From an uncultured Arachnia sp. (lineage in GTDB: Bacteria > Actinomycetota > Actinomycetes > Propionibacteriales > Propionibacteriaceae), in assembly GCA_947499145.1 (NCBI GenBank), contig CANMNB010000018.1:1-64000 (forward strand): a stretch of 64,000 nucleotides of DNA. Reading direction: 5' to 3'. The notes under the pieces are model-generated. The model did not search any database and was not told where the DNA came from. It worked only from the letters and a program-made list of their open reading frames with translations. Below are positions 1 to 64,000 of the stretch, one piece after another (the stretch's first letter is position 1; each line of letters begins with the position of its first letter). Made by a program: the position numbers and the translations under genes.

Positions 1-108
1 GAGGAGTTCCTGAAGCACGGTCCGGACCGATTCGCGGATCATGTCGACGCCATCGCCGGTGCGGAATGCGTCGAGCAGCTCGGACAAGGCAGACTGGGAC
101 AAGGCCAT
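1..108 (-). CDS. IS256/mutator-family transposase, N-terminal fragment (cut by window edge)
   Basis: Reading leftwards from ATG at 106-108 gives 36 residues beginning MALSQSALSELLDAF and continuing with a GDGVDMIRESVR segment. This is the typical N-terminus of actinobacterial IS256-type (mutator superfamily, DDE) transposases. A GGAG ribosome-binding site sits about 8 nt upstream of the start. The gene runs off the left edge of the window, so the catalytic DDE core cannot be checked. Confidence 0.8.
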   Translation of the reverse strand, partial: MALSQSALSELLDAFRTGDGVDMIRESVRTVLQELL

Positions 109-230
109 CGGTGGTTCTCCTTCAGTGCGATTCTTGGTCGTTTCACACCGAAGATCCCGCCGATGGCCGCCTACCTCACGCCGCCTCGCCGGAGACCCTC
201 AAACCCCACCACTCCACGGGACTCTCCTAG
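1..230 (-). mobile_element. IS256-family insertion sequence, one end only
   Basis: The window opens inside an insertion sequence. A transposase start lies on the minus strand at 108, followed towards the right by about 120 bp of non-coding DNA. The probable outer end is at about 192-230, where GGAGACCCTC and GGACTCTCC flank a pyrimidine-rich stretch that could hold the terminal inverted repeat. The right boundary is inferred: an in-frame stop at 228-230 is followed by the open frame of a NERD gene that appears to have lost its own 5' end. The other end of the element and any target duplication are outside the window. Confidence 0.6.
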
Positions 231-266
231 TTCCGGCTGAAGCAGGCAGTCTCGGACGTTCCCAAT

Positions 267-1028
267 GTGGTCGTCGATCAGACCATCGTGGAGGTCGCGT
301 CCAAGCCAGCTCCTGCGCGTCCCAAGGCGGTCGAAGCACCGTTGTTGGGGGTCGTCGATGGGCAAGGTGGCGCATCTGCGGCCGCCGAGTTCCAAAGACG
401 GCATGATGCTCGGACCGAGCGGGTGTTGAGCAACCACCCACGAATCGGACCGTTCCTGCTCGCGGTCTTCGACGATCCCCAATCGACGCGGGCCTGGTCG
501 ATCGGAGCCGACGGCGAACAGATGCTCGGCCGGATGCTCGCCTCCATGGCCGGGGACTCGCTGCGCGTCCTGAACGATCGCCGCATTCCCCGAACCAAGG
601 CAAACATCGATCACTTGGTCGTGTGCCCCAGCGGAGTGTTCGTGATCGACGCCAAGCGCTACCGCAACGCGCGACCAGCGCTGCGCGTCGAGGGTGGCTT
701 GCTGAGGCCGCGCACCGAGTCCCTGACCGTCGGCGGACGAGACCGGACAACGCTGGTGACCGGGATGCAGAAGCAGGTCGCTCTGGTTCGCGCGGCCCTG
801 TCCGAAACGCACGGCGTGCCGGTGCGGGGGGTGCTGTGCTTCATCGATGCGGACTGGCCACTGATTGGCGGCTCGTTCACCGTCAACGATGCCGCCGTGT
901 TGTGGCCCAAGAAGCTCAAGGCGTTGATGACCTCACCCGGGCCTCTGGACGAAGCGCAAATCGCAGAACTCCAGTGGCAACTCCACGAGGCCTTCCCGCG
1001 CCAGAAGCCTGCGACGCCAGGTCCGTGA
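267..1028 (+). CDS. NERD-domain protein, probably 5'-truncated by the IS element
   Basis: A 253-aa product from GTG 267. The NERD (nuclease-related) domain covers about residues 79-170. It has the GADGEQ entry motif, VLNDRRIP at 101-108, NIDHLVV with D115, and VFVIDAKRY with D128 and K130, which together match the D...D-x-K nuclease-like core. NERD proteins are predicted DNA-processing enzymes, but their biochemistry is poorly known. The frame stays open upstream to a stop at 228-230, exactly where the IS end is placed, and no good ribosome-binding site precedes 267. I therefore think the original N-terminus was removed by the insertion and that 267 may not be a real start. Confidence 0.65.
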   Translation: MVVDQTIVEVASKPAPARPKAVEAPLLGVVDGQGGASAAAEFQRRHDARTERVLSNHPRIGPFLLAVFDDPQSTRAWSIGADGEQMLGRMLASMAGDSLRVLNDRRIPRTKANIDHLVVCPSGVFVIDAKRYRNARPALRVEGGLLRPRTESLTVGGRDRTTLVTGMQKQVALVRAALSETHGVPVRGVLCFIDADWPLIGGSFTVNDAAVLWPKKLKALMTSPGPLDEAQIAELQWQLHEAFPRQKPATPGP

Positions 1029-1161
1029 CGATCCGAAAAGTGCTGACAGCAGTACCGCACGTACGCGGCATGTCCGGGCGTTCTCATTCCACGCGTCAGC
1101 CCCGATGCCAGGTGCGTCGCGGTGGTTCAGACAACCGTGAACATGCATGCTGGTCAACTGT

Positions 1162-1551
1162 TCAGAGGTAGCGGCATACGTCTTCAGGCTGGCACGCCGC
1201 GGGATTGGCATGTGTGGCGTCGTCTCGTAGTTGGGCAACGTTGGTGCGGAGTTCTTGTAGGTCGGCGATCTGCTGGTCGAGGGTCTTGAGACGGTCGTCG
1301 AGGAGTTCGGCGACGTGACGACAGGGAGCGGTCCCGGCGTCCCGGATGTCGAGTACGTTGCGAATCTCCGCCAGGGTGAGTCCGGCGGCGCGGCCACGCC
1401 GGATGAAGTCGAGCCGGGCGATGGCGTTGTCGCCGTAATCCCTGTAGCCGCTGGCGGTGCGTTCGGCGGGCGGCAGCAGGCCGCTGTCCTCGTAGAACCG
1501 CAGCGTCTTGGTCGTGGTCCCGGTAAGGGATGCCAGTTGTCCGATACGCAT
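1162..1551 (-). CDS. merR: MerR-family metal-responsive regulator of the mer operon
   Basis: A 129-aa regulator with the classic MerR N-terminus (MRIGQLASLTGTTTKTLRFY), winged helix-turn-helix to about residue 70, then a dimerisation helix. Cysteines at 77, 120 and 126 fall where thiol metal sensors place their ligands. The C120-x5-C126 spacing is shorter than the C-x8-C of Tn501 MerR. It is divergent from merA and shares a 92-bp control region containing a MerR-type dyad. By family precedent it would repress and then, with Hg(II) bound, activate the mer promoter by untwisting it. Hg(II) is inferred from the neighbouring reductase. Confidence 0.85.
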   Translation of the reverse strand: MRIGQLASLTGTTTKTLRFYEDSGLLPPAERTASGYRDYGDNAIARLDFIRRGRAAGLTLAEIRNVLDIRDAGTAPCRHVAELLDDRLKTLDQQIADLQELRTNVAQLRDDATHANPAACQPEDVCRYL

Positions 1552-1571
1552 GCCGATTTCCTTTCTGGCTA

Positions 1572-1602
1572 TTGACCTTCTAGTGCACTGGAACGTCCAT
1601 GG
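1572..1602 (+). promoter_or_regulatory. mer promoter with MerR operator dyad
   Basis: A TTGACC -35 element at 1572-1577 is followed by an 18-19 bp gap to a weak -10 (TCCATG, about 1596-1601). The long spacer is the hallmark of MerR-activated promoters. The spacer holds an imperfect palindrome centred on AGTGCACT (1576-1595, 16 of 20 positions symmetric). It faces merA and lies between merR and merA. Confidence 0.7.
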
Positions 1603-1643
1603 TGGATGAACGAACCGACGAACACCAACCGGAGGAGATGCAG

Positions 1644-3035
1644 ATGAGCGCGGAGTACGACGTTGACTTGGCCGTGATCGGCTCGGGAGGAGCCGCGATG
1701 GCGGCAGGGATCGCAGCCCGCAAGGCAGACGCCAGGGTGGTGCTCGTCGAACGCGGCGCTCTCGGCGGCACCTGCGTGAACGTCGGCTGCGTCCCGTCGA
1801 AGACCCTGCTGGCTGCTGCCGGGACTCGGCACGGTGCGCTGACCAATCCGTTCGACGGTGTTCCCACCTCCGCCGGTGCCGTGGACCTGGGTGCGCTGGT
1901 GGCGCAGAAGGGCGAGTTGATTGACCGGCTCAAGCAGCACAAGTACGCCGAGGTCGCCGACGCGTGGGGGTTCCCGGTGATCTCCGGCAAGGCCCGGTTC
2001 ACTGACCAGGACACCTTGGAGGTCGACGGGAAGCCGCTGAGGGCACGCGCCTACGTGATCGCGACCGGCTCCCAGCCGACGGTGCGTGGCATCGACGGGA
2101 TCGAGGACGTGGACTACCTGACGTCGACCACGGCGATGGAACTGAGCGAGGTGCCCGAGTCGCTGGTGGTCATCGGTGGCGGCTATGTCGGGATGGAGCA
2201 GGCGCAACTGTTCGCGCACCTCGGTGCTCGGGTGACCGTGGTTGGGCGACTGGCTCCGCATGCGGAACCGGAGTTGCGTGAGGTGATGGCGGGTGTTTTC
2301 GCCGATGACGGCATCACCGTGGTCGCCGAGCACGCCACCGGCGTGGACGCGACCGAGGACGGCAACGTCAGGGTGATCACCACGTCGGGGGAGCAGGTGA
2401 GCGCCGAGCGGGTGCTGGTGGCGACTGGCAGGCACTCCGACACGTCCGCGTTGGATCTTGCGGCAGCCGGAGTAGACACCGACGAGCGAGGGTTCGTCGT
2501 GATCGACGCACACCAGGCCACGTCGAACCCGCGGGTGTATGCGGCAGGCGATGTCGCGGGGACCCCGCAGTACGTGTACGTCGCCGCCGATTCCGGGCGG
2601 GTCGCCGCAGCCAACGCGCTCGCGGACGACGGTACGGAGCCCAAGTCCGTGGACTACACCGGTCTTCCGGCGGTGGTGTTCACCCGCCCACAACTCGCCT
2701 CCGCCGGGCTCACAGAGGACGAAGCACTCAAGCAGGGTCACGAGTGCGCCTGCCGCATCCTGGCGTTGGAGGACGTGCCGAGGGCCCTGGTGAACCACGA
2801 CATCCGGGGCGCGTTGAAACTGGTTGCCGACGCCAGCACCGGCAAGGTCCTGGGCGTCCACGCGGTCGCCGACGGAGCAGGCGAGATCATGCTCGCCGCG
2901 ACCTACGCAATCAAGGCCAAGATGACCGTCGACGATCTCGCCGACACCTGGGCCCCGTACCTGACCATGGCTGAGAGCCTGCGGATTGCCGCCGGACTGT
3001 TCCGCAACGAACTACCCACCTCCTGCTGTGCGTGA
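1644..3035 (+). CDS. merA: Mercuric reductase
   Basis: A 463-aa class I pyridine-nucleotide disulfide oxidoreductase that reduces Hg(II) to volatile Hg(0) with NADPH in the cytosol. Visible features are the FAD-binding GSGGAAMAAG near the start, the redox-active CVNVGC disulfide motif, a second dinucleotide fold (VVIGGGYVGMEQAQ), the AAGDV FAD motif, and the diagnostic vicinal cysteines at the extreme C-terminus (TSCCA). No N-terminal heavy-metal-associated domain is present. The start at 1644 is chosen because GGAGGAG lies at 1631-1637; an upstream in-frame start at 1599 overlaps the -10. The next gene starts 8 nt before its end, so the operon is tightly packed. Confidence 0.95.
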   Translation: MSAEYDVDLAVIGSGGAAMAAGIAARKADARVVLVERGALGGTCVNVGCVPSKTLLAAAGTRHGALTNPFDGVPTSAGAVDLGALVAQKGELIDRLKQHKYAEVADAWGFPVISGKARFTDQDTLEVDGKPLRARAYVIATGSQPTVRGIDGIEDVDYLTSTTAMELSEVPESLVVIGGGYVGMEQAQLFAHLGARVTVVGRLAPHAEPELREVMAGVFADDGITVVAEHATGVDATEDGNVRVITTSGEQVSAERVLVATGRHSDTSALDLAAAGVDTDERGFVVIDAHQATSNPRVYAAGDVAGTPQYVYVAADSGRVAAANALADDGTEPKSVDYTGLPAVVFTRPQLASAGLTEDEALKQGHECACRILALEDVPRALVNHDIRGALKLVADASTGKVLGVHAVADGAGEIMLAATYAIKAKMTVDDLADTWAPYLTMAESLRIAAGLFRNELPTSCCA

Positions 3036-3303
3036 CCGGCACCGGCCCCTGGCCGTCGGAGCCATCGCGATGGTGGTGTGCTGTGTCGGGCATGCCCTAC
3101 TGCTAACGGCTGGTATCGGCGGCCTGGGTGCAGTCGCCGCTGCGGTCAGTGACAACAGTTCCGCGCTTGTGATGGCTGTCGCCCTCGTCGGGGTGGTGGC
3201 CGTCCTCGCCGCGCTCCGATACCGACGCGGCACACGGCGCGACCCAGCCCACCGCCTCACCCCAGCCGGAAGCCCACCCCGCAACGAACAGGAGGAACCG
3301 TGA
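3028..3303 (+). CDS. Small two-helix membrane protein with vicinal Cys pair, candidate mercury importer
   Basis: A 91-aa protein from GTG 3028, overlapping the merA stop, and itself overlapped by the next start (GTGA). It has two predicted transmembrane helices, about residues 8-32 and 40-60. The first carries the pair CC in the context AMVVCCVGHALL, recalling the Cys-Cys pair in helix 1 of MerT/MerC that relays Hg(II) to MerA. The C-terminal 30 residues are basic and proline-rich. Sequence similarity to MerT is not strong by eye, so the transport role rests on the CC pair, the topology and the operon position. Confidence 0.7.
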   Translation: MRDRHRPLAVGAIAMVVCCVGHALLLTAGIGGLGAVAAAVSDNSSALVMAVALVGVVAVLAALRYRRGTRRDPAHRLTPAGSPPRNEQEEP

Positions 3304-3887
3304 AGACACGAGAAGTCGTCCGTGACATCGCACTGGCCACTGCGGCGAGTTACCTCGGTACCAAGGCCATGGAACCGGTAAGCATGAGGTTGTACGAGAT
3401 GGAGTCCGCCGCTGACCGCGAACGCGAAGACGCTGCCCGCCCTGGACCTCCGTATCGCATCGCGGCAGAGAAGATCACCCGCGCTGTGGGTCTCGACCTG
3501 AACGACCAGCAGTTGGACAGACTCAGCCTCGTGCTGCACTACGGACTGGCAGCCCAATGGGCACCCCTCTACCCCGTCCTGCGGCGCACCACCTGCCTGT
3601 CGGCCCCCGCCGCGGGGCTGGTGACCGGTGCCGCCATGAGCATCATCGCGGACGAACTGATGACGCCCGCGTTCGGGTTCTCCGCCCCCAATCTGGAGTA
3701 CCCGCTCAGCACCCACATTCGGGGGTTTGCCGCGCACCTAGTCTTCGGACTCGCCGTAGCCGCGAGCGTCGAGACCGGCTGGGCGATCATGCGACGCCTG
3801 CGCTATTCCGCCACCCGGGGTATGGAGTCACGACCCACCAACGATCCAAGAGCGGGCACCGCATCTCCTTCACTGATTTCGGCATGA
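3300..3887 (+). CDS. mer-operon membrane protein, DUF1440/YagU-like
   Basis: A 195-aa protein starting at GTG 3300 and coupled to the previous gene. The N-terminus has an ATAASYLGTKAMEPVSM segment, then a charged stretch (about 36-60), followed by three hydrophobic segments at roughly 78-96, 101-120 and 139-160. The pattern resembles the YagU/DUF1440 inner-membrane family, whose function is unknown; this assignment is from memory of the family pattern. It is the last gene of the merA transcript, so a part in mercury handling or membrane protection is inferred only from context. The gene converges on the helicase at 3993. Confidence 0.6.
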   Translation: MKTREVVRDIALATAASYLGTKAMEPVSMRLYEMESAADREREDAARPGPPYRIAAEKITRAVGLDLNDQQLDRLSLVLHYGLAAQWAPLYPVLRRTTCLSAPAAGLVTGAAMSIIADELMTPAFGFSAPNLEYPLSTHIRGFAAHLVFGLAVAASVETGWAIMRRLRYSATRGMESRPTNDPRAGTASPSLISA

Positions 3888-3992
3888 GAGCCCACTCTGG
3901 CTCCCGGGGGGAGTGCCCCATCGCAACAACCTCCGGATGCTCAGCGGGTGACTCCCCCCCCCCGATCGCTGGCGCGGAGGGACGGCGCATTG

Positions 3993-6905
3993 TCAGTCAT
4001 CCTCTGTGACCACCGGGTGGAAGTAGTCATAGAGGGCAATGTCGATCGGCTCGTCGAACCGCAACAGCATCCTGACGACGTCTAGCCTCGCTCCACCGGA
4101 ACCCGCCATCGTCGCTTGCTCTGCGTCGTGCGCGGTAGCGCTGCCAAGGTAGTAGAAGTCGGCCCCTTCGGCGTCGTCCTTCTTCACGAACACCGGCAGA
4201 GAAAGACGGTTGGCAATGATCGCCGCCTCATCGCGGCTCTTTAGTGTGCGCCTGGCGCGCGTGTACCAGAGCATCGTCGTCCGGTCGAGGAGGGCATCCT
4301 CGTACTGGGTGCTCTCGGCGATGTCCTCGGACTTGTGCAGCGTGACGAAGATCGGGCAGACCCCGCTGTCCCAATCGACCTTGTAGCCGTAAAGCGTTGA
4401 AGTCCATTTTCGAGGCAGCCCTAGGAGGCGACAGACCTCCTTGCGCGAGTACTGGAGGCCGGGAATGAACCCCGAGTCCAACCCATATCGCTGTCGCACG
4501 ATCTCCATGCCGGTCTTCAGTAGATCATCTACGGCCCACCGGAATGACGATGCGGGATCGGCGTACGCGCGCCGGACCTCGTCGGTGAGGGCCACACCGT
4601 CCCCCGTGCGAAGGGCAATGCTTGAGCCGTATCGCTTCTGATCAATCTCCGCGTGCTGCTCCAATGTGAACGTCTCAAAGGCACTACGCACGTCGCGATC
4701 GGTAGCGACGAAGCCTGCCTCCTCGATTCGAGAGCGCGCCTCGGCGAGCGAAACCGAACCGGAGTCGATCAAGGCTTCAAGGAGGAGGAACTCGTGGGCA
4801 CGCTTGGCGGGCAGGACCTCGTGAGACAACTGCTTGAGCGCCTCGTGTTCTGCGCTCGTCAAACCGTGCTGGACCTTGAGGATGGACTCCGTGAGCACCG
4901 GGTAGTGATCCCTCTTCGTCGCAAGCAGAACCGGGTCCACCGACTCGAAGCGAAGGAAGTCCCAAAGATCGGGCACTCCCCCCACTCGGTGCCGCATCGC
5001 CTCAACGGCCGCCTTGATCCTTTGCATGCTGTCGAGGTTTGTCCCCGTGATGGAGTCCAGTACCCGCTTCTGGGCAATGCGATCGAAGCGCACACTCGAC
5101 AGGCCCGGCAGCACGCCCGACTCCTCCGCTGCGATGAGGTTCTTGCGCAGCGACTCCTTGTTGAGGGACTCGTCGCCGAACAAGGCGATGGGGATCAGGA
5201 AGTTGTTGGCGTAGTTGCCGATGAAGTCGATGACGACGAGGTATTCCTTGCTCGGCGACTTCCGCAGACCGCGCCCTAGCTGCTGCACAAACACGATCGC
5301 GGACTGTGTCTGCCGCAGCATCACGACCTGGTTGATCGACGGGATGTCCACACCCTCGTTGAAGATGTCGACCGTGAGGATGTAGTCGAGCTCCCCGGCC
5401 TCCAGCCGAGCGACCGTCGCCTCCCGCTGCTCCGGCGAATCCTTCCCGCTGAGGGCCACGGTCCGAAGCTGCTCCCCCCGCAGAGCCCGACGGTTCAACG
5501 CCTCCGACAGCTCCGCAGCCTCGCTGTTTCGCGCGCAGAAGATCAGTCCGCGCGGCGGAACGCCGGCCTGCCCATAGGTCTCAAGCGCGTGGACGAGATG
5601 GTCCACCCGCTGGGGAGAGACCAGGACTGAAAGATCCGAGCCGTCGGTGATCGTCGTTCCATCCGCCAGCTGCACCTCAGACACTCCGTAGTAGTGGAAG
5701 GGGCTCAGCATGTCCTCTTCGAGAGCGTGATTCAGTCGGATCTCATACGGGACGTTGTAGTCATAGAGCTCGAAGACGTCGAAGCTGTCAGTTCGCTCGG
5801 GCGTCGCCGTCATTCCGAGCAGGAACCGTGGCTCGAAGTGCTGGAGGACTCGTCGATAGGTCTCGCCGCCGGAGCGGTGGGCCTCGTCGACGATGATGTA
5901 CTCGAACTCCTCGCGGGCGAACTGGGCCAGCACCTCCGGTCGCGAGAGGGTCTGGATGGTCGCGAACAAGTAGCGCGCACGGACGTCGCGGCTGTTGCCA
6001 GTGAGCTTGCCGAACTGGTCAGCCGGGGCGTCGATGACGCGTCGGTACTCCTCGATGGTGCGATTGAGGATCTGTTCGCGGTGCACGACGAACAGGAACC
6101 GGCGCGGATTCACCGCTCTGACGTCCAGGGCGGACAGCATCGTCTTACCGGTGCCTGTCGCCGAGATCACGATGGCTCGGCGCTCGTTCCTCTCCCGGCC
6201 AGCCTTGAGGGCGGCGAGGGCGTCGAGCTGCATCTTGTTCGGCATGATGAGGACCGTGCCGGCGTGGCCGGGTTCGGGAAGCGTTGGCGCGGTCGGGCGC
6301 GCTTTCCAGTGCGGCGGTACGTAGCCTTCGGCATACCGATCGACCCATTCCTGAGTGAGCTCGACTGACTCCGCCAGTTCCCGCTTGACGAGCGCCCGCG
6401 TCTGTCGCTCCAGGTCGCTTCCCTTGGCGGCCGAGACCTTGAGGTTCCACTCGTGATTCTTCACGAGCGCGTTCTCGGTGAGGTTGGCGCTGCCGATGAT
6501 GGCGGTGGTGACGTCGGGCTGTTCGAATAGGTAGCCCTTCGGGTGGAAAGCCTGCGCTTGGTGGATGCGCACGTCGATACCCAGCGGCTTGAGGTTCATC
6601 AGCTCTGCGAAGGCGGCTGGGGAATTGAAGGCGAGGTAGTCCGAGGTGACGATGTGCCCTCGCCCAGCGAATTCGATGAGCTCCTGCTTTAGCAGGGCGA
6701 TTGCGCGAGGGGAGACGAACGCGACGGAGAAGAAGAACGAGTCACTGTGTCGGAGCTCCTCTCGCAGGGTCCGGAGGACGGAGGTCTCACCGGTGTTGAG
6801 CACCACCTGCGGATGGCGGCGGCGGGGGCCTGGCACCTTGCTGGACAGGTAGCCGAAACGAACGTCCAGTCCAAGGGACTCTGTCCAGGCGGTGTCCGTG
6901 GTCAT
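3993..6905 (-). CDS. PLD-nuclease / DEAD-box superfamily II helicase with DUF3427-type C-terminus
   Basis: A 970-aa protein. Residues 40-150 form a phospholipase-D-like nuclease fold (H121-x-K123 and GSANLTEN at 138-145). Residues 220-390 hold helicase motifs: Walker A ATGTGKT (249-255), DEAH (340-343) and TAT (366-368). The second RecA lobe ends in QQLGRGLRKS. The last 300 residues look like the DUF3427 region of this family. The start at 6905 is chosen because ATGA overlaps the stop of the upstream Nudix gene; a longer frame to 6959 lies inside that gene. Proteins of this architecture often sit in variable islands and are suspected to act in DNA restriction or repair, but the function here is unproven. 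Confidence 0.85.
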   Translation of the reverse strand: MTTDTAWTESLGLDVRFGYLSSKVPGPRRRHPQVVLNTGETSVLRTLREELRHSDSFFFSVAFVSPRAIALLKQELIEFAGRGHIVTSDYLAFNSPAAFAELMNLKPLGIDVRIHQAQAFHPKGYLFEQPDVTTAIIGSANLTENALVKNHEWNLKVSAAKGSDLERQTRALVKRELAESVELTQEWVDRYAEGYVPPHWKARPTAPTLPEPGHAGTVLIMPNKMQLDALAALKAGRERNERRAIVISATGTGKTMLSALDVRAVNPRRFLFVVHREQILNRTIEEYRRVIDAPADQFGKLTGNSRDVRARYLFATIQTLSRPEVLAQFAREEFEYIIVDEAHRSGGETYRRVLQHFEPRFLLGMTATPERTDSFDVFELYDYNVPYEIRLNHALEEDMLSPFHYYGVSEVQLADGTTITDGSDLSVLVSPQRVDHLVHALETYGQAGVPPRGLIFCARNSEAAELSEALNRRALRGEQLRTVALSGKDSPEQREATVARLEAGELDYILTVDIFNEGVDIPSINQVVMLRQTQSAIVFVQQLGRGLRKSPSKEYLVVIDFIGNYANNFLIPIALFGDESLNKESLRKNLIAAEESGVLPGLSSVRFDRIAQKRVLDSITGTNLDSMQRIKAAVEAMRHRVGGVPDLWDFLRFESVDPVLLATKRDHYPVLTESILKVQHGLTSAEHEALKQLSHEVLPAKRAHEFLLLEALIDSGSVSLAEARSRIEEAGFVATDRDVRSAFETFTLEQHAEIDQKRYGSSIALRTGDGVALTDEVRRAYADPASSFRWAVDDLLKTGMEIVRQRYGLDSGFIPGLQYSRKEVCRLLGLPRKWTSTLYGYKVDWDSGVCPIFVTLHKSEDIAESTQYEDALLDRTTMLWYTRARRTLKSRDEAAIIANRLSLPVFVKKDDAEGADFYYLGSATAHDAEQATMAGSGGARLDVVRMLLRFDEPIDIALYDYFHPVVTEDD

Positions 6906-7300
6906 GCCGCGAATCCGGCCCTGATCAGTTCGACAGCGGGGATGTCTGCCGGAGCCCATTCGAGGGTAGGCAGCTCCGAGGGTGCAAGCCAGCGCAGTTC
7001 GGCGTGCTCGCTCGTCGTGGGTTGACCGGCAACGAGCGTGGCGTAGTAAGTGGTCAGCGTGACCACGCCGAAGTCATATTCGTGGCTCGTGGTGGTGATC
7101 GGCTCCCCCACCTCGATGGCGCAGTCGAGCTCTTCCTCGATCTCGCGGCGCAGCGCTTCCGGGGGCGTTTCGCCGGCTTCGATCTTGCCGCCGGGAAACT
7201 CCCACATGCCGGGCAGGGCTCCCGCTGGACCGCGCCGCGCGCAGAGGATCGAACCTTCCCGGACAATGACGGCACCCACGACGACGATCTGCTTCTTCAC
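6902..7300 (-). CDS. MutT-like Nudix hydrolase
   Basis: A 132-aa enzyme with a complete Nudix box: GGKIEAGETPPEALRREI followed by EEEL fits G-x5-E-x7-R-E-x2-E-E. The overall form is that of MutT-type NTP pyrophosphatases (VVVGAVIV at the N-terminus, LPGMWEFPGGK before the box). GTG 7300 is preferred over TTG 7306 because GAAGGG lies 6 nt upstream of it. Its stop codon overlaps the start of the PLD-helicase gene (ATGA), so the two are translated together. It may simply sanitise nucleotides, or it may supply or remove a nucleotide relevant to the helicase; the coupling suggests the latter. Confidence 0.88.
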   Translation of the reverse strand: MKKQIVVVGAVIVREGSILCARRGPAGALPGMWEFPGGKIEAGETPPEALRREIEEELDCAIEVGEPITTTSHEYDFGVVTLTTYYATLVAGQPTTSEHAELRWLAPSELPTLEWAPADIPAVELIRAGFAA

Positions 7301-7530
7301 TGACAACCCTTCGACTCTCGCTGGGGCCCAGGATGCCAGCTTCCCCCGACTGTCCGCTCATACATCGGACAGGCTGTGCCGTGCCAGCAGTGGGAGTACA
7401 GAGGTCGGGCAGCTCCCGAGCCGATGGTCCTGCCAGCCTTGTGGGGCCGAGTCCGACGACCCCAGCGCCTCCCCAATTCGGCTAACGGCGATACCGTTGG
7501 TCACTGGGATCGTGCGAGTAGGAGCAGCCA

Positions 7531-8784
7531 GTGGACTCAGTGGGTGTGGTCATCCTCGTCGTTCTCGTGGCCCTCGCGGCCGCCGGGATCACCTGGCTCG
7601 TGGTGCGCCACCGCTACATCAAGTCCCTCGAGGCCAAGGGCTGGTCCTGGCAGGGCGACGTCGCACCGCAGCTCACTGCCGGCCTGAACAACCCGCCCTT
7701 CGGGCTGGGCTTCGACCGCGACGTCGGCCACCACATCTCCGGCACCGCCACCGACGGCACCCCGTTCCGGGCGTTCACCTACCGCAGCGACCAGGGCCGC
7801 GAGTCCGACCTCGTCGTCACCATGCCGCTACCCAAGTCCCTGCCCGCGCTCTGGGTGTTCTCTGACCAGCCGCGTATCGGCATCTCCGGCATCCGGATCG
7901 CCGACACCCCGGCCACCGTCGTCACTCACCACCAGGAGTTCGGCGAGCGCGCGCTGGCCGCCATCAGGCCGCACCTCCAGACGCAGGCTGCGGCGTCGGA
8001 GGCCACCTCCACCCTCGAGCTCAGCATCGACCACGGGCACCTCGTCATGTTCGACGCCCCCAAGGACGCGGACCAACTGGAGGCCGCCGTCGCCCAGCTG
8101 GCCACCATCCGCCGGGCCCTCATCACCTCGTCCGCCATGGCGTTCGACGGCGACGAGCCGCCGCAGCACCTGTCGTTCCACGGCCGCGACCACTGGGTCT
8201 ACATCCCCCGCGACGACTCCTACCTGGCCCGCATCCGGCTCACCGGCGGCGGCTTCGACCACGAGGCCCGCGACGTCATCGTCTCCCACAACTTCGGCCT
8301 GCCGTTCCTCCGGCTCCACCACCACTGGAAGACCCGCCACACCCGCACTGACGCCGAGGGCCGCACCCACACCACCATCCGCAACCACGACGAGTACCTG
8401 TGCCAGTTCGCCACCTCGTTCCCGTTCCGCGAACTGTCGGTCAACGCGGGCTGGTTCTCCGGCGGCCAGGTAGTGAGGTTCGAGTCCACCGACTTCAATC
8501 GCCAGTTCAAGGTGCGCGCCAGCATCCCCCGCTTCGCCTCCGACGTCATCCACCCCCGCCAGATGGAGTACATGCTCGCCTCGCGCGGCCCGGACTTCTC
8601 CATCGAGCCCGACGGGACGATCACCGTCGACGGCGGCCGCTGGTTCCCCGACGAGATCGACGCCGCCTCCGAGTACCTGCGGGGCTTCTTCCGAAACGTG
8701 CCCAACTTCGTCTGGGAGGAACTGGGGTGCCAGCGCAGGCCGGCCCTGGAGATTCCCCGGACCGATGGGCCTCGAGTATCGTGA
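7531..8784 (+). CDS. Uncharacterised protein with one N-terminal membrane anchor
   Basis: A 417-aa protein from GTG 7531, with AGGAG at 7519-7523. Residues 4-24 form a single hydrophobic helix (VGVVILVVLVALAAAGITW); the rest is soluble and probably cytoplasmic. I do not recognise the family with certainty. Visible features are a histidine-rich central stretch (LRLHHHWKTRHTR), several WF/FW patches, and a C-terminal acidic region with YLRGFFRNVPNFVWEE. It stands alone: 230 bp separate it from the divergent Nudix gene and about 130 bp from the convergent deacetylase. Confidence 0.75.
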   Translation: MDSVGVVILVVLVALAAAGITWLVVRHRYIKSLEAKGWSWQGDVAPQLTAGLNNPPFGLGFDRDVGHHISGTATDGTPFRAFTYRSDQGRESDLVVTMPLPKSLPALWVFSDQPRIGISGIRIADTPATVVTHHQEFGERALAAIRPHLQTQAAASEATSTLELSIDHGHLVMFDAPKDADQLEAAVAQLATIRRALITSSAMAFDGDEPPQHLSFHGRDHWVYIPRDDSYLARIRLTGGGFDHEARDVIVSHNFGLPFLRLHHHWKTRHTRTDAEGRTHTTIRNHDEYLCQFATSFPFRELSVNAGWFSGGQVVRFESTDFNRQFKVRASIPRFASDVIHPRQMEYMLASRGPDFSIEPDGTITVDGGRWFPDEIDAASEYLRGFFRNVPNFVWEELGCQRRPALEIPRTDGPRVS

Positions 8785-8911
8785 TACCCCCTGACGACGA
8801 CCTCAGGCGGTTTCGCAGCCATTCATAACCGCGGGCCCTGAGGGAGAGCGGGACACGGTGTGGCTCGGGCCTTGGTGCCGTCCGGAGGTGGCGAGCTGCC
8901 CGCGCCGGGTC

Positions 8912-9850
8912 TCAGGCGTCAGTTACCAAGGAATCTCGAAGCCGCGCGAATGTCACTCCCTCATCCAGCAGTGCGGGTAACACCTGTGCCATGCCTGCGG
9001 CAGTCCCTGATCCGGGCCGGTTGAAGTGCCCGATGCAGATCGAGCCCTCACGCACGGCACGCATAGCTGCAGCCACCTGGGCGGGAGTAAACGTCGCACC
9101 GGCATCCGCATTGACGTCGAAGTTCACCACCCGCTGCCCGAGTTCCTCCGTCACTTCCACCGACACCTCGTCGACGTGTGCGGTTCCGGACCGAAACCAC
9201 AACGGCGGGGAACCGGTCAGGTCCACCAGTCTGTTATGGCCGCCCATCACCTCGTCGTAAACCTCGCCTACCGAGGCGGTTCCCGGGATGCCGTAGGCCG
9301 CCAGCCCCCGGATCGACAACGGCTTGTGGAGGGCGCCGTGGTTCGCCAGCTCGAACAGCGGGTCACCCGCCAGATCTCGGTCGATGCCCGGATTGGCGTC
9401 GATCCATCGGGCGTTGAGGAAGAGGGTCGCCGGGACCTCCAGACGGCGGAGCACCCCGATCAGGTCCGCGTCGAAGCCGGATCCACTGGCGCCACCGCAC
9501 GCATCAAAGGTGAGCGCGACGGCCGATCCCGGGGCTCGGAGCACGACGCCCTTCACTTCCAGTCCCCACTGCGACGGCGACCGCTCGTCGAACTTGGCGA
9601 CGACCTCCGATCGGCTGGGCAACGGTTCATCCGTCGGCAGTATCAACGACGGCGAACGCGTCGGTGCAGGCGCGGATGTCTTGATCCCTACGGACGGTCG
9701 CGTCCGGGTCGCGGCAGGCGAAGGATGGGGACGCGGTGAGTCGGTTCCCATGCGGTGAGCCGGGTCCGGCGCCGGACTGCACCCAACGAGTCCAAGCAGA
9801 CCGACCGCCAACACCTCTCGTCGCGCGATGCCCATGTGGGATTGTGGCAT
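8912..9850 (-). CDS. Exported lipoprotein, NodB-type polysaccharide deacetylase family
   Basis: A 312-aa protein with a signal peptide (ARREVLAVGLLGLVGC) ending in the lipobox LVGC, then a long Pro/Ser/Thr linker to about residue 75. The catalytic domain has ALTFDACGG, the family's metal-site motif (here with C in place of the common D-D pair), NARWIDANPG, a HGALHK motif where metal-binding histidines are expected, WFRSGTAHVD, and IGHFNRPGSG. The family deacetylates N-acetylated sugars of peptidoglycan or exopolysaccharide outside the membrane. ATG 9850 is used, but an internal ATG at 9835 (MGIARREV) would give a more typical signal peptide. Confidence 0.8.
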   Translation of the reverse strand: MPQSHMGIARREVLAVGLLGLVGCSPAPDPAHRMGTDSPRPHPSPAATRTRPSVGIKTSAPAPTRSPSLILPTDEPLPSRSEVVAKFDERSPSQWGLEVKGVVLRAPGSAVALTFDACGGASGSGFDADLIGVLRRLEVPATLFLNARWIDANPGIDRDLAGDPLFELANHGALHKPLSIRGLAAYGIPGTASVGEVYDEVMGGHNRLVDLTGSPPLWFRSGTAHVDEVSVEVTEELGQRVVNFDVNADAGATFTPAQVAAAMRAVREGSICIGHFNRPGSGTAAGMAQVLPALLDEGVTFARLRDSLVTDA

Positions 9851-9985
9851 GCACCCGTGTCCTCATCCGCACGGCAGGTCGAGCACTCACCGTCCCGTGG
9901 CCCTCCGTCTGGGCCGCACAGTAGGGTGAGCCGGACGAGCCCGGTCAGCACCAACCGGCCAATCCCGTCGACTGGAGACTGCACA

Positions 9986-10603
9986 ATGTCCAAGGAGCTC
10001 TCCCTCACCGCCCTTCCCTTCCCCCTCCACCCCACCGGCACGACGTGGCACGCGGGCGAGTCGTCGCTCAAGGCCAGGGCCACCCCGAGGTCCGAGCTCT
10101 TCGTCGACCCGCAATCCGACGGCAACGTCGATGCGGCCAAGTTCCTGGGCGCCGCACGCGCGCTCGGCACCCCGCGACCCGGTGACTTCCAGTTCAGCGC
10201 CCGGGTCGAGGCGGACATGCGCTCCATGTTCGACGCAGGCGTCCTCCTCCTGTGGCTCGACGACGACCACTGGACCAAGCTCTGCTTCGAGTACTCCCCC
10301 GCGAACGAGCCGATGGTGGTCTCCGTCGTGAACCGCGGGGTGTGCGACGACGCCAACGCCTTCGTCGTGGACGGCTCGCACGTGTGGCTGCGGATCTCCC
10401 GGGTCGGCCGCGCATTCGCGCTCCACGCGTCGCGGGACGGCCAGCAGTGGGAGTTTGTCCGCGTCTTCTCGCTCGGCGAGGTGGGACAGGACGCGCAGAT
10501 CGGGTTCCTGGTCCAGTCGCCCACGGGCGACGGCTGCGACGTCCGGTTCGACGACATCCGCTTCATCTCCGAGACGCTGTCCGACCTGCGCGACGGATCG
10601 TGA
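9986..10603 (+). CDS. DUF1349 (concanavalin-like fold) protein
   Basis: A 205-aa soluble protein from ATG 9986. The body matches the DUF1349 family: residues run through ELFVDP, FQFSARVEADM, DAGVLLLWLDDDHWTKLCFE, VVSVVNRGVCDDANAF, WLRISRVGRAFALHAS, and end FDDIRF...DLRDG. These proteins adopt a lectin/xylanase-like beta-sandwich and may bind carbohydrate, but no enzymatic role is established. It is divergent from the deacetylase, and its end lies 77 bp before the ATPase-HNH gene, so read-through into that operon is possible. I see no clear terminator between them. Confidence 0.85.
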   Translation: MSKELSLTALPFPLHPTGTTWHAGESSLKARATPRSELFVDPQSDGNVDAAKFLGAARALGTPRPGDFQFSARVEADMRSMFDAGVLLLWLDDDHWTKLCFEYSPANEPMVVSVVNRGVCDDANAFVVDGSHVWLRISRVGRAFALHASRDGQQWEFVRVFSLGEVGQDAQIGFLVQSPTGDGCDVRFDDIRFISETLSDLRDGS

Positions 10604-10680
10604 ACCGGTAGCCCCACCCAACCCCTTCCCAGGAAGGACACGGTCGCGTCATAATCGCCCCTTAGGGGGTGTCTCCCGCA

Positions 10681-12702
10681 ATGACGCTACGACGACCCAC
10701 CGAGCCGGACATCCTGGCCGCGGCCAAGGACCGGCTCACCGACGACCTCGCCCGCGCCTGGCAGCAGAAGCGCTCTCGCGGACCCGAGCCCGACGCCGTC
10801 CTCCACGCGCCCGAGATCCTCGACGCCCTCCTCGCCATGACCGACGGCATCTGCGCCTACTGCGAGCGCGGCGTCGAGCTCCAAGGACCCGACGCCGCCG
10901 TCGTCACCCACCACCGGCCCACGTGGGGCGCGGTGGGGTCGGCGGGCGACGTCGCCCTGCGAGCCTACTGGTGGCTCACCTACGCGTGGCGCAACCTCTA
11001 CCCGGCGTGCCCCGACTGCGTCCGCGCGCGCGGCACCCGCTTCCCCGTCGTAGGCGAGCGGGCCACATCACCGGAGGACCTCGATGCGGAGCGTCCCCTG
11101 CTGCTCGACCCCGCCGTCGACGACCCCGACGAGCACCTCCGCTTCCACCCCGACGGCACGGTCACCGCCCTGACCGAGCGCGGCCGGGTGACCGTCGACA
11201 TCCTCGCCCTCAACCGCGACTTCCTCGTCAAGGCCCGGCTCGCGGTCCTCGACGGCGTGGTCGACGACTCCGCGTTCCCCGCCCTCCGGCGCCAGCTCGC
11301 GGGGCCTCCCGAGCCCGCCGCCATGCGCCGCCCGGAGCCGGCGGCCGTCGAACGCCCCCAGGGCCCGGACCTGCCGCCCACGTCCGGCACGGAACCGGGC
11401 CAGGCTGACTACGACCTCACCGCCGAGATGGCGGGCGCCGAGCGCGGCCACTACTACCAGGCCACCCAGTGGATCGAGCGCGTGGTCATCCGCAACTTCC
11501 GACCCATCCGGGAGCTGGAGATCGACCTGGCCCGCTCCTCCAGCGAGCGCGGCCCCTGGACCGTCCTGCTCGGCGAGAACGGCGCCGGCAAGAGCTCCGT
11601 CCTGCACGCCATCGCGCTGACGATGATGGGCGGCGAGCAGCGCCGCGCCCTCGGAATCGACGCGCGCAAGTACCTCCGCCACGGCGCCCGCAAGGGGCTG
11701 GTGCAGGTCTACCTCTCCGGCCGCCAGGACCCGCTGGAACTCAAGTGGGCGGCGGGCGAGGAGGAGTTCACCGGCCCGGAACCGGTCGCGGCGCTGCTGC
11801 TCGGCTACGGCGCCACCCGCCTGCTGCCGCGTGCGCCGTCGCCCACGAGCGACGACCGGGTGGTGCGCGTCGACAACCTCTTCGACCCGGTCGCGCCGCT
11901 GACCGACCCGACGTCCTGGCTGCTGTCCCTCGACGACGACACGTTCGACGACGTCGCCGGCGGCATCCACGAGATGCTCGCCCTGGACACCGACGCCGAG
12001 CTGCTGCGCACCGACGACCAGGTGGTGCTGCGGCAGGGCCGGTCCCGCTCCGACATCATCACGCTGAGCGACGGCTACCAGTCGATGGTGGTGATGGCCT
12101 GCGACATCCTGCGCTCCACCATGCGCCTGTGGAGCCAGTCCGCGCTGGCCGAGGGCATCGTCCTCATCGACGAGATCGGCGCCCACCTCCACCCGCGGTG
12201 GCGCATGCGGATCGCGACCGCCATGCGCAACCTCATGCCCCGCATCCAGTTCGTCGTCACCACCCACGACCCGCTCTGCTTGCGCGGCATCGTCGACGGC
12301 GAGGTGGTGGTGATGCGCCGCAACAGCGAGGGCGACATCGTCTCGCTCTCCGACCTGCCGCCCGTCACCGGCATGCGCATCGACCAGCTGCTCACCTCCG
12401 AGCACTTCGGGCTGGGCTCCACCGACGACCCGGAGGTCGCCGAGCTGTGGGAGAGCTACTACCGGCTCATGGGCCTGGCCCGCCCCACGGAGGAGCAGAA
12501 GGCGCGGCTGGAGCGCGTCCGACAGCGCCTCGACGAGCTGGAGCAGTTCGGCACCACCGAACGGGAGCGGCTGCTGCTCACCTCCGCCGCCGACTACATC
12601 GCCCAGCGCCGCGAGACCGGCGACGACGTCGCCGCCAGCGACGCTGAGATCACCGCCACACTCTCCGACCTGTGGGGCAAGTACCTGCCGGGGAGCCGGT
12701 GA
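10681..12702 (+). CDS. AAA ATPase with N-terminal HNH-like zinc domain (Septu PtuA-like), first gene of HNH/patatin operon
   Basis: A 673-aa fusion. Residues 45-125 form an HNH-like module: CAYC (58-61), THHRP (76-80), WWLTYAWRNLYPAC and CPDC (110-113). Residues 205-250 are a Pro/Ala/Glu linker. Residues 265-600 are a RecF/OLD-type ABC ATPase: Walker A GENGAGKSS (298-306), a signature-like LSDGYQSM (462-469), Walker B IVLIDEIGAHLHP (493-505) and the H-loop VVTTHD (525-530). A charged helix follows to the end. The HNH module keeps zinc cysteines and H77 but has T76 for the usual acidic residue and V114 for the usual N, so it may be catalytically dead. ATG 10681 is preferred (AGGGGGTG about 10 nt upstream); GTG 10669 is the alternative. 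The next gene overlaps by 1 nt. Confidence 0.85.
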   Translation: MTLRRPTEPDILAAAKDRLTDDLARAWQQKRSRGPEPDAVLHAPEILDALLAMTDGICAYCERGVELQGPDAAVVTHHRPTWGAVGSAGDVALRAYWWLTYAWRNLYPACPDCVRARGTRFPVVGERATSPEDLDAERPLLLDPAVDDPDEHLRFHPDGTVTALTERGRVTVDILALNRDFLVKARLAVLDGVVDDSAFPALRRQLAGPPEPAAMRRPEPAAVERPQGPDLPPTSGTEPGQADYDLTAEMAGAERGHYYQATQWIERVVIRNFRPIRELEIDLARSSSERGPWTVLLGENGAGKSSVLHAIALTMMGGEQRRALGIDARKYLRHGARKGLVQVYLSGRQDPLELKWAAGEEEFTGPEPVAALLLGYGATRLLPRAPSPTSDDRVVRVDNLFDPVAPLTDPTSWLLSLDDDTFDDVAGGIHEMLALDTDAELLRTDDQVVLRQGRSRSDIITLSDGYQSMVVMACDILRSTMRLWSQSALAEGIVLIDEIGAHLHPRWRMRIATAMRNLMPRIQFVVTTHDPLCLRGIVDGEVVVMRRNSEGDIVSLSDLPPVTGMRIDQLLTSEHFGLGSTDDPEVAELWESYYRLMGLARPTEEQKARLERVRQRLDELEQFGTTERERLLLTSAADYIAQRRETGDDVAASDAEITATLSDLWGKYLPGSR

Positions 12703-13544
12703 TGCGACGCGTCCCCCGCCCCCCGGAGCCCGAGAGTCTGTCCAACGCACGGACGCTCAAGGAGCGCCAGGACGCGCTCGACTTCTACGCAGCGTGGGAC
12801 GGGGAGTCGAAGTACGACGGCTACCGGGTCTACAAGAACCCCGACATCCGCTCGGCGCTCGAGAAGGCGTTCGGCGGCAAGTGCGCGTACTGCGAGTCGA
12901 GGTACGCGGCCACCCAGCCGGTCGCGATCGAGCACTACCGCCCCAAGGGCGAGGTGACCATCGACGGCAAGCGCGTGCCGCCCGGCTACTACTGGCTGGC
13001 CAGCGAGTGGACCAACCTGCTGCCCTCGTGCACCGACTGCAACAGCCCCCGCCGCCAGGACCTCCCCACCGAGGAGGAGGCGACCACCGCAGGGAAGGCC
13101 AACGCGTTCCCGCTGGCCTCGGAGTCGACGCGCGCCACCACCCCTGGCGCTGAGAAGGACGAGCGCCGCCTCGTCCTGCACCCCTACCTCGACTTCCCCG
13201 AGAAGCACCTCGAGTTCGTCTGGGGCACCGGCACCGTCGACGACGGCTGGGTCCGCGCCCTCCCCCGCCACCCCAAGGGCGACGCGACGATCAAGGTCTG
13301 CGCGCTGCAGCGACGCGGCCTGCGGGCCGCGCGCCGGGACCGCCTCCTCGACCTCATCGCCCACCTCGAGTCCGTCGTCGACGCGCAGCGCAACGTCCTG
13401 CGCCACCCGGACGACCCGGAGCTGCTGGAGCAGTTCGAGCGGCGGCTGGCCGAGGTCAGCCGCTTCGTCGACGACCACGCGCCCTATTCCACGATGTGCC
13501 GCCAGGTGGTGGCGAGCTACCACGACCGATTGTTCGGACCCTAG
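12702..13544 (+). CDS. PtuB-like HNH endonuclease
   Basis: A 280-aa nuclease starting at ATG 12702, overlapping the ATPase stop (TGATG), with GGGGAG just upstream. It has a full HNH signature: CAYC (61-64), AIEHYRPKG with E77-H78, YYWLASEWTNLLPSC (97-110) and CTDCN with C113 and N114. This is the layout of the TIGR02646/PtuB family that partners PtuA ATPases in Septu and in retron Ec78 defence. A C-terminal helical region (200-280) follows. Unlike the HNH-like domain fused to the ATPase, all expected catalytic residues are present. The patatin gene begins 9 nt after its stop. Confidence 0.88.
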   Translation: MRRVPRPPEPESLSNARTLKERQDALDFYAAWDGESKYDGYRVYKNPDIRSALEKAFGGKCAYCESRYAATQPVAIEHYRPKGEVTIDGKRVPPGYYWLASEWTNLLPSCTDCNSPRRQDLPTEEEATTAGKANAFPLASESTRATTPGAEKDERRLVLHPYLDFPEKHLEFVWGTGTVDDGWVRALPRHPKGDATIKVCALQRRGLRAARRDRLLDLIAHLESVVDAQRNVLRHPDDPELLEQFERRLAEVSRFVDDHAPYSTMCRQVVASYHDRLFGP

Positions 13545-13553
13545 GAGCCCCCC

Positions 13554-15482
13554 ATGTCCACAACGCCCACCAGCCCCTACGCCAACCCGTCGCTCACCTG
13601 CGACATCGTCATGAAGGGCGGCATCACCAGCGGCGTCATCTACCCCCGCGCCGTCGCCGAGCTCGCGCGCACCTACCGGCTGAGCCAGGTGGGCGGTGCC
13701 TCGGCGGGAGCCATCGCCGCCGCCGCCGCTGCCGCTGCGGAGCTCGGGCGCGAGACCGGCGGGTTCGAGGAGCTCGACGGAATGCCCGACGAGCTGGCCT
13801 TCACGGGACCCGACGGCCGATCGACACTGGCGTCGTTCTTCCAGCCGACCCGCACCGCCCTCCCGCTGTTCCGGTTGCTGTTCTCCGTCGCGGAGGCGGA
13901 GGGCGGCAAGGCGGGCGCGGTGGTCGTCGGGTTGCTGCGCGGGTTCTGGCCGTGGGCGCTGGTGGGCGCGCTGCCGGGGCTGGTCATCGTGGTGCTGGCG
14001 GCGCTGGGCGACGGGGTAGCGGCGGTCGCGGGGATCGTCGGTGGGCTGCTGGTGCTGCTGCTCGGGGCGGCGGCTGCGGTGGTGCTGGGGGTCGCGCGGA
14101 CGTTCGGCCGGGTGGCCGAGGACGGCTTCGGCATGTGCACCGGGATGGAGGGTGCCGACTCCGACGCCACCCCGCTCACGCCATGGTTGTACGAGAAGAT
14201 CCAGTCGCTGGCCGGGCGCGAGGCCGGGGAGGCGCCGCTGACGTTTGGCGACCTCCGACGCTCCGGTGTGACGCTGCGGGTGATGACCACCAACCTCACC
14301 CGCCACCAGCCGATGGCGATGCCGTGGAGCTCGGACGAGTTCTTCTTCGACCCCGAGGAGATGCGTCGGCTGTTCCCGGCGGACGTCGTGGACTGGATGG
14401 TGGCCCATCCGCCGGCGCTCGACGATTCCGCCGCGAGCTTCGACAGCCGGGTCCGTCGCGCGCAGGCCGGGAGACTGCGGCCGTGGCCGAGCGGCGACGA
14501 CCTGCCGGTGATCGTCGCCACCCGGATGTCGCTCAGCTTCCCCGTGCTGATCTCGGCGGTGCGCCTGTGGGGCGTGGACTTCACCCAGCCCGAGAACTGG
14601 CGCGCCTCCGACGCCGTCGCGAGCTGGCGTCGCGAGAACCCGGAGGGCACCGTCGAGCAGGCAGCCACGTCGGTCGCGGCGCCCACGTTCTCGGCGGTGT
14701 GGTTCACCGACGGCGGCCTGTGCGCGAACCTCCCGGTCCACTTCTTCGACACTCCCCTGCCCAAGCACCCGACGTTCGCGTTCAACCTGGGCCCGTTCCC
14801 GCCCGGGCGGGAGAAGTCAGAGGACCAGGCGGAGAACAGCTACCTGCCCACCACCAACCGCGGCGGCCTGCAGAGGCCGTGGTTCCCGCTGCCCACCCAG
14901 GGGATCGGCGCCTGGGCGTCGTTCGCCGGGCTCATGGTGCACACGGCGAGGGAGTGGGTCGATGGCGCGCAGCTCGTGATGCCCGGCTACCGCGACCGGA
15001 TCGTCACCGTCCACCACGACCACTCCGAGGGCGGCATGAACCTCTCGATGCCGGCGCAGGTGGTCACGGACCTCGCGGAGCGCGGGAAGCTGGGCGCGGT
15101 CAAGCTGGTCGAGACGTTCGCCGGGGACCAGCCCGGTGTGGTGCCGGCCAGAGGCTGGGACAACCACCGGTGGATCCGGTTCCGCACGGCGACGGCGGGC
15201 CTCGCTCGGTGGCTGACGCCCTTCGAGCGGAACTACCACGACACCACCTCCGGTGGCACGCCGTACAGCGAGTTCGCGGGACCGGGCGCCGATGCGCCCC
15301 TGCCGTCATACCCGCTCTCGAACGCCGACCGGGCCCACCTCAACGAGAGCACCGGCGAACTGCTGGACCTGGCGGCGGGCTGGGACGAGGACGCGCTCAC
15401 CCGGTCGGCGCCCCGGCCATCACCGCGGCTGCGGCTGGTACCGGACGACGGGACGGCGGCGGGTCCCGACGCGCAGGACTAG
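13554..15482 (+). CDS. Patatin-like phospholipase with internal membrane hairpin, third gene of the ATPase/HNH operon
   Basis: A 642-aa protein from ATG 13554, with GGAG in the 9-nt spacer after the HNH gene. The patatin oxyanion region is VMKGGITSGVIYP (19-31), the nucleophile motif GGASAG has S50, and the second catalytic dyad member is the DGG at 386-388 (TDGGLCANLP). Between them residues 133-153 and 155-182 are strongly hydrophobic and probably form a two-helix membrane hairpin. The family hydrolyses membrane lipids; patatins serve as cell-killing effectors in CBASS (CapV) and other defence systems. Its tight linkage to an ATPase/HNH pair suggests the same role. A strong hairpin follows the stop. 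Confidence 0.87.
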   Translation: MSTTPTSPYANPSLTCDIVMKGGITSGVIYPRAVAELARTYRLSQVGGASAGAIAAAAAAAAELGRETGGFEELDGMPDELAFTGPDGRSTLASFFQPTRTALPLFRLLFSVAEAEGGKAGAVVVGLLRGFWPWALVGALPGLVIVVLAALGDGVAAVAGIVGGLLVLLLGAAAAVVLGVARTFGRVAEDGFGMCTGMEGADSDATPLTPWLYEKIQSLAGREAGEAPLTFGDLRRSGVTLRVMTTNLTRHQPMAMPWSSDEFFFDPEEMRRLFPADVVDWMVAHPPALDDSAASFDSRVRRAQAGRLRPWPSGDDLPVIVATRMSLSFPVLISAVRLWGVDFTQPENWRASDAVASWRRENPEGTVEQAATSVAAPTFSAVWFTDGGLCANLPVHFFDTPLPKHPTFAFNLGPFPPGREKSEDQAENSYLPTTNRGGLQRPWFPLPTQGIGAWASFAGLMVHTAREWVDGAQLVMPGYRDRIVTVHHDHSEGGMNLSMPAQVVTDLAERGKLGAVKLVETFAGDQPGVVPARGWDNHRWIRFRTATAGLARWLTPFERNYHDTTSGGTPYSEFAGPGADAPLPSYPLSNADRAHLNESTGELLDLAAGWDEDALTRSAPRPSPRLRLVPDDGTAAGPDAQD

Positions 15483-15496
15483 CCGACTAGGCCGGA

Positions 15497-15540
15497 CAGT
15501 GTCACTTTTGTGCTGGTCTACCGACACAGAAGTGGCACTG
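15497..15540. terminator. 16-bp hairpin between convergent patatin and aldo/keto reductase genes
   Basis: Bases 15497-15512 pair with 15525-15540 over 16 bp, with two G-T pairs and a 12-nt loop. It lies 15 nt after the patatin stop and 27 nt after the end of the opposing reductase gene. There is no long T-run outside the stem, so it is either an actinobacterial-style bidirectional terminator or a palindromic repeat element. Confidence 0.6.
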
Positions 15541-15566
15541 ACACACGGCCATCCCTCAGGTGGCCG

Positions 15567-16541
15567 TCACCAGGCGTAGGCCTCCGGGGCAGGGCCGCCG
15601 GGGCCGGGGAAGATCTCGTCGAGCCGCTTGAGCGCGGACTCGTCCAGTTCGATCTCCAGCGCGTGCAGCGCCCCCTCAAGCTGCTCCATGGTGCGGGGGC
15701 CGATGATCGGCCCGGTCACGCCGTCCTGGTGCAGCAGCCAGGCGAGGGCGACGTCGCCGGGCTTCTCGCCCAGTTCGTCGCAGAACGATTCCCAGGCCTG
15801 CAGCTGATCGCGCTTCTCCTCCACCTGCTTGAGGATCCTGTCGTCGGCGCGGCGACCGGACTCGATCTTCTGCAGCACGCCGCCGAGCAGTCCGCCGCCG
15901 AGCGGCGACCACGGGATCACGCCGAGTCCGTAGTGCCGGGCGGCCGGGAGCACCTCAAGCTCGATGGTGCGGGCGGCCAGGTGGTAGAGCGACTGCTCGC
16001 TGACCAGCCCCAGCGAGTGACGGGCTCGAGCGGCCTCGACCGCTGCGGCGATGTGCCAGCCCGCGAAGTTCGAGGAGCCGACGTAGACGATGTCGCCCGC
16101 GGTGACAAGGCGGTCCATCGACTGCCACACCTCTTCCCACGACGTGGCGCGATCGACGTGGTGCATCTGGAGCAGGTCGATGTGATCGGTCTGCAGCCGC
16201 TCCAGCGACGCGTTCACCGAGCGCCGGACGTTGACGGCCGAGAGCTTCGAGAAGTTGGGCTTGTCCTCGTCGAGGGTGCTGCCGTAGCACTTGGTGGCCA
16301 GCACCACCTCGTCGCGGCGGCCAGTCTTGGCGAACCAGCGGCCGATGATCTCCTCCGTGCGGCCCCGGGTGCCCGGGCCGCCGTAACCATTGGCGGTGTC
16401 GAAGAAGTTGATGCCCGCGTCGAGGGCGCGGTCCATGATGGCGTGCGCGTCCTCCTCCGAGGTCTGCGGGCCGAAGTTCATGGTGCCGAGGACGAGGCGG
16501 GAGACGAGGACGCCGGATCGGCCGAGGTGCGTGTACTGCAT
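15567..16541 (-). CDS. Aldo/keto reductase
   Basis: A 324-aa NADPH-dependent oxidoreductase of the YajO/Gfo-type aldo/keto reductase group. It shows LGTMNFG, the FFDTANGYG motif carrying catalytic D and Y, VLATKCYG with catalytic K, LLQMHHVDR with catalytic H, VGSSNFAGWH, and a C-terminal IGPRTMEQLE cofactor motif. The substrate is unknown. ATG 16541 is chosen for its AAGGGA site 6 nt upstream; in-frame starts at 16556 and 16577 would add a short tail. It stands alone. Confidence 0.92.
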   Translation of the reverse strand: MQYTHLGRSGVLVSRLVLGTMNFGPQTSEEDAHAIMDRALDAGINFFDTANGYGGPGTRGRTEEIIGRWFAKTGRRDEVVLATKCYGSTLDEDKPNFSKLSAVNVRRSVNASLERLQTDHIDLLQMHHVDRATSWEEVWQSMDRLVTAGDIVYVGSSNFAGWHIAAAVEAARARHSLGLVSEQSLYHLAARTIELEVLPAARHYGLGVIPWSPLGGGLLGGVLQKIESGRRADDRILKQVEEKRDQLQAWESFCDELGEKPGDVALAWLLHQDGVTGPIIGPRTMEQLEGALHALEIELDESALKRLDEIFPGPGGPAPEAYAW

Positions 16542-16611
16542 GGGAGTTCCCTTCATCGATGAGAGGTCACTTCCCACCCTAATGACGGGAACCGGTCAGC
16601 GACGGCGCGGC

Positions 16612-16652
16612 GTTTCGACACGCGCGCTGAGCGCGCTACTCAACGACCGGGG
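16612..16652. repeat. Palindromic intergenic repeat (GTTTCGACACGC type)
   Basis: The stretch reads GTTTCGACACGC, then a perfect palindrome with GCGCGCT/AGCGCGC arms around one G, then TACTCAACGACCGG. This form is familiar to me as a high-copy intergenic palindrome in actinobacteria. It lies in the 145 bp between the reductase start and the LysR-like gene's end. Confidence 0.6.
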
Positions 16653-16686
16653 AGTCCACTGGCTGTCTTCGCGTTGTTCGAGCGGG

Positions 16687-17337
16687 CTATCGACGGCGCG
16701 GGCGGCGAGTCGGTCCCGGCCGACGCCCGCCGGTCGGCTTCTTCCCTCGGTCACTCGTGGGCGGCTTCCGGCCCGACGCCTCGCGCTGCTGCGCCGTCCG
16801 GGAGCTGTTCGGCGTCCGGCCGCGCACCACGCCGATGAACTCGTCGATCCACGGATTGTCGTCGCCGACGCGCCAGGCCAGCACCACCGTCGTGGGCTCC
16901 GCGTCCGTCACGGGCCGGTAGACCATGTCCCGACGGCTGCCCGACCTGGCCACGGACATCGGCACCCGCAGGACCGCCGCTGAGTAGGTCGCGAGCTCGA
17001 TGCTCTGCGGCTCGGCGTCGTGGATGACCCGCTCGTCGGCGAGGTCCTCGGCGGTGACCTCGTCGAGGGCGGAGACGACGTGGTCCTTGGACAGCCAGAC
17101 CACCGGCTGCTCCTCGTAGAGCGGGATGGCGTGCAGTCCGGCGCTGTCGAGCGGGAGGCGGGCGAAGCACATGTCGACGTCGCCGTCGACGAGGGCTCGG
17201 CGCTGGTCGCGCTCGTGGAGCTCCACCATCTCGAGCGGCACGCGGGGGAATCGGTCGGCCCAGATGCGGCGCCGTTTGGTGAGCGTGACTCCGGGCACGA
17301 AGCCGATCCGCAGCCTGTCGCCGTCGGGGGTGTTCAC
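16687..17337 (-). CDS. LysR substrate-binding-domain protein without a DNA-binding domain
   Basis: A 216-aa protein made of the LysR effector-binding fold only (LRIGFVPGVTLTKRR at the N-terminus, then the periplasmic-binding-like lobes through DNPWIDEFIGVVRG). The C-terminal 35 residues are very basic and proline/arginine-rich (GKKPTGGRRPGPTRRPRRR). There is no winged helix-turn-helix. The GTG start at 17337 overlaps the stop of the DUF368 gene, so they are co-translated. Such stand-alone domains recur in actinobacteria; whether the basic tail binds DNA or RNA is not known. Confidence 0.75.
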   Translation of the reverse strand: MNTPDGDRLRIGFVPGVTLTKRRRIWADRFPRVPLEMVELHERDQRRALVDGDVDMCFARLPLDSAGLHAIPLYEEQPVVWLSKDHVVSALDEVTAEDLADERVIHDAEPQSIELATYSAAVLRVPMSVARSGSRRDMVYRPVTDAEPTTVVLAWRVGDDNPWIDEFIGVVRGRTPNSSRTAQQREASGRKPPTSDRGKKPTGGRRPGPTRRPRRR

Positions 17338-18257
17338 CCCGGCAGGCTATCCGACCCGGAGTCTCGCGCGTCGTCGTCGCGGACGCTGTCCTCCAGCCGG
17401 CTGAAGAAGTACGACATGACCGCCCCGCCGACGAGCATGACCGCGGCCCACACGACGGCGCTGGTGAGCGTCAGCCCGGACTGCTCCAGCGCCTCCGGCT
17501 GGAAGCTCGGGAACACGACGGTGGGGAAGATCGCCAGTGAGGAGCCCGCCACCAAACCGAGGATGAGGTGGTACATGGTGGCGTAGTAGCGGTCGAACAG
17601 CCAGTTCGTGGCCTTGGCCGTCAGCAGCACGCACGCCACCAGCCCGACGGCCAGAGGCACGATGACCCCGGCGTCGAGATCGGCGATCCCCGCAGCCATC
17701 TTGTCGTAGAGGCCAAAGTAGATGAGGAAGTTCGACGGCGACATCCCGGGCACCACGACGCCGAGTCCGATCAGCGCCCCGGACCCGGCCCACACCGGGA
17801 GACTCGGCGCGACCTGGACCAGCACCGACCCACCCACCACCATGAGCAGGAACACGACGACGGCCGCCACAAGGAGCGCGACGAGGTGTCCTGTCCGTCG
17901 GCCCCGGGAGCCGGCCTGTGCCCACAACGACGGGAAGGTGCCGATGACGAATCCGATGAACAGGCAAGTGAACTGCGCGGCATACGACGAGAACGCCGCC
18001 TCCACGACCACTGAGAAGGCCAGGATCCCCAAGCCGACGCCGATCAGCACCGGCAGGAAGAACCGGACGTTGGCCATGAAGTCCCGGCGAAGGTTGCCGA
18101 GGAACCGGATCATCGGCTCATAGACGCCGAAGATGACGGCCAGGACGCCTCCCGACAGACCGGGCAGGATGGCGCCGACGCCGATCGCGACGCCCTTCAG
18201 CAGCCTTCCGAGCCACGAGCGCAGCCCCGCAAGCGTCGCGTCCCGTCGTCGCACCAT
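17334..18257 (-). CDS. DUF368 membrane protein, polyprenyl-phosphate transporter family
   Basis: A 307-aa protein with about eight transmembrane helices and the two DUF368 signature repeats: ILPGLSGGVLAVIFGVY near residue 35 and VVPGMSPSNFLIYFGLY near 180. DUF368 proteins (PopT) were shown recently to recycle undecaprenyl phosphate across the membrane, which supports cell-wall synthesis. ATG 18257 gives MVRRRDATL with the first helix soon after; an in-frame start at 18290 is less likely. It overlaps the LysR-domain gene by 4 nt. Confidence 0.85.
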   Translation of the reverse strand: MVRRRDATLAGLRSWLGRLLKGVAIGVGAILPGLSGGVLAVIFGVYEPMIRFLGNLRRDFMANVRFFLPVLIGVGLGILAFSVVVEAAFSSYAAQFTCLFIGFVIGTFPSLWAQAGSRGRRTGHLVALLVAAVVVFLLMVVGGSVLVQVAPSLPVWAGSGALIGLGVVVPGMSPSNFLIYFGLYDKMAAGIADLDAGVIVPLAVGLVACVLLTAKATNWLFDRYYATMYHLILGLVAGSSLAIFPTVVFPSFQPEALEQSGLTLTSAVVWAAVMLVGGAVMSYFFSRLEDSVRDDDARDSGSDSLPG

Positions 18258-18306
18258 GCAGTCGCCTCCATCGCCCAGTCCCTCACCCACCGGGCGCGCA
18301 TCTCGG

Positions 18307-20235
18307 TCAGCGCGGCAGCGATCCGGTCAGTTCCGCGCCCAGCACCACTGTACGGTCAGGCGGCAGGTGGAAGACCTCCACCCTGTCGGCCTGGTTGCGG
18401 AACATGAGGGCGAACAGCCGATGCCGCCAGTCGCGCAGGCGGTGGGTCGCCGGCGGCGCCAGGCGGACGGTGGAGAGGTAGTAGACCGCCTTGTCCCACT
18501 TCACGCCGGGCAGGTAGCGGGAGGCGAGCGGCAGGTTGTGGGGGATGTCCTGGGTGTCGGTGAACCCGACGCGGATGGTCACGTGGAACAGGCCGTCGAC
18601 GTTGCGGCCCAGCCGGGCCACCGACACCCGGTCCACGTGCCGGACGTGGGGGACGTCCATGTGCTCGACCTGCACGATGAACGCCCAGCGGTGCAGCTCG
18701 TCGAGCCGCTCCACGCACTGCACGAGGGCCAGGGGCGCGGTGTCCGGGTTGGCGTGGGGGAAGACCGCAACCCCGGGCAGCCGCCGGACCCGGGTCGCGC
18801 CCAGCCGTCCGACGAAGGGGTCGATCGCGGCTTCGGCCTCGCGCCGTTCGGCGTCGAGCTCGCGACGACCCTGGCGCCACGTCTCCATCACAACGAGCAC
18901 GAGGATGGCGATGACGAGCGGGATCCACCCTCCGTCGAGGACCTTGACCGCATTGGCCGCGAGCAGAGCCAGCTCGAGGAGGCCGATCGTGCCGGCGAAG
19001 ACCAGGACCCGCGTCCTCGACCACCGCCACACCCACCGCGCCAGCACCAGGAAGAGCGCGGACTCCAGCACCAGCGTGCCCGTCACGGCCAGGCCGTAGG
19101 CGCTGGCCAGCGCCGCGGAGGAACCGAACATGAGCACCAACGCCAGCACCCCGAGGAACAGGGCCCATGAGACGGCCGGGATGTAGATCTGGCCACCCTC
19201 GTGGCGGGAGGTGTGCAGGACACTGAAGCGCGGCAGGAGGTCGAGGCGCATCGCCTGGTGAGTGACCGAGAAGGCACCGGAGATGACAGCCTGAGAGGCG
19301 ATGATCGTCGCCGCCGTGGCCAGCACCACGAGCGGGATCCGCAGGACCTCCGGCGCCAGGTAGAAGAACGGGTTGCGCAGCGCCTCGGGGTGCTCGATGA
19401 CCAGAGCGCCCTGCCCGAGGTAGACCAGCGCGAGGGAGGGCAGCACGACGGCGAACCATGCCTTCACGATGACCTTCCGCCCGAAGTGGCCGAGGTCGGC
19501 GTAGAGGGCCTCCGCCCCCGTCACGGTCAGCACCACCGCTCCGAACAGGAGGAACCCCCCGATCGGGTGCTCCACCAGGAGCCGGACCGCCCAGTGCGGC
19601 GACAGCGACCACAGCACTTCCGGGTGCCGGACGATCTGCGGGATGCCCAAGGCAGCCATCGTCGTGAACCACACCAACATCACCGGCCCGAACAACCGGC
19701 CGACGACGCCCGTCCCGGACGGCTGGACCAGGAAAACACCCGTGAGGATCACCGCCGCCACGGGGACGACCCACGGCTCGAGCTGCGGCAGGGAGACGGT
19801 GAGGCCCTCGACCGCACTCAGCACGGAGATCGCGGGTGTGATGACGGCGTCGCCGTAGAACAGGGCTGCCCCGATCATCCCGACGGTCGCCATCGCCGCC
19901 GCTGACCGTCGCTTGCCCAGGCTGCGGCGCAGCAACGCCACCAGCGCGAGGATGCCGCCGGCGCCGTCGTTGTCCGCGCGGAGGAGCAGCAACACGTACT
20001 TGAAGGTGACGATCAACGTGATCGTCCACAGCACCAGCGAGATCGTGCCGTACACGTTCTCGCGCGTCGGAGCGACGGGATTGTGTTCCATGCTGAAAGC
20101 CGTGGCCAGCGCATAGAGGGGACTCGTCCCGATGTCGCCGAAGACCACGCCGATGGCGCCGAGCGTCATCCACACTCCGGAGGGAGCGGACGAAGGGGGG
20201 TAGGGGGTCCGCTCAGCGGTCCGCGTGTCGAGCAC
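18307..20235 (-). CDS. kup: KUP-family potassium uptake protein
   Basis: A 642-aa proton-coupled K+ importer. The N-terminal GVVFGDIGTSPLYAL is diagnostic, followed by ADNDGAGGILALVALL, GDAVITPAISVLSAVEGL, a further ten or so helices, and a C-terminal cytosolic domain from about residue 470. Length and domain order are normal for Kup. It is 70 bp downstream of the Doc toxin gene on the same strand, and no c-di-AMP riboswitch is visible in that short gap. Confidence 0.95.
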   Translation of the reverse strand: MLDTRTAERTPYPPSSAPSGVWMTLGAIGVVFGDIGTSPLYALATAFSMEHNPVAPTRENVYGTISLVLWTITLIVTFKYVLLLLRADNDGAGGILALVALLRRSLGKRRSAAAMATVGMIGAALFYGDAVITPAISVLSAVEGLTVSLPQLEPWVVPVAAVILTGVFLVQPSGTGVVGRLFGPVMLVWFTTMAALGIPQIVRHPEVLWSLSPHWAVRLLVEHPIGGFLLFGAVVLTVTGAEALYADLGHFGRKVIVKAWFAVVLPSLALVYLGQGALVIEHPEALRNPFFYLAPEVLRIPLVVLATAATIIASQAVISGAFSVTHQAMRLDLLPRFSVLHTSRHEGGQIYIPAVSWALFLGVLALVLMFGSSAALASAYGLAVTGTLVLESALFLVLARWVWRWSRTRVLVFAGTIGLLELALLAANAVKVLDGGWIPLVIAILVLVVMETWRQGRRELDAERREAEAAIDPFVGRLGATRVRRLPGVAVFPHANPDTAPLALVQCVERLDELHRWAFIVQVEHMDVPHVRHVDRVSVARLGRNVDGLFHVTIRVGFTDTQDIPHNLPLASRYLPGVKWDKAVYYLSTVRLAPPATHRLRDWRHRLFALMFRNQADRVEVFHLPPDRTVVLGAELTGSLPR

Positions 20236-20305
20236 CAGTCAAGTGTGCTCCTGCCCCCGAGGGACGAATCACCGGGTCACCCTTTGACCCTTCCGGCGGG
20301 TGCCA

Positions 20306-20668
20306 TCAGTGCCAACGCGCCAGCTCCGCGGCGATCTCCGCGTAGGGCCTCGTGCCGCTGGCGACGCTGATGACCAGGTCATACGCGTCGTTGTCGGGCG
20401 CGTCGAGTTGTTCGCCGTTGAGACCGTAGAACACCACCACGGCGAGCCAACCCAGCCGCTTGTTTCCGTCGACGAGCGCGTGGTTCCGGACCAGGGACTC
20501 CAACAGCACGGCCGCCTTCTCGTCCAGACCGGGGTAGGCCTCCTCGCCGAAGAGCATGACTTGGGGTCGATGGGCGGCGGAATCCAACAGCCCGACGTCG
20601 CGCACCGGCCCCACCCCGAGATCCATGACGAGCAGGAGCAGGTCGTCGAGCGTGAGGTACTCCGTCAC
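20306..20668 (-). CDS. Doc-family (Fic fold) toxin
   Basis: A 120-aa toxin starting at GTG 20668, which overlaps the antitoxin stop (GTGA). The Fic/Doc core HALVDGNKRLGWLA matches HxFx(D/A)GNKR, with the hydrophobic position altered to L. The N-terminus (EYLTLDDLLLL) and the C-terminal AYDLVISVASG follow the Doc pattern. Doc of phage P1 phosphorylates EF-Tu and halts translation. All catalytic residues appear intact. The upstream RHH protein is the presumed antidote. Confidence 0.88.
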   Translation of the reverse strand: MTEYLTLDDLLLLVMDLGVGPVRDVGLLDSAAHRPQVMLFGEEAYPGLDEKAAVLLESLVRNHALVDGNKRLGWLAVVVFYGLNGEQLDAPDNDAYDLVISVASGTRPYAEIAAELARWH

Positions 20669-20868
20669 CGCCCCAGCCGCTCCAGCAGGTCCGCGTACCG
20701 GGCACGTCCCGAGGCGGACAGCTCCCGGACGCGTGCCTCGCGGAGGTGCCGTGCCGCCATGTCCCTGATGGCGCGTTGAACAGCCTCCTGCTTGCTGACA
20801 CCGAGAACCTCGGCGAGCTCCGCCAGGGCGTGGTCGTCCTCGGGCTTCAATCGCAGCGTCATGGCCAT
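20665..20868 (-). CDS. Ribbon-helix-helix antitoxin of the Doc pair
   Basis: A 67-aa protein with a CopG/Arc-type N-terminus (MAMTLRLKPEDDHALAELAE, then VLGVSKQEAVQRAIRDMA), the usual strand-helix-helix of DNA-binding antitoxins. The basic C-terminal tail would bind the toxin. It precedes the toxin and overlaps it by 4 nt. A second possible ATG is two codons inside. Autoregulation of the operon is expected by analogy. Confidence 0.85.
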   Translation of the reverse strand: MAMTLRLKPEDDHALAELAEVLGVSKQEAVQRAIRDMAARHLREARVRELSASGRARYADLLERLGR

Positions 20869-20939
20869 GCATCGATGGTATCACTGCGATACCACGGTCT
20901 CGGTCCCGATCACCGCGACCGGGGACTAGGCTCAAACCT

Positions 20940-21302
20940 ATGAGCCAGACCATGAAGCCGATCACGGCAGCAGCCAAGCTCGGCATCTACCTGCCGGCTG
21001 CCCCCGAGGAGTTCCGCAACTCCCCCATCACCCGCGAGGAGCTCGACGCGCTCCGGGCGAACCCGCCGCAGTGGCTCGTCGACCTCCGCCGCAACGGGCC
21101 GTTCCCGCGCGACGTCGTCGCCCAGAAGCTGGGCGTCTCCCGCTCCGGACTGGCCCGCGCCGGCGTCACCGAGGCGCTGACCGCCGACGAGATCGGGGCG
21201 CTCCTGGCCGACCCGCCGGAGTGGTTGGAGCACGAGCGCGCGACCCATCGCGACGTCCAGGCGGAGAAGGCACGCCAGAAGTCGGCAACCGACGAGCGCT
21301 GA
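20940..21302 (+). CDS. DUF5997 family protein
   Basis: A 120-aa soluble protein divergent from the toxin-antitoxin pair. The N-terminus MSQTMKPITAAAKLGIYLPA followed by PEEFRNSPITREEL, then PPQWLVDLRRNGPFPRDVVA with KLGVSRSGLARAG, matches DUF5997, a small actinobacterial family of unknown role. The central segment looks like a helix-turn-helix-like helical pair. A 40-nt palindrome follows about 20 nt after its stop. Confidence 0.8.
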   Translation: MSQTMKPITAAAKLGIYLPAAPEEFRNSPITREELDALRANPPQWLVDLRRNGPFPRDVVAQKLGVSRSGLARAGVTEALTADEIGALLADPPEWLEHERATHRDVQAEKARQKSATDER

Positions 21303-21321
21303 CGTCGGCTGGACCGCTTGG

Positions 21322-21361
21322 GTGGGAGCTCTCGTGGCGTGCTCGCCACCAGATCTCCCAC
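21322..21361. repeat. 40-nt palindrome, copy 1
   Basis: Begins GTGGGAGCTCTCGTGGCG and ends CGCCACCAGATCTCCCAC; the 18-bp arms differ at two positions around a 4-nt centre. It lies between the convergent DUF5997 and LacI-type genes and could serve as a bidirectional terminator. A related palindrome is at 21904-21943 on the other side of the LacI gene. Confidence 0.7.
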
Positions 21362-21370
21362 TGAAGGCCG

Positions 21371-21841
21371 TCAGCTCGACTGGCGCACCACCAGCTCGGG
21401 CTCGACGATGAGCGGCTCGCCGGGCGCGGCACCGGAGATCATCTCCAGCAGCTGGTGGGTCGCGAGGTTGGCCATGCGCTGCGCCGGGTTCGTGATCGTG
21501 GTGAGCGACGGCGTCGACTCACGGCCGGCCTCGGTGTCGTCGAAGCCCACCACCCGGATGTCGTTGGGAACCCGGACGCCGCGTCGCTCCAGGGCGCGGG
21601 GCGCGGCCATCGCCATCGGGTCGGAGGCCGCGAACAGGCCGTCGACGTCCGGGTGCTCCTCCAGCAGGCGCTCGGTGAGCTGCGACGCGGTCTGGCCGGT
21701 GAAGTCCCCCTCGTACCAGGCGACCTCCTCGACGGCTTCCTGGGCCTTCTTGGACGCGGGCCCGGTGCCGCGCACGACCCGGGACGCCGTCGCCCGGGAC
21801 ACCCCAGCAACCCGTGCCACGTCCTCCAGCGTCGGCTGCAT
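21371..21841 (-). pseudogene. LacI-family regulator with a large internal in-frame deletion
   Basis: A 156-aa reading frame from ATG 21841 (GGGAGGGG site upstream). Residues 3-40 are a normal LacI helix-turn-helix (TLEDVARVAGVSRATASRVV). From about residue 42 it jumps straight into the distal half of the periplasmic-binding core (WYEGDFTGQTASQLTERLLE, GLFAASDPMAMAA, VVGFDDTEAG, PSLTTI). About 130-170 residues that normally hold the hinge and the first lobe are absent, although the frame is intact. It cannot bind a sugar in the usual way, so it is either a decaying regulator or an effector-independent DNA binder. Confidence 0.75.
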
Positions 21842-21903
21842 CGTCGTTTCCCCTCCCGGCCCCCGATCAGGCGCCCTGATCGATGGTGGCACGGTCGGCT
21901 CCA

Positions 21904-21943
21904 GTGGGAGATCTGGTGGCGAGCTCGCGACCAGAACTCCCTC
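21904..21943. repeat. 40-nt palindrome, copy 2, abutting the DUF4349 stop
   Basis: GTGGGAGATCTGGTGGCG and CGCGACCAGAACTCCCTC form 18-bp arms with a few mismatches around AGCT. It is the same element as the one at 21322-21361. It directly touches the stop codon of the DUF4349 gene, where it would act as that gene's terminator. Confidence 0.7.
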
Positions 21944-22876
21944 CTAGGCCTCCGGATCCTCCGGCGGGGGCGACGGCGTGGTCACCGGCCCGCGACGTCG
22001 CCGTCGCAGCCACGCCCGGACCGGGAAGAACAGCACCAGGGCCGCGAGCCAGATGGGCGACGTCGCGATGAGGAAGGTCAGCGCACCCGTGAGCACCGCA
22101 GCGGCGCCGCGGATGCCGTCGGTGATGGCGTCCAGGAACCCCCAGGACTCGCCGCCCGGCCGCACGACGGCGCGCGGCTCGACCAGTTCGACGGTGACCG
22201 TCGCCATCGCCGCCTGCCGCTCGAGGTAGGTGACCTGGGCGTCGAGCGACTCGATCTCGCCGCGGACCCGGCCGAGCTCCTTCTCGATCGCCAGCATGTC
22301 CTTGACGTCCTCGGCGGCGTCGAAGAACTCCCGCAGCCGCACCTCCTGGGCGCGCAGGTTCTCGAGGCGCGCGGAGAGGTCGACGTGCTCCTGCGTGACG
22401 TCGGTGGTGGCCTCCGACTGGTAGGTGATCCGGCCGATCTGCCCGGCCTCGGCCACGAACGCGTCGAACTCGGCCACCGGCACCCGGACGGTCACCCAGC
22501 CGCGCAGCGCTGCCCCGTCGCCGTGCTCGTCGTAGCGGTAGATCCACTCGTCCTCCGTGGCCACCTGCATGTCGGTGACGCTGCCGTCGTGGCTGCGTGC
22601 GAGGTCGCGTACCTGGTCCAGCGCGTCGGGGGTGCTCTCGACCTCGAGTCGGAGCGTCTTGGTACGGATCAGCATGCGCCCGTCCTCGTCGCCCCCGTCC
22701 TCCTCGGGCATCCCCTCCTCCGGGTACGCCACTCCCCCGCCGTCCTGGGCAGGAGCTCCGCCCACCGATGGCATCCCGGAGTCGTCACTGCCCGAAGCCC
22801 CGCAGGCTGGCAGCAGCAGGACGATGAGCAGGGCCGCCAGTGCGACGAGCCGTGGCAATCGGGTGTGGGGGATCAT
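21944..22876 (-). CDS. DUF4349 lipoprotein
   Basis: A 310-aa envelope protein. The signal peptide ALLIVLLLPACGASG carries a lipobox (LPAC), followed by an acidic, low-complexity linker to about residue 65. The DUF4349 core has MLIRTKTLRLEVE, RVPVAEFDAFVAE, a coiled coil (residues 180-225, LSARLENLRAQEVRLREFF onward), and a C-terminal transmembrane helix (about 265-290) with a basic tail. The start at 22876 has GGAGG 6 nt upstream. Function is unknown; homologues are predicted surface-anchored coiled-coil proteins. Confidence 0.88.
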   Translation of the reverse strand: MIPHTRLPRLVALAALLIVLLLPACGASGSDDSGMPSVGGAPAQDGGGVAYPEEGMPEEDGGDEDGRMLIRTKTLRLEVESTPDALDQVRDLARSHDGSVTDMQVATEDEWIYRYDEHGDGAALRGWVTVRVPVAEFDAFVAEAGQIGRITYQSEATTDVTQEHVDLSARLENLRAQEVRLREFFDAAEDVKDMLAIEKELGRVRGEIESLDAQVTYLERQAAMATVTVELVEPRAVVRPGGESWGFLDAITDGIRGAAAVLTGALTFLIATSPIWLAALVLFFPVRAWLRRRRRGPVTTPSPPPEDPEA

Positions 22877-22970
22877 GGCTGCCTCCTTGCAGTAGGGGCC
22901 GGGGCCCAGCTCCAGTATCCCCCTTCTACGCCCGTGGCGTCGCGCCGGTTGCACCGCCCGCCCCACTTCC

Positions 22971-23028
22971 GAAAATCGATCAGTGCTCGATTCTCCCCCG
23001 TCCGGGTCCGAAAATGCTTCACTGACCC
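22971..23028 (+). repeat. Dispersed 58-bp element, copy A
   Basis: Starts GAAAATCGATCAGTGCTCGA and continues with a CCCCGTCCG block and a CGAAAATGC block to CTGACCC. An AATCGA/TCGATT inverted repeat with a 7-nt loop lies at its left end. Matching copies are at 33355-33412 (opposite strand) and 39264-39321. It sits in the 248-bp gap between the DUF4349 and NERD-helicase genes; the rest of the gap holds nothing I recognise. Confidence 0.75.
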
Positions 23029-23124
23029 CCTCGGTTTGCCACCCACGACGGCGACCCAGCCGCCCGGCGACCCGCCACCCCGGCAAACCGCCCAACGACG
23101 GCGCCGCCCGACTACCGTGACCCC

Positions 23125-24795
23125 ATGACCCCGCGGCTCATCCCCCAGGACCCCCGGTTCACCACCGAGTCCGAGCGCGCCGTGTGGCAGCGGCTCCGCG
23201 GGTCGTTGCGTCCGCAGGACACCCTCATCGCCAACCTCCGGCTCACCGACGTCCACCGTGACCACGAGGCCGACCTGGTGGTGGTGATGCCCGACGTGGG
23301 CGTCACCGTGTTGGAGGTCAAGGGTGCCGGGATCGCCTGCGTCGACGGACGGTGGACCATGACCCACGACGGCGTGAGCCGCGCCGTCGACCCGGTCGCA
23401 CAGGCCCGCGACGCCAGGTACGCCATCCGCGATTATGTGGAGTCCGATCGACGCTGGGCCGACAGCTCGCGCGCCAAGGTCCGCTACCTGCACGCCGTCG
23501 TCACGCCCTTCACCGACCTCGGCCCGGACCTCCAGCTGCCCGACTGTCCCCGCTGGATGCTCCACGACAAGCACGACGTCCCGACGCTCGCCGAACGCCT
23601 GGCTCACGTCCCCGTCGGGTTCGAGACCCACCGACGTGCCCCGAGTGAGGACGACTGCGACGCCATCGTCGACATCCTCACCGCCCGCGGCACCAGTGCC
23701 GTCGCGACGGTGGTCGACGACGCCGACGAGCGCCAGGCACGTGCCGACCGGCTGACCGAGGACCAGGCCCTCCTGCTGCGCGTCACCCGGCTGCTGAGGC
23801 GGGTCGAGATCCGCGGCGGCGCGGGCAGCGGAAAGACGGTGCTGGCGCTGACGCAGGCACGGCAGCTCGCGAGCGGCCGGAGCGGACACGCCGAACGGGT
23901 CGCCCTGCTTTGCTACTCCATCGGCCTCGCCAGCTACTTCCAGCGCGAGGTGGCGTCCTGGCCGTACCGTCAGCGGCCGGCGCTCGTGGGGACGTTCGAG
24001 GCCCTGGCCAACCAGTGGGGCATCCCGTCGGGCAGCCGCGACGACGCCGACTTCTGGGAGCGTCGGCTGCCGCCGCTGATGGCCGAGAAGGCGGCAGAGC
24101 TGCCGCCCAACCTGCGCTTCGACTCGTTCGTCGTCGACGAGGCCCAGGACTTCGCCGAATCGTGGTGGCAACCGCTCGTCGCCGCCCTACGCGACGAGGA
24201 GGGCGGCGGGCTGTTCCTCTACTCCGACGAGAACCAGCGCCTCTTCCAGCGGTTCGGACGCCCGCCGGTGCCCCTGGTGCCGCTCGTCCTGGACCACAAC
24301 CTGCGCAACACCCGCCAGATCGCCGAGGTCTTCAAACCGCTCGCCCCGCTCCGGATGCGACTCGAGGGCGGCGACGGACCCGAGGTCGTGCACGTTCAGG
24401 CCAGCCCCGAGGACGCCCTCGACGTCGCCGACGACCAGGTGGACCTCCTCTTCGACGAGGGCTGGGCCCCGGGACACATCGCCCTCCTCACGACGGGGCG
24501 TCGGCACCCGGAGCAGGTGGCCCGCCAGGACGCCGACCCGGACCAGAGCGACTACTGGGACTCCTTCTGGGACGACGAAATCCCCTTCTACGGCCACGTC
24601 CTGGGGTTCAAGGGCCTGGAGCGGCGCGCCGTCGTACTGTGCATCAACGAGGACGGGACGCGGGAGCGGTTCCGCGAGCGGCTCTACGTCGGCCTGTCGC
24701 GCGCGAGGGACCGGCTCGTCGTCGTCGGCGACGTGGAGGCCATCAGCCGGGCGGGGGACGACGTCGTTCGGGCGTTGGTGGGACGGCGACGGTAG
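23125..24795 (+). CDS. NERD-domain / UvrD-like superfamily I helicase
   Basis: A 556-aa protein. Residues 10-130 are a NERD nuclease-like domain (ESERAVWQRL, HEADLVVVMPDVGVTVLEVKG with D and E-x-K). Residues 210-550 carry SF1 helicase motifs: GGAGSGKTVLAL (Walker A), FVVDEAQDF (motif II), LDHNLRNTRQI, FKGLERRAVVLC and YVGLSRARDRLVVVG (motif VI). NERD-helicase fusions are found in plasmid and defence contexts, and Nhi-type nuclease-helicases give phage immunity. Function here is unknown. It is monocistronic, with a long hairpin 6 nt after its stop. Confidence 0.88.
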   Translation: MTPRLIPQDPRFTTESERAVWQRLRGSLRPQDTLIANLRLTDVHRDHEADLVVVMPDVGVTVLEVKGAGIACVDGRWTMTHDGVSRAVDPVAQARDARYAIRDYVESDRRWADSSRAKVRYLHAVVTPFTDLGPDLQLPDCPRWMLHDKHDVPTLAERLAHVPVGFETHRRAPSEDDCDAIVDILTARGTSAVATVVDDADERQARADRLTEDQALLLRVTRLLRRVEIRGGAGSGKTVLALTQARQLASGRSGHAERVALLCYSIGLASYFQREVASWPYRQRPALVGTFEALANQWGIPSGSRDDADFWERRLPPLMAEKAAELPPNLRFDSFVVDEAQDFAESWWQPLVAALRDEEGGGLFLYSDENQRLFQRFGRPPVPLVPLVLDHNLRNTRQIAEVFKPLAPLRMRLEGGDGPEVVHVQASPEDALDVADDQVDLLFDEGWAPGHIALLTTGRRHPEQVARQDADPDQSDYWDSFWDDEIPFYGHVLGFKGLERRAVVLCINEDGTRERFRERLYVGLSRARDRLVVVGDVEAISRAGDDVVRALVGRRR

Positions 24796-24800
24796 GGGCC

Positions 24801-24867
24801 ACACATCTGCGTATGGGTTCCGATGTCGTCGCATGCGGAAGATCGGGACCTCCACGCAGATGCGTGT
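24801..24867. terminator. Long imperfect hairpin after the NERD-helicase gene
   Basis: ATCTGCGT (24805-24812) pairs with ACGCAGAT (24854-24861), extended by ACAC/GTGT with a 2-nt bulge, and an inner arm GGTTCCGAT pairs with ATCGGGACC. The 67-nt structure is a plausible terminator or a palindromic repeat. The following 98 bp up to the exporter remnant hold nothing recognisable. Confidence 0.55.
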
Positions 24868-24965
24868 ACCTCCCAGTGGCCACGGGGCCCGGTCGAGCCC
24901 GGAGCCCCGACTGCCACCACACAGTCTCTTGCTGGCGCGGCGCTGGGTGCCGGAGGGCGGCCCGG

Positions 24966-26188
24966 TCACGCGGGCCGGGGGGTCGTGGATTCGGGGAGCA
25001 GCAACCACACGAAGACCACCGTCGCCCCCAGAGCACAGCCGAGCACCAGCAACGCCAGCGGAACCATGCTCTGGGAGCCGGCCAAACCGACCACCGGAGC
25101 CGCGACTCCCCCGGCCGCGAGCGCGCCAGGCCCAGGAATGACGACGCTGTCCCGGCCAGCTCGGGGTACCCCACCAGGGCGAATGACGTGGACGGCGGTG
25201 AAACCGCCGCCGCCCCTGACGCCACGAGAAAGAATGCGACGATCGTCGGCACCAAGGGAAGCGGCGCCACGAGGACCACCGAGAGAGCGAGGCCGGCAGC
25301 GATCAGCATGCCCAGGCCGACCCCGAAGACCAGACGCTCTCCCCACCACTCGGAGGCGCGCCCAGCAAGGAATCCGAACGCGGCGAAACCGGCGGCGTTG
25401 ATCCCGAAGACCAGGGCGAAGCGGGACGGCGACAGTCCGTGGATCTCGTTCAGGACGAAGGGCGCCGCCGACAGGTAGGCGAAGTAGGCGCCGGAGGTGA
25501 GTGAACTGGAGACCAGGGCCCCCACGTACAGCCGATCCGAGCGAAGCACCCTCAGATGCTCCCATGTTCCGCGGAGCCCGCCGACGACCCGCAACGAGAC
25601 CTCGAGGGTCTCCGCGAATCCGACGAGCACAGCGCCCGTGACGACCACCCCGATCCCTGTCAGCAGCAGGAAGAACCCACGCCAACTCATGAACTCCGCC
25701 AGCACCCCGCCAAGGACTGGAGCAACGACGGCCGCGAGTCCCGACAAGACGATGATCCTGCCGAAGTAGCGCGTCAGCCGCGGACCCTCGTAGATGTCCC
25801 GCCCGGCGGCCTGGGCGATGACAAGTCCGACGCCGCCCCCCAACCCCTGCAGCAATCGGAAGAGCACGAGAGCGCCGATCGACTGGCTGAGCGCGCACAG
25901 CAACGACGCAACCGAGAAGAGCAGGAGCCCGACGACCAATGGCCTGCGCCGTCCGAATCGGTCGGACAGTGGGCCGGCGATCAACTGTCCAAAGGCGAGT
26001 CCGAAGAGACACGTCGTGACCGTGAGCTGGGCCGCCGAAGCCGTGGTTTCGAGCCCCCGGGCGAGTTCCGGCAGGACCGGGAGGTACAAGTCCATCGCGA
26101 GAGGCCCGAATACCGTCAGCGTCGCCAGGATGGTCGCAACCCACAAGGGCGCCGCCCTCAGCCGCGCGATGACGCCGTCAGTGTCCAC
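24966..26188 (-). pseudogene. Bcr/CflA-type multidrug exporter (MFS), frameshifted near its 3' end
   Basis: From ATG 26188 the frame encodes a typical 12-helix Bcr/CflA drug:proton antiporter (FGPLAMDLYLPVLPELA, GPLSDRFGRRRPLV, LVLFRLLQGLGGGVG). At about 25110-25145 (after GTASSFLGL) the coding sense leaves this frame. The expected final helices (ALAAGGVAAPVVGLAGSQ to LLLPESTTPRPA) continue in another frame to a stop at 24966, while the original frame runs on as arginine-rich nonsense to 24743. One inserted or deleted base explains this. It is either a true pseudogene or a sequencing error. It is divergent from the MmyB-type regulator. Confidence 0.75.
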
Positions 26189-26289
26189 GCTCTGATCCCA
26201 CGACGCTCCGGGCCAAAGCGGAAGACCCTGCCATGACGTGCCCTCTCAGGGCATCCCTGGACACGGGAGGTGCCCGTACGCTGGAGCGC

Positions 26290-27168
26290 ATGGACAACCG
26301 CGCGGAGGTTCGAGACTTCCTGATGTCCCGCAGGGCGCGTGTCGAACCCGAGATGGTGGGGCTGCCGCGGACGGGCCAGCGTCGCGTGCCCGGCCTGCGC
26401 CGGCACGAGGCGGCGACCCTGGCGGGGGTGAGCGTCGAGTACTACTCGCGGCTGGAGCGCGGGGGCATCGCTGGTGCGTCGGCTGCGGTATTGGACGGAA
26501 TCGCGTCTGCCCTGTTGATGGACGACGCGGAGCGCGCGCACCTGTACCGCCTGGCGCGCCAGGCCGATGGCGTGGAGCCGTCCACTCGTCGCCGCGGCAG
26601 GAGCTCCCCGACGTGGACTCCCTCGCCGAGCCTGCAGTGGGTCCTGGATTCCATGACATCCGCTGTGGCCCTGGTCGGGAACGGACGCACCGACCTGCTG
26701 GCGTGGAACTCCCTCGGTCGGGCCCTCATGACGGAGATGATCCAGGGGACTCCCTCGGGTGCACCGAACTTCGCGAGGTACATCTTCCTCGACTCCGGGG
26801 CACGGCGCTTCTACCCGGACTGGGACACCGTCGCTCGAGTCAACGTTGCGATGCTGCGTACGGAGGCCGGTCGCGACCCCCACGACAAGCAACTCCAGGA
26901 TCTGGTAGGGGAACTCTCGACGCGCAGTGACGAGTTCCGGACGCTGTGGGGCCGCCACGACGTCTGGCGGCACGAATCCGGGACGAAACAGTACCGGCAC
27001 CACGTCGTGGGGGAGATGAGCCTCCGTTTCGACGGACTGGATCTGGTCGGGCATCCCGGCGTCCAGTTGACCGTGCTCACGGCCGAGCCCGGCTCCCGGG
27101 ATGCCGAGGCGCTGGACCTCCTGGGATCCTGGGCGGCGTCGAGCACCGTGGGGACGACGCGGGCTTGA
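26290..27168 (+). CDS. XRE-family regulator with MmyB-type ligand-binding domain
   Basis: A 292-aa protein from ATG 26290 (GGAGCGC just upstream). Residues 1-85 are an XRE helix-turn-helix (VPGLRRHEAATLAGVSVEYY, RLERG) and residues 105-270 the MmyB-like PAS-type domain (LLAWNSLGRAL, NFARYIFLD, FYPDW, EFRTLWGRHDV). In actinobacteria such regulators usually sit beside and control oxidoreductases or exporters. Here the divergent exporter and the downstream lipoprotein and dehydrogenase are the likely targets. Confidence 0.9.
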   Translation: MDNRAEVRDFLMSRRARVEPEMVGLPRTGQRRVPGLRRHEAATLAGVSVEYYSRLERGGIAGASAAVLDGIASALLMDDAERAHLYRLARQADGVEPSTRRRGRSSPTWTPSPSLQWVLDSMTSAVALVGNGRTDLLAWNSLGRALMTEMIQGTPSGAPNFARYIFLDSGARRFYPDWDTVARVNVAMLRTEAGRDPHDKQLQDLVGELSTRSDEFRTLWGRHDVWRHESGTKQYRHHVVGEMSLRFDGLDLVGHPGVQLTVLTAEPGSRDAEALDLLGSWAASSTVGTTRA

Positions 27169-27245
27169 GCCGCCCCGGGGTGCCCTGACAGGACGCCTCA
27201 CGACAGGAACTTCCTCGGGCGCCCCGCACCGAGTTGGCTGACCGT

Positions 27246-27761
27246 ATGAGAACCACTTCTGGTTGGCGGCGAGCTCTCACGGCCACCCTCCTCGCTGCCA
27301 CGATCCCCACGGCGGGATGCCTGGCGGTCCACGAACGTGCCGATCCGCAGGCGTGCGGTACCGCGTCGACGACATCGGCGAATCTTGGAACGAGGATCCA
27401 GTTGCTGGTGGACTCCCGAGCCGTCCACCTGCTGCTGGAGGACACACCACCGGCGCGCGACCTGGCGGCCCGACTGCCCCTGCAGGTGGAGCTGGAGGAT
27501 CGGATGGGTGCCGCGTCGGTGGCCGAGCTGCCCGAGGCCCTCGTCACTCCGGACGGTTCGGCCGCCTGCGGGTTCACCACGGGGGACGTCGTCTACTGGG
27601 CTGACACGGGAGAGCTGGCGATCATCCACTCGGGAGCCCTCGATGGGGAATCCTTGAGGGGGGCGACGAGGCTCGGCACAGTGACGGATGGGCTCAGGGT
27701 GCTCGACGGGATCACCCACGCCACGCCGGCAGCGCTCCGCGTCAAGGAGGGCACCTCATGA
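27246..27761 (+). CDS. Cyclophilin-like fold lipoprotein
   Basis: A 171-aa protein with a signal peptide ending in the lipobox PTAGC. The mature part contains VDSRAVHLLLEDTPPARDLA followed by ARLPLQVELEDRMG, then GDVVYWADTGELAIIHSG and TRLGTV, which fit the cyclophilin-like (DUF4198/Cyclophil_like2) fold found next to reductases. No proline-isomerase residues are evident. It is 77 bp after the MmyB-type regulator and 38 bp before the dehydrogenase, so probably one transcript. Confidence 0.75.
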   Translation: MRTTSGWRRALTATLLAATIPTAGCLAVHERADPQACGTASTTSANLGTRIQLLVDSRAVHLLLEDTPPARDLAARLPLQVELEDRMGAASVAELPEALVTPDGSAACGFTTGDVVYWADTGELAIIHSGALDGESLRGATRLGTVTDGLRVLDGITHATPAALRVKEGTS

Positions 27762-27799
27762 TGCGGGTGGGACAACCAACGAACGGGAAGGGAAACAAC

Positions 27800-28822
27800 A
27801 TGCGTGGCGCAGTCATGTACGGGCCGGGGGACGTCCGGGTGGACGTGCGGGAGCGTCCGACCATCCTGAAGCCGACGGATGCAGTCCTGCGGGTGACGGC
27901 CTCCTGCGTCTGCGGGTCGGACCTCTGGGCCTACCGGGGCTTGGAGGACCACGATTGGCCGGTCCCGATGGGGCACGAGTACGTGGGCATCGTCGAGGAG
28001 GTGGGCAGCGAGGTGCGGAGCGTCCGACCGGGCGACTTCGTCGTCGGCTCCTTCTTCGCCTCCGACAACACGTGTGAGATCTGTGCCGCGGGCTACCAGA
28101 CCCATTGCGTCCAGCGCGAGGCCGCGGCTCCAGGGGGTGCGCAGTCCGAGTTCCTGCGGGTGCCGTTGGCCGACGGGACGCTGGTGGCCACCCCGGGCAT
28201 GCCGGAGGACGACCTCATTCCTTCATTGCTGGCGGCCTCCGACGTGCTCGGGACCGGCTGGTTCGCCGCCGTGGCGGCAGAAGCGGGTCCCGGCAAGACG
28301 GTCGCGGTCGTCGGCGACGGCGCCGTCGGTCTGCTCGGCATCCTGGCAGCCAAACAACTCGGAGCGGAACGCGTGATCGCCATGAGTCGCCACGCCGACC
28401 GCCAGCGGCTGGCTCGGGATTTCGGCGCGACGGACATCGTCGAGGAGCGGGGAGATGACGGTGTGGCCCGGATCAGGGAACTGACCAACGGGCTGGGCGC
28501 ACACTCGACGATCGAGGCCGTCGGGACCCAGGAGTCCATGATGCAGGCGATCCGCGCCACGCGGCCCAGCGGCCACGTGGGGTTCGTGGGGGTCACGCAT
28601 GACGTCAGCATTTCCGGCTTGGACCTGTTCTTCTCCGGCGTCCACCTCCACGGCGGGCCCGCGCCGGTTCGGCGGTTCCTGCCCGACCTGATCCGGCTCA
28701 TCTGGGAGCGGCGCATCGATCCGGGGAAGGTGTTCGACGTCACGATGCCGCTGGACCAAGCGGCCGCCGCCTACCGGGCGATGGACCAGCGCACCGCCAT
28801 CAAGGTGCTGCTGCGCCCCTGA
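27800..28822 (+). CDS. Zinc-dependent medium-chain alcohol dehydrogenase
   Basis: A 340-aa oxidoreductase with catalytic-zinc ligands in CVCGSDLWAYRG and GHEYVGIVEEVG, a partial structural-zinc loop (C...CEIC...HC), and an NAD(P)-binding VVGDGAVGLLG. The chain then runs through GATDIVEERG and ends in the usual VFDVTMPLDQAA...A. The group resembles the threonine-dehydrogenase/quinone-reductase-like members, substrate unknown. ATG 27800 is chosen for AAGGGA 6 nt upstream; ATG 27758 overlaps the previous stop but lacks a good site. Confidence 0.9.
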   Translation: MRGAVMYGPGDVRVDVRERPTILKPTDAVLRVTASCVCGSDLWAYRGLEDHDWPVPMGHEYVGIVEEVGSEVRSVRPGDFVVGSFFASDNTCEICAAGYQTHCVQREAAAPGGAQSEFLRVPLADGTLVATPGMPEDDLIPSLLAASDVLGTGWFAAVAAEAGPGKTVAVVGDGAVGLLGILAAKQLGAERVIAMSRHADRQRLARDFGATDIVEERGDDGVARIRELTNGLGAHSTIEAVGTQESMMQAIRATRPSGHVGFVGVTHDVSISGLDLFFSGVHLHGGPAPVRRFLPDLIRLIWERRIDPGKVFDVTMPLDQAAAAYRAMDQRTAIKVLLRP

Positions 28823-28855
28823 GCGTCCCGGAAGGATCAGTCTGGTCCCGTCGGC

Positions 28856-30442
28856 CTACTCGCCGACGTCGACGCTCACGGGCTCCAGCATCGCGTCAGG
28901 GTGGTTGCGCTTGATCCATGTGACCTGCCACTTGCCGGAGAGCAGGGCCAGGTGCGCGCCGTCCTGGCGTCGTTCCACCGCCTCCACACCGCTGGTGGCA
29001 TTGATGGCACCCAGGTCCTCCTCGCGGGTGCGCAACGCGAGCGTGTAGGGGAGCTCGTCGAAGCGGACCGGGGCGTTGAACTCGTTCGCCATCCGGTGGC
29101 TGGTGACCTCGAACTGCATGGGCCCGACGGCCGCCAGGATCGGGTTCTGGCGGGAGCGGGTCTCCGAGTCGAGGACCTGGATCACGCCCTCCTGGTCCAG
29201 CTGCTCGATCCCCTTCTGGAACTGCTTGAACTTCGACGGATCCGCCGCCCGCACTGTCCGGAAGTGCTCGGGGGCGAAGGCGGGGATTGGCGGGAACTCG
29301 ACCGGCTCGTCGCCGTGCAGGGTGTCACCGGCTCGGAGTGCGCCGGCGTTGACGAGGCCGATGATGTCGCCGGGGAACGCCTCCTCGAGGGTCTCCCGGT
29401 CGCGGCCGAACACGCTGCTGACGTACTTGGTGGTGAATGAGCGTCCCGTCGCGGCGTGGGTGATGACGTCGCCACGATGGAAGACGCCCGAGCAGACTCG
29501 CGCGAAGGCGAGCCGGTCCCGATGCGCCTTGTCCATTCCGGCCTGCACTTTGAACACCTGGGCGCTGAAGCCGGAACCGACGGGGCGGCGCACGCCGTCG
29601 CGGTCCGGGCGGGCCGACGGTGCGGGAGCCATGTCCGCGACCACGTCGAGGAGGTGCGCGACGCCGAAGTTGGACACTGCCGACGCGAACAGCACCGGCG
29701 TCGTCGCCTGGGCAGCGAACAGCTCGGCGTCGTGGACGTAGCCGTCGGCGGCCAGCAGTTCCACCTCTTCCTGGGCGGCGTCGAAATCCGCACGGTCGCG
29801 CTCCTCGACGGCGACGGGTGCGAATCGCTCCTCCAGGGCGACGGTGCTCCCGCCGGGGGTGCGGGTGTAGCGGATGAAGTCGCCGCTCCACTGCTCGATG
29901 ACACCGTGGAAGTCGCCGGCGATGCCCACGGGCCAGGTCCACGGCGTCGGCACCATACCGGTGCGCTGCTCCACCTCGTCGAGCAGGGCCAGCGCCTCAT
30001 GGCCGGGGCGGTCCCACTTGTTGATGACGGTGATGATCGGGATGCGTCGGGCGCGGCAGACCTCGAACAGCTTCATGGTCTGCGCCTCCATGCCCTTGGC
30101 TGCGTCCAGGAGCATGATGGCGCTGTCGACGGCGGTCAGGACCCGGTAGGTGTCCTCGGAGAAGTCGGCGTGGCCTGGGGTGTCGACGAGGTTGATGATG
30201 GTGTCGCGGTAGGGGAACTGCAGGGCCGAGGAGCTGATGGAGATGCCGCGGTCCTTCTCCATGTCCATCCAGTCGGAGACCGTTCCCTGGCGGCCGGCCT
30301 TGCCGTGGACGGCCCCGGCCTGCCCGATGGCGCGGGCATGCAGCAGGAGTGCCTCGGTGAGGGTGGACTTGCCGGCGTCGGGGTGACTGATGACGGCGAT
30401 CGTGCGCCGTCGGGCCGCTTCCGCGGCGACTGATGAACTCAT
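28856..30442 (-). CDS. prfC: Peptide chain release factor 3
   Basis: A 528-aa translational GTPase that recycles RF1/RF2 from the ribosome. G1 is SHPDAGKSTLTEALLL, G2 region GISISSSALQF, G3 DTPGHADFSEDTYR, G4 NKWDRPG, G5 within the expected distance. Domain II and the RF3-specific C-terminal domain (MQFEVTSHRMANEF, WQVTWI) are present at normal length. It converges on the dehydrogenase gene with 33 bp between. Confidence 0.96.
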   Translation of the reverse strand: MSSSVAAEAARRRTIAVISHPDAGKSTLTEALLLHARAIGQAGAVHGKAGRQGTVSDWMDMEKDRGISISSSALQFPYRDTIINLVDTPGHADFSEDTYRVLTAVDSAIMLLDAAKGMEAQTMKLFEVCRARRIPIITVINKWDRPGHEALALLDEVEQRTGMVPTPWTWPVGIAGDFHGVIEQWSGDFIRYTRTPGGSTVALEERFAPVAVEERDRADFDAAQEEVELLAADGYVHDAELFAAQATTPVLFASAVSNFGVAHLLDVVADMAPAPSARPDRDGVRRPVGSGFSAQVFKVQAGMDKAHRDRLAFARVCSGVFHRGDVITHAATGRSFTTKYVSSVFGRDRETLEEAFPGDIIGLVNAGALRAGDTLHGDEPVEFPPIPAFAPEHFRTVRAADPSKFKQFQKGIEQLDQEGVIQVLDSETRSRQNPILAAVGPMQFEVTSHRMANEFNAPVRFDELPYTLALRTREEDLGAINATSGVEAVERRQDGAHLALLSGKWQVTWIKRNHPDAMLEPVSVDVGE

Positions 30443-30497
30443 TGCCTGCCAGATTACCGGCGCGCCGACGGCCGGGGGAAACTGCGGACGGTGGGGG

Positions 30498-31175
30498 TCA
30501 GCGGAATCCGCCGCCGCGGCGACGGCGGCGCTGCGGTGCGGTCGCCGTCTGCATGGCCTGGGACCGGAAGTTGCGGATGCGCTCGGCCCAGTCAGGCGCC
30601 GAGCGCGGATCGTGCTGCCCCGTGAGGTCCGTCACGAAGTCGAGGACCCCCTCGACGACATCCTGGTCCAATCCTTCGACCGAGCTCTGGAGGCTGGCCA
30701 GCCCATGGGCCATGCTCCACTGGGCGAGGGCTATGGGGATGAGTCGGGCGTCGTCCGGTGCCATCCCGTGGACCTCGGCCAGGTTGCCGACCAGGAGCGA
30801 CAGCCCCGGACCGGCCAGCGAGGGACCCTCGCTCGCGGGGCGGCAGAACATGATGGCGTAGGCGTCGGGGTGCTGGCGTGCCCACGCGACGTAGGCGCGG
30901 CCGTGGGTCCGGAGCCGCTCGTCGGGGTCGGCAATCTGGGCGAGGTCCTTCGCCACCTCAGCGTTCCAGCGACGGAACGCCTGACGGGACGCCTCCACCT
31001 CGAGCGCGGCCAGGTCCCCGAAGTGGTGGTACAGCGTCGGCGGGGTGACCCCGGCCTGCTCGCAGACCTGGGCAATGGTGAGGCGCTCCCCGGGCTCGGA
31101 GTCGATGAGGAGTTCCCAGCAGGCGTCGATGAGTCGCTGCCGCCCGTCTGCCTTGCCCGGAGGTCTGCCTGCCAT
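30498..31175 (-). CDS. TetR-family regulator
   Basis: A 225-aa regulator. The N-terminal helix-turn-helix is RLTIAQVCEQAGVTPPTLYHHFG at about residues 30-52, with the usual YHHFGD signature. The C-terminal part resembles TetR_C_25-like domains (YVAWARQHPDAYAIMFC) and ends in an RRRRRGGGF basic tail. Ligand and targets are unknown. The 138 bp upstream contain a TGAC...GTCA half-symmetric stretch that could be its operator. Confidence 0.88.
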   Translation of the reverse strand: MAGRPPGKADGRQRLIDACWELLIDSEPGERLTIAQVCEQAGVTPPTLYHHFGDLAALEVEASRQAFRRWNAEVAKDLAQIADPDERLRTHGRAYVAWARQHPDAYAIMFCRPASEGPSLAGPGLSLLVGNLAEVHGMAPDDARLIPIALAQWSMAHGLASLQSSVEGLDQDVVEGVLDFVTDLTGQHDPRSAPDWAERIRNFRSQAMQTATAPQRRRRRGGGFR

Positions 31176-31313
31176 GAATTGTTGCCCTGCTCCTGCGTGA
31201 CGACACTAGTCACATCGGTGTTTTTCGGTACAGCCAATCTACGTGCTTGAAATGGTGAGGCGCCAATCCAGACCTGTACTGGGGCGCGTCGCCGCGTGCG
31301 AGCGTCCCGCGGG

Positions 31314-32183
31314 TCAGGTCAGGAACTCGGCCGGGACATCGAAGTAGCGCACGTCGCGTGCGAAGGCCCGGAAGAAGCAGAAGATGAAGCCCATCCGCTC
31401 GTCGTAGCACTCCCACGACGTCGCCCGGCTGCCCACGACGTCGCCATCGAGGGCGTGGTCGAACCGATCGGCGAGTTCGCAGAGATCGGCGCGTGACAGC
31501 TGCGCCAGAACGCTCGGGTAGCGGGCGCCTCCGAGGTAGCTGGGAATCGGCACGTCGCGGCAGACGTCCAGGGCACCGTCGGGGGTGATGACCTCGACGA
31601 ACCGGGTGGTGATGCGACCGAACAGTCCCCCCAGGGGCATGGCGTCGTCGATGAGGTCGTCGGCGATGTGCTGCTCGTGTGCGGCGACCTTGACGTTGCC
31701 GAGCAACATCAATTCGGCGAGCGCCCGGTCGGCCTCGTCGTCGGCGGGCGGGTCGCCGACGAGTTCCCGCAACTCGACGACGGCCTGGTACGCCTCGAGG
31801 GCGTCGGCGAGGTCGGGGGTGGAATCGAACAGGGAGTCGGCCAACGCGACTTCCAGCGCCGTGCGGCTCGGGGTTCCAGCGCGCGCCACCTCGTCGAGCC
31901 AGCGGACGAAGCGCGGCGCGACGTCGGCGATGATCGTCCGGTTGCCCTCCGCCACGGCCCTGGAGGTGCCCCAGTCGATCGGCAGCCCCTCTCCCCGGAT
32001 CACACGGCCAGCCGTGCCACTCGCCCACGCGCCGAACGCGAGCCAGTTGACGTCGCGACGCCCGACGACGTCGGCGACGGCGAGCGCGAGGTCTCGGTAG
32101 CAGGTCGTGATCGCCACGTTCCGCAGCACCGGGTCGGGGAGGGCGACGACGTCGTCGACCATCCGCTGCGAGGGGTGGGCCAT
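31314..32183 (-). CDS. Uncharacterised 289-aa protein
   Basis: I do not recognise this family. The product is soluble, mostly helical and acidic. Notable segments are DVNWLAFGAWASGTAGRVIRG near residue 45, a low-complexity EVALADSLFDSTPDLADALE stretch, AAHEQHIADDLID near 165, and a C-terminus rich in aromatic residues (GFIFCFFRAFARDVRYF). The conserved-looking H-E-Q-H could be a metal site, but that is a guess. ATG 32183 is the only reasonable start. It is upstream of the TetR gene on the same strand. Confidence 0.75.
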   Translation of the reverse strand: MAHPSQRMVDDVVALPDPVLRNVAITTCYRDLALAVADVVGRRDVNWLAFGAWASGTAGRVIRGEGLPIDWGTSRAVAEGNRTIIADVAPRFVRWLDEVARAGTPSRTALEVALADSLFDSTPDLADALEAYQAVVELRELVGDPPADDEADRALAELMLLGNVKVAAHEQHIADDLIDDAMPLGGLFGRITTRFVEVITPDGALDVCRDVPIPSYLGGARYPSVLAQLSRADLCELADRFDHALDGDVVGSRATSWECYDERMGFIFCFFRAFARDVRYFDVPAEFLT

Positions 32184-32316
32184 ACGGCATCGTAGACCGG
32201 ACTCGACGGTGGATGAGCGGGATCCGCCGAGCGCGACGAACCACCACCGCCGCGAGTCTTCAGGCGTACGCTGGAGAACACGGGCTGTCCGTGCTCATCG
32301 ACTCGAGGAGTTGGAC

Positions 32317-32649
32317 ATGAGTACGTCGTCGATCCACCATTCCCACAACCTCCGAAACTCCTGGCTGGCCCTACTGGGACTACCTCTGGCGCTCCTCGCG
32401 GCGTTCTTCATTGGAAACGCGGTCATGTCCTCCGTCGGTGTACCCGAGGGAGAGCTGCTTCCGCTGCAGTGGATTGTGACGATGCTGCTCATCGTCGTTG
32501 TCCTACTCGCCATCCCCGTGGCCCTGGTGTGGCGCTTCAGCCGCCGAACGGCTGACGAGGGACACCGAGGCGCAATGTGGCCCTTCTGGATCGCGCTGGC
32601 ATTCGCGCTGCTGGCGGTCCTGATGAACACCGTTCCACTCTGGGTCTGA
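32317..32649 (+). CDS. Small membrane protein, three predicted helices
   Basis: A 110-aa protein from ATG 32317 with GAGGAG 6 nt upstream. Hydrophobic helices lie at about 14-36, 48-71 and 88-107, separated by a short basic cytosolic loop (RFSRRTADEGHR). The N-terminus has an HHSH cluster. No family recognised. It ends 16 bp before the SAM-type riboswitch. Confidence 0.75.
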   Translation: MSTSSIHHSHNLRNSWLALLGLPLALLAAFFIGNAVMSSVGVPEGELLPLQWIVTMLLIVVVLLAIPVALVWRFSRRTADEGHRGAMWPFWIALAFALLAVLMNTVPLWV

Positions 32650-32665
32650 GCCTGCTAGCGTCGTC

Positions 32666-32753
32666 GGCAGATCAAGAAGAGCGACGCCAAGCCCTCCGGC
32701 TCGTCGCCTGGCAACCGCGCCTCGTGCACGGTGCCACCGGAGGAAGATCTGCC
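32666..32753 (+). promoter_or_regulatory. SAM-I/IV-type S-adenosylmethionine riboswitch
   Basis: The fold is complete by hand. P1 is GGCAGATC (32666-32673) with GATCTGCC (32746-32753), 8 perfect pairs. P2 is GCGACG (32681-32686) with CGTCGC (32702-32707), and its upper part is AGCC with GGCT (32690-32693, 32698-32701). P3 is CCGCGC with GTGCACGG (32715-32731), one mismatch. The P2 loop CTCC (32694-32697) can pair with GGAG (32739-32742) as the family pseudoknot. Conserved joining sequences TGGCAACC and GGTGCC are present. No transcription terminator is obvious before the next ATG, so translational control is likely. Confidence 0.85.
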
Positions 32754-32800
32754 CGCGGCCGAAGGGGTCGTGGGAAGAACGAGCAGCGAGAGGTTCCACC

Positions 32801-33115
32801 ATGGCATCGACGTCCCCGCACCCATGCACCCAGTACACCCCGGGCCACCAGGTCCACTTCATCCAGGCCAAGCTCTCCAACGCCGGCGAGTGGCGACCCG
32901 TCGAACTGGTCTCACGACACGGCTTCGAAGCGCTCGTGGCTGTCGACGGTGGCCTGGAGACGTGGCGCTTCCACGCCGTCGACTCCACACGCCAGCTGCT
33001 CGACGAGTGGCAGCCGGGATCCGCGGGATTCTTGAGCGATCGGAACCTGCTGAGCGTCTCGGCCGGGTTCCTGTTCCCGTGCCGCCACCCCGGGTGGTGG
33101 AAGGACTGCGCCTGA
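32801..33115 (+). CDS. Riboswitch-controlled 104-aa protein of unknown function
   Basis: From ATG 32801 with GAGAGG about 8 nt upstream. The sequence is unfamiliar. It is soluble, with three cysteines (residues 9, 94, 103), and central segments VHFIQAKLSNAGEW, AVDGGLETWRFHAVDST and a C-terminal CRHPGWWKDC in which two cysteines frame a WW pair. It is the only gene between the SAM-type riboswitch (48 nt upstream) and the oppositely oriented tRNA-Ile, so it is the riboswitch's sole visible target. Confidence 0.7.
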   Translation: MASTSPHPCTQYTPGHQVHFIQAKLSNAGEWRPVELVSRHGFEALVAVDGGLETWRFHAVDSTRQLLDEWQPGSAGFLSDRNLLSVSAGFLFPCRHPGWWKDCA

Positions 33116-33138
33116 GACTCGCCGTCGCTCGGGGAAGG

Positions 33139-33167
33139 AAAAACCCGCCTCCGATGCTCGGGGCGGG
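33139..33167 (-). terminator. Rho-independent terminator of tRNA-Ile
   Basis: On the minus strand CCCGCC (33162-33167) pairs with GGCGGG (33144-33149), followed by TTTTT (33139-33143). It begins 7 nt after the tRNA 3' end. Confidence 0.8.
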
Positions 33168-33173
33168 ATCCGG

Positions 33174-33250
33174 TGGTGGGCCTAGCTGGACTTGAACCAG
33201 CGACCTCATCCTTATCAGGGATGCGCTCTAACCGCCTGAGCTATAGGCCC
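33174..33250 (-). tRNA. tRNA-Ile (anticodon GAT)
   Basis: 77 nt on the minus strand. The acceptor stem is GGGCCTA with TAGGCCC, followed by A and an encoded CCA. The D-arm reads AGCTCAGGCGGTTAGAGC, the anticodon loop is CTGATAA (GAT) and the T-arm contains GGTTCAAGTCC. It follows gyrA and the DUF3566 gene, a conserved actinobacterial order; the tRNA-Ala that often accompanies it is not in this window. Confidence 0.97.
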
Positions 33251-33354
33251 GTTACCGATGAGGAACTCTAGCGTACCGCCCCAGTGCCCGCCAAAACTGG
33301 GGCATGGGTTTCCCGCGACCTGACGGCCGTGGCGCGGATACCGTCGAAAGTGGG

Positions 33355-33412
33355 GACCCAGCGTTCGATTCTCGGAAGCGGACGGGGCAAAATCGAGCAC
33401 TGATCGATTTTC
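33355..33412 (-). repeat. Dispersed 58-bp element, copy B
   Basis: Reverse-complement copy of the element at 22971-23028, starting GAAAATCGATCAGTGCTCGA on the minus strand and keeping the CCCCGTCCG block. It lies in the 219-bp gap between tRNA-Ile and the DUF3566 gene. Confidence 0.75.
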
Positions 33413-33469
33413 GGACCGGAGCCAGAGCACGCGTAGCCGCACCGGCGGGAACGACGGCGCGGGCTGCGG

Positions 33470-34306
33470 TCAGTCCTCGGCCAGCGTGATCTCCAGGCCG
33501 CCGATGACGGTGGCCGCCAGGTTGTAGAGGAACGCGAACAGCGTCGCCACGGCCGTGAGGATCACGACGTCGATGGCAGCCACCAGCGCGGCGAAGCCCA
33601 GCACTCGGGAGCCATTGATCCAGTTCTCGATCTGGAACTGGCCACCGTCCTGGTCCGCGATGAGCGTCGTCAGGAACTGGTTGAGCGACTCCAGCGCACC
33701 GGAGCCGGCGAACACCGACCACAGCACCCAGGCGACGACCATCATCATGATGCCGAAGGCGATGGAGAACAGGAACGCCGTCTTCATCACCGACCAGGGG
33801 TCGATGCGCGCCAGCCGGAGCCGCGCCTTCCGCGTGCGGCGTGACGTCAGCGGCCTGGGTCCCGGGCGCGATGGTGCTGCCGCCGCTCCCACGGCACTGC
33901 CGGCGGCGACGGCTGCAGCCGCCGGGGCCGGGGACGCGCCGGAACCGATGACGACGGTGGGCTCGTGCGCCGGGAGGGCGCGGGCCGGGGGGCTGAGGGA
34001 GCCGTCGGGCTCGCGCTCGTCGCCGGGGCGGAAGGCCCAGTCGGGCGCGGACTGCGCGCTGGGCTGCGCCTCGTCGCCGCCGAATTCGCGTTCGTCGTGG
34101 TCGGTGATCGGCCTCACGACGCGGGTGGTCTCGGCCGCCGCCGGTTCCTCCGGGATCGCGGCGTGCACCCTGGTCTCGTCCGCGTGCGCCGGAGACGCCA
34201 CATGCCGCGGCTCGTCGACCACCTCCGTGGCCGAGGCGCTGTGCGGCGTGAACTGGATCCCGGGCGACCCGTCCGGGCCGGGCCAGCGCGCTGAGTTGTC
34301 ACTCAT
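33470..34306 (-). CDS. DUF3566 membrane protein downstream of gyrA
   Basis: A 278-aa protein: a long disordered N-terminus (residues 1-165, rich in Ala, Pro, Glu), then the DUF3566 domain with two transmembrane helices, about 180-202 ([20 protein letters not shown]) and 233-258. The core [20 protein letters not shown] is typical. ATG 34306 overlaps the last codons of gyrA by 8 nt, so translation is coupled. The gene follows gyrA across actinobacteria; its function is unknown. Confidence 0.9.
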
Positions 34307-36962
34307 CGCCGTTCTCCTCCGTGGCATCGGCAGCCTCCACGTCGGCTGCGGTCCCCTCTACGCTACCCTCTCCGGGCTCCGACGCCTCGTCGTCGGCCTC
34401 GTTGGCCTCGGACTCGTCGCCGTTCGTGACCGGCTCGGGGTAGAGGGCGATGGCGGCGACGCAGTCGTCACCGCGGACCCCGACGAACTTCACGCCCATG
34501 GTGTCGCGACCCTTGACCGCGACGTCGGCGACGGCGCTCCGCGTGACCTGGCCGGACTCCTTGATGGCGATGATCTCGTCGTTCTCGCCGACGATGAGGC
34601 CGCCGACGAGGCGTCCGCGGTCCTCGTTGAGGCGCATCGCCTTGATGCCGAGGCCGCCGCGGCCCTGGCGGCGGTACTCGCCGATCGCGCTGCGCTTGGC
34701 GAAGCCGCCGTCGGTGACGGTGAACACGAACTGCCCGCTGAGGTCGGCGTCGCCGGCGAGGACGGCCATGCTCAGCAGCTCGTCGCCGGGGCGGAACTTC
34801 ATGCCGGTGACGCCCGAGGTGGCGCGCCCCATCGGGCGCAGCTGCTCGTCGGAGGCCTGGAAGCGCACCGACTGGCCCTTGCGGGAGATCAGCAGCACGT
34901 CGTCGGTGGGCGAGCAGAGCGAGGCCCCGATCAGCTCGTCGTCCGCGTCGCGGAAGTTGATCGCGATGACGCCGGCCTGGCGCGGCGAGTCGTAGGACTG
35001 CAGCGCCGTCTTCTTCACCAGGCCCTTGCGGGTGGCGAGCAGGAGGTACGGCGCGTCGTCGTAGCCCTTGATCGTGAGCACCTGGGCGATCTCCTCGCCC
35101 GGCAGGAAGCTCAGCAGTCCGGCGACGTGGCCGCCCTTCGCGTCGCGTCCGGCCTCGGGGAGCTGCCAGACCTTCGCGCGGTAGACGCGGCCGAGGTTGG
35201 TGAAGAACAGCAGCCACTGGTGGTTGCTGGCGGTGAACAGGTGCGCCACCTCGTCGTCGGCCCGGAGCGTCGCGCCGCGCACGCCCTTGCCGCCGCGCTT
35301 CTGCAGCCGGTACATGTCCGCGCGGGTGCGCTTGGCGTAGCCGCCGTGGCTGATCGTGACCACGACGTCATCGTTGGGGATGAAGTCCTCCTCGGAGAAG
35401 TCCCCGTCGGCGGCGACGATCCGGGTGCGCCGTTCGTCGCCGTACTTGTCGACGATCTCCGCGAGCTCGTCGGAGACGATCTGGCGCTGGCGCTCCTCGC
35501 GAGCAAGGATGTCCTTGAGGTCCTCGATGCGGGCCTCGAGCGCGGCCAGGTGGTCAATGATCTTCTGGCGCTCCAGGGCGGCGAGGCGGCGGAGCTGCAT
35601 GTCGAGGATCGCGGTGGCCTGCACCTGGTCGATCCCGAGCAGCTGCATCAGACCCTCGCGGGCTTCCTCGGTGCTGGGCGAGCGGCGGATGAGGGCGATG
35701 ACCTCGTCCAGGGCGTCGAGCGCCTTGACGTAGCCGCGGTAGATGTGGGCCGACTTCTCGGCCTCGTCCAGCTGGTACTGGGTGCGGCGCCGGATGACCT
35801 CGAGCTGGTGCTTGATCCACAGCGAGATGAACTGGTCGAGGCGCAGGGTGCGGGGTACGTCGTCGACGAGCGCCAGCATGTTGCAGCCGAACGTGTCCTG
35901 CAGCGCGGTGTGCTTGTAGAGGTTGTTCATGACGACGCGCGGCTGGGCGTCGCGCTTCAGCACAATGACCAGGCGCTGGCCGGTGCGGCCCGACGAGTCG
36001 TCGCGGACGTCGGCGATGCCCGTGAGCTTGCCGGCGTTGACGAGCTCGGCGATGCGCAGCGCCAGGTTGTCCGGGTTGGTCATGTACGGCAGCTCGGTGA
36101 TCGCGATGATCTGGCGGCCGTTCGGGTCCTCCTCGAGGTCCATGACCGCGCGCATCACCACCGAGCCGCGGCCGGTGCGGTAGGCGTCCTCGATGCCCTG
36201 GCGGCCGACGATGAGGCCCCCGCCCGGGAAGTCGGGGCCCTGGATGCGGGCCATGGCGGCCTCGAGCAGCTCCTCCTTGGAGGCCTGGGGGTGCTCGAGT
36301 GCCCACTGGACGGCTTCGCCCACCTCGCGGAGGTTGTGGGTGGGGATGTTGGTGGCCATGCCGACGGCGATGCCCGTGGACCCGTTGACCAGCAGGTTCG
36401 GGAACCGGGCAGGGAGGACGACCGGCTCCTCCTCGCGGTTGTCGTAGTTGGGCTTGAAGTCGACGGTGTTCTGCTCGATCTCGCGCACCATCTCGGCGGC
36501 CAGCGGCGCGAGCTTGCACTCGGTGTACCGCATCGCGGCGGCCTTGTCGTTGCCCGGGCTGCCGAAGTTGCCCTGGCCGGTCACCAGCGGCAGGCGCATG
36601 GCCCATGGCTGCGCGAGGCGCACCAGGGTGTCGTAGATCGCGGAGTCGCCGTGCGGGTGGTAGAGGCCCATGACCTCGCCGACGACGCGGGAGCACTTGT
36701 TCCAGCCGCGGTCCGGGCGGTAGCCGCCGTCCCACATGGCGTACAGGACGCGACGGTGCACGGGCTTGAGCCCGTCGCGCACGTCGGGCAGGGCGCGCCC
36801 GACGATGACGCTCATCGCGTAGTCGAGGTAGGACCGCTGGATCTCCTCCTGCAGGTCCACTGGCTCGACGGTGCCCATCGCGGGGGGCACGATGTCGTCG
36901 ATCGTGGTGATGTCGTCGCCGCCGTCGGTGGGATCGTCGGGGCCGAAGGGTGTGTCACTCAT
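34299..36962 (-). CDS. gyrA: DNA gyrase subunit A
   Basis: An 887-aa subunit that breaks and rejoins DNA. The active-site Tyr is in the [10 protein letters not shown] region. The quinolone-determining region reads [12 protein letters not shown], with Ser and Asp at the positions equivalent to E. coli 83 and 87, so it looks quinolone-sensitive. The C-terminal beta-pinwheel carries a GyrA-box-like [10 protein letters not shown], and the chain ends in a long acidic tail. It starts 25 nt after gyrB and is coupled to the DUF3566 gene. Confidence 0.97.
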
Positions 36963-36987
36963 GGTCTGCGTAGGTCCTTGTCCGGTC

Positions 36988-39036
<2,049 letters not shown>

Positions 39037-39060
39037 CCATATCTCCTTCGGCCACAAAAC

Positions 39061-39102
39061 GGCCGTCGGAACCCGACGGCCTGGAAAGCTGCTGCAATTC
39101 TA
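39061..39102 (-). promoter_or_regulatory. gyrB promoter -10 and leader hairpin
   Basis: On the minus strand a TAGAAT -10 box lies at 39097-39102, with only a weak -35. About 15-20 nt on, GGCCGTCGG and CCGACGGCC (39061-39081) form a perfect 9-bp stem with a 3-nt loop, followed by GTTTTG and then the ribosome-binding site. This looks like a short attenuator or a structure affecting gyrB translation. The remainder of the 386-bp gap up to the NfeD-like gene holds dispersed copy C and nothing else I recognise. Confidence 0.55.
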
Positions 39103-39263
39103 CCGCGAAACGTCTCGAAACCGGACATGGAACGGGCCATGGATGGCATCGAATCGGCCCGGATTCGCCGATAGGAGCGCCTGCGGGGACCGGATCCGGG
39201 GACGGATACGCATCCCGGGCCGCAAGAGGCTCAAATCGGGCGGTCACACCGGCCCGGCCCCGC

Positions 39264-39321
39264 GAAAAACGATCAGTGTTCGATTTTCCCCCGTCCGCTC
39301 CCGAGAATGCATCGCTGACCC
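39264..39321 (+). repeat. Dispersed 58-bp element, copy C
   Basis: Starts GAAAAACGATCAGTGTTCGA, keeps the CCCCGTCCG block and the CGAGAATGC block, and ends CTGACCC. Same element as at 22971 and 33355. Confidence 0.75.
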
Positions 39322-39422
39322 AGCACTCTTGCCACGTCGCCTCGCGGGGGAGCGCTTCCCCGAGACCGCCCACACATCGGGGGCCATGCCGATACATTGG
39401 ACCTGGACGGGGGCGATTCAAC

Positions 39423-39941
39423 GTGACCATTTTCCTGGTGATCGGCGTGATCGGGATCTTCATCGCTCTCCTCTCGCTGCTCCTCGGCGACGTCATCGAC
39501 GGCCTTGTCGACATCGACGTCGTGGGCGGCGACCTGTTCTCCGTCGCCAGCATCGCCGGCTTCCTCGGGGCCTTCGGCTTCGGCGGTTACACCTCCCTCG
39601 CTCTCATCGACGCGACGTGGCTCGCCGTCGTCGTCGGTCTCGCAGCCGGCGTGCTCGCGGCCTGGGGCGCGACGTCGCTGACCCGCTGGCTCAAGAGTGG
39701 CGAGCGGGCGGCCAACTTCCGCTCCGAGAGCCTCATCGGCGCTCCCGCCCGCGTCATCACCGACATCCCGGAGGCGGGCTTCGGCGAGGTGCGCATCCAC
39801 GGCCAGGGCGGGTCCCGCAAGCGGGCCGCGCGGGCCGCGGTCGCCATCCCGACCGGAACCGAGGTGTGGGTCTCTGCCATCGTCTCCCCCACCGCCGTCG
39901 AGGTCACCCCCAGCCACGACCTGCCCGAGCTCGACGGATAG
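39423..39941 (+). CDS. NfeD-like membrane protein partnering flotillin
   Basis: A 172-aa protein from GTG 39423. Two or three N-terminal helices (about 2-22, 38-60, 64-84; TIFLVIGVIGIFIALLSLLL at the start) are followed by an OB-fold-like domain (LIGAPARVITDIPEAGFGEV onward). This short NfeD form, like YuaF of Bacillus, pairs with flotillin and helps organise membrane microdomains. The flotillin gene starts 49 nt later. Confidence 0.82.
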   Translation: MTIFLVIGVIGIFIALLSLLLGDVIDGLVDIDVVGGDLFSVASIAGFLGAFGFGGYTSLALIDATWLAVVVGLAAGVLAAWGATSLTRWLKSGERAANFRSESLIGAPARVITDIPEAGFGEVRIHGQGGSRKRAARAAVAIPTGTEVWVSAIVSPTAVEVTPSHDLPELDG

Positions 39942-39990
39942 CCCACTCCCCCATCCCCCCACCCCCGAACCACCAGAAGGAACCAGCACC

Positions 39991-41505
39991 ATGCCCGAAC
40001 TGCCACCGCTCCTCGTCGGGATCGGCGGAGCGCTCCTGCTCCTCGTCCTGATCGTCTGGCTCGTCGCGAGCCGCTACAAGGTCGCCCGGCCCAGCGAGGC
40101 GTACATCATCACCGGCCAGAAGGGGAAGGCCGTCACCAACCCGGAGACGGGACTGGTCTCCACCGACCTCAGCGGACAGAAGGTCATCATGGGCGGCGGC
40201 GTGTTCGTCGTCCCGTTCATCCAGCGCCTCCACGTGCTCGACCTGTCCAGCCGCCGCATCATGGTCCAGATCCGCAACGCGGTCTCCGGGCAGGGCATCA
40301 AGCTCAACCTCGACGGCGTCGCCATCGTCAAGGTGGGTGGCAACGAGGACTCCATCCGCGCCGCCGCCCAGCGCTTCCTGATGCAGCAGGACGAGATCGA
40401 GACCTTTACCCAGGAGACCCTCGCCGGTTCCCTGCGCAGCATCGTCGGTTCCCTCTCGGTGGAGCAGATCATCCGCGACCGCGCCGCCTTCGCCCAGCGT
40501 GTCGCCGACGAGTCCGAGTCGTCCCTGACCGGCCAGGGTCTCGTGCTCGACACCTTCCAGATCCAGGACATCACCGACGACGGCACGTACCTCTCCGATC
40601 TGGGTCGTCCCGAGTCCGCCAAGGTCGGACGGCTCGCCGCCGTCGCCGAGGCGGAGGCGCGACGTGAGGCCGAGCAGGCGCGCATCCTCGCCGAGCAGGA
40701 AATCGCCATCGCACAGCGCGCGCTGGTGCTGAAGGAGTCGGAGATCAAGGCGGAGACCGACGCTGCCCGCGCCAAGGCTGCCGCTGCCGGACCGCTCGCG
40801 CAGGCCGACCAGGACCAGAACATCCTCGCCGAGCAGGAGAAGGTGGCCGTTCGCCAGGCGTCGCTCAAGGAGCGCCAGCTGGACACCGAGGTGCGCAAGC
40901 CCGCCGACGCCCAGCGCTACCAGATGGAGACCGAGGCTCAGGGTCGTCGCAACTCGGAGATCTTCGAGGCCGAGGCCCGCAAGGCCGCCGCCATTGCTGC
41001 CGCCGAGGCCGAGGCGGAGAAGGCGCGCCTGACCGGCGTCGGCGAGCAGTCCCGCCGCTCCGCACTGGCCGAGGCCGAGGCCATCGAGGGCGCCAAGCGC
41101 GGCGAGGCGGAGAAGGCCCGGCGTATCGCCGAGGCCGAGGCCGTCCGCGCCGAGGGCGAGGCCCAGGCCGCCTCCGTGCTCGCCGTCGGGTCCGCCGAGG
41201 CGGAGGCCATGGACAAGCGTGCCGCCGCGTTCGCCAAGTACAACGACGCCGCGGTGCTGCAGATGCTGGTCGAGGTGCTGCCTCAGGTGGCACGCGAGGT
41301 CGCCGCCCCGATGGCCTCCATCGACAAGCTGACCGTGGTCTCCACCGACGGGGCGGGCGCGCTGCCCAAGCAGGTCAACGACAACGTCGTGCAGACGGTG
41401 GAGATGATCAAGAACACCACGGGCATCGACCTGATGAACATCTTCAAGGAACGCGTCGCCACGTCCAGCGATGTGATCCCCGGCGACGTCGCTGCCCGCG
41501 ACTGA
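39991..41505 (+). CDS. Flotillin-family (SPFH) scaffold protein
   Basis: A 504-aa protein from ATG 39991 (AGAAGGA upstream). One N-terminal membrane helix (about 5-27), the SPFH domain (about 40-225, with AETFTQETLAGSLRSIVG-like core seen as FTQETLAGSLRSIVGSLSVE), then a long coiled coil rich in AEAEA/EA repeats to about 440, typical of FloT/YuaG. It forms membrane microdomain scaffolds. It is bicistronic with the NfeD-like gene. A strong hairpin follows the stop. Confidence 0.92.
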   Translation: MPELPPLLVGIGGALLLLVLIVWLVASRYKVARPSEAYIITGQKGKAVTNPETGLVSTDLSGQKVIMGGGVFVVPFIQRLHVLDLSSRRIMVQIRNAVSGQGIKLNLDGVAIVKVGGNEDSIRAAAQRFLMQQDEIETFTQETLAGSLRSIVGSLSVEQIIRDRAAFAQRVADESESSLTGQGLVLDTFQIQDITDDGTYLSDLGRPESAKVGRLAAVAEAEARREAEQARILAEQEIAIAQRALVLKESEIKAETDAARAKAAAAGPLAQADQDQNILAEQEKVAVRQASLKERQLDTEVRKPADAQRYQMETEAQGRRNSEIFEAEARKAAAIAAAEAEAEKARLTGVGEQSRRSALAEAEAIEGAKRGEAEKARRIAEAEAVRAEGEAQAASVLAVGSAEAEAMDKRAAAFAKYNDAAVLQMLVEVLPQVAREVAAPMASIDKLTVVSTDGAGALPKQVNDNVVQTVEMIKNTTGIDLMNIFKERVATSSDVIPGDVAARD

Positions 41506-41514
41506 CCCCCCGGC

Positions 41515-41555
41515 GCGACGCGGCCCCGTTCCCTTGGGGAGCGGGGCCGTGTCGC
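41515..41555. terminator. 14-bp hairpin between flotillin and dciA
   Basis: Bases 41515-41528 pair with 41542-41555 over 14 positions (one G-T), with a 13-nt loop. It lies between two converging genes and probably terminates both. There is no T-tract, as is common in actinobacteria. Confidence 0.75.
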
Positions 41556-41562
41556 GTCCGGG

Positions 41563-42123
41563 TCAGCCGTAGGTGTCGCGCGGGCCACGGCCGTCGCGCA
41601 CGGAGCGACGCCCCTTCTTCCAACTGGGCGCGTTGGGTCCGCGGATCTCCACGCGGGTGACGGTCTGCTCCCCCAGCTCGGCGTTCAGCTTCGCCACCAA
41701 CTGGGGGGCGCTGTAGCGCATCCCCGTGGCCCAGGCCGTGGAGTCGCACTGGACGGTGAGCACGCCGTCGGCGAAGTTGACGGGCTGGCTGTGCTCCGCG
41801 TTGTCGCGCCCGACGAGCCCCTCCCAGTTCCGCAGGACCGTGGCGAGGGAGATCTGCTTGCGCCACCCGCGGGCGTCGCTGACCCGCCGGAGGACGCTGC
41901 CGAGGAGCTGGGGGTCGCGGTCGTCGGGGCGCGGCGAGGAGCGCTGCTCGGTGAACTGGCGGGGGCGACGGCGACCCGGTCGCGGCGTCACGCCGGCCGA
42001 CGGCGGCAGCGCGGGGGCGGACGCGGTCTGGCGGGCGATCCGGGCGGCGAGGTCGAGGCCAGTGGGGTCGTGCTCCGGTTCCTGGGCCTCCGCCTCCAGC
42101 GGCTCGTCGGGGGTCTCGGTCAC
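41563..42123 (-). CDS. DciA-like protein (DUF721), putative helicase-loading factor
   Basis: A 186-aa protein from GTG 42123, overlapping the recF stop (GTGA). The DUF721 domain is in the C-terminal half: VLRNWEGLVGRDNAEHSQPV, LTVQCDSTAWATGMRYSAPQ, VTRVEIRGPNAPSWKKG. DUF721/DciA proteins load the replicative helicase DnaB in bacteria that lack DnaC, and the gene sits between recF and gyrB in actinobacteria. The first 75 residues are low-complexity. Confidence 0.88.
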   Translation of the reverse strand: MTETPDEPLEAEAQEPEHDPTGLDLAARIARQTASAPALPPSAGVTPRPGRRRPRQFTEQRSSPRPDDRDPQLLGSVLRRVSDARGWRKQISLATVLRNWEGLVGRDNAEHSQPVNFADGVLTVQCDSTAWATGMRYSAPQLVAKLNAELGEQTVTRVEIRGPNAPSWKKGRRSVRDGRGPRDTYG

Positions 42124-43268
42124 GCCGTCGCCTCCTCCACGGTGCCCGCCGAGACGCGGAACCGGCGCTCGGAGGGGAAGTCGGGGACGTCGGCGCCGAC
42201 CGCCGCGGTGATGAGGACCTGCTCGGCGTCCTCGACGGCGTGGGCGAGCCGTTCCCGACGCGACGTGTCCAGCTCCGCGAACACGTCGTCGAGCACCAGG
42301 ACGGGCTCGGTGCCGTCGTCGCGGACCAGGCTGAACCCACCCAGCCGAAGCGACAGGGCGAGGGACCAGGACTCCCCGTGCGAGGCGTAACCCTTGGCGG
42401 GGAGCGCGCCGATGGCGAGGTCGACGTCGTCGCGCTGAGGACCGACGAGCGTCACTCCCCGGGCGAGCTCCTCGCCGCGGCGCTCCTGCATGGCGGCCAG
42501 GAGTCGCTCGGTGAGGTCGGCGCGGACGTCCGTCGCGTCGGCCGCACCGGCGAGGTCGAGGCTGGTCTTGTACTGCAGACCCACGTCGTTGTTGACCGGC
42601 GCGATGGTCTCGTAGGCGCGCTGGACGTGGGGGCGGACGTCGGCGAGCGTGTCGAGGCGGGCGTGCAGGATCTCGGCGCCGATGCGGGCGAGCTGTTCGT
42701 TCCACGCCTCGAGGGTGGACTCCTCGTCTCCCGCCGGTGCCCGCATCGAGCGGCCCGACATCGACTTGAGCAGGGCGTTCCGCTGCTTCAGCACGCGGTC
42801 GAGGTCCTGTCGGACGCCCGCCATGCGGGGCCATCGGGTGACCACGAGGGAGTCGAGCCAGCCACGTCGGTCCGCCGGGTCCTCGCGGACGATGGCGATG
42901 TCCACGGGCGAGAACACGACCGTCCGAAGCGCGCCGACGATGTCGCGCGGCCGGGCCGGTGCGCGGTTGAGACGCGCGACGTTCGCCTTGCCCGTCGCGA
43001 TCTCGAGTTCGACGGTGATGGTGCGCTCGTCGTCGCGCGCGGCCTGGACGCAGGAGCGGATGATGGCCGAGTGGGCGCCGGCGCGGATGAGGGGAGCCGA
43101 CGTCGCGACCCGGTGCGACGACAGCGTGGAGAGGTACTCGACGGCCTCGACGAGGTTTGTCTTGCCCTGGCCGTTCGATCCGACGAACACGTTCACGCCG
43201 GCGGCGAGGTCCACGCTCGCCTGCGTGTAGTTGCGGAAGTCCGTCAGGGACAGCTGGGTCACGAACAT
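42120..43268 (-). CDS. recF: DNA replication/repair protein RecF
   Basis: A 382-aa SMC-like ATPase that helps load RecA at gaps. Walker A is GSNGQGKTNLVEAVEYL, the signature-like segment lies in GESWSLALSLRLG, and Walker B is VLVLDDVFAELD. ATG 43268 (MFVTQLSLTDFRNY) gives the canonical N-terminus. It is coupled to the DUF721 gene. The 299-bp gap to dnaN is unusually long and is filled by a repeat array. Confidence 0.95.
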   Translation of the reverse strand: MFVTQLSLTDFRNYTQASVDLAAGVNVFVGSNGQGKTNLVEAVEYLSTLSSHRVATSAPLIRAGAHSAIIRSCVQAARDDERTITVELEIATGKANVARLNRAPARPRDIVGALRTVVFSPVDIAIVREDPADRRGWLDSLVVTRWPRMAGVRQDLDRVLKQRNALLKSMSGRSMRAPAGDEESTLEAWNEQLARIGAEILHARLDTLADVRPHVQRAYETIAPVNNDVGLQYKTSLDLAGAADATDVRADLTERLLAAMQERRGEELARGVTLVGPQRDDVDLAIGALPAKGYASHGESWSLALSLRLGGFSLVRDDGTEPVLVLDDVFAELDTSRRERLAHAVEDAEQVLITAAVGADVPDFPSERRFRVSAGTVEEATA

Positions 43269-43329
43269 GTCGTGCCCGATCCTACGTGGGTGGTGCCACG
43301 GCGTCGGTGGCGCGCCAGTCCCGTCGCGG

Positions 43330-43515
43330 ACGCCAGCCTTACTCCTTTTTGCCAGCGCTGTATCGCTGGTGACGAGCAGTTCGGCTGGCATACCGGAGTT
43401 AGCGCGGGCGTGGCCACACCATGACTGGCGCACAGAAGGTCACCGCTGGCGTTGGCAATGAAGGCTGGCAACAGCGGCAATAGCACTGGCAAGGATGGGA
43501 GTAACGCTGGCGTCC
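43330..43515 (+). repeat. Iteron-like array of about 20-bp GCTGGC units, copy 1 (recF-dnaN gap)
   Basis: The array begins with ACGCCAGCCTTACTCC and a GCCAGCGCTG...CGCTGG hairpin. CTGGC-type cores then follow at about 43384, 43403, 43424, 43445, 43464, 43485 and 43506, spaced 19-21 bp. Units are degenerate. Related arrays with the same left end and orientation are at 48655 and 63366. The period is not a multiple of 3 and no gene fits, so this is not coding DNA. Confidence 0.75.
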
Positions 43516-43567
43516 GCGACGCGGTATCCGAACGCCGTGTTGCGACGATCCGCGCCGCCCCCGGACC

Positions 43568-44728
43568 TCAGCCGGGCAGGCGCATCAGCATGATCACGTG
43601 GCGGTAGTCGAGCAGCTGGTCGCCGTCGATGGACGCCAGGCCGGTGATCAGGCAGGGCTTGCCGGGCGCGGTGAACGAGAAGTGCGCGTAGGGGGCGTCG
43701 AGGGCGTTCAGGGCGTCCAGGAGGTACTGGGGGTTGAAGCCGGCGGCGGTGATGGACTGCTCGTCGGTGGTGACCTCGACCTCGGCGGGGATGGCCTCGG
43801 ACGCCTGCGCCTGGTCGCCGGTCGCGGCCTCGAGGGCGATGTTGTCCTCGTTGATGATCATGCGGAGCGGGGTGTTGCGCTCGGCGACGAGGGAGACGCG
43901 CTTGACGGCCGAGAGCAGCTCGTCGCGCGGGACGCGCACCGCGACGGTGGGCGTGACGTCCATGAGGTGGCGGACCTTCGGGAAGGTTTGGTTCAGCAGG
44001 CGGGTGGTGGCCTCGCGGCTGCCCTTGGAGCCCTCGCCGATGAAGCCGGCTAGCCCCTCGCCCTCGGACTCGGTGGTGGACAGCGAAATCGTGACGGTCT
44101 CGCCGCTGGTCAGCGACTTGGCTGTCTCCGCCAGGACACGGCCCGGCACCAGGACCGCACCCGAGACGTCGGGGGCGGACGGCTGCCAGGTGATCTCCTT
44201 CAGCGCCATGCGGTACCGGTCGGTGGCCAGGAGGGAGAGCTGGTCGCCCTCGATCTCCACCCGGACCCCGGTGAAGACGTTCAGCAGCTCGTCGCGGCCG
44301 GCGGCGACGACGACCTGGGCGACGGCCTTCTCGAAGACGTTCGCGGCGACGACTCCGGTCTGGGTGGGCATCTCCGGCAGGCTGGGGTACTCGTCGACCG
44401 GCAGCGTCTGCAGGGTGAAGCGTGCGGATCCGCAGGTGAGCTCGACCTTGGAGTGGTCGGCGACCATGTCGACCGGCTTGTTCGGCAGCGAGCGGGCGAT
44501 GTCGGCGAGGAGCCGACCGGAGACCAGGGCGGTGCCCTCCTCCTTGACCTCGCTCGGCATCGTGACCTTTGCCGACGTCGTGGAGTCGAACGTCGAGAGG
44601 GTCACGGAGTCACCGGCTGCCTCGATGAGCAGGCCCGCGAGGATGGGGGCGGTGGGACGGGTCGGGAGGCTGCGAGCCACCCAGGCAACGGCGTCGGCCA
44701 GTGCGTCGCGTTCCACACGGATCTTCAC
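43568..44728 (-). CDS. dnaN: DNA polymerase III beta subunit (sliding clamp)
   Basis: A 386-aa clamp of three similar domains: KIRVERDALADAVAWVARSL at the start, GSARFTLQTLPVDEYPSLPE in the middle and the C-terminal YRHVIMLMRLPG, which ends in the usual motif. GTG 44728 is chosen over ATG 44734 because AGGGG would lie directly against the ATG but 6 nt before the GTG. In most actinobacteria dnaN directly follows dnaA; here an ABC exporter lies between. Confidence 0.96.
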   Translation of the reverse strand: MKIRVERDALADAVAWVARSLPTRPTAPILAGLLIEAAGDSVTLSTFDSTTSAKVTMPSEVKEEGTALVSGRLLADIARSLPNKPVDMVADHSKVELTCGSARFTLQTLPVDEYPSLPEMPTQTGVVAANVFEKAVAQVVVAAGRDELLNVFTGVRVEIEGDQLSLLATDRYRMALKEITWQPSAPDVSGAVLVPGRVLAETAKSLTSGETVTISLSTTESEGEGLAGFIGEGSKGSREATTRLLNQTFPKVRHLMDVTPTVAVRVPRDELLSAVKRVSLVAERNTPLRMIINEDNIALEAATGDQAQASEAIPAEVEVTTDEQSITAAGFNPQYLLDALNALDAPYAHFSFTAPGKPCLITGLASIDGDQLLDYRHVIMLMRLPG

Positions 44729-44857
44729 GAACATCCCCTACTCGTTGTCAGGCCAAGTCGGATCGCGCCGCCGCGGCGCGGGCCGGTCGTGCCAGAAGCA
44801 TACCGGTTCACGTCCCGCCCGTGGGCCCGGGAGAAGCGCCGATGATGCCCGGCCGGA

Positions 44858-47407
44858 TCACTCCTGCGCGATCGCCTCCAGCACATCCATCCGCGCCGCT
44901 CGCCGCGCCGGGCCGATGGCTGCGACGACCCCGAACCCGGCGGCCGCGGCGACGAAGATGCCGAGTTGTCCCCAGGGCACGGTCAGCACCGAGAGGCCAT
45001 CCGCGCGGAGCAGCCAGACCAGTGCGACGCCGAATCCCAGGCCGAGCAGCACGCCCAGCACGGAGCCCAGGACCGCCACCACCACGCTCTCCAGCGTGAC
45101 CATCAGCCTCAGCTGGGGACGCGTGGTCCCGACGGCGCGCAGCAGCCCGATCTCGCGGGTGCGCTCGAGGATCGACAGCCCGAGGGTGTTCACGATGCCC
45201 AGCACCGAGATCACGATCGCCAGGGCCAGGAGCGCATAGATCGTCGCGAACACCTGGGAGAACTGCGCGACGAGTGTCTCGGCGTACTCCTCGTTGTCGG
45301 TGACCACGACGGTCGGGAAGTCGGCCACCGACTCCTCCAAGCCGGCGCGCACCGCCTCGACGTCGGCGCCGTCGGCGAGGGAGACCCGAATGGTGTCGAC
45401 GAGGCTCGCGTCGCCGAGCTGCGGGAAGGTCTCCGTGCGCACGACCAGGTCGCCCAGCATGCCGCCGCCGGTCTCGCCGTCGAGGATCCCGGTCACAAGC
45501 AGGGTGAGCGACCCACCGTCGAGGGTGGCGGCCTCGAAGCGCTCGCCCAGCTGCAAGTCGAGGTCCTGGTGCACGTCGTAGCTGATCACTGCCGAGTCGG
45601 TGGCGTCGGTGAGACCCCCGGCGAGCAGGTCGACCGACGTCCCCTCGGCCAGGCCCTCGGGTGAGGTGCCCGTCACCGAGAGGGACTCGCCGTCGATCGT
45701 CGTGCCGCCGGACTGGAACGCGTGGACCGCGTCGACCCCGTCGATGCCGGTCACCTCGTCCACGACGTCGGCGTCGAAGGGCCGGAAGTTGGTGGGCGAG
45801 ATCTGGAAGTCGCCGCGCAGGTCCGCGGTGACGTCGCTGCGCACCGAGTCGGCCGTCGACGCGGCGAGGATGGCCACCGCGCTCACCAGCGTCAACCCGA
45901 TCATCAGGGTGGCGGCGGTCGCGGCGGTGCGACGGGGCTGGCGTCGAGCGTTGAGCTCCGCCATCTTGCCGATCTCCCCGAACAGCGCCCGGTAGAGGCG
46001 GCCGAACAGCCACACCAGCGGCGCCCCGATGACCGCGGCGGCGAGCACGCAGCCCACCAGCACCAGGAGGGCGCCGATGCCGAGCCACACCAGGGGCCGG
46101 GGCACGTCGAACAGGACCGCCGAGATGATCGCCCCGAGCCCGATCTGGAGAATGCCCAGCCCGATGAGGACCGGCGTGTCAATGCCAGCAGGTGCGTTGA
46201 TGGCAGCGGCCGTCATGGCCTCGACGGGTCGGGTGCGGGAGGCGCGCCGCGCCGGGATGGTGGCGGCCAGGAGCGTGATGATGATGGCGACGGCATAGGA
46301 GGCCGTGATGGCCTGCCACGTCAGCGTGGGGCTGGCGTCCCCGAGGTCGATGCCCGCGAAACGCAGGCCCCACGCGATGAGCCACGCCAGCCCGTAGCCG
46401 GCGGCGATGCCGAGCGTCGCCCCGAGGACGGCGACGACGAGTGCCTCGAACAGCACCGAGCGCTGCACCTGGCCACGCTTGGCGCCGAGCGCTCGGAGCA
46501 GCGCCAGCTCGCGTGCCCGCTGCGCGACGAGGATCGAGAACGTGTTGAGGATCAGCAGCGCCGCCACGACCAACGCGATGGCGGCGAAGACGAGCAGGAA
46601 CGTGTTGACGAGCGAGAGCCCGATGGACAACTGGTCCTCGAGCTCGGCCGCCAACTCCTCGCCCGAGGCCGCCTCGAAACCCTCTGGGAGGACGGCGACC
46701 ACGTCGTCGGTGACGGCCTCGACGTCGACTTCCGGTGCGGCCGCCACCCACAGCGAGGTGTAGCCCTCCGCCCCGTCGAGGATGACGCGCCGAGCCTCGT
46801 CCTCGGTGAAGAAGAGGTAACTCGCCCCCGCGGTCCCGGCCCCGCCGAAGCCCGCGGAGCCGACGACGGTGTAGGTCTGCACACCGGCGCGCGGGGTCGC
46901 CACGTCGAGCTCGTCGCCGACCTCGATGCCCACGCGTCGCAGGGTGGTGGCGTCGGCGGCGATCTCGTCATCGGCCTCCGGCGGCCGGCCCTCCCCGACT
47001 TCGACCGACGTGGTCCCGCCCGCCGCGGGGGTGGTGAACCAGTTGGACGCGATGCCCGGCGCCCCGCCGAAGGCGATGACCTTGCCGTCGGCATCGAGTG
47101 GGTAGACCGTCAGGCCGGTGATGACGCCCGCGGCCTCCGCCACGCCGTCGACGGCAGCGACGTCCTGGCGCACCTGCTCCGGGACGAGTTGGCTGCCGCC
47201 GTCCAGACTGGGTCCGCCCCCGCTGCTGGTGGCCTGGACGTTGACGTCGGCCAGGGCGCCCTTCAGGATCTGGTCGAAGCTGCTGCCCAGCAGGTTGGTG
47301 AACATCAGGGAGCCGGAGACGAAAGCCACGCCGAGCACGATCGACAGGGCACTCAACAGCAGCCGGAACTTGCGACCCAGCAGGGACTTCCACGCAGCGC
47401 GCAGCAT
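44858..47407 (-). CDS. ABC exporter permease, FtsX/MacB type
   Basis: An 849-aa membrane protein with two copies of the MacB-periplasmic/FtsX unit. The N-terminal helix (LLSALSIVLGVAFVSGSLMF) precedes a large extracytoplasmic domain (about 45-260), then three helices with RARELALLRALGAKRGQVQR; the pattern repeats, ending with RTREIGLLRAVGTTRPQL. Such permeases work with a LolD-type ATPase to export peptides, lipids or drugs. ATG 47407 lies 2 nt after the ATPase stop. A longer frame to 47965 is only a shadow. Confidence 0.92.
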   Translation of the reverse strand: MLRAAWKSLLGRKFRLLLSALSIVLGVAFVSGSLMFTNLLGSSFDQILKGALADVNVQATSSGGGPSLDGGSQLVPEQVRQDVAAVDGVAEAAGVITGLTVYPLDADGKVIAFGGAPGIASNWFTTPAAGGTTSVEVGEGRPPEADDEIAADATTLRRVGIEVGDELDVATPRAGVQTYTVVGSAGFGGAGTAGASYLFFTEDEARRVILDGAEGYTSLWVAAAPEVDVEAVTDDVVAVLPEGFEAASGEELAAELEDQLSIGLSLVNTFLLVFAAIALVVAALLILNTFSILVAQRARELALLRALGAKRGQVQRSVLFEALVVAVLGATLGIAAGYGLAWLIAWGLRFAGIDLGDASPTLTWQAITASYAVAIIITLLAATIPARRASRTRPVEAMTAAAINAPAGIDTPVLIGLGILQIGLGAIISAVLFDVPRPLVWLGIGALLVLVGCVLAAAVIGAPLVWLFGRLYRALFGEIGKMAELNARRQPRRTAATAATLMIGLTLVSAVAILAASTADSVRSDVTADLRGDFQISPTNFRPFDADVVDEVTGIDGVDAVHAFQSGGTTIDGESLSVTGTSPEGLAEGTSVDLLAGGLTDATDSAVISYDVHQDLDLQLGERFEAATLDGGSLTLLVTGILDGETGGGMLGDLVVRTETFPQLGDASLVDTIRVSLADGADVEAVRAGLEESVADFPTVVVTDNEEYAETLVAQFSQVFATIYALLALAIVISVLGIVNTLGLSILERTREIGLLRAVGTTRPQLRLMVTLESVVVAVLGSVLGVLLGLGFGVALVWLLRADGLSVLTVPWGQLGIFVAAAAGFGVVAAIGPARRAARMDVLEAIAQE

Positions 47408-47409
47408 CG

Positions 47410-48327
47410 TCAGTCCTGGACGGCGCGGCGGGGCATGCTGATCTCCACCGTCGCCTCGTCGGCCGGCTCGCCCATGTGCTGCGGGGCAGTGCCACCATCG
47501 CGATAGAGCACGGCGGGGTCCTCGTCCGCGGGGGTGGGGGTCCCTGAGTCGTTCCGGTCGTCGGATTCCGTGACCTCCGACGACGTCGACGGCTCGTCGT
47601 GGCGCGGGTAGATGCGGGCCATGGCGTGGAGCAGGTCGTCCTGCGTGGCTCCCCGGAGCTCGTCCACGACTTTTCCGTCCGAGAGGAAGACCGCCCGGTC
47701 GGCGTAGCTGGCCGCATGGGCATCGTGCGTGACCATGACCACCGTCTGCCCGAACTCGTCGACGCTGCGGCGCAGGAAGGACAGGACTTCGGCAGCCGAC
47801 GTCGAGTCCAGGTTGCCCGTCGGCTCGTCGCCGAAGACGATGTCCGGACGGTTCATCAGTGCCCGGGCGCACGCGACCCGCTGCTGCTGGCCGCCCGAGA
47901 GCTCGGCGGGCTTGTGGGTCAGACGATCGCCCAGGGCGAGGACGCCGATGATGCGGTCGAACCACTCCTGGTCCACGCGCTTGCCCGCGATGCTGACGGG
48001 CAGGGTGATGTTCTCGCGCGCCGTCAGGGTGGGCACCAGGTTGAAGGCCTGGAAGATGAAGCCGATGCGGTCGCGGCGTAGTTCGGTCAGTGGGGTGTCC
48101 TTGAGGGTGGCGACGTCCACGTCGCCGATCCGGACGCTGCCGCTGGTCGGGGTGTCCAGGGCTGCCAGCAGGTGCATGAGCGTGGACTTGCCGGAACCGG
48201 AGGGGCCCATGATGGCGGTGAACTCGCCCGTGTGGACCTCGAAGTCGACGTCGTCGAGGGCGACGACCCGGGCGTCACCCTGGCCGTAGATCTTTGTCAG
48301 CCCGACGGCCTGTGCTGCGACGCTCAC
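47410..48327 (-). CDS. ABC transporter ATP-binding protein, LolD/MacB type
   Basis: A 305-aa ATPase. Walker A is MGPSGSGKSTLMH, the Q-loop lies near FIFQAFNLVPTLTA, the signature is LSGGQQQRVACARAL, Walker B is IVFGDEPTGNLD, and the H-loop is VMVTHDA. An extra C-terminal tail of about 70 residues (DDRNDSGTPTPADED onward) is acidic and probably disordered. GTG 48327 is preferred (VSVAAQAVGLTKIYG). It forms an operon with the permease and lies between oriC and dnaN. Confidence 0.92.
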   Translation of the reverse strand: MSVAAQAVGLTKIYGQGDARVVALDDVDFEVHTGEFTAIMGPSGSGKSTLMHLLAALDTPTSGSVRIGDVDVATLKDTPLTELRRDRIGFIFQAFNLVPTLTARENITLPVSIAGKRVDQEWFDRIIGVLALGDRLTHKPAELSGGQQQRVACARALMNRPDIVFGDEPTGNLDSTSAAEVLSFLRRSVDEFGQTVVMVTHDAHAASYADRAVFLSDGKVVDELRGATQDDLLHAMARIYPRHDEPSTSSEVTESDDRNDSGTPTPADEDPAVLYRDGGTAPQHMGEPADEATVEISMPRRAVQD

Positions 48328-48378
48328 CCCGACAACGCTACCGCAGCGCCCGAACCACATCACGTGATGTCATTCAGC

Positions 48379-48629
48379 CTGTCCACACATCGGGGCGGGT
48401 GTTGCTTTGAAGGTCATTCATATGGATGTCTCTTCATACAGGTAGTCACTGCTGTGGATCCTGTGGGGAACCGTCGAACACCGTAGTCGCGGCGTCGATG
48501 AGCCTGTGGAACGGGTGTGGAGCACACCAGAACTACACGGGGAGGATTTGTGGGGACTGCGACGGGTCGCCTCGCGTCCCCAGCCCGAATCACACGTTAT
48601 GAGCCCATTGTGGAGGGACCTGTGGACGC
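48379..48629. other. oriC: Chromosomal origin candidate (oriC), DnaA-box cluster downstream of dnaA
   Basis: A run of DnaA-box-like 9-mers lies in the 495-bp gap between the ABC ATPase and dnaA: CTGTCCACA at 48379 and, on the other strand, TGTGGATCC (48453), TGTGGGGAA (48462), TGTGGAACG (48505), TGTGGAGCA (48516), TGTGGGGAC (48549), TGTGGAGGG (48609) and TGTGGACGC (48621). A relatively AT-rich stretch at about 48400-48445 may be the unwinding element. Genes on the two sides run outward, as expected at an origin. The 48655-48775 part of the gap is a repeat array. Confidence 0.75.
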
Positions 48630-48654
48630 GGACGCTGGCCACCCCCAGGGGGTT

Positions 48655-48775
48655 CGCCAGCGCAACTCCTCGTCGCCAGTGATCCTTGGCTGGCGACGAG
48701 GAGGAGGACGGGTCCAGCAGAGCGAGCGCTGGCGAACGCGGGTTCGGCTGGCGTTGGTCGCGGGAGGCTGGTGAC
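48655..48775 (+). repeat. Iteron-like GCTGGCG array, copy 2 (next to oriC/dnaA)
   Basis: The left end CGCCAGCGCAACTCCT is followed by a CGCCAGTG...TTGGCTGGCG hairpin, then GCTGG units at about 48729, 48748 and 48767, 19 bp apart. It matches the arrays at 43330 and 63366 in left end, orientation and period. It lies between the DnaA boxes and the dnaA stop. Confidence 0.75.
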
Positions 48776-48822
48776 GCGACGGCATCCGGGCGACGGGACG
48801 CTGATCCCATGGACGGCGGGAC

Positions 48823-50208
48823 TCAGGACTGCTTGATCCGGTTGGTGAGTTCGGTCACCTGGTTGTAGAGGTCCCGGTCCTCACCCATGCGCTCGTTGAT
48901 CTTGCGCACCGAGTGCAGGACGGTGGTGTGGTCGCGACCGCCGAACTTGGCGCCGATCTTCGGCAGAGAGAGGTCCGTCAGCTCGCGGCACAGGTACATA
49001 GCGATCTGGCGGGCACCCGCGATCGTCGCCACGCGACTCGCGCCGGTCAGGTCGTCCATTGAGATGGAGAAGTAGTTCGACGTCGCGTTCATGATCGTCT
49101 CGGCGTCGACACGCACCTCGCCGCCGTCGGGCACCAGGTCCTTTAGGACGTCCTCGGCCAGCTGCAGGTCGATCTCCTGCTGGTTCAGGCTGGCCAGCGC
49201 GGCGACACGGGTCAGGGCGCCCTCCAGCTCGCGGATGTTGGTGGTGATGCGGGAGGCGATGAACTCCAGCACCTGCACCCCCGCGGTCAAGCGTTGCGAC
49301 GCCGCCTTCTTGCGGAGGATGGCGATCCGGGTCTCGAGGTCCGGGGGCTGGATGTCGGTCATCAGGCCCCACTCGAAGCGGGACCGCAGCCGCGGTTCCA
49401 GGGCCTCGAGGAGCTTGGGCGGCCGGTCAGAGGTCATCACGATCTGCTTCTGCGAGTTGTGCAGCGTGTTGAACGTGTGGAAGAACTCCTCCTGCGTCTG
49501 GATCTTGGACTCCAGGAACTGGATATCGTCGACCAGGAGGATGTCGACGTCGCGGTAGGAGCGACGGAACTCAGCCGTGCGGTTGTCCGAGATCGCGTTG
49601 ATGAAGTCGTTGGTGAGTTCCTCGGTGGAGACGTACTTCACGCGGAGGTTCTCGTAGTAACTGCGCACGTAGTGCCCGATGGCGTGCAGCAGGTGGGTTT
49701 TCCCCAGCCCCGAGGCGCCGTAGATCATCAGCGGGTTGTAGGACTTGCCCGGCTGCTCGGCGACGGCGGCCGCCGCGGCATGCGCGAAGCGGTTGGAGGA
49801 CCCGGCCACGAAGGACTCGAACGTGTAGCGCGGATTCAGCTTGACGTCGACGTCCCGCGGGAGGGGCTTGCGCGGCGACGGAGTCTCATCCGGCGTGGAG
49901 GGCCCGGACGGTTGGCCGTCGACGGGTGCGGGGCGCACCGGCTCCGTCTCGATGACCAGGGAGGGGTCGATCATGACCGCCAGGTGCGTGGGTTGGCCGG
50001 TGTGATGGCTGAGGCGGCGCTCGATGTCATTGCGCAGCTTGCTCTCGACGCGCTCACGCGTGGTCTCGTCCGCGACGGCCAGCATCAGGGTGCTGCCGTG
50101 CATGCTGATCGGGCGCGTCCGTCGCAGCCAGGCCTTCGCGGGGGCATCGGTGTCGCGGACCACGTCGTCCCACAGGGAGGAGACGTCAGGGGACAGGGAT
50201 TCAGTCAC
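48823..50208 (-). CDS. dnaA: Chromosomal replication initiator protein DnaA
   Basis: A 461-aa initiator. Domain I is at the N-terminus (LWDDVVRDTDAPAKAWL), followed by a linker. Domain III has Walker A GASGLGKTHLLHAIG, Walker B ILLVDDIQFLESK and sensor segments. Domain IV ends with the DNA-binding GGRDHTTVLHSVRKI. ATG 50208 gives the normal start. It reads away from rpmH, with DnaA boxes on both sides of the gene. Confidence 0.97.
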   Translation of the reverse strand: MTESLSPDVSSLWDDVVRDTDAPAKAWLRRTRPISMHGSTLMLAVADETTRERVESKLRNDIERRLSHHTGQPTHLAVMIDPSLVIETEPVRPAPVDGQPSGPSTPDETPSPRKPLPRDVDVKLNPRYTFESFVAGSSNRFAHAAAAAVAEQPGKSYNPLMIYGASGLGKTHLLHAIGHYVRSYYENLRVKYVSTEELTNDFINAISDNRTAEFRRSYRDVDILLVDDIQFLESKIQTQEEFFHTFNTLHNSQKQIVMTSDRPPKLLEALEPRLRSRFEWGLMTDIQPPDLETRIAILRKKAASQRLTAGVQVLEFIASRITTNIRELEGALTRVAALASLNQQEIDLQLAEDVLKDLVPDGGEVRVDAETIMNATSNYFSISMDDLTGASRVATIAGARQIAMYLCRELTDLSLPKIGAKFGGRDHTTVLHSVRKINERMGEDRDLYNQVTELTNRIKQS

Positions 50209-50248
50209 GAGACCCCTTCCTGACTTGGCCTTTGCCCCGCCCTACGAC

Positions 50249-50361
50249 TCTTCCACACACTTGTCCACAGTAGGGTACAACTCTGCCTGGGACGATTGCG
50301 CGGGCCCCTCCCCTGTGGATAAGCCCGGACGCAGTGACTTGAAGCTAGTCCTTGTGGAGGA
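50249..50361. promoter_or_regulatory. DnaA boxes upstream of dnaA
   Basis: TTGTCCACA at 50261-50269 and TGTGGATAA at 50314-50322 (reverse complement TTATCCACA) are perfect boxes. Weaker ones are TCTTCCACA (50249) and TGTGGAGGA (50353). They lie in the 362-bp dnaA-rpmH gap and would serve dnaA autoregulation and/or a second half of the origin. Confidence 0.8.
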
Positions 50362-50453
50362 GGTTCGCAACACGTTTGGAAGGATTCATCGGCGTGTCGG
50401 CTGGACTACACCGATGTCATTTGATTGGTTGGTCGATCGCGCTCTCCCGCGGT

Positions 50454-50483
50454 TTGTCCAAACCCTCCGCGACGGCGTATCGT
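50454..50483 (+). promoter_or_regulatory. Candidate rpmH promoter
   Basis: TTGTCC (50454-50459) and TATCGT (50478-50483) are separated by 18 bp and lie about 90 bp before rpmH. The -35 overlaps a near-DnaA-box (TTGTCCAAA). The assignment is tentative. A CCCCTTGCGGGG hairpin lies in the leader at about 50523-50535. Confidence 0.45.
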
Positions 50484-50570
50484 TGACCAGTCGCTGTCCC
50501 CGGACGGCGGCCACTTCCCCTGCCCCTTGCGGGGCAGTCATCCGATTCGACATCCCAGGGAGTTTGCCCC

Positions 50571-50708
50571 ATGAGCAAGCGCACGTTCCAGCCGAGCAAC
50601 CGCCGTCGGAGCCGCACCCACGGTTTCCGCACTCGCATGCGCACCCGCGCCGGCCGCTCCATCCTGAGCGCTCGTCGTCGCAAGGGCCGCACCGAGCTGG
50701 CTGGCTGA
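50571..50708 (+). CDS. rpmH: 50S ribosomal protein L34
   Basis: A 45-aa, very basic protein ([19 protein letters not shown] at the start, [13 protein letters not shown] at the end), the standard L34. GGGAG is 8 nt upstream of the ATG. It heads the rpmH-rnpA-yidD-yidC-jag-rsmG cluster. Confidence 0.97.
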
Positions 50709-50721
50709 CGATCCGTCCTCC

Positions 50722-51072
50722 GTGCTCCCCACCGATCGCCGGCTTCGCCGGCCCGAGGACTTCACACGAGTCTTCCGGGGTGGAGCACGGGCCGCGGCCC
50801 CCAGCGTCGTCGTGCACGTACGTCGGCTCCAGCAGGTCAATCCACCCGGGACGACTCGGGTGGGTTTTGTTGTCTCCAAAAAGGTGGGCAACGCCGTGAA
50901 CCGGAATCGCGTGAAGCGACGCCTGCGTCACATGGCGCGCGACATGGAGTCCCCGTTCGCTGCCGACGTCGTGGTGCGCGCGCTGCCGGATGCCGCCACT
51001 CAACCCGAGCGGCTCGCGGCCGACGTTGCCAGCGCGTGGCGTCGCGCGTTCGCGAAGGCCGAGTCATGCTGA
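50722..51072 (+). CDS. rnpA: Ribonuclease P protein component
   Basis: A 116-aa RNase P subunit for tRNA 5' maturation. The signature VGFVVSKKVGNAVNRNRVKR (residues 47-66) is complete, with the expected LRRPEDFTRVFRGG N-terminus. GTG 50722 follows rpmH by 13 nt. Confidence 0.96.
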   Translation: MLPTDRRLRRPEDFTRVFRGGARAAAPSVVVHVRRLQQVNPPGTTRVGFVVSKKVGNAVNRNRVKRRLRHMARDMESPFAADVVVRALPDAATQPERLAADVASAWRRAFAKAESC

Positions 51073-51362
51073 AGTACCCGCTCATCTGGTTCGTCAAGGC
51101 GTGGCGCGCTGTGATCTCCCCCATGTACGGCGACGTGTGCAAGTACCACCCGAGCTGCTCCGCGTATGGGCTTCGCGCGCTGGAGGTTCACGGCTCGGTC
51201 AAGGGGTCCGGTCTCATCGTGCACCGGCTGGCGCGCTGCCATCCCTGGTCCGAGGGCGGCGTTGACTACGTTCCCGGCAGCCCCGAGGCCCAGGCGTGGG
51301 CCAACCAACAGATGTCCAACAACTCCGCGGGCGACGTCCCGACTCCCCATGAGGTGGCCTAA
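51066..51362 (+). CDS. yidD: Membrane protein insertion efficiency factor YidD
   Basis: A 98-aa protein from ATG 51066, overlapping rnpA by 7 nt. The YidD core CKYHPSCSAYGLRALEVHG and RLARCHPWSEGGVDYVP is present, with an N-terminal amphipathic/hydrophobic segment. It assists YidC-dependent insertion. A short charged tail follows residue 80. Confidence 0.95.
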   Translation: MLKYPLIWFVKAWRAVISPMYGDVCKYHPSCSAYGLRALEVHGSVKGSGLIVHRLARCHPWSEGGVDYVPGSPEAQAWANQQMSNNSAGDVPTPHEVA

Positions 51363-52451
51363 GTGATCGACCTTCTCCTCCCGCTCAGCATCTGGGACAG
51401 CATCTACGGCGCGCTGTCGACGATGATGCAGCCGCTCTACTGGGCGGTTTCCGGGCTGGTGGTCATGTTCCACCACCTCTACTCGCCCATCTTCGGCGAG
51501 GACTCGGGCCTGTCCTGGGTGTTGTCGATCATCTCCCTCACCGTCGTCATCCGTACTCTCCTGATCCCGCTGTTCATCAAGCAGATCAACTCGGCTCGCA
51601 ACATGCAGTTGGTCCAGCCGAAGGTCCAGGAGCTGCAGAAGAAGTACGGCGCCGACCGGCAGCGGCTCGGCGAGGAGACGATGAAGCTCTACAAGGAGGA
51701 GGGCGTCAACCCCGCCGCCTCCTGTCTGCCGCTGCTCCTCCAGATGCCGATCTTCCTCGCCCTGTTCCGGGTGCTGGAGGGTGTCTCGAACGACAACGTC
51801 CGCGGACACTTCTTCAAGATCAACCCGGACCTCGTCACCTCCCTGCAGCAGTCCGAGTTCCTCGGCGCAGGCCTGGCCGACCGTATCTTCCCGTTGACGC
51901 CCTTCGGCGCCACGCAGGTCTTCGGCATCGTGCTGGTCATCCTCATGGTCGGCACCCTGTTCATCACCCAGCTACAGCTGATGCGCAAGAACATGCCCCC
52001 GGAGGCCCTCACGGGCCCCCTCGCCCAGCAGCAGAAGATGATGCTGTACCTGTTCCCGGTGATCTACGCGTTCTCGTCGGTGATCATTCCGATCGGCGTG
52101 CTCATCTACTGGCTGACGTCGAACATCTGGACCATGGCGCAGCAGGGACTCCTGATCCGCAACAACCCGGCTCCGAACACCCCGGCGTTCATCGACTGGC
52201 AGGAGCGGATGCGCGCTCGCGGCAAGGATCCGGACAAGATCATGGCCGACCGCCTCGCCAAGCGCCGCAAGGTGAAGCCGGCCCCGGTCCCGGCCAGCGG
52301 AGGCTCGGCCGGCTCCCCCAGCGAGAACGAGGATGCGCCGCGAGTCGTGCGCCAGCAGGTCTCCCGGCAGACCGTACGCACCGCAGACGGCAAGGCCGTC
52401 GTCAGGCGACAGCCCCGTTCCACCTCGCGTTCCACGCGCAAGAAGAAGTAG
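51363..52451 (+). CDS. yidC: Membrane protein insertase YidC/Oxa1
   Basis: A 362-aa insertase starting at GTG 51363, directly after the yidD stop. Five transmembrane segments are visible, including LSIISLTVVIRTLLIPLFIK with the functional Arg, ASCLPLLLQMPIFLALFRVL, and the pair near residues 180-270. The cytosolic loop has MQLVQPKVQELQKKY, and the C-terminal tail is basic (SRSTRKKK), as expected for ribosome contact. Confidence 0.95.
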   Translation: MIDLLLPLSIWDSIYGALSTMMQPLYWAVSGLVVMFHHLYSPIFGEDSGLSWVLSIISLTVVIRTLLIPLFIKQINSARNMQLVQPKVQELQKKYGADRQRLGEETMKLYKEEGVNPAASCLPLLLQMPIFLALFRVLEGVSNDNVRGHFFKINPDLVTSLQQSEFLGAGLADRIFPLTPFGATQVFGIVLVILMVGTLFITQLQLMRKNMPPEALTGPLAQQQKMMLYLFPVIYAFSSVIIPIGVLIYWLTSNIWTMAQQGLLIRNNPAPNTPAFIDWQERMRARGKDPDKIMADRLAKRRKVKPAPVPASGGSAGSPSENEDAPRVVRQQVSRQTVRTADGKAVVRRQPRSTSRSTRKKK

Positions 52452-52493
52452 CCCACCGCACCGGTGACTCCCCTCAGAGGCGAAGAAGGAAAC

Positions 52494-53000
52494 ATGACCG
52501 AGAACAAGGAAGCGACACCCCCCGCGAAGGAGCCAGTACTCTCGTCCAAGGACGAGGCACTGCTGGCCGAAGGCGACTTGGTGGCCGACTACCTCGAGGA
52601 GCTCCTCGACATCGCTGACCTGGACGGCGAGATCGAGATCTCCGTGTCCAACGGACGCCCCCACGTCGCCATCGACACCGACGACGAGCGTCTCGTCGGC
52701 CGCAACGGCGAGGTCCTCGAGGCACTCCAGGAGTTGGCGCGACTGGTGGTCATGACGGAGACCGGTGACCGCTCGCGGCTCACGGTCGACGTCGCTGGTC
52801 ATCGCGAGAAGCGACGGGCGGAACTCGTGGCCATTGCCAAGGACGCCATCGCGGAGGTCATGGAGACCGGCGAACCCGTCCGTATGGCACCGCTGAACGC
52901 CTACGAACGAAAGATCGTCCACGATGAGATCGCGACGGCAGGGCTGACCAGCGAGTCCGAAGGAGAGCCCCCGCACCGCCGGGTGGTCGTCTCCAAGTGA
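52494..53000 (+). CDS. Jag/KhpB-type R3H RNA-binding protein
   Basis: A 168-aa protein from ATG 52494 with an N-terminal acidic extension, a KH-like domain (about 45-110: VGRNGEVLEALQELARLVV) and an R3H domain (about 115-150: MAPLNAYERKIVHDEIA). KhpB/Jag binds RNA and influences cell envelope growth in Gram-positives. It is followed by rsmG with a GTGA overlap. Confidence 0.93.
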   Translation: MTENKEATPPAKEPVLSSKDEALLAEGDLVADYLEELLDIADLDGEIEISVSNGRPHVAIDTDDERLVGRNGEVLEALQELARLVVMTETGDRSRLTVDVAGHREKRRAELVAIAKDAIAEVMETGEPVRMAPLNAYERKIVHDEIATAGLTSESEGEPPHRRVVVSK

Positions 53001-53641
53001 GCGAGTCGGGCCCGAGCGTCGACCCGGCCGAGGCCGAAAGGCTCATCGCCGCGGCATTCCCGGAGGCGTACGACGAACTGTGTGCGTACGCGGGAATCCT
53101 CGCCAGCAAGGGTCTGGAGTGGGGTTTGCTCGGCCCTCGCGAGGGGTCGCGCATCTGGTCACGGCACATCGCAAACTCCTTGGCCCTGGTCGACGTCGTG
53201 GGTCAGGGTCTGGACCTGGCCGACGTCGGATCGGGCGCCGGGCTCCCCGGGATACCGCTGGCGCTCGCCCGCCCGGACCTCCGGATCACCCTGTTGGAGC
53301 CCTTGCTGCGAAGGGCGACGTTCCTCAACGAGACGATCGCCGATCTCGGGCTGTCCGAGCGCGTTCGGGTGGAGCGACTGCGCGCGGAGGACTGCGACGA
53401 GACATTCGACGTCGTCACCGCGCGAGCGGTGGCGCCGTTGCTGAAGCTCGTGAAGTGGACCACTCCCCTGTTCCTGCCGGATGGCGAGCTCGTGGCGCTC
53501 AAGGGGTCGAGCGCGGAGGACGAGATCGCCGACGCGAGCTCCTACCTGCGTCACGCCGGCATGGTCGCCACGATCGCGGAGTTGAGCGCGGTCAATGGAC
53601 TTGAGGGTACGAGGGCGATCCGCGTGCGCATGGCGGCATAA
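52997..53641 (+). CDS. rsmG: 16S rRNA (guanine-527-N7) methyltransferase
   Basis: A 214-aa enzyme from GTG 52997, coupled to jag. The S-adenosylmethionine site is DVGSGAGLPGIPLALARP, with FLNETIADLGL and VVTARAVAPL further on. It methylates 16S rRNA near the decoding centre; loss gives low-level streptomycin resistance. It is the last gene before the parS-bearing gap. Confidence 0.95.
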   Translation: MSESGPSVDPAEAERLIAAAFPEAYDELCAYAGILASKGLEWGLLGPREGSRIWSRHIANSLALVDVVGQGLDLADVGSGAGLPGIPLALARPDLRITLLEPLLRRATFLNETIADLGLSERVRVERLRAEDCDETFDVVTARAVAPLLKLVKWTTPLFLPDGELVALKGSSAEDEIADASSYLRHAGMVATIAELSAVNGLEGTRAIRVRMAA

Positions 53642-53674
53642 AAACATAGCCATAAGACGCTTTGTCGCTAAAGG

Positions 53675-53690
53675 TGTTTCACGTGAAACG
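53675..53690. promoter_or_regulatory. parS: parS centromere site 1
   Basis: TGTTTCACGTGAAACG is the 16-bp ParB target with one difference from the consensus palindrome. It lies 34 bp after rsmG. Confidence 0.93.
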
Positions 53691-54188
53691 GGCTTGGAGC
53701 CGAGGCGGATCGGGTTCACCGGGGATCGGGGGCCGTTCGGCCGAAGGCGCCTGACAAGGCTGAGGGGTAGGCGCACGAAAGCGCGGGGTCGGGTCCTAGA
53801 AGACTAGCTTCGGCCGATCGGCCCCCGACCCCCGCCCGGACCGGCGGGTGCCTTCTGCCACCAGAAATGCCTCTCTCCCCCATGATCCGTCTACGGGGGC
53901 AGGCTCGTGGCAATCAGCAGCACCGCTACCCCGCCGGGCGGAGAGCCGTGGCGTCCAGCCTGGGAGTCTCGCTCCCCGAGTAGGGCCGTAGGCCCGTGTC
54001 GATGGGACGACTGACAGTCTCACGCCCGGGTGGCCTCCCGGTCGCAGCCTGCAGGCGGCGCGCCGTGGGTCGCCCGGACATTGGGATGTCCCGCCGGAAA
54101 CGGCTTTGCGTGAGGGGGGCGTTGCGGCGTCCGGAGAGTCAGAGACAACACGGTAGTCTGTACGTCGATCGACAAAGGAGCTCACTTC
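53691..54188. other. Structured non-coding stretch between parS and parA
   Basis: About 500 bp with no convincing gene. It holds a GCGGGGTCGGG/CCCGACCCCCGC stem (53783-53793 with 53824-53835, one bulge) enclosing a perfect GGCCGATCGGCC palindrome, a further CCCCC/GGGGG pairing at about 53878-53900, and several short G/C hairpins up to 54080. The large hairpin may end the rsmG transcript. A weak -10 (TAGTCT, 54154-54159) precedes parA, whose start has AAGGAG upstream. A 129-codon open frame on the minus strand has no family resemblance and low-complexity composition. Confidence 0.5.
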
Positions 54189-55166
54189 ATGGCGCTGTTC
54201 TTCCGGTCCTCGAAGAGGCGACGGTCTGAGCCAGCTGAGGCCGTCGTTTCACGTGAAACGGACATCCCTCTCCCGGATGGCCCCCGGCGGGCCGCTTTCG
54301 ACAGAGCAGATGATGACTGGGGCCTCAGCGACGAGTACGGCATCGAGCATGAACCCGAGGCTCCCCCACTCACACTCCCCCGGCCAGCCGAGCCGCGCGT
54401 CTTCGTCGTCGCCAACCAAAAGGGCGGTGTCGGCAAGACCACCACGACCGTGAACATCGCCTCGGCCCTGGCGTTCGGCGGACTCAACGTACTGGTCATC
54501 GATACCGACCCCCAAGGGAATGCGTCCACCGCGCTCGGCGTCGAGCATGGTTCCGGCACCCCCGGAACCTACGAGGTGCTGCTGGACGGAGCATCCATCG
54601 CCGATCATGCGCAGCGGTCCCCCCACGCGCCAAACCTCCACGTCCTGCCGGCGACGATCGACCTGGCCACGGCGGAACTGGAACTCGTGGCGGAGCACGG
54701 TCGAGAATCCCGAATGAAGCGGGCTCTCCGCACCTACATCGACGACTCCGAAGTCGATTACGTCTTCCTCGACTGTCCCCCGTCGCTGGGGTTACTGACT
54801 CTCAACGCGCTCGTGGGCGCAACAGAGATCATGGTTCCCATTCAGTGCGAGTACTACGCCCTCGAGGGCGTCTCTCAGCTCATGCGCACGATCAACAAGG
54901 TCAAGGGGAACCTCAACGACGATCTCGAGCTCTCCACGGTGCTCCTCACCATGTTCGATGGGCGCAACAACTTGAGCCACGAGGTTGCACGTGAAGTCCG
55001 GTCGCATTTCCCGGCGCAAACACTCGGTGTCGAGATCCCACGCTCGGTCCGCATCGCCGAGGCGCCCAGCTATGGGCAAAGCGTGTTGACGTACCAACCC
55101 AAGTCCCCAGGAGCGGTCGCCTACGTCAAGGCGGCCCAAGAAATCGCACTTGCAGCGAAGGAGTGA
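54189..55166 (+). CDS. parA: Chromosome partitioning ATPase ParA
   Basis: A 325-aa Walker-type ATPase. After a 70-residue N-terminal extension come the deviant Walker A KGGVGKTTTTVN, Walker A' DTDPQGNAST, Walker B YVFLDCPPSLG and PIQCEYYALEGVSQL. It segregates origins with ParB-parS. The extension codes VVSRETD, because a parS site lies inside the gene. The parB start follows the stop by 2 nt. Confidence 0.96.
   Translation: MALFFRSSKRRRSEPAEAVVSRETDIPLPDGPRRAAFDRADDDWGLSDEYGIEHEPEAPPLTLPRPAEPRVFVVANQKGGVGKTTTTVNIASALAFGGLNVLVIDTDPQGNASTALGVEHGSGTPGTYEVLLDGASIADHAQRSPHAPNLHVLPATIDLATAELELVAEHGRESRMKRALRTYIDDSEVDYVFLDCPPSLGLLTLNALVGATEIMVPIQCEYYALEGVSQLMRTINKVKGNLNDDLELSTVLLTMFDGRNNLSHEVAREVRSHFPAQTLGVEIPRSVRIAEAPSYGQSVLTYQPKSPGAVAYVKAAQEIALAAKE
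54245..54260. promoter_or_regulatory. parS: parS centromere site 2, inside parA
   Basis: CGTTTCACGTGAAACG keeps the full 14-bp palindrome core. It is within the 5' end of the parA coding sequence. Confidence 0.93.
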
Positions 55167-55168
55167 CC

Positions 55169-56083
55169 ATGGCAACACCCAAGGCACGGCACCAGGGCCT
55201 CGGCAAGGGTCTGGGTGATCTCTTCGCCCGCACCGACGACGACGCGCCGCCCACAGAGCCGTCGAAGCCCTTGTCAGACGGGTCCTACTTCGCTGAGGTG
55301 CCCCTGTCCCAGATCTCACCGAACCCGCGCCAGCCGCGGGACTACTTCGACGAGGACGACCTCGCCGAGCTGGCAGCGTCCATCCGTGAGTTCGGCGTCC
55401 TCCAACCGGTCGTCGTGCGAAAGCTGGGAGAGAAGCAGTTTGAACTGGTCATGGGGGAGAGGAGATTCCGGGCGTCACAGTTCGCCGGCAAGGAGACCAT
55501 CCCTGCCATCGTCCGTGGGACCGAGGACGACGCCCTCCTGCGCGACGCGCTGCTGGAGAACCTACATCGCGCCAACCTCAACCCCCTCGAGGAGGCGCGC
55601 GCCTACCAGCAGCTCCTGGACGATTTCCGGTGCACCAAGGAGGACCTCGCCAAGCGCATTCACCGTAGTCGGCCGCAGATCTCCAACACTCTGCGCCTCC
55701 TGGGGCTGCCCGCCGGCGTGCAGCAGAAGGTGGCGGCCGGCGTACTGTCGGCGGGCCACGCACGAGCCCTGCTCGGACTCGGGGACGAGCGGTCGCAGGA
55801 ACTCCTCGCCGATCGCATCATCGCGGAAGGATTGTCGGTGCGCTCCACCGAGGAGATCGTCGCGCTGGGGGAGAAGCGCACCCGCCCCGCACCCCAGCCG
55901 CGTGGCATGCGAGTGCCCTCGGAGAGGGAGTCGGAACTGGCGCGGAGCCTGAGCGACCACTTCGACACCCGCGTGAAGGTGGCCATCGGCCGGAACCGGG
56001 GGAAGATCATCATCGAGTTTGCTACCCAAGCCGACCTCGACCGAATCCTGGCGGTCATGGAGAATCAAACCGTATACCCCTAA
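55169..56083 (+). CDS. parB: Chromosome partitioning protein ParB
   Basis: A 304-aa CTPase/DNA clamp. N-terminal basic GLGKGLGDLF, then the CTP-binding fold (ISPNPRQPR, ELVMGERRFRAS), the helix-turn-helix for parS (CTKEDLAKRIHRSRPQISNT), VLSAGHARALLGL, and the C-terminal dimer domain. ATG 55169 is used; a GTG at 55163 overlaps the parA stop. Confidence 0.96.
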   Translation: MATPKARHQGLGKGLGDLFARTDDDAPPTEPSKPLSDGSYFAEVPLSQISPNPRQPRDYFDEDDLAELAASIREFGVLQPVVVRKLGEKQFELVMGERRFRASQFAGKETIPAIVRGTEDDALLRDALLENLHRANLNPLEEARAYQQLLDDFRCTKEDLAKRIHRSRPQISNTLRLLGLPAGVQQKVAAGVLSAGHARALLGLGDERSQELLADRIIAEGLSVRSTEEIVALGEKRTRPAPQPRGMRVPSERESELARSLSDHFDTRVKVAIGRNRGKIIIEFATQADLDRILAVMENQTVYP

Positions 56084-56150
56084 AACGATCAACCATTTCA
56101 ACGGTTAACCCGTAAGTCGACAAACAGTTATAGAGGAATGCCGAGGAAGA

Positions 56151-56534
56151 GTGACCGAGCACGCACAGCCAGCCAGTGTCATTGAACCTGAGGATCTGCC
56201 GGGGATCAGGGGCGCGCTGACCCGGTACCGGGTGATGGCATGGATCGTCGGCATCCTGCTCGTGGTCCTCGTCTGCATCGGCCTGCCGCTGAAGTACATC
56301 TGGAACGACGGTCGTGTCGTGACCTGGACCGGAGTGCCCCACGGATGGCTCTACATGATCCTCCTCATCACCGCGTACGACCTCAGCCGTCGCGTCGGGT
56401 GGTCCATCAAGTGGGTGTTGATGATCATGGCCGCTGGTACCGTGCCGTTTCTGTCCTTCGTCGCCGAGCACTTCGCCACCAAGGACGTACGGGCTCGAGT
56501 CGCCAAGGTTGAGGCCTCCTCCGACGCGGCGTAG
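56151..56534 (+). CDS. DUF3817 membrane protein
   Basis: A 127-aa protein from GTG 56151 with the DUF3817 layout: TRYRVMAWIVGILLVVLVCI, LKYIW, PHGWLYMILLITAYDLS and WVLMIMAAGTVPFLSFVAEH, giving three helices. The family is widespread and small, with no known function. A hairpin follows. Confidence 0.88.
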   Translation: MTEHAQPASVIEPEDLPGIRGALTRYRVMAWIVGILLVVLVCIGLPLKYIWNDGRVVTWTGVPHGWLYMILLITAYDLSRRVGWSIKWVLMIMAAGTVPFLSFVAEHFATKDVRARVAKVEASSDAA

Positions 56535-56568
56535 TAGGAGTCTCGCGTTTCACGCGCCAGCCGTCACG

Positions 56569-56597
56569 CCACCTGACATCATGGAGAGTCCAGGTGG
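56569..56597 (+). terminator. Short hairpin before the KstD-like gene
   Basis: CCACCTG (56569-56575) pairs with CAGGTGG (56591-56597), perfect 7-bp stem, 15-nt loop, 34 nt after the DUF3817 gene. It may be a terminator or a leader structure of the next gene, whose TAGGAGG site is at 56613-56619. Confidence 0.45.
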
Positions 56598-56624
56598 AAT
56601 CCGACAGTGACGTAGGAGGACGAC

Positions 56625-58295
56625 GTGGCAGAGTTCGATGAGACGTTCGACGTGGTCGTCGTGGGAGGCGGCACCGGCCTCATGGCAGCCCTGACAGCGG
56701 CTGATGCGGGGTTGAACACCGTCGTCATCGAGAAGACGGAGCACCTCGGCGGCTCCACGGCCCTCTCCGGTGGCGGCATGTGGATGCCCGGCAGCAATGT
56801 GCTGACCGAGCACGGCATCCCGGACACACGGGAACGCGTCGAGGCCTACCTGGACGCCGTCGTGGGGGACACGGCACCCCGGGAGCGCTGGGTCAGCTTC
56901 CTGGAGCACGCCCCAGCCGCGGTTCGGACCCTGCGATCCCGTACCCCGCTGGAGTTCTCCCACATGCGCGAGTACGCGGACTACTTCTCCGAGACCGTGG
57001 GCGGATCGGCCATCGGCCGCTCCATCGAGCCCAAGCCGTTCGACAAGGCGTCTCTCGGGACCGAGGCGGAGCTCGTGCGCAGTTCAGCCCTCGAGGCCCC
57101 GGTCCCCATGCCCATCACGTCCATCGACTACAAGTGGATGAACCTCATGACCCGCAAACCGGGCAAGGCGCTGCCCAAGATCGCGAGCCGTGTGGCGCAG
57201 GGTGTCGGCGGCATGGCCCTCAAGCGCGACTACGTGGCCGGCGGCCAGGCGCTGGCGGCCGGACTCATCGCCGGCGCCAAGCGAGCCGGCGTGGCGTTGT
57301 GGGTGAGGACGCCCCTCCAGGACCTCATCGTGGAGGAGGGCCGGGTCATCGGCGTCGTGGCCGAACGCGACGGCCGCTCCATCCGGATCGCGGCCCGCAA
57401 GGGCGTGATCCTCGCGGCTGGAGGCTTCGACCACAACATCGAGATGCGGCGCAGCTACCAGTCCAAGCACCTCGACGAAGGGTGGAGCTTCGGCAGCCCG
57501 GGGAACACCGGCGAGGTGCTCAGAATCGCCGAAGCGCACGGTGCCCATCTCACGCTCATGGCGCAGAGCTGGTGGTTCCCGGCCGTACCGCCGGCCAAGG
57601 CCGGGGGAGCGCCGAGCGTGCTACTGGCAGAACGTTCCCTGCCGGGTTCCATGATCGTCGACGGCACAGGCCAGCGCTTCTTCAACGAATCGTGCGACTA
57701 CATGACCGCCGGCCGGATCATCCTCGGCCTCGACGACGGCGAGGCACCGCACCTGCCCGCCTGGCTGCTGTTCGACCAGAAGTACCGCAACAGCTACGTC
57801 TTCGGCGGCGGAATCATGCCACGACAAGCGCTGCCGCAGGAGTGGTACGACGCGGGCCTCGCGCACAAGGCCGACACGATCGACGCCCTGGCCGGCAAGT
57901 TGGGCATCCCTGCCATCGGCCACGCCGTCGAGCGCTTCAACATCCTGGCGGCGCAGGGCCACGACGACGACTTCGACCGCGGCCTCAGCCACTACGACCG
58001 CTACTACGGCGATCCGACTCACACGCCGAACCCGAACCTCCGGCCGCTCACCGACGGACCCTTCTATGCCGTCCGCGTCGTCCCTGGGGACTTGGGCACG
58101 TGCGGCGGTGTGCAGGCCAACGAGTACGCCCAGGCCATGCGTTCCGACGGATCAGTGATCGATGGGCTCTACGCCATCGGAAACACCGCGGGCAACGCTT
58201 TCGGGCACTTCTACCCGGGCCCCGGTGCCACGATCGGCCAGGGCGTGACCTTCGGCTGGATCGCTGCCCGTCACGTGGCGGGCAAGCTGGGCTGA
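56625..58295 (+). CDS. FAD-binding oxidoreductase, 3-ketosteroid-delta-1-dehydrogenase-like
   Basis: A 556-aa flavoprotein from GTG 56625 with a strong ribosome-binding site. FAD motifs are DVVVVGGGTGLMAALTAADA and the long GGSTALSGGGMWMPGS. The central part has LAAGGFDHN and RFFNESCDYM, and the end has GNAFGHFYPGPGATIGQGV (FAD-loop) typical of the FAD_binding_2/KstD group. The steroid substrate is not certain, as this group also includes other dehydrogenases. Its last 25 bp overlap the end of the SURF1 gene on the other strand. Confidence 0.88.
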   Translation: MAEFDETFDVVVVGGGTGLMAALTAADAGLNTVVIEKTEHLGGSTALSGGGMWMPGSNVLTEHGIPDTRERVEAYLDAVVGDTAPRERWVSFLEHAPAAVRTLRSRTPLEFSHMREYADYFSETVGGSAIGRSIEPKPFDKASLGTEAELVRSSALEAPVPMPITSIDYKWMNLMTRKPGKALPKIASRVAQGVGGMALKRDYVAGGQALAAGLIAGAKRAGVALWVRTPLQDLIVEEGRVIGVVAERDGRSIRIAARKGVILAAGGFDHNIEMRRSYQSKHLDEGWSFGSPGNTGEVLRIAEAHGAHLTLMAQSWWFPAVPPAKAGGAPSVLLAERSLPGSMIVDGTGQRFFNESCDYMTAGRIILGLDDGEAPHLPAWLLFDQKYRNSYVFGGGIMPRQALPQEWYDAGLAHKADTIDALAGKLGIPAIGHAVERFNILAAQGHDDDFDRGLSHYDRYYGDPTHTPNPNLRPLTDGPFYAVRVVPGDLGTCGGVQANEYAQAMRSDGSVIDGLYAIGNTAGNAFGHFYPGPGATIGQGVTFGWIAARHVAGKLG

Positions 58296-58981
58296 GCGGC
58301 CCGGTCCTGCTCCCGGTACCCGCGGGCGACGACGACGCTGAACACGACGGCGGCGCCCGCGAACACCCACCACTGGAGGGCGTATCCCTGGTGCATGGAC
58401 GTCCCCTCCTGCTCCGGGAGCTCCGCGTCGGCCGGAGCGAGGCCCAGGGCCTCGGAGGTCTCCGGGAGCACGGTCACGTACCCCGCCAGGAGGGGCTGGG
58501 GCCACTCCTGCACGAGCGTTTGGAGGCGAAGGGAGGGCAGCGCCGACGGCGGGGCGTCGGGAGGCGGGGCGCCGTCGCCCTGCTGGTCGCCAGCGGTGAA
58601 GATGCCGATGAGCTCTCCCGAGGCTCCCGACGCAGGGGTCACCGCCGAGTCCGTCGCCCCGCGCACCACGGTGAGGTGGCGGCCGTCATCAAGGCGGAGC
58701 AGCGACGCGACGCGCATCGGCCACTCTGTGCCGACGAGGCGCTCGTACTCGGGGAGCCACGTGCCCTCGACGGTGACGCGTCGTCCGTAGATGTCCTCGA
58801 AGGTGCCGTCGTCGCGGGTGTTCTCCTGCAAGGCGACCGGGGGTTGGGCGGCCCGTTCCGCAGCGATGTCGACCAGCGACTGTCGGTAGCTCGACATCTG
58901 CCACAGTCCGAGCAGCAGCATGACCCCGGCGACGAGGATGCCGACGGCGACGGTGAGGGCCTGCTTGGCGCGAAGGCTCAC
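58271..58981 (-). CDS. SURF1-family protein
   Basis: A 236-aa membrane protein with a first helix at about 9-28 (LTVAVGILVAGVMLLLGLWQM), the SURF1 RQSL segment, an extracytoplasmic domain with GRRVTVEGTW, TVVRGATDS-type strand, and a second helix near 205-222 (QWWVFAGAAVVFSVVVA). SURF1 proteins assist cytochrome oxidase assembly. It overlaps the flavoprotein gene by 25 bp. Confidence 0.88.
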   Translation of the reverse strand: MSLRAKQALTVAVGILVAGVMLLLGLWQMSSYRQSLVDIAAERAAQPPVALQENTRDDGTFEDIYGRRVTVEGTWLPEYERLVGTEWPMRVASLLRLDDGRHLTVVRGATDSAVTPASGASGELIGIFTAGDQQGDGAPPPDAPPSALPSLRLQTLVQEWPQPLLAGYVTVLPETSEALGLAPADAELPEQEGTSMHQGYALQWWVFAGAAVVFSVVVARGYREQDRAAQPSLPAT

Positions 58982-58988
58982 GCTGGCA

Positions 58989-59924
58989 TCAGCCCTTCCC
59001 AGCGAGCTCGACGAGGGCCGCGAAGACGTCCCCCAGGTCCAGGCCAGCCGCCTCGATCGCCAGCGGTGCGAGCGACGTCTCCGTCATGCCGGGTGCGACA
59101 TTGCCCTCGATGAAGACGGGGTTGCCGTCGCCGTCGACGATGATGTCGGTCCGGGACAGGTGACGCAGCCCGAGCGCCTCGTGTGCGCGAACCGCGAGGT
59201 CCTGGGCCGCGGCGAGCACGTCGTCGGGCAGGTCTGCGGGGGTGACGAAGCGGGTGGCGCCCGCCGTGTAGCGGGCCTCGTAGTCGTAGACCCCGGAGCT
59301 CGGACGGATCTCCACCGGCGGCAGTGCCCGGGGACCGGAGCCGTCGTCGAGCACCGTGACGGCCACCTCGGTGCCCGTGATGAACTGCTCGATCACGGCC
59401 ACGGGACCGTAGGCGAACGCCCCCACCAACGCGCTGGAGAGCCCCTGCGCGTCTTCCACCTTGGCCGCACCGAGGGCGGACCCCGATCGGGACGGCTTGA
59501 CCATGAGCGGGAAGCCCAGCCGCTTCCCGAGCGCCGCCATCAGGGCCTTGGCGCCGAGCTCGCGGAAGATGTCGTGGGGAAGGGCCACTTGGTGCGGCGT
59601 CCGGATTCCAGCCTTGGTGACGACCGGGGTGGCGATGGCCTTGTCGAAGGTGATGCGCGACACCGCCCCCGTCGGGCCGACGAACGGCACGCCCAACGTG
59701 CCCAGGACCTCGCGAAGTGCGCCGTCCTCCCCCAGGCCACCGTGCAGCATCGGGACGACGACGGGCTGGTCGACGCTGCCGATGAGCGGCACCAGCTCGG
59801 CGCCCATGTCGGTCTCGACGACGGTCAAGCCCTTGTCACGCAGGGCCTGGCTGATGCGACGTCCCGAGCGAAGGGAGACGTCGCGCTCGTGGCTCAGTCC
59901 ACCAGAGATCACGATGACGGTCAT
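58989..59924 (-). CDS. D-alanine--D-alanine ligase family protein
   Basis: A 311-aa ATP-grasp enzyme from ATG 59924. Visible motifs are VISGGLSHERDVSLRSG at the N-terminus, PMLHGGLGEDGALREVLGTL, the ATP-grasp FPLMVKPSRSGSALGAAKV, IEQFITGTEVAVTVL, and FIEGNVAPGMTETSL, the metal/substrate loop (N-x-x-PG-M). It makes the D-Ala-D-Ala dipeptide of peptidoglycan. It may not be the only ddl in the genome. A longer frame upstream to 60407 lies inside the aminotransferase. Confidence 0.88.
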   Translation of the reverse strand: MTVIVISGGLSHERDVSLRSGRRISQALRDKGLTVVETDMGAELVPLIGSVDQPVVVPMLHGGLGEDGALREVLGTLGVPFVGPTGAVSRITFDKAIATPVVTKAGIRTPHQVALPHDIFRELGAKALMAALGKRLGFPLMVKPSRSGSALGAAKVEDAQGLSSALVGAFAYGPVAVIEQFITGTEVAVTVLDDGSGPRALPPVEIRPSSGVYDYEARYTAGATRFVTPADLPDDVLAAAQDLAVRAHEALGLRHLSRTDIIVDGDGNPVFIEGNVAPGMTETSLAPLAIEAAGLDLGDVFAALVELAGKG

Positions 59925-59938
59925 GGCTGGTTCCTTCG

Positions 59939-61252
59939 TCAGGAGAGGTCGGGGCCGGGGCCGAAGTTGCGGGAGCGGGGCCTGAGCGGCGCCGCGGGGG
60001 AGAGGCCGAAGGTCTCGAGCAGCTCGAGTTCGCTGCGCACCACCTCCGCGAAGCGTTCCACGCCGGTCATGATGCGCTCGGCGGGTGGGAAGCAGTAGGA
60101 GAGCCGGACGTTGCGGGCGCCCTGCCCGTCGGCGTAGAAGGCCGCGCCCGGGACGAAGGCGACGCGGTTGCTCACCCCGCGGGGGAGCATGGCCTGGGAG
60201 TCCAGGCCCTCCGGCAGGGTGACCCAGACGAAGAAGCCGCCCTGCGGGTGGGTCCAAGTACAGCCGTCGGGCATCTGCTCGGCCAGGGCGAGCAGCATCG
60301 CATCGCGGCGCTCGCGGTACATGTCGCGGTAGACGCGTACCTGGCGCCGCCAATCGCTGTTCTCGAGGTAGTTGGAGACGGCGAACTGGCTGAAGACTGG
60401 TGGGCACAGCGTCGCCGATTCTTGCGCCAGCACGAGCTTCTCCCGCACGGCGTGCGGGGCCAGGACCCAGCCGACGCGGAAGCCGGGCGCGAATGTCTTG
60501 GAGAACGAACCCAGGTAGATGATGGTGGGATCCAGTGAGCGCATCGCCGGCAGGGGCTCGGCGTCCAGGGACAACAGTCCGTAGGGGTTGTCCTCCACGA
60601 GCAGCACGCCCAGTTCCTGGCAGGCGCGGATGACCTCCCGACGCCGCTCCAGGGGCTGGGTGACGCCGGAGGGGTTGTTGTAGTTGGGGATCGTGTAGAG
60701 GAACTTGACCTTCTTGCCGGCGGCCTCAAGACGGGCGACGGTGGCCCGTAGGGCGTCGGGGTCCAAGCCCTGATCGTCGCTGTCGATGTGGACGACGTCG
60801 GCCTCGTAGCTCAGGAAGGTGCCGAGGGCGCCGACGTACGACGGCGACTCGGCCAGGATGACGTCACCCGGGTCGATGAAGATGCGCGTGACCAGGTCCA
60901 GGCCCTGCTGTGACCCAGCGCAGATCATGACGTCGTCGGGATGCGCGGAGATGCCCTCCTCCGCCATCACCTCGCAGATCTGCTCACGGATTCGTGGTTC
61001 GCCCTGCCCGGAGCCGTACTGCATGACCTGGACGCCACGCTCACGGATGAGGCGCGCCATGTCGTCGGCGATCTCGTCGAGTGGCAGGTCCTTGATGTTG
61101 GGCATGCCGCCGGCGAGCGAGACGATCTCCGGGCGGTTGGCCACTGAGAACAGGGCCCGGACCGCAGACACCTTCATGCCGCGGGTACGCGCGGCGTAGT
61201 TCTCGACGAACTGGTCGAGTCGGGTGTCGAAGCGGGTGGGGTCGTGGCTCAC
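59939..61252 (-). CDS. PLP-dependent aminotransferase (MocR/KAT II-like class I)
   Basis: A 437-aa enzyme from GTG 61252. FVSLAGGMPN-type start (EIVSLAGGMPN), QYGSGQGEPRIREQI, NNPSG (substrate pocket Asn), VEDNPYGLL, YLGSFSKTFAPGFRVGW with the PLP lysine, RLSYCF with the carboxylate Arg. It resembles 2-aminoadipate/kynurenine aminotransferases. It lies 14 nt upstream of the D-Ala-D-Ala ligase gene, so one transcript is likely. Confidence 0.92.
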   Translation of the reverse strand: MSHDPTRFDTRLDQFVENYAARTRGMKVSAVRALFSVANRPEIVSLAGGMPNIKDLPLDEIADDMARLIRERGVQVMQYGSGQGEPRIREQICEVMAEEGISAHPDDVMICAGSQQGLDLVTRIFIDPGDVILAESPSYVGALGTFLSYEADVVHIDSDDQGLDPDALRATVARLEAAGKKVKFLYTIPNYNNPSGVTQPLERRREVIRACQELGVLLVEDNPYGLLSLDAEPLPAMRSLDPTIIYLGSFSKTFAPGFRVGWVLAPHAVREKLVLAQESATLCPPVFSQFAVSNYLENSDWRRQVRVYRDMYRERRDAMLLALAEQMPDGCTWTHPQGGFFVWVTLPEGLDSQAMLPRGVSNRVAFVPGAAFYADGQGARNVRLSYCFPPAERIMTGVERFAEVVRSELELLETFGLSPAAPLRPRSRNFGPGPDLS

Positions 61253-61301
61253 GGTTCCAACTCTGCCCGATGGCCGCCGCGAGTGGTCCCAGGATCACCG
61301 C

Positions 61302-61979
61302 TCATGGCGCCATTGCCCCATAGAACTCGTCGACCTGGCCCGCCAGGGTGCTGAGGGCCTGCTCGGTGAGGCCCGCCACCATGATGGCGGTGTCGTCGGC
61401 GATCCTGGCGCAGACGGGACGGTTGGTGTCGATCGACGTGCCGCAGCTCGATTGGCCGACCTCCGTGGCTCCCTCCACGCCTGCCTCGGCGAGGTACTGC
61501 TCCAGGCTCGTCTCGGGTCGGGAGAGCAGCAGGACCACGCGGTCGGTGCCGTCGGAGTAGTCGGCGCGGACGATCTCCTTGCCGATGGCGCTCCCGGCCG
61601 GGTTGCGCTCCAAGGTGCCCTGGACGAACTCCCCGAGCACCTGTGGCGGCTCCATCGCCCACGCCGGCGGCGGGGGAGGGGAGGAGGATGGCGCCTCCAC
61701 GGGGGTCGAGCGGCCGAGCGACATACCGACCCACACGGCCGCCAGCAGGAGGAGCGCGATCAACGCGATCCCCACCACCTTCACCGGGAGAGGGATGGGC
61801 GGTGGGGGATCCGGCACGCCCGCGTCCTCCACGGGGGTGGTGTCGGTGACCTCTTCCGGAGCGCGCGGCACCCGGCGCCACTGACCCGTCGCAGGCGCTC
61901 CCACGGGCAGGCCGCTGACCTCCGGCAGGTCGCCGTCGGGGGCGGAGCTGCCGGAGGACGGGGCCTGGGGGCTCGTCAC
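61302..61979 (-). CDS. Uncharacterised membrane-anchored protein
   Basis: A 225-aa protein starting at GTG 61979, immediately after the trxA stop. Residues 1-65 are a proline-rich cytosolic region, 67-90 one transmembrane helix (VVGIALIALLLLAAVWVG), then a Pro/Ser spacer and an extracytoplasmic domain with one cysteine pair (SSCGTS and PVCAR). That pair may form a disulfide. Family not recognised. It is part of the trxB-trxA cluster. Confidence 0.75.
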   Translation of the reverse strand: MTSPQAPSSGSSAPDGDLPEVSGLPVGAPATGQWRRVPRAPEEVTDTTPVEDAGVPDPPPPIPLPVKVVGIALIALLLLAAVWVGMSLGRSTPVEAPSSSPPPPPAWAMEPPQVLGEFVQGTLERNPAGSAIGKEIVRADYSDGTDRVVLLLSRPETSLEQYLAEAGVEGATEVGQSSCGTSIDTNRPVCARIADDTAIMVAGLTEQALSTLAGQVDEFYGAMAP

Positions 61980-61980
61980 G

Positions 61981-62301
61981 TCAGAGGAGGTCCTCGATCA
62001 CCTTCACGAGCGCGTTCTTCGACTTGCCGCCCGAGAGCGACTTGGCGACGCGCCCGTCCTGCCAGAACTGGAGGGTCGGCAGGCTGAGGATGCCCTGGGA
62101 GGCAGCCAGGCCGGGCTGCGCGGAGGTGTCCACCTTGACGAACTTCACACGGCCCTCGTAGGTCCGCGACAACTCCTCGACGATCGGCGAGAGCTGCTTG
62201 CAGGGCGCGCACCAGTCGGCCCAGTAGTCGACGACCACCGGGATGGGAGCCGCGATCACCTCGTCGGAGAACGTGGACTCGGTCACGTCGGACACTGCCA
62301 T
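61981..62301 (-). CDS. trxA: Thioredoxin, WCAPC variant
   Basis: A 106-aa thioredoxin with VVDYWADWCAPCKQLSPIVE. The active site is WCAPC, whereas most have WCGPC. The cis-proline SLPTLQF and the rest of the fold are normal. It is 66 nt downstream of trxB and would be reduced by it with NADPH. Confidence 0.95.
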   Translation of the reverse strand: MAVSDVTESTFSDEVIAAPIPVVVDYWADWCAPCKQLSPIVEELSRTYEGRVKFVKVDTSAQPGLAASQGILSLPTLQFWQDGRVAKSLSGGKSKNALVKVIEDLL

Positions 62302-62367
62302 GGATGGTCCTTCCTGGAATCGGTCGGTGGAGCGGCGGCCAGTCTACGACCGTCACCCCACGGGTGG

Positions 62368-63306
62368 TCAGTCGGCCAGGGCGGCCAGGTACTTCTCTGC
62401 GTCGAGGGCCGCCATGCAGCCCGTCCCGGCGGCGGTGATCGCCTGCCGGTAGGTGTGATCGACCAGGTCGCCGCACGCGAAGACACCCTCCACGTTGGTG
62501 GCGGTGGAGCCGGGTTCGGTCAGGACGTAGCCCTCGTCGTCGAGGAGGACCTGATCCTTCACCAGGGCCGAACGCGGGTCGTGACCGATCGCGATGAACA
62601 GGCCGTTGACCTCCAGCTCCTCGGTCTCACCGTTGACGGTGTTGGTCAGCGTGAGGGACTCGACCGAGTTCTGGCCGTTGATGCCGGTGACGGCGGAGTT
62701 CCAGACGAAGTCGATCTTGGGGTCCTTCTCCGCGCGGGCCGCCATGATCGCCGATGCGCGGAGCTCGCTGCGGCGGTGGATGATGGTGACCTTGCTGCCG
62801 AAGCGGCTGAGGAACGTCGCCTCCTCCATGGCGGAGTCGCCGCCGCCGACGACGGCGATCGGCTTGTCGCGGAAGAAGGCCCCGTCGCAGGTCGCGCACC
62901 AGGAGACGCCCCGGCCGGAGAGGCGCTCCTCGTCCGGGATCCCGAGCTTGCGGTAGCCGGAGCCCATGGCGAGGATGACGGCCTTCGCCCGCCAGACCTT
63001 CCCGTCGGAGTCGGTGACCTCTTTGACCTGGCCGGTGAGCTTGATCTCCGTCGCGTCGTCGGTGATGAGCAGGGCCCCGAATCGCTCGGCCTGCGCGCGC
63101 ATCTGCATCATGAGGTCAGGGCCCATGATCCCTTCGGCGAAACCCGGGAAGTTCTCCACCTCAGTGGTGTTCATCAGCGCACCCCCGGACTCGAAGGAGC
63201 CCTCGAAGACGACGGGCTCGAGGGCCGCGCGGGCGGCGTAGATGGCGGCCGTGTATCCGGCGGGACCGGAACCGACGATGATGAGTTCGTGGATCTGCTC
63301 CGACAT
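62368..63306 (-). CDS. trxB: Thioredoxin reductase
   Basis: A 312-aa flavoenzyme with FAD motif IVGSGPAGYTAAIYAARA, the redox-active CATCDG, NADPH motif AVVGGGDSAMEEATFL, and the C-terminal FACGDLVDHTYRQAITAAG. Standard length. ATG 63306 is preceded by GGAG. It reads away from the repeat array at 63366. Confidence 0.96.
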   Translation of the reverse strand: MSEQIHELIIVGSGPAGYTAAIYAARAALEPVVFEGSFESGGALMNTTEVENFPGFAEGIMGPDLMMQMRAQAERFGALLITDDATEIKLTGQVKEVTDSDGKVWRAKAVILAMGSGYRKLGIPDEERLSGRGVSWCATCDGAFFRDKPIAVVGGGDSAMEEATFLSRFGSKVTIIHRRSELRASAIMAARAEKDPKIDFVWNSAVTGINGQNSVESLTLTNTVNGETEELEVNGLFIAIGHDPRSALVKDQVLLDDEGYVLTEPGSTATNVEGVFACGDLVDHTYRQAITAAGTGCMAALDAEKYLAALAD

Positions 63307-63365
63307 GGGCGCTCCTGCATCAGGTGTTGATAGTCGGATCCATCCTATGCGCGATCTGGAGGGCC

Positions 63366-63530
63366 GCCGCCCTCGTGGAGCGCCAGCGTTACTACTCCTT
63401 GCCAGCGATGCTTGGCTGGCGTTCTGGAGTTGCGCTGGCGTCTCGAAAGTTGCGCCGGCGTGCGGAATTTGCGCTGGCGTTGGAGAAGTTGCGCAGGCGT
63501 GGGACGACTTGCGCTGGCGTCGAGAGAAGC
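63366..63530 (+). repeat. Iteron-like GCGCTGGCG array, copy 3 (trxB/gluconolactonase gap)
   Basis: This is the clearest of the three arrays. After CGCCAGCGTTACTACTCC and a GCCAGCG...TTGGCTGGC hairpin, the unit TGCG(C)TGGCG occurs at 63431, 63451, 63470, 63490 and 63510, with spacings of 20, 19, 20 and 20 bp. The units are separated by AAGTT- or GAATT-like spacers. Confidence 0.82.
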
Positions 63531-63578
63531 GCAGTCGGTGTGCGGCAGGATGGAACCACGCGCATCACAGGAGGTGCC

Positions 63579-64000
63579 ATGGCCACGGAAGTCATCCCCG
63601 GCGACCCGTTCGTCCACCTGGACCCGCGCTTCGCGGAGTGCGTCGTCGGGTCCGTCCACGTCGAGCGAATCGCGACGGGGTGCCGCTGGGTGGAGGGGCC
63701 CGCCTGGTTCCCGGCGGGCCGGTACCTGCTGTGGAGCGACATCCCGAACGACCGGATCATGAAGTGGGACGAGACCACCGATGCGGTCTCCGTCTTCCGG
63801 CACCCGGCGGGCTTTTCCAACGGCAACACTGTGGATCGACAGGGCCGCCTCGTCACGGCCCACCACGGTCTGAGGGCGGTCACGCGCACCGAGGTCGACG
63901 GCAGCGTCACCGTCCTGGCCGACCACTGGGACGGCCGGCGGTTCAACAGCCCGAACGACGTGGTCGTCTCCTCCGACGGTGCCGTCTGGTTCACCGACCC
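63579..64000 (+). CDS. SMP-30/gluconolactonase-family protein (3' end outside window)
   Basis: The first 140 codons from ATG 63579 (AGGAGG upstream). The beta-propeller start is recognisable: GCRWVEGPAWFPAGRYLLWS, with the metal-ligand Glu in EGP, IPNDRIMKWDE, GFSNGNTVDRQGR and NSPNDVVVSSDGAVWFTDP, in which Asn is another metal ligand. Family members hydrolyse lactones using Ca/Zn. The gene continues beyond position 64000. Confidence 0.88.
   Translation, partial: MATEVIPGDPFVHLDPRFAECVVGSVHVERIATGCRWVEGPAWFPAGRYLLWSDIPNDRIMKWDETTDAVSVFRHPAGFSNGNTVDRQGRLVTAHHGLRAVTRTEVDGSVTVLADHWDGRRFNSPNDVVVSSDGAVWFTD

Follow-up and report, generated by a model that had tools for sequence, protein, structure and literature searches.

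A divergent SAM-IV riboswitch probably controls translation of a small soluble protein from an undescribed family

In the window (the whole 64-kb stretch of DNA that was analyzed), a SAM-IV riboswitch lies immediately upstream of an open reading frame that encodes a 104-aa protein. The element is a genuine SAM-IV by its covariance match, and we consider it probable that it controls the translation of one small soluble protein from an undescribed family. When the window was compared with 4227 Rfam families by cmscan, SAM-IV (RF00634) was found at 32670-32785 on the plus strand with 72.6 bits (E 6.1e-11). The gathering cut-off of RF00634 is 38 bits, and the match is complete over model positions 1-116. 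Two RNAs reached the gathering level in the window: this SAM-IV (plus strand) and a tRNA-Ile at 33177-33250 (minus strand). Within the clan, RF00634 was retained by cmscan as the best model. The parts of the locus are as follows.

32670..32785, plus strand: complete SAM-IV aptamer (RF00634), by covariance match
32670..32673, plus strand: P1 5′ strand GATC, which pairs with 32746-32749
32678..32709, plus strand: P2a/P2b with internal loop; the first pair is A-U for the consensus G-C, and there is one A-C mismatch
32693..32699, plus strand: PK-1 5′ strand CCTCCGG, 7 bp with 32737-32743
32710..32716, plus strand: core GGCAACC, by sequence and covariance alignment
32721..32725, plus strand: P3 loop with PK-2 5′ strand CTCGT, 5 bp with 32779-32783 (no shuffled control)
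32730..32735, plus strand: core GGTGCC, by sequence and covariance alignment
32737..32743, plus strand: PK-1 3′ strand CCGGAGG, by complementarity
32746..32749, plus strand: P1 3′ strand GATC, by covariance alignment
32752..32774, plus strand: P5 hairpin, by covariance alignment; it appears in the free fold, too
32779..32783, plus strand: PK-2 3′ strand ACGAG, by complementarity
32788..32793, plus strand: probable ribosome-binding site GAGAGG, 4 nt past PK-2 and 7 nt before the ATG, inferred from the sequence
32801..33115, plus strand: 104-aa ORF of the unnamed C/GH/H small-protein family, from the ORF list and relatives
33177-33250, minus strand: tRNA-Ile, by cmscan

A further ORF (110 aa, with hydrophobic stretches) is located at 32317-32649 on the plus strand and ends about 20 nt before the aptamer; it has no Pfam match above the cut-off.

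The element at 32670-32785 possesses P1, P2a/P2b with an internal loop, P3, P5, PK-1 and PK-2, and its A-C mismatch sits in P2a. Because it has both the split P2 and PK-1, the element belongs to SAM-IV and not to SAM-I/IV, for which a P2 without internal loop, no PK-1 and a P4 would be expected; P5 is found in the place of P4. Judged by its sequence, the element is an ordinary SAM-IV riboswitch that is divergent in sequence. We take the GCAACC/GGTGC core residues to be SAM contacts by analogy with SAM-I structures, and SAM binding by the element is predicted from these conserved core nucleotides. The free thermodynamic fold, calculated by a method without pseudoknots, is unremarkable (z -0.75; 40 of 200 shuffles were as stable or better). 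Judging by its kinship groups, the window's genome probably belongs to the Propionibacteriaceae. In this genome (2.88 Mb, 26 contigs), the match at 32670-32785 is the single SAM-IV match, and SAM-I (RF00162) gave no match in that genome; the other SAM classes were searched for in the 64-kb window.

The original prediction had described an 88-nt element of SAM-I/IV type, 48 nt before the gene. A SAM riboswitch was indeed found, and the covariance-model check that had been proposed gave 72.6 bits, above the threshold of 38. The class label, however, has to be changed to SAM-IV (RF00634), given the internal loop and PK-1. The earlier boundaries were too short: the covariance match spans 116 nt and leaves 15 nt between the aptamer and the ATG at 32801. 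P1 (GATC/GATC) is present, and P2, with its one A-C mismatch, is not perfect. The conserved joints GGCAACC and GGTGCC are both in the element. The proposed pseudoknot of CTCC with GGAG is also present; it extends over 7 bp (CCTCCGG/CCGGAGG) rather than 4 bp, and a second pseudoknot, PK-2 (CTCGT/ACGAG), had been overlooked. The 104-aa ORF and the downstream tRNA on the opposite strand are as described.

The arrangement of these parts suggests how the element may act. Only 4 nt separate the end of PK-2 from the probable ribosome-binding site, which suggests translational control. A scan of 32560-33300 for sigma-70 promoters found none. A terminator scan of this stretch was also negative, and 15 nt is too short for an intrinsic terminator; translational control is therefore favored. 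SAM-dependent repression of the 104-aa ORF would follow by analogy with the riboswitch class: plentiful SAM would bind the aptamer and lock P1, PK-1 and PK-2, the locked aptamer would hinder ribosome loading on the ORF, and the 104-aa protein would be made once SAM runs low.

The 104-aa protein gave no match in Pfam, PHROGs or PADLOC, and in NCBIfam only GlpE appeared, with 13.8 bits against a cut-off of 102. PADLOC and PHROGs were applied to the 104-aa protein, to three of its relatives and to six proteins whose genes follow lower-scoring SAM-IVs; neither gave a match, and a defense or phage origin was set aside. Searches of genome_contigs, plasmids and phages with the 104-aa protein gave no match; the window's own genome may not be represented in these collections. 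Among the 198 genomes of the window's family, only G000 and G046 convincingly carry the gene, and the matches above E 0.001 in this set were all excluded. The G046 relative has 39% identity to the window protein (E 8.1e-16). When a two-row alignment was searched against genome_contigs, the only match was LUYM01000006.1, the G046 contig (‘Actinomycetales bacterium Actino_02’), and the same alignment found nothing in viral contigs.

The family was extended by profile searches, in which the profiles were built from relatives already found and the genome sets are not mutually independent. In 394 genomes of the class, 14 had a match at E <=0.01 and all were kept; the weakest of them (E up to 0.0093) were kept because the full motif is present. 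The search of 391 genomes of the order gave 11 matches at E <=0.001, of which three were dropped: G096 and G098 as weak, partial matches and G760 because of a stop. The family of G524 (186 genomes) was searched because G524 was already coupled to SAM-IV, and it gave six matches, of which G807 (stop) was dropped. G017 was also excluded, because the match covers 45 residues inside a 1245-codon frame (E 4.2e-4). Altogether, 21 relatives of the window protein were found, and the family comprises 22 members including it. Two proteins outside the 22, from G315 (HMM E 1.5e-4, small set) and G240 (E 0.044), are both led by SAM-IV and look like further distant members.

The proposed search for the family and its genome neighborhoods thus yielded 22 members, eight of which have a SAM-IV above the gathering cut-off upstream: the window, G046, G466, G592, G524, G903, G792 and G945. 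By their group codes, these eight belong to three taxonomic families and eight genera. The distance from the aptamer end to the start codon is 13-58 nt in the eight loci (13 nt in G046). For the other 14 members, cmscan with an E limit of 3 (six sources) or 1 found no SAM-IV or other riboswitch near the gathering cut-off in stretches of at least about 1.5 kb on each side. Because no SAM-IV leader was found for these 14 of 22, the job of the protein is apparently not bound to SAM. When the window and G524 are left out, 6 of 20 members are coupled; if a rate of 6e-4 per gene is assumed, the naive chance of this is about 2e-15, a value that ignores relatedness and includes members from G524's family, which was searched since G524 was coupled. 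On the protein tree, the coupling corresponds to four changes and does not form one clade. With shuffled labels the mean was 6.8 changes, and 4 of 500 shuffles were as low; the deep branches of this tree are weak, and the strongly supported branches force only one change. The coupling is clustered on the tree, so that the eight cases are not independent, and a single origin with later losses would also be compatible with these sequences.

SAM-IV is present in 262 of the 394 genomes of the class. When 88 SAM-IV loci were screened with the family profile, three led to a clear family member and two to a doubtful one, which indicates that other genes are the targets of most SAM-IVs. A contig end cuts five loci of this set (L078, L114, L118, L123 and L132), and these were inspected separately, outside the locus table. 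The family-wide and class-wide SAM-IV searches used stricter filters and missed weak copies, for example that of G027, which was found later.

Comparison of the aptamers bears on whether the RNA has been under selection. The aptamers of the window and G046 are identical at 68 of their 80 leading nucleotides, against 24 of the 100 nt directly upstream. In all 13 aligned aptamers, GCAACC and GGTGC are invariant. At the first P2 pair, A-U is found in the window, G046, G585, G240, G373 and G278 and G-C in the others, a compensatory change, and PK-1 of G046 shows one compensatory difference from that of the window. When the eight coupled aptamers were screened for the best duplex, each yielded candidates for PK-1 and PK-2 with 4 bp or more, and their sequences differ between the aptamers; this screen had no shuffled control, several of the PK-2s have only 4 bp, that of G046 is doubtful, and PK-1 of G592 is probably misplaced. 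When ORF lists of seven coupled loci were read by eye, there was no consistent same-strand downstream partner; in G792, the gene is closely followed by a 438-aa frame on the same strand, which has no counterpart in the other coupled loci. Taken from comparative sequence data, the case for a regulatory link between SAM-IV and the 104-aa family is strong.

Some of the coupled genomes carry further SAM-IVs. In G000, G046, G466 and G592, the genome has no SAM-IV match other than the element before the family gene; there are five matches in G524, four each in G903 and G792, and seven in G945. The ten other SAM-IVs of G524, G903 and G792 precede genes for MetY-like proteins (three), MetX-like proteins (three), class V aminotransferases (three) and an NlpA/MetQ-like protein (one, in G524). 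Six of these targets were assigned by Pfam and four, those of G524, by eye. The Pfam matches are Cys_Met_Meta_PP at L166 and L163, Aminotran_5 at L161 and L167, and the general Abhydrolase_1 at L169 and L170; the MetX-like reading of the last two goes beyond this general match and is only presumed. In G945, four of the six other targets were examined: L162 is class V aminotransferase-like (by eye), L165 is a cysteine dioxygenase (Pfam), L168 is MetY-like (by eye) and L171 has no clear assignment. A SAM-IV leader on the family gene together with other SAM-IVs before methionine-type genes was therefore found in G524, G903 and G792; the window's genome, with one SAM-IV match only, falls outside this comparison. 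Given the recurrent pairing with SAM-IV and the methionine-type co-targets, the 104-aa gene is very likely an undescribed member of the SAM-IV regulon, and the family is probably part of the network for methionine/SAM control in these bacteria. The original prediction had expected a new component of methionine/SAM metabolism or transport. Membership in the regulon is plausible in view of the eight SAM-IV-led relatives in three families. In contrast, no membrane segment is evident by eye in the 104-aa protein, which speaks against a transporter, and such a role is not supported. In open-licence literature on SAM-IV (titles and abstract openings among the matches listed; the original 2008 report is outside this scope), no such small-protein target is named, and the open-licence search gave nothing on SAM-IV with DUF or orphan targets, on SAM-IV in ‘Propionibacteri-’ or on DUF3293.

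Other orphan genes also follow SAM-IVs. DUF3293 matches (E <=0.001) occur in 6 of the 39 genomes from the window's genus, 3 of them over the family cut-off, and all six DUF3293 genes have a divergent SAM-IV upstream (L027-L031, in G025, G020, G033, G029 and G031, and L174:1050-1163, in G027). The window's genome has no DUF3293 match and has the 104-aa gene. By hmmscan, L027-L031 scored 19.5-23.6 bits for DUF3293, under the Pfam cut-off of 25, and L023, L025, L127, L121 and L125, from other genera, scored above it. SAM-IV was also seen before DUF3293 in other families, at L127 (G585), L121 (G543) and L125 (G360), where DUF3293 was called by Pfam, and at L122 (G341) and L130 (G331), where it was called by eye. 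Furthermore, a divergent SAM-IV precedes an N-formylglutamate amidohydrolase gene (PF05013) at L022 (G215) and L032 (G217). At L124, L126 and L120, a divergent SAM-IV precedes a second family of small orphans (89-101 aa), in which the motif (Y/F)-V-E-(K/R)-x-Y-x-G-W-x-W-N was recognized by eye. The presence of SAM-IV before DUF3293 and N-formylglutamate amidohydrolase genes suggests that the SAM-IV regulon has a branch made up of orphans. We tentatively propose, as an idea that has a minor share of our confidence, that Actinobacteria hold a second, undescribed SAM-IV regulon of orphan proteins (the C/GH/H family, DUF3293 and a few others), which is often the single SAM-IV target of a genome and is read by a divergent aptamer subgroup.

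The divergence of this subgroup, with its A-U first P2 pair and CTCC-type PK-1, could also mean that a SAM-IV-type fold senses another ligand and that the small protein has no link to SAM. The lower-scoring divergent SAM-IVs do precede genes for DUF3293, N-formylglutamate amidohydrolase and small orphans, none of which is a known methionine gene. However, the core sequences GCAACC and GGTGC are unchanged in the 13 aligned aptamers and the change in P2 is compensatory. In addition, G524 has, besides its divergent copy, four SAM-IVs with higher scores that precede methionine-type genes (by eye), and we regard a changed ligand as improbable. It is more improbable still that SAM-IV cassettes have been shuffled among genes, so that the leader in the window hitchhikes or is decayed and has no regulatory meaning there. 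This would fit with the rarity of the gene (2 of 198 genomes of the family), with gene contexts that differ between genomes and with the fact that most relatives show no SAM-IV. Against it stand the coupling of 6 of 20 members, with its naive chance of about 2e-15 (relatedness ignored), and the P2 and PK-1 strands: the compensatory changes in P2 and the differing yet complementary strands of PK-1 point to selection on the RNA. A SAM-responsive leader that controls the 104-aa gene is our preferred reading.

What the protein does when it is made can be approached from its fold and its conserved residues, which lead to different proposals. The AlphaFold2 model (22 rows) predicts a helix and a small beta barrel with a mean pLDDT of 81.8; the N-terminal motif is poorly modeled (block means 47 and 58). 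Structural matches are weak: the best Z was 6.5 (8usb_F, rmsd 2.7, 68 aligned) and the best Foldseek E was 0.15. Comparison of both models gave weak matches only, all under the level that the tool treats as meaningful. A match of the family profile to PDB sequences (best E 0.055) was taken as chance. SfsA, EF-P and proteasomal ATPase subunits, which we take to have OB or SH3-like barrel domains, are among the weak structural matches. Together with the predicted barrel, they allow the possible but rather uncertain proposal that the protein is not a metal protein but a regulator or adaptor of sulfur metabolism, whose OB/SH3-like barrel would bind RNA, DNA or a partner. Every one of these matches, however, is under the meaningful level, and a nearly invariant Cys/His pattern would be unusual in a plain barrel adaptor. 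In the 22 members, Gly15-His16 is conserved in 22, Cys9 in 21 and His19 in 21. A His at the His58 position is found in all 14 members outside genus g103. The eight g103 members, which represent one genus, have no His there and possess an extra CMC motif.

The gene neighborhoods of g103 also concern metals. All eight g103 members are convergent to a Met/Cys-rich gene (L135, L136, L137, L150, L060, L062, L063 and L064). The wider context of the g103 loci differs among L135/L137, L136 and L150, as judged by eye. One of these Met/Cys-rich neighbors matched cytosolic copper storage proteins in the PDB (E 1.2e-8), three matched the Csp1 family in NCBIfam below the cut-off, and two copper-storage-like neighbors had no Pfam match. 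In nine other loci, including the four SAM-IV-led loci of G046, G466, G592 and G524, a motif scan found no copper storage-type ORF. The conserved Cys/Gly-His/His pattern and the copper-storage neighbors in one genus are a hint of metal binding. The 104-aa protein might be a small metal-binding accessory (Cys9, Gly15-His16, His19 and His58) that is used when sulfur or SAM is limiting, a doubtful proposal at present; such an accessory might, for example, handle metals for the metabolism of thiols or methionine.

Few clues to what an uncharacterized gene does are stronger than a riboswitch whose ligand is known. The SAM-IV leader ties an unnamed family, and by a side finding DUF3293, to the SAM response, and the role of these proteins when SAM is short becomes testable. 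If the second regulon exists, it would add a new arm, perhaps linked to metals, to the way these bacteria respond when SAM is short; alternatively, it might even reflect a variant aptamer with a changed ligand preference.

Finally, we compared the locus with known systems. With regard to Csp3 loci, all eight g103 relatives are convergent to a Met/Cys-rich, Csp3-like gene; in contrast, the 104-aa protein itself is not a Csp, and the motif scan of the nine other loci found no such ORF. The element in the window has its ligand-binding core in common with SAM-I/IV (RF01725). SAM-I/IV is without split P2 and PK-1 and has P4 (PMC6890682; PMC2864571), whereas the element in the window has the split P2 and PK-1. 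In the description of the cryo-EM structure, SAM-IV has P1, P2a/P2b with internal loop, P3, P5, PK-1 and PK-2 (PMC6890682). The element is a full-length match to SAM-IV (RF00634) with all of these parts. It differs in its score, 72.6 bits when many copies exceed 100 bits, in its first P2 pair, which is A-U and not G-C, and in its target, which is no known methionine enzyme. In Mycobacterium avium, SAM-IV precedes the gene for O-acetylhomoserine sulfhydrylase (PMC3774663). The same riboswitch class occupies the gene leader in both cases; there it stands before a known methionine enzyme, whereas in the window it stands before an orphan 104-aa protein.
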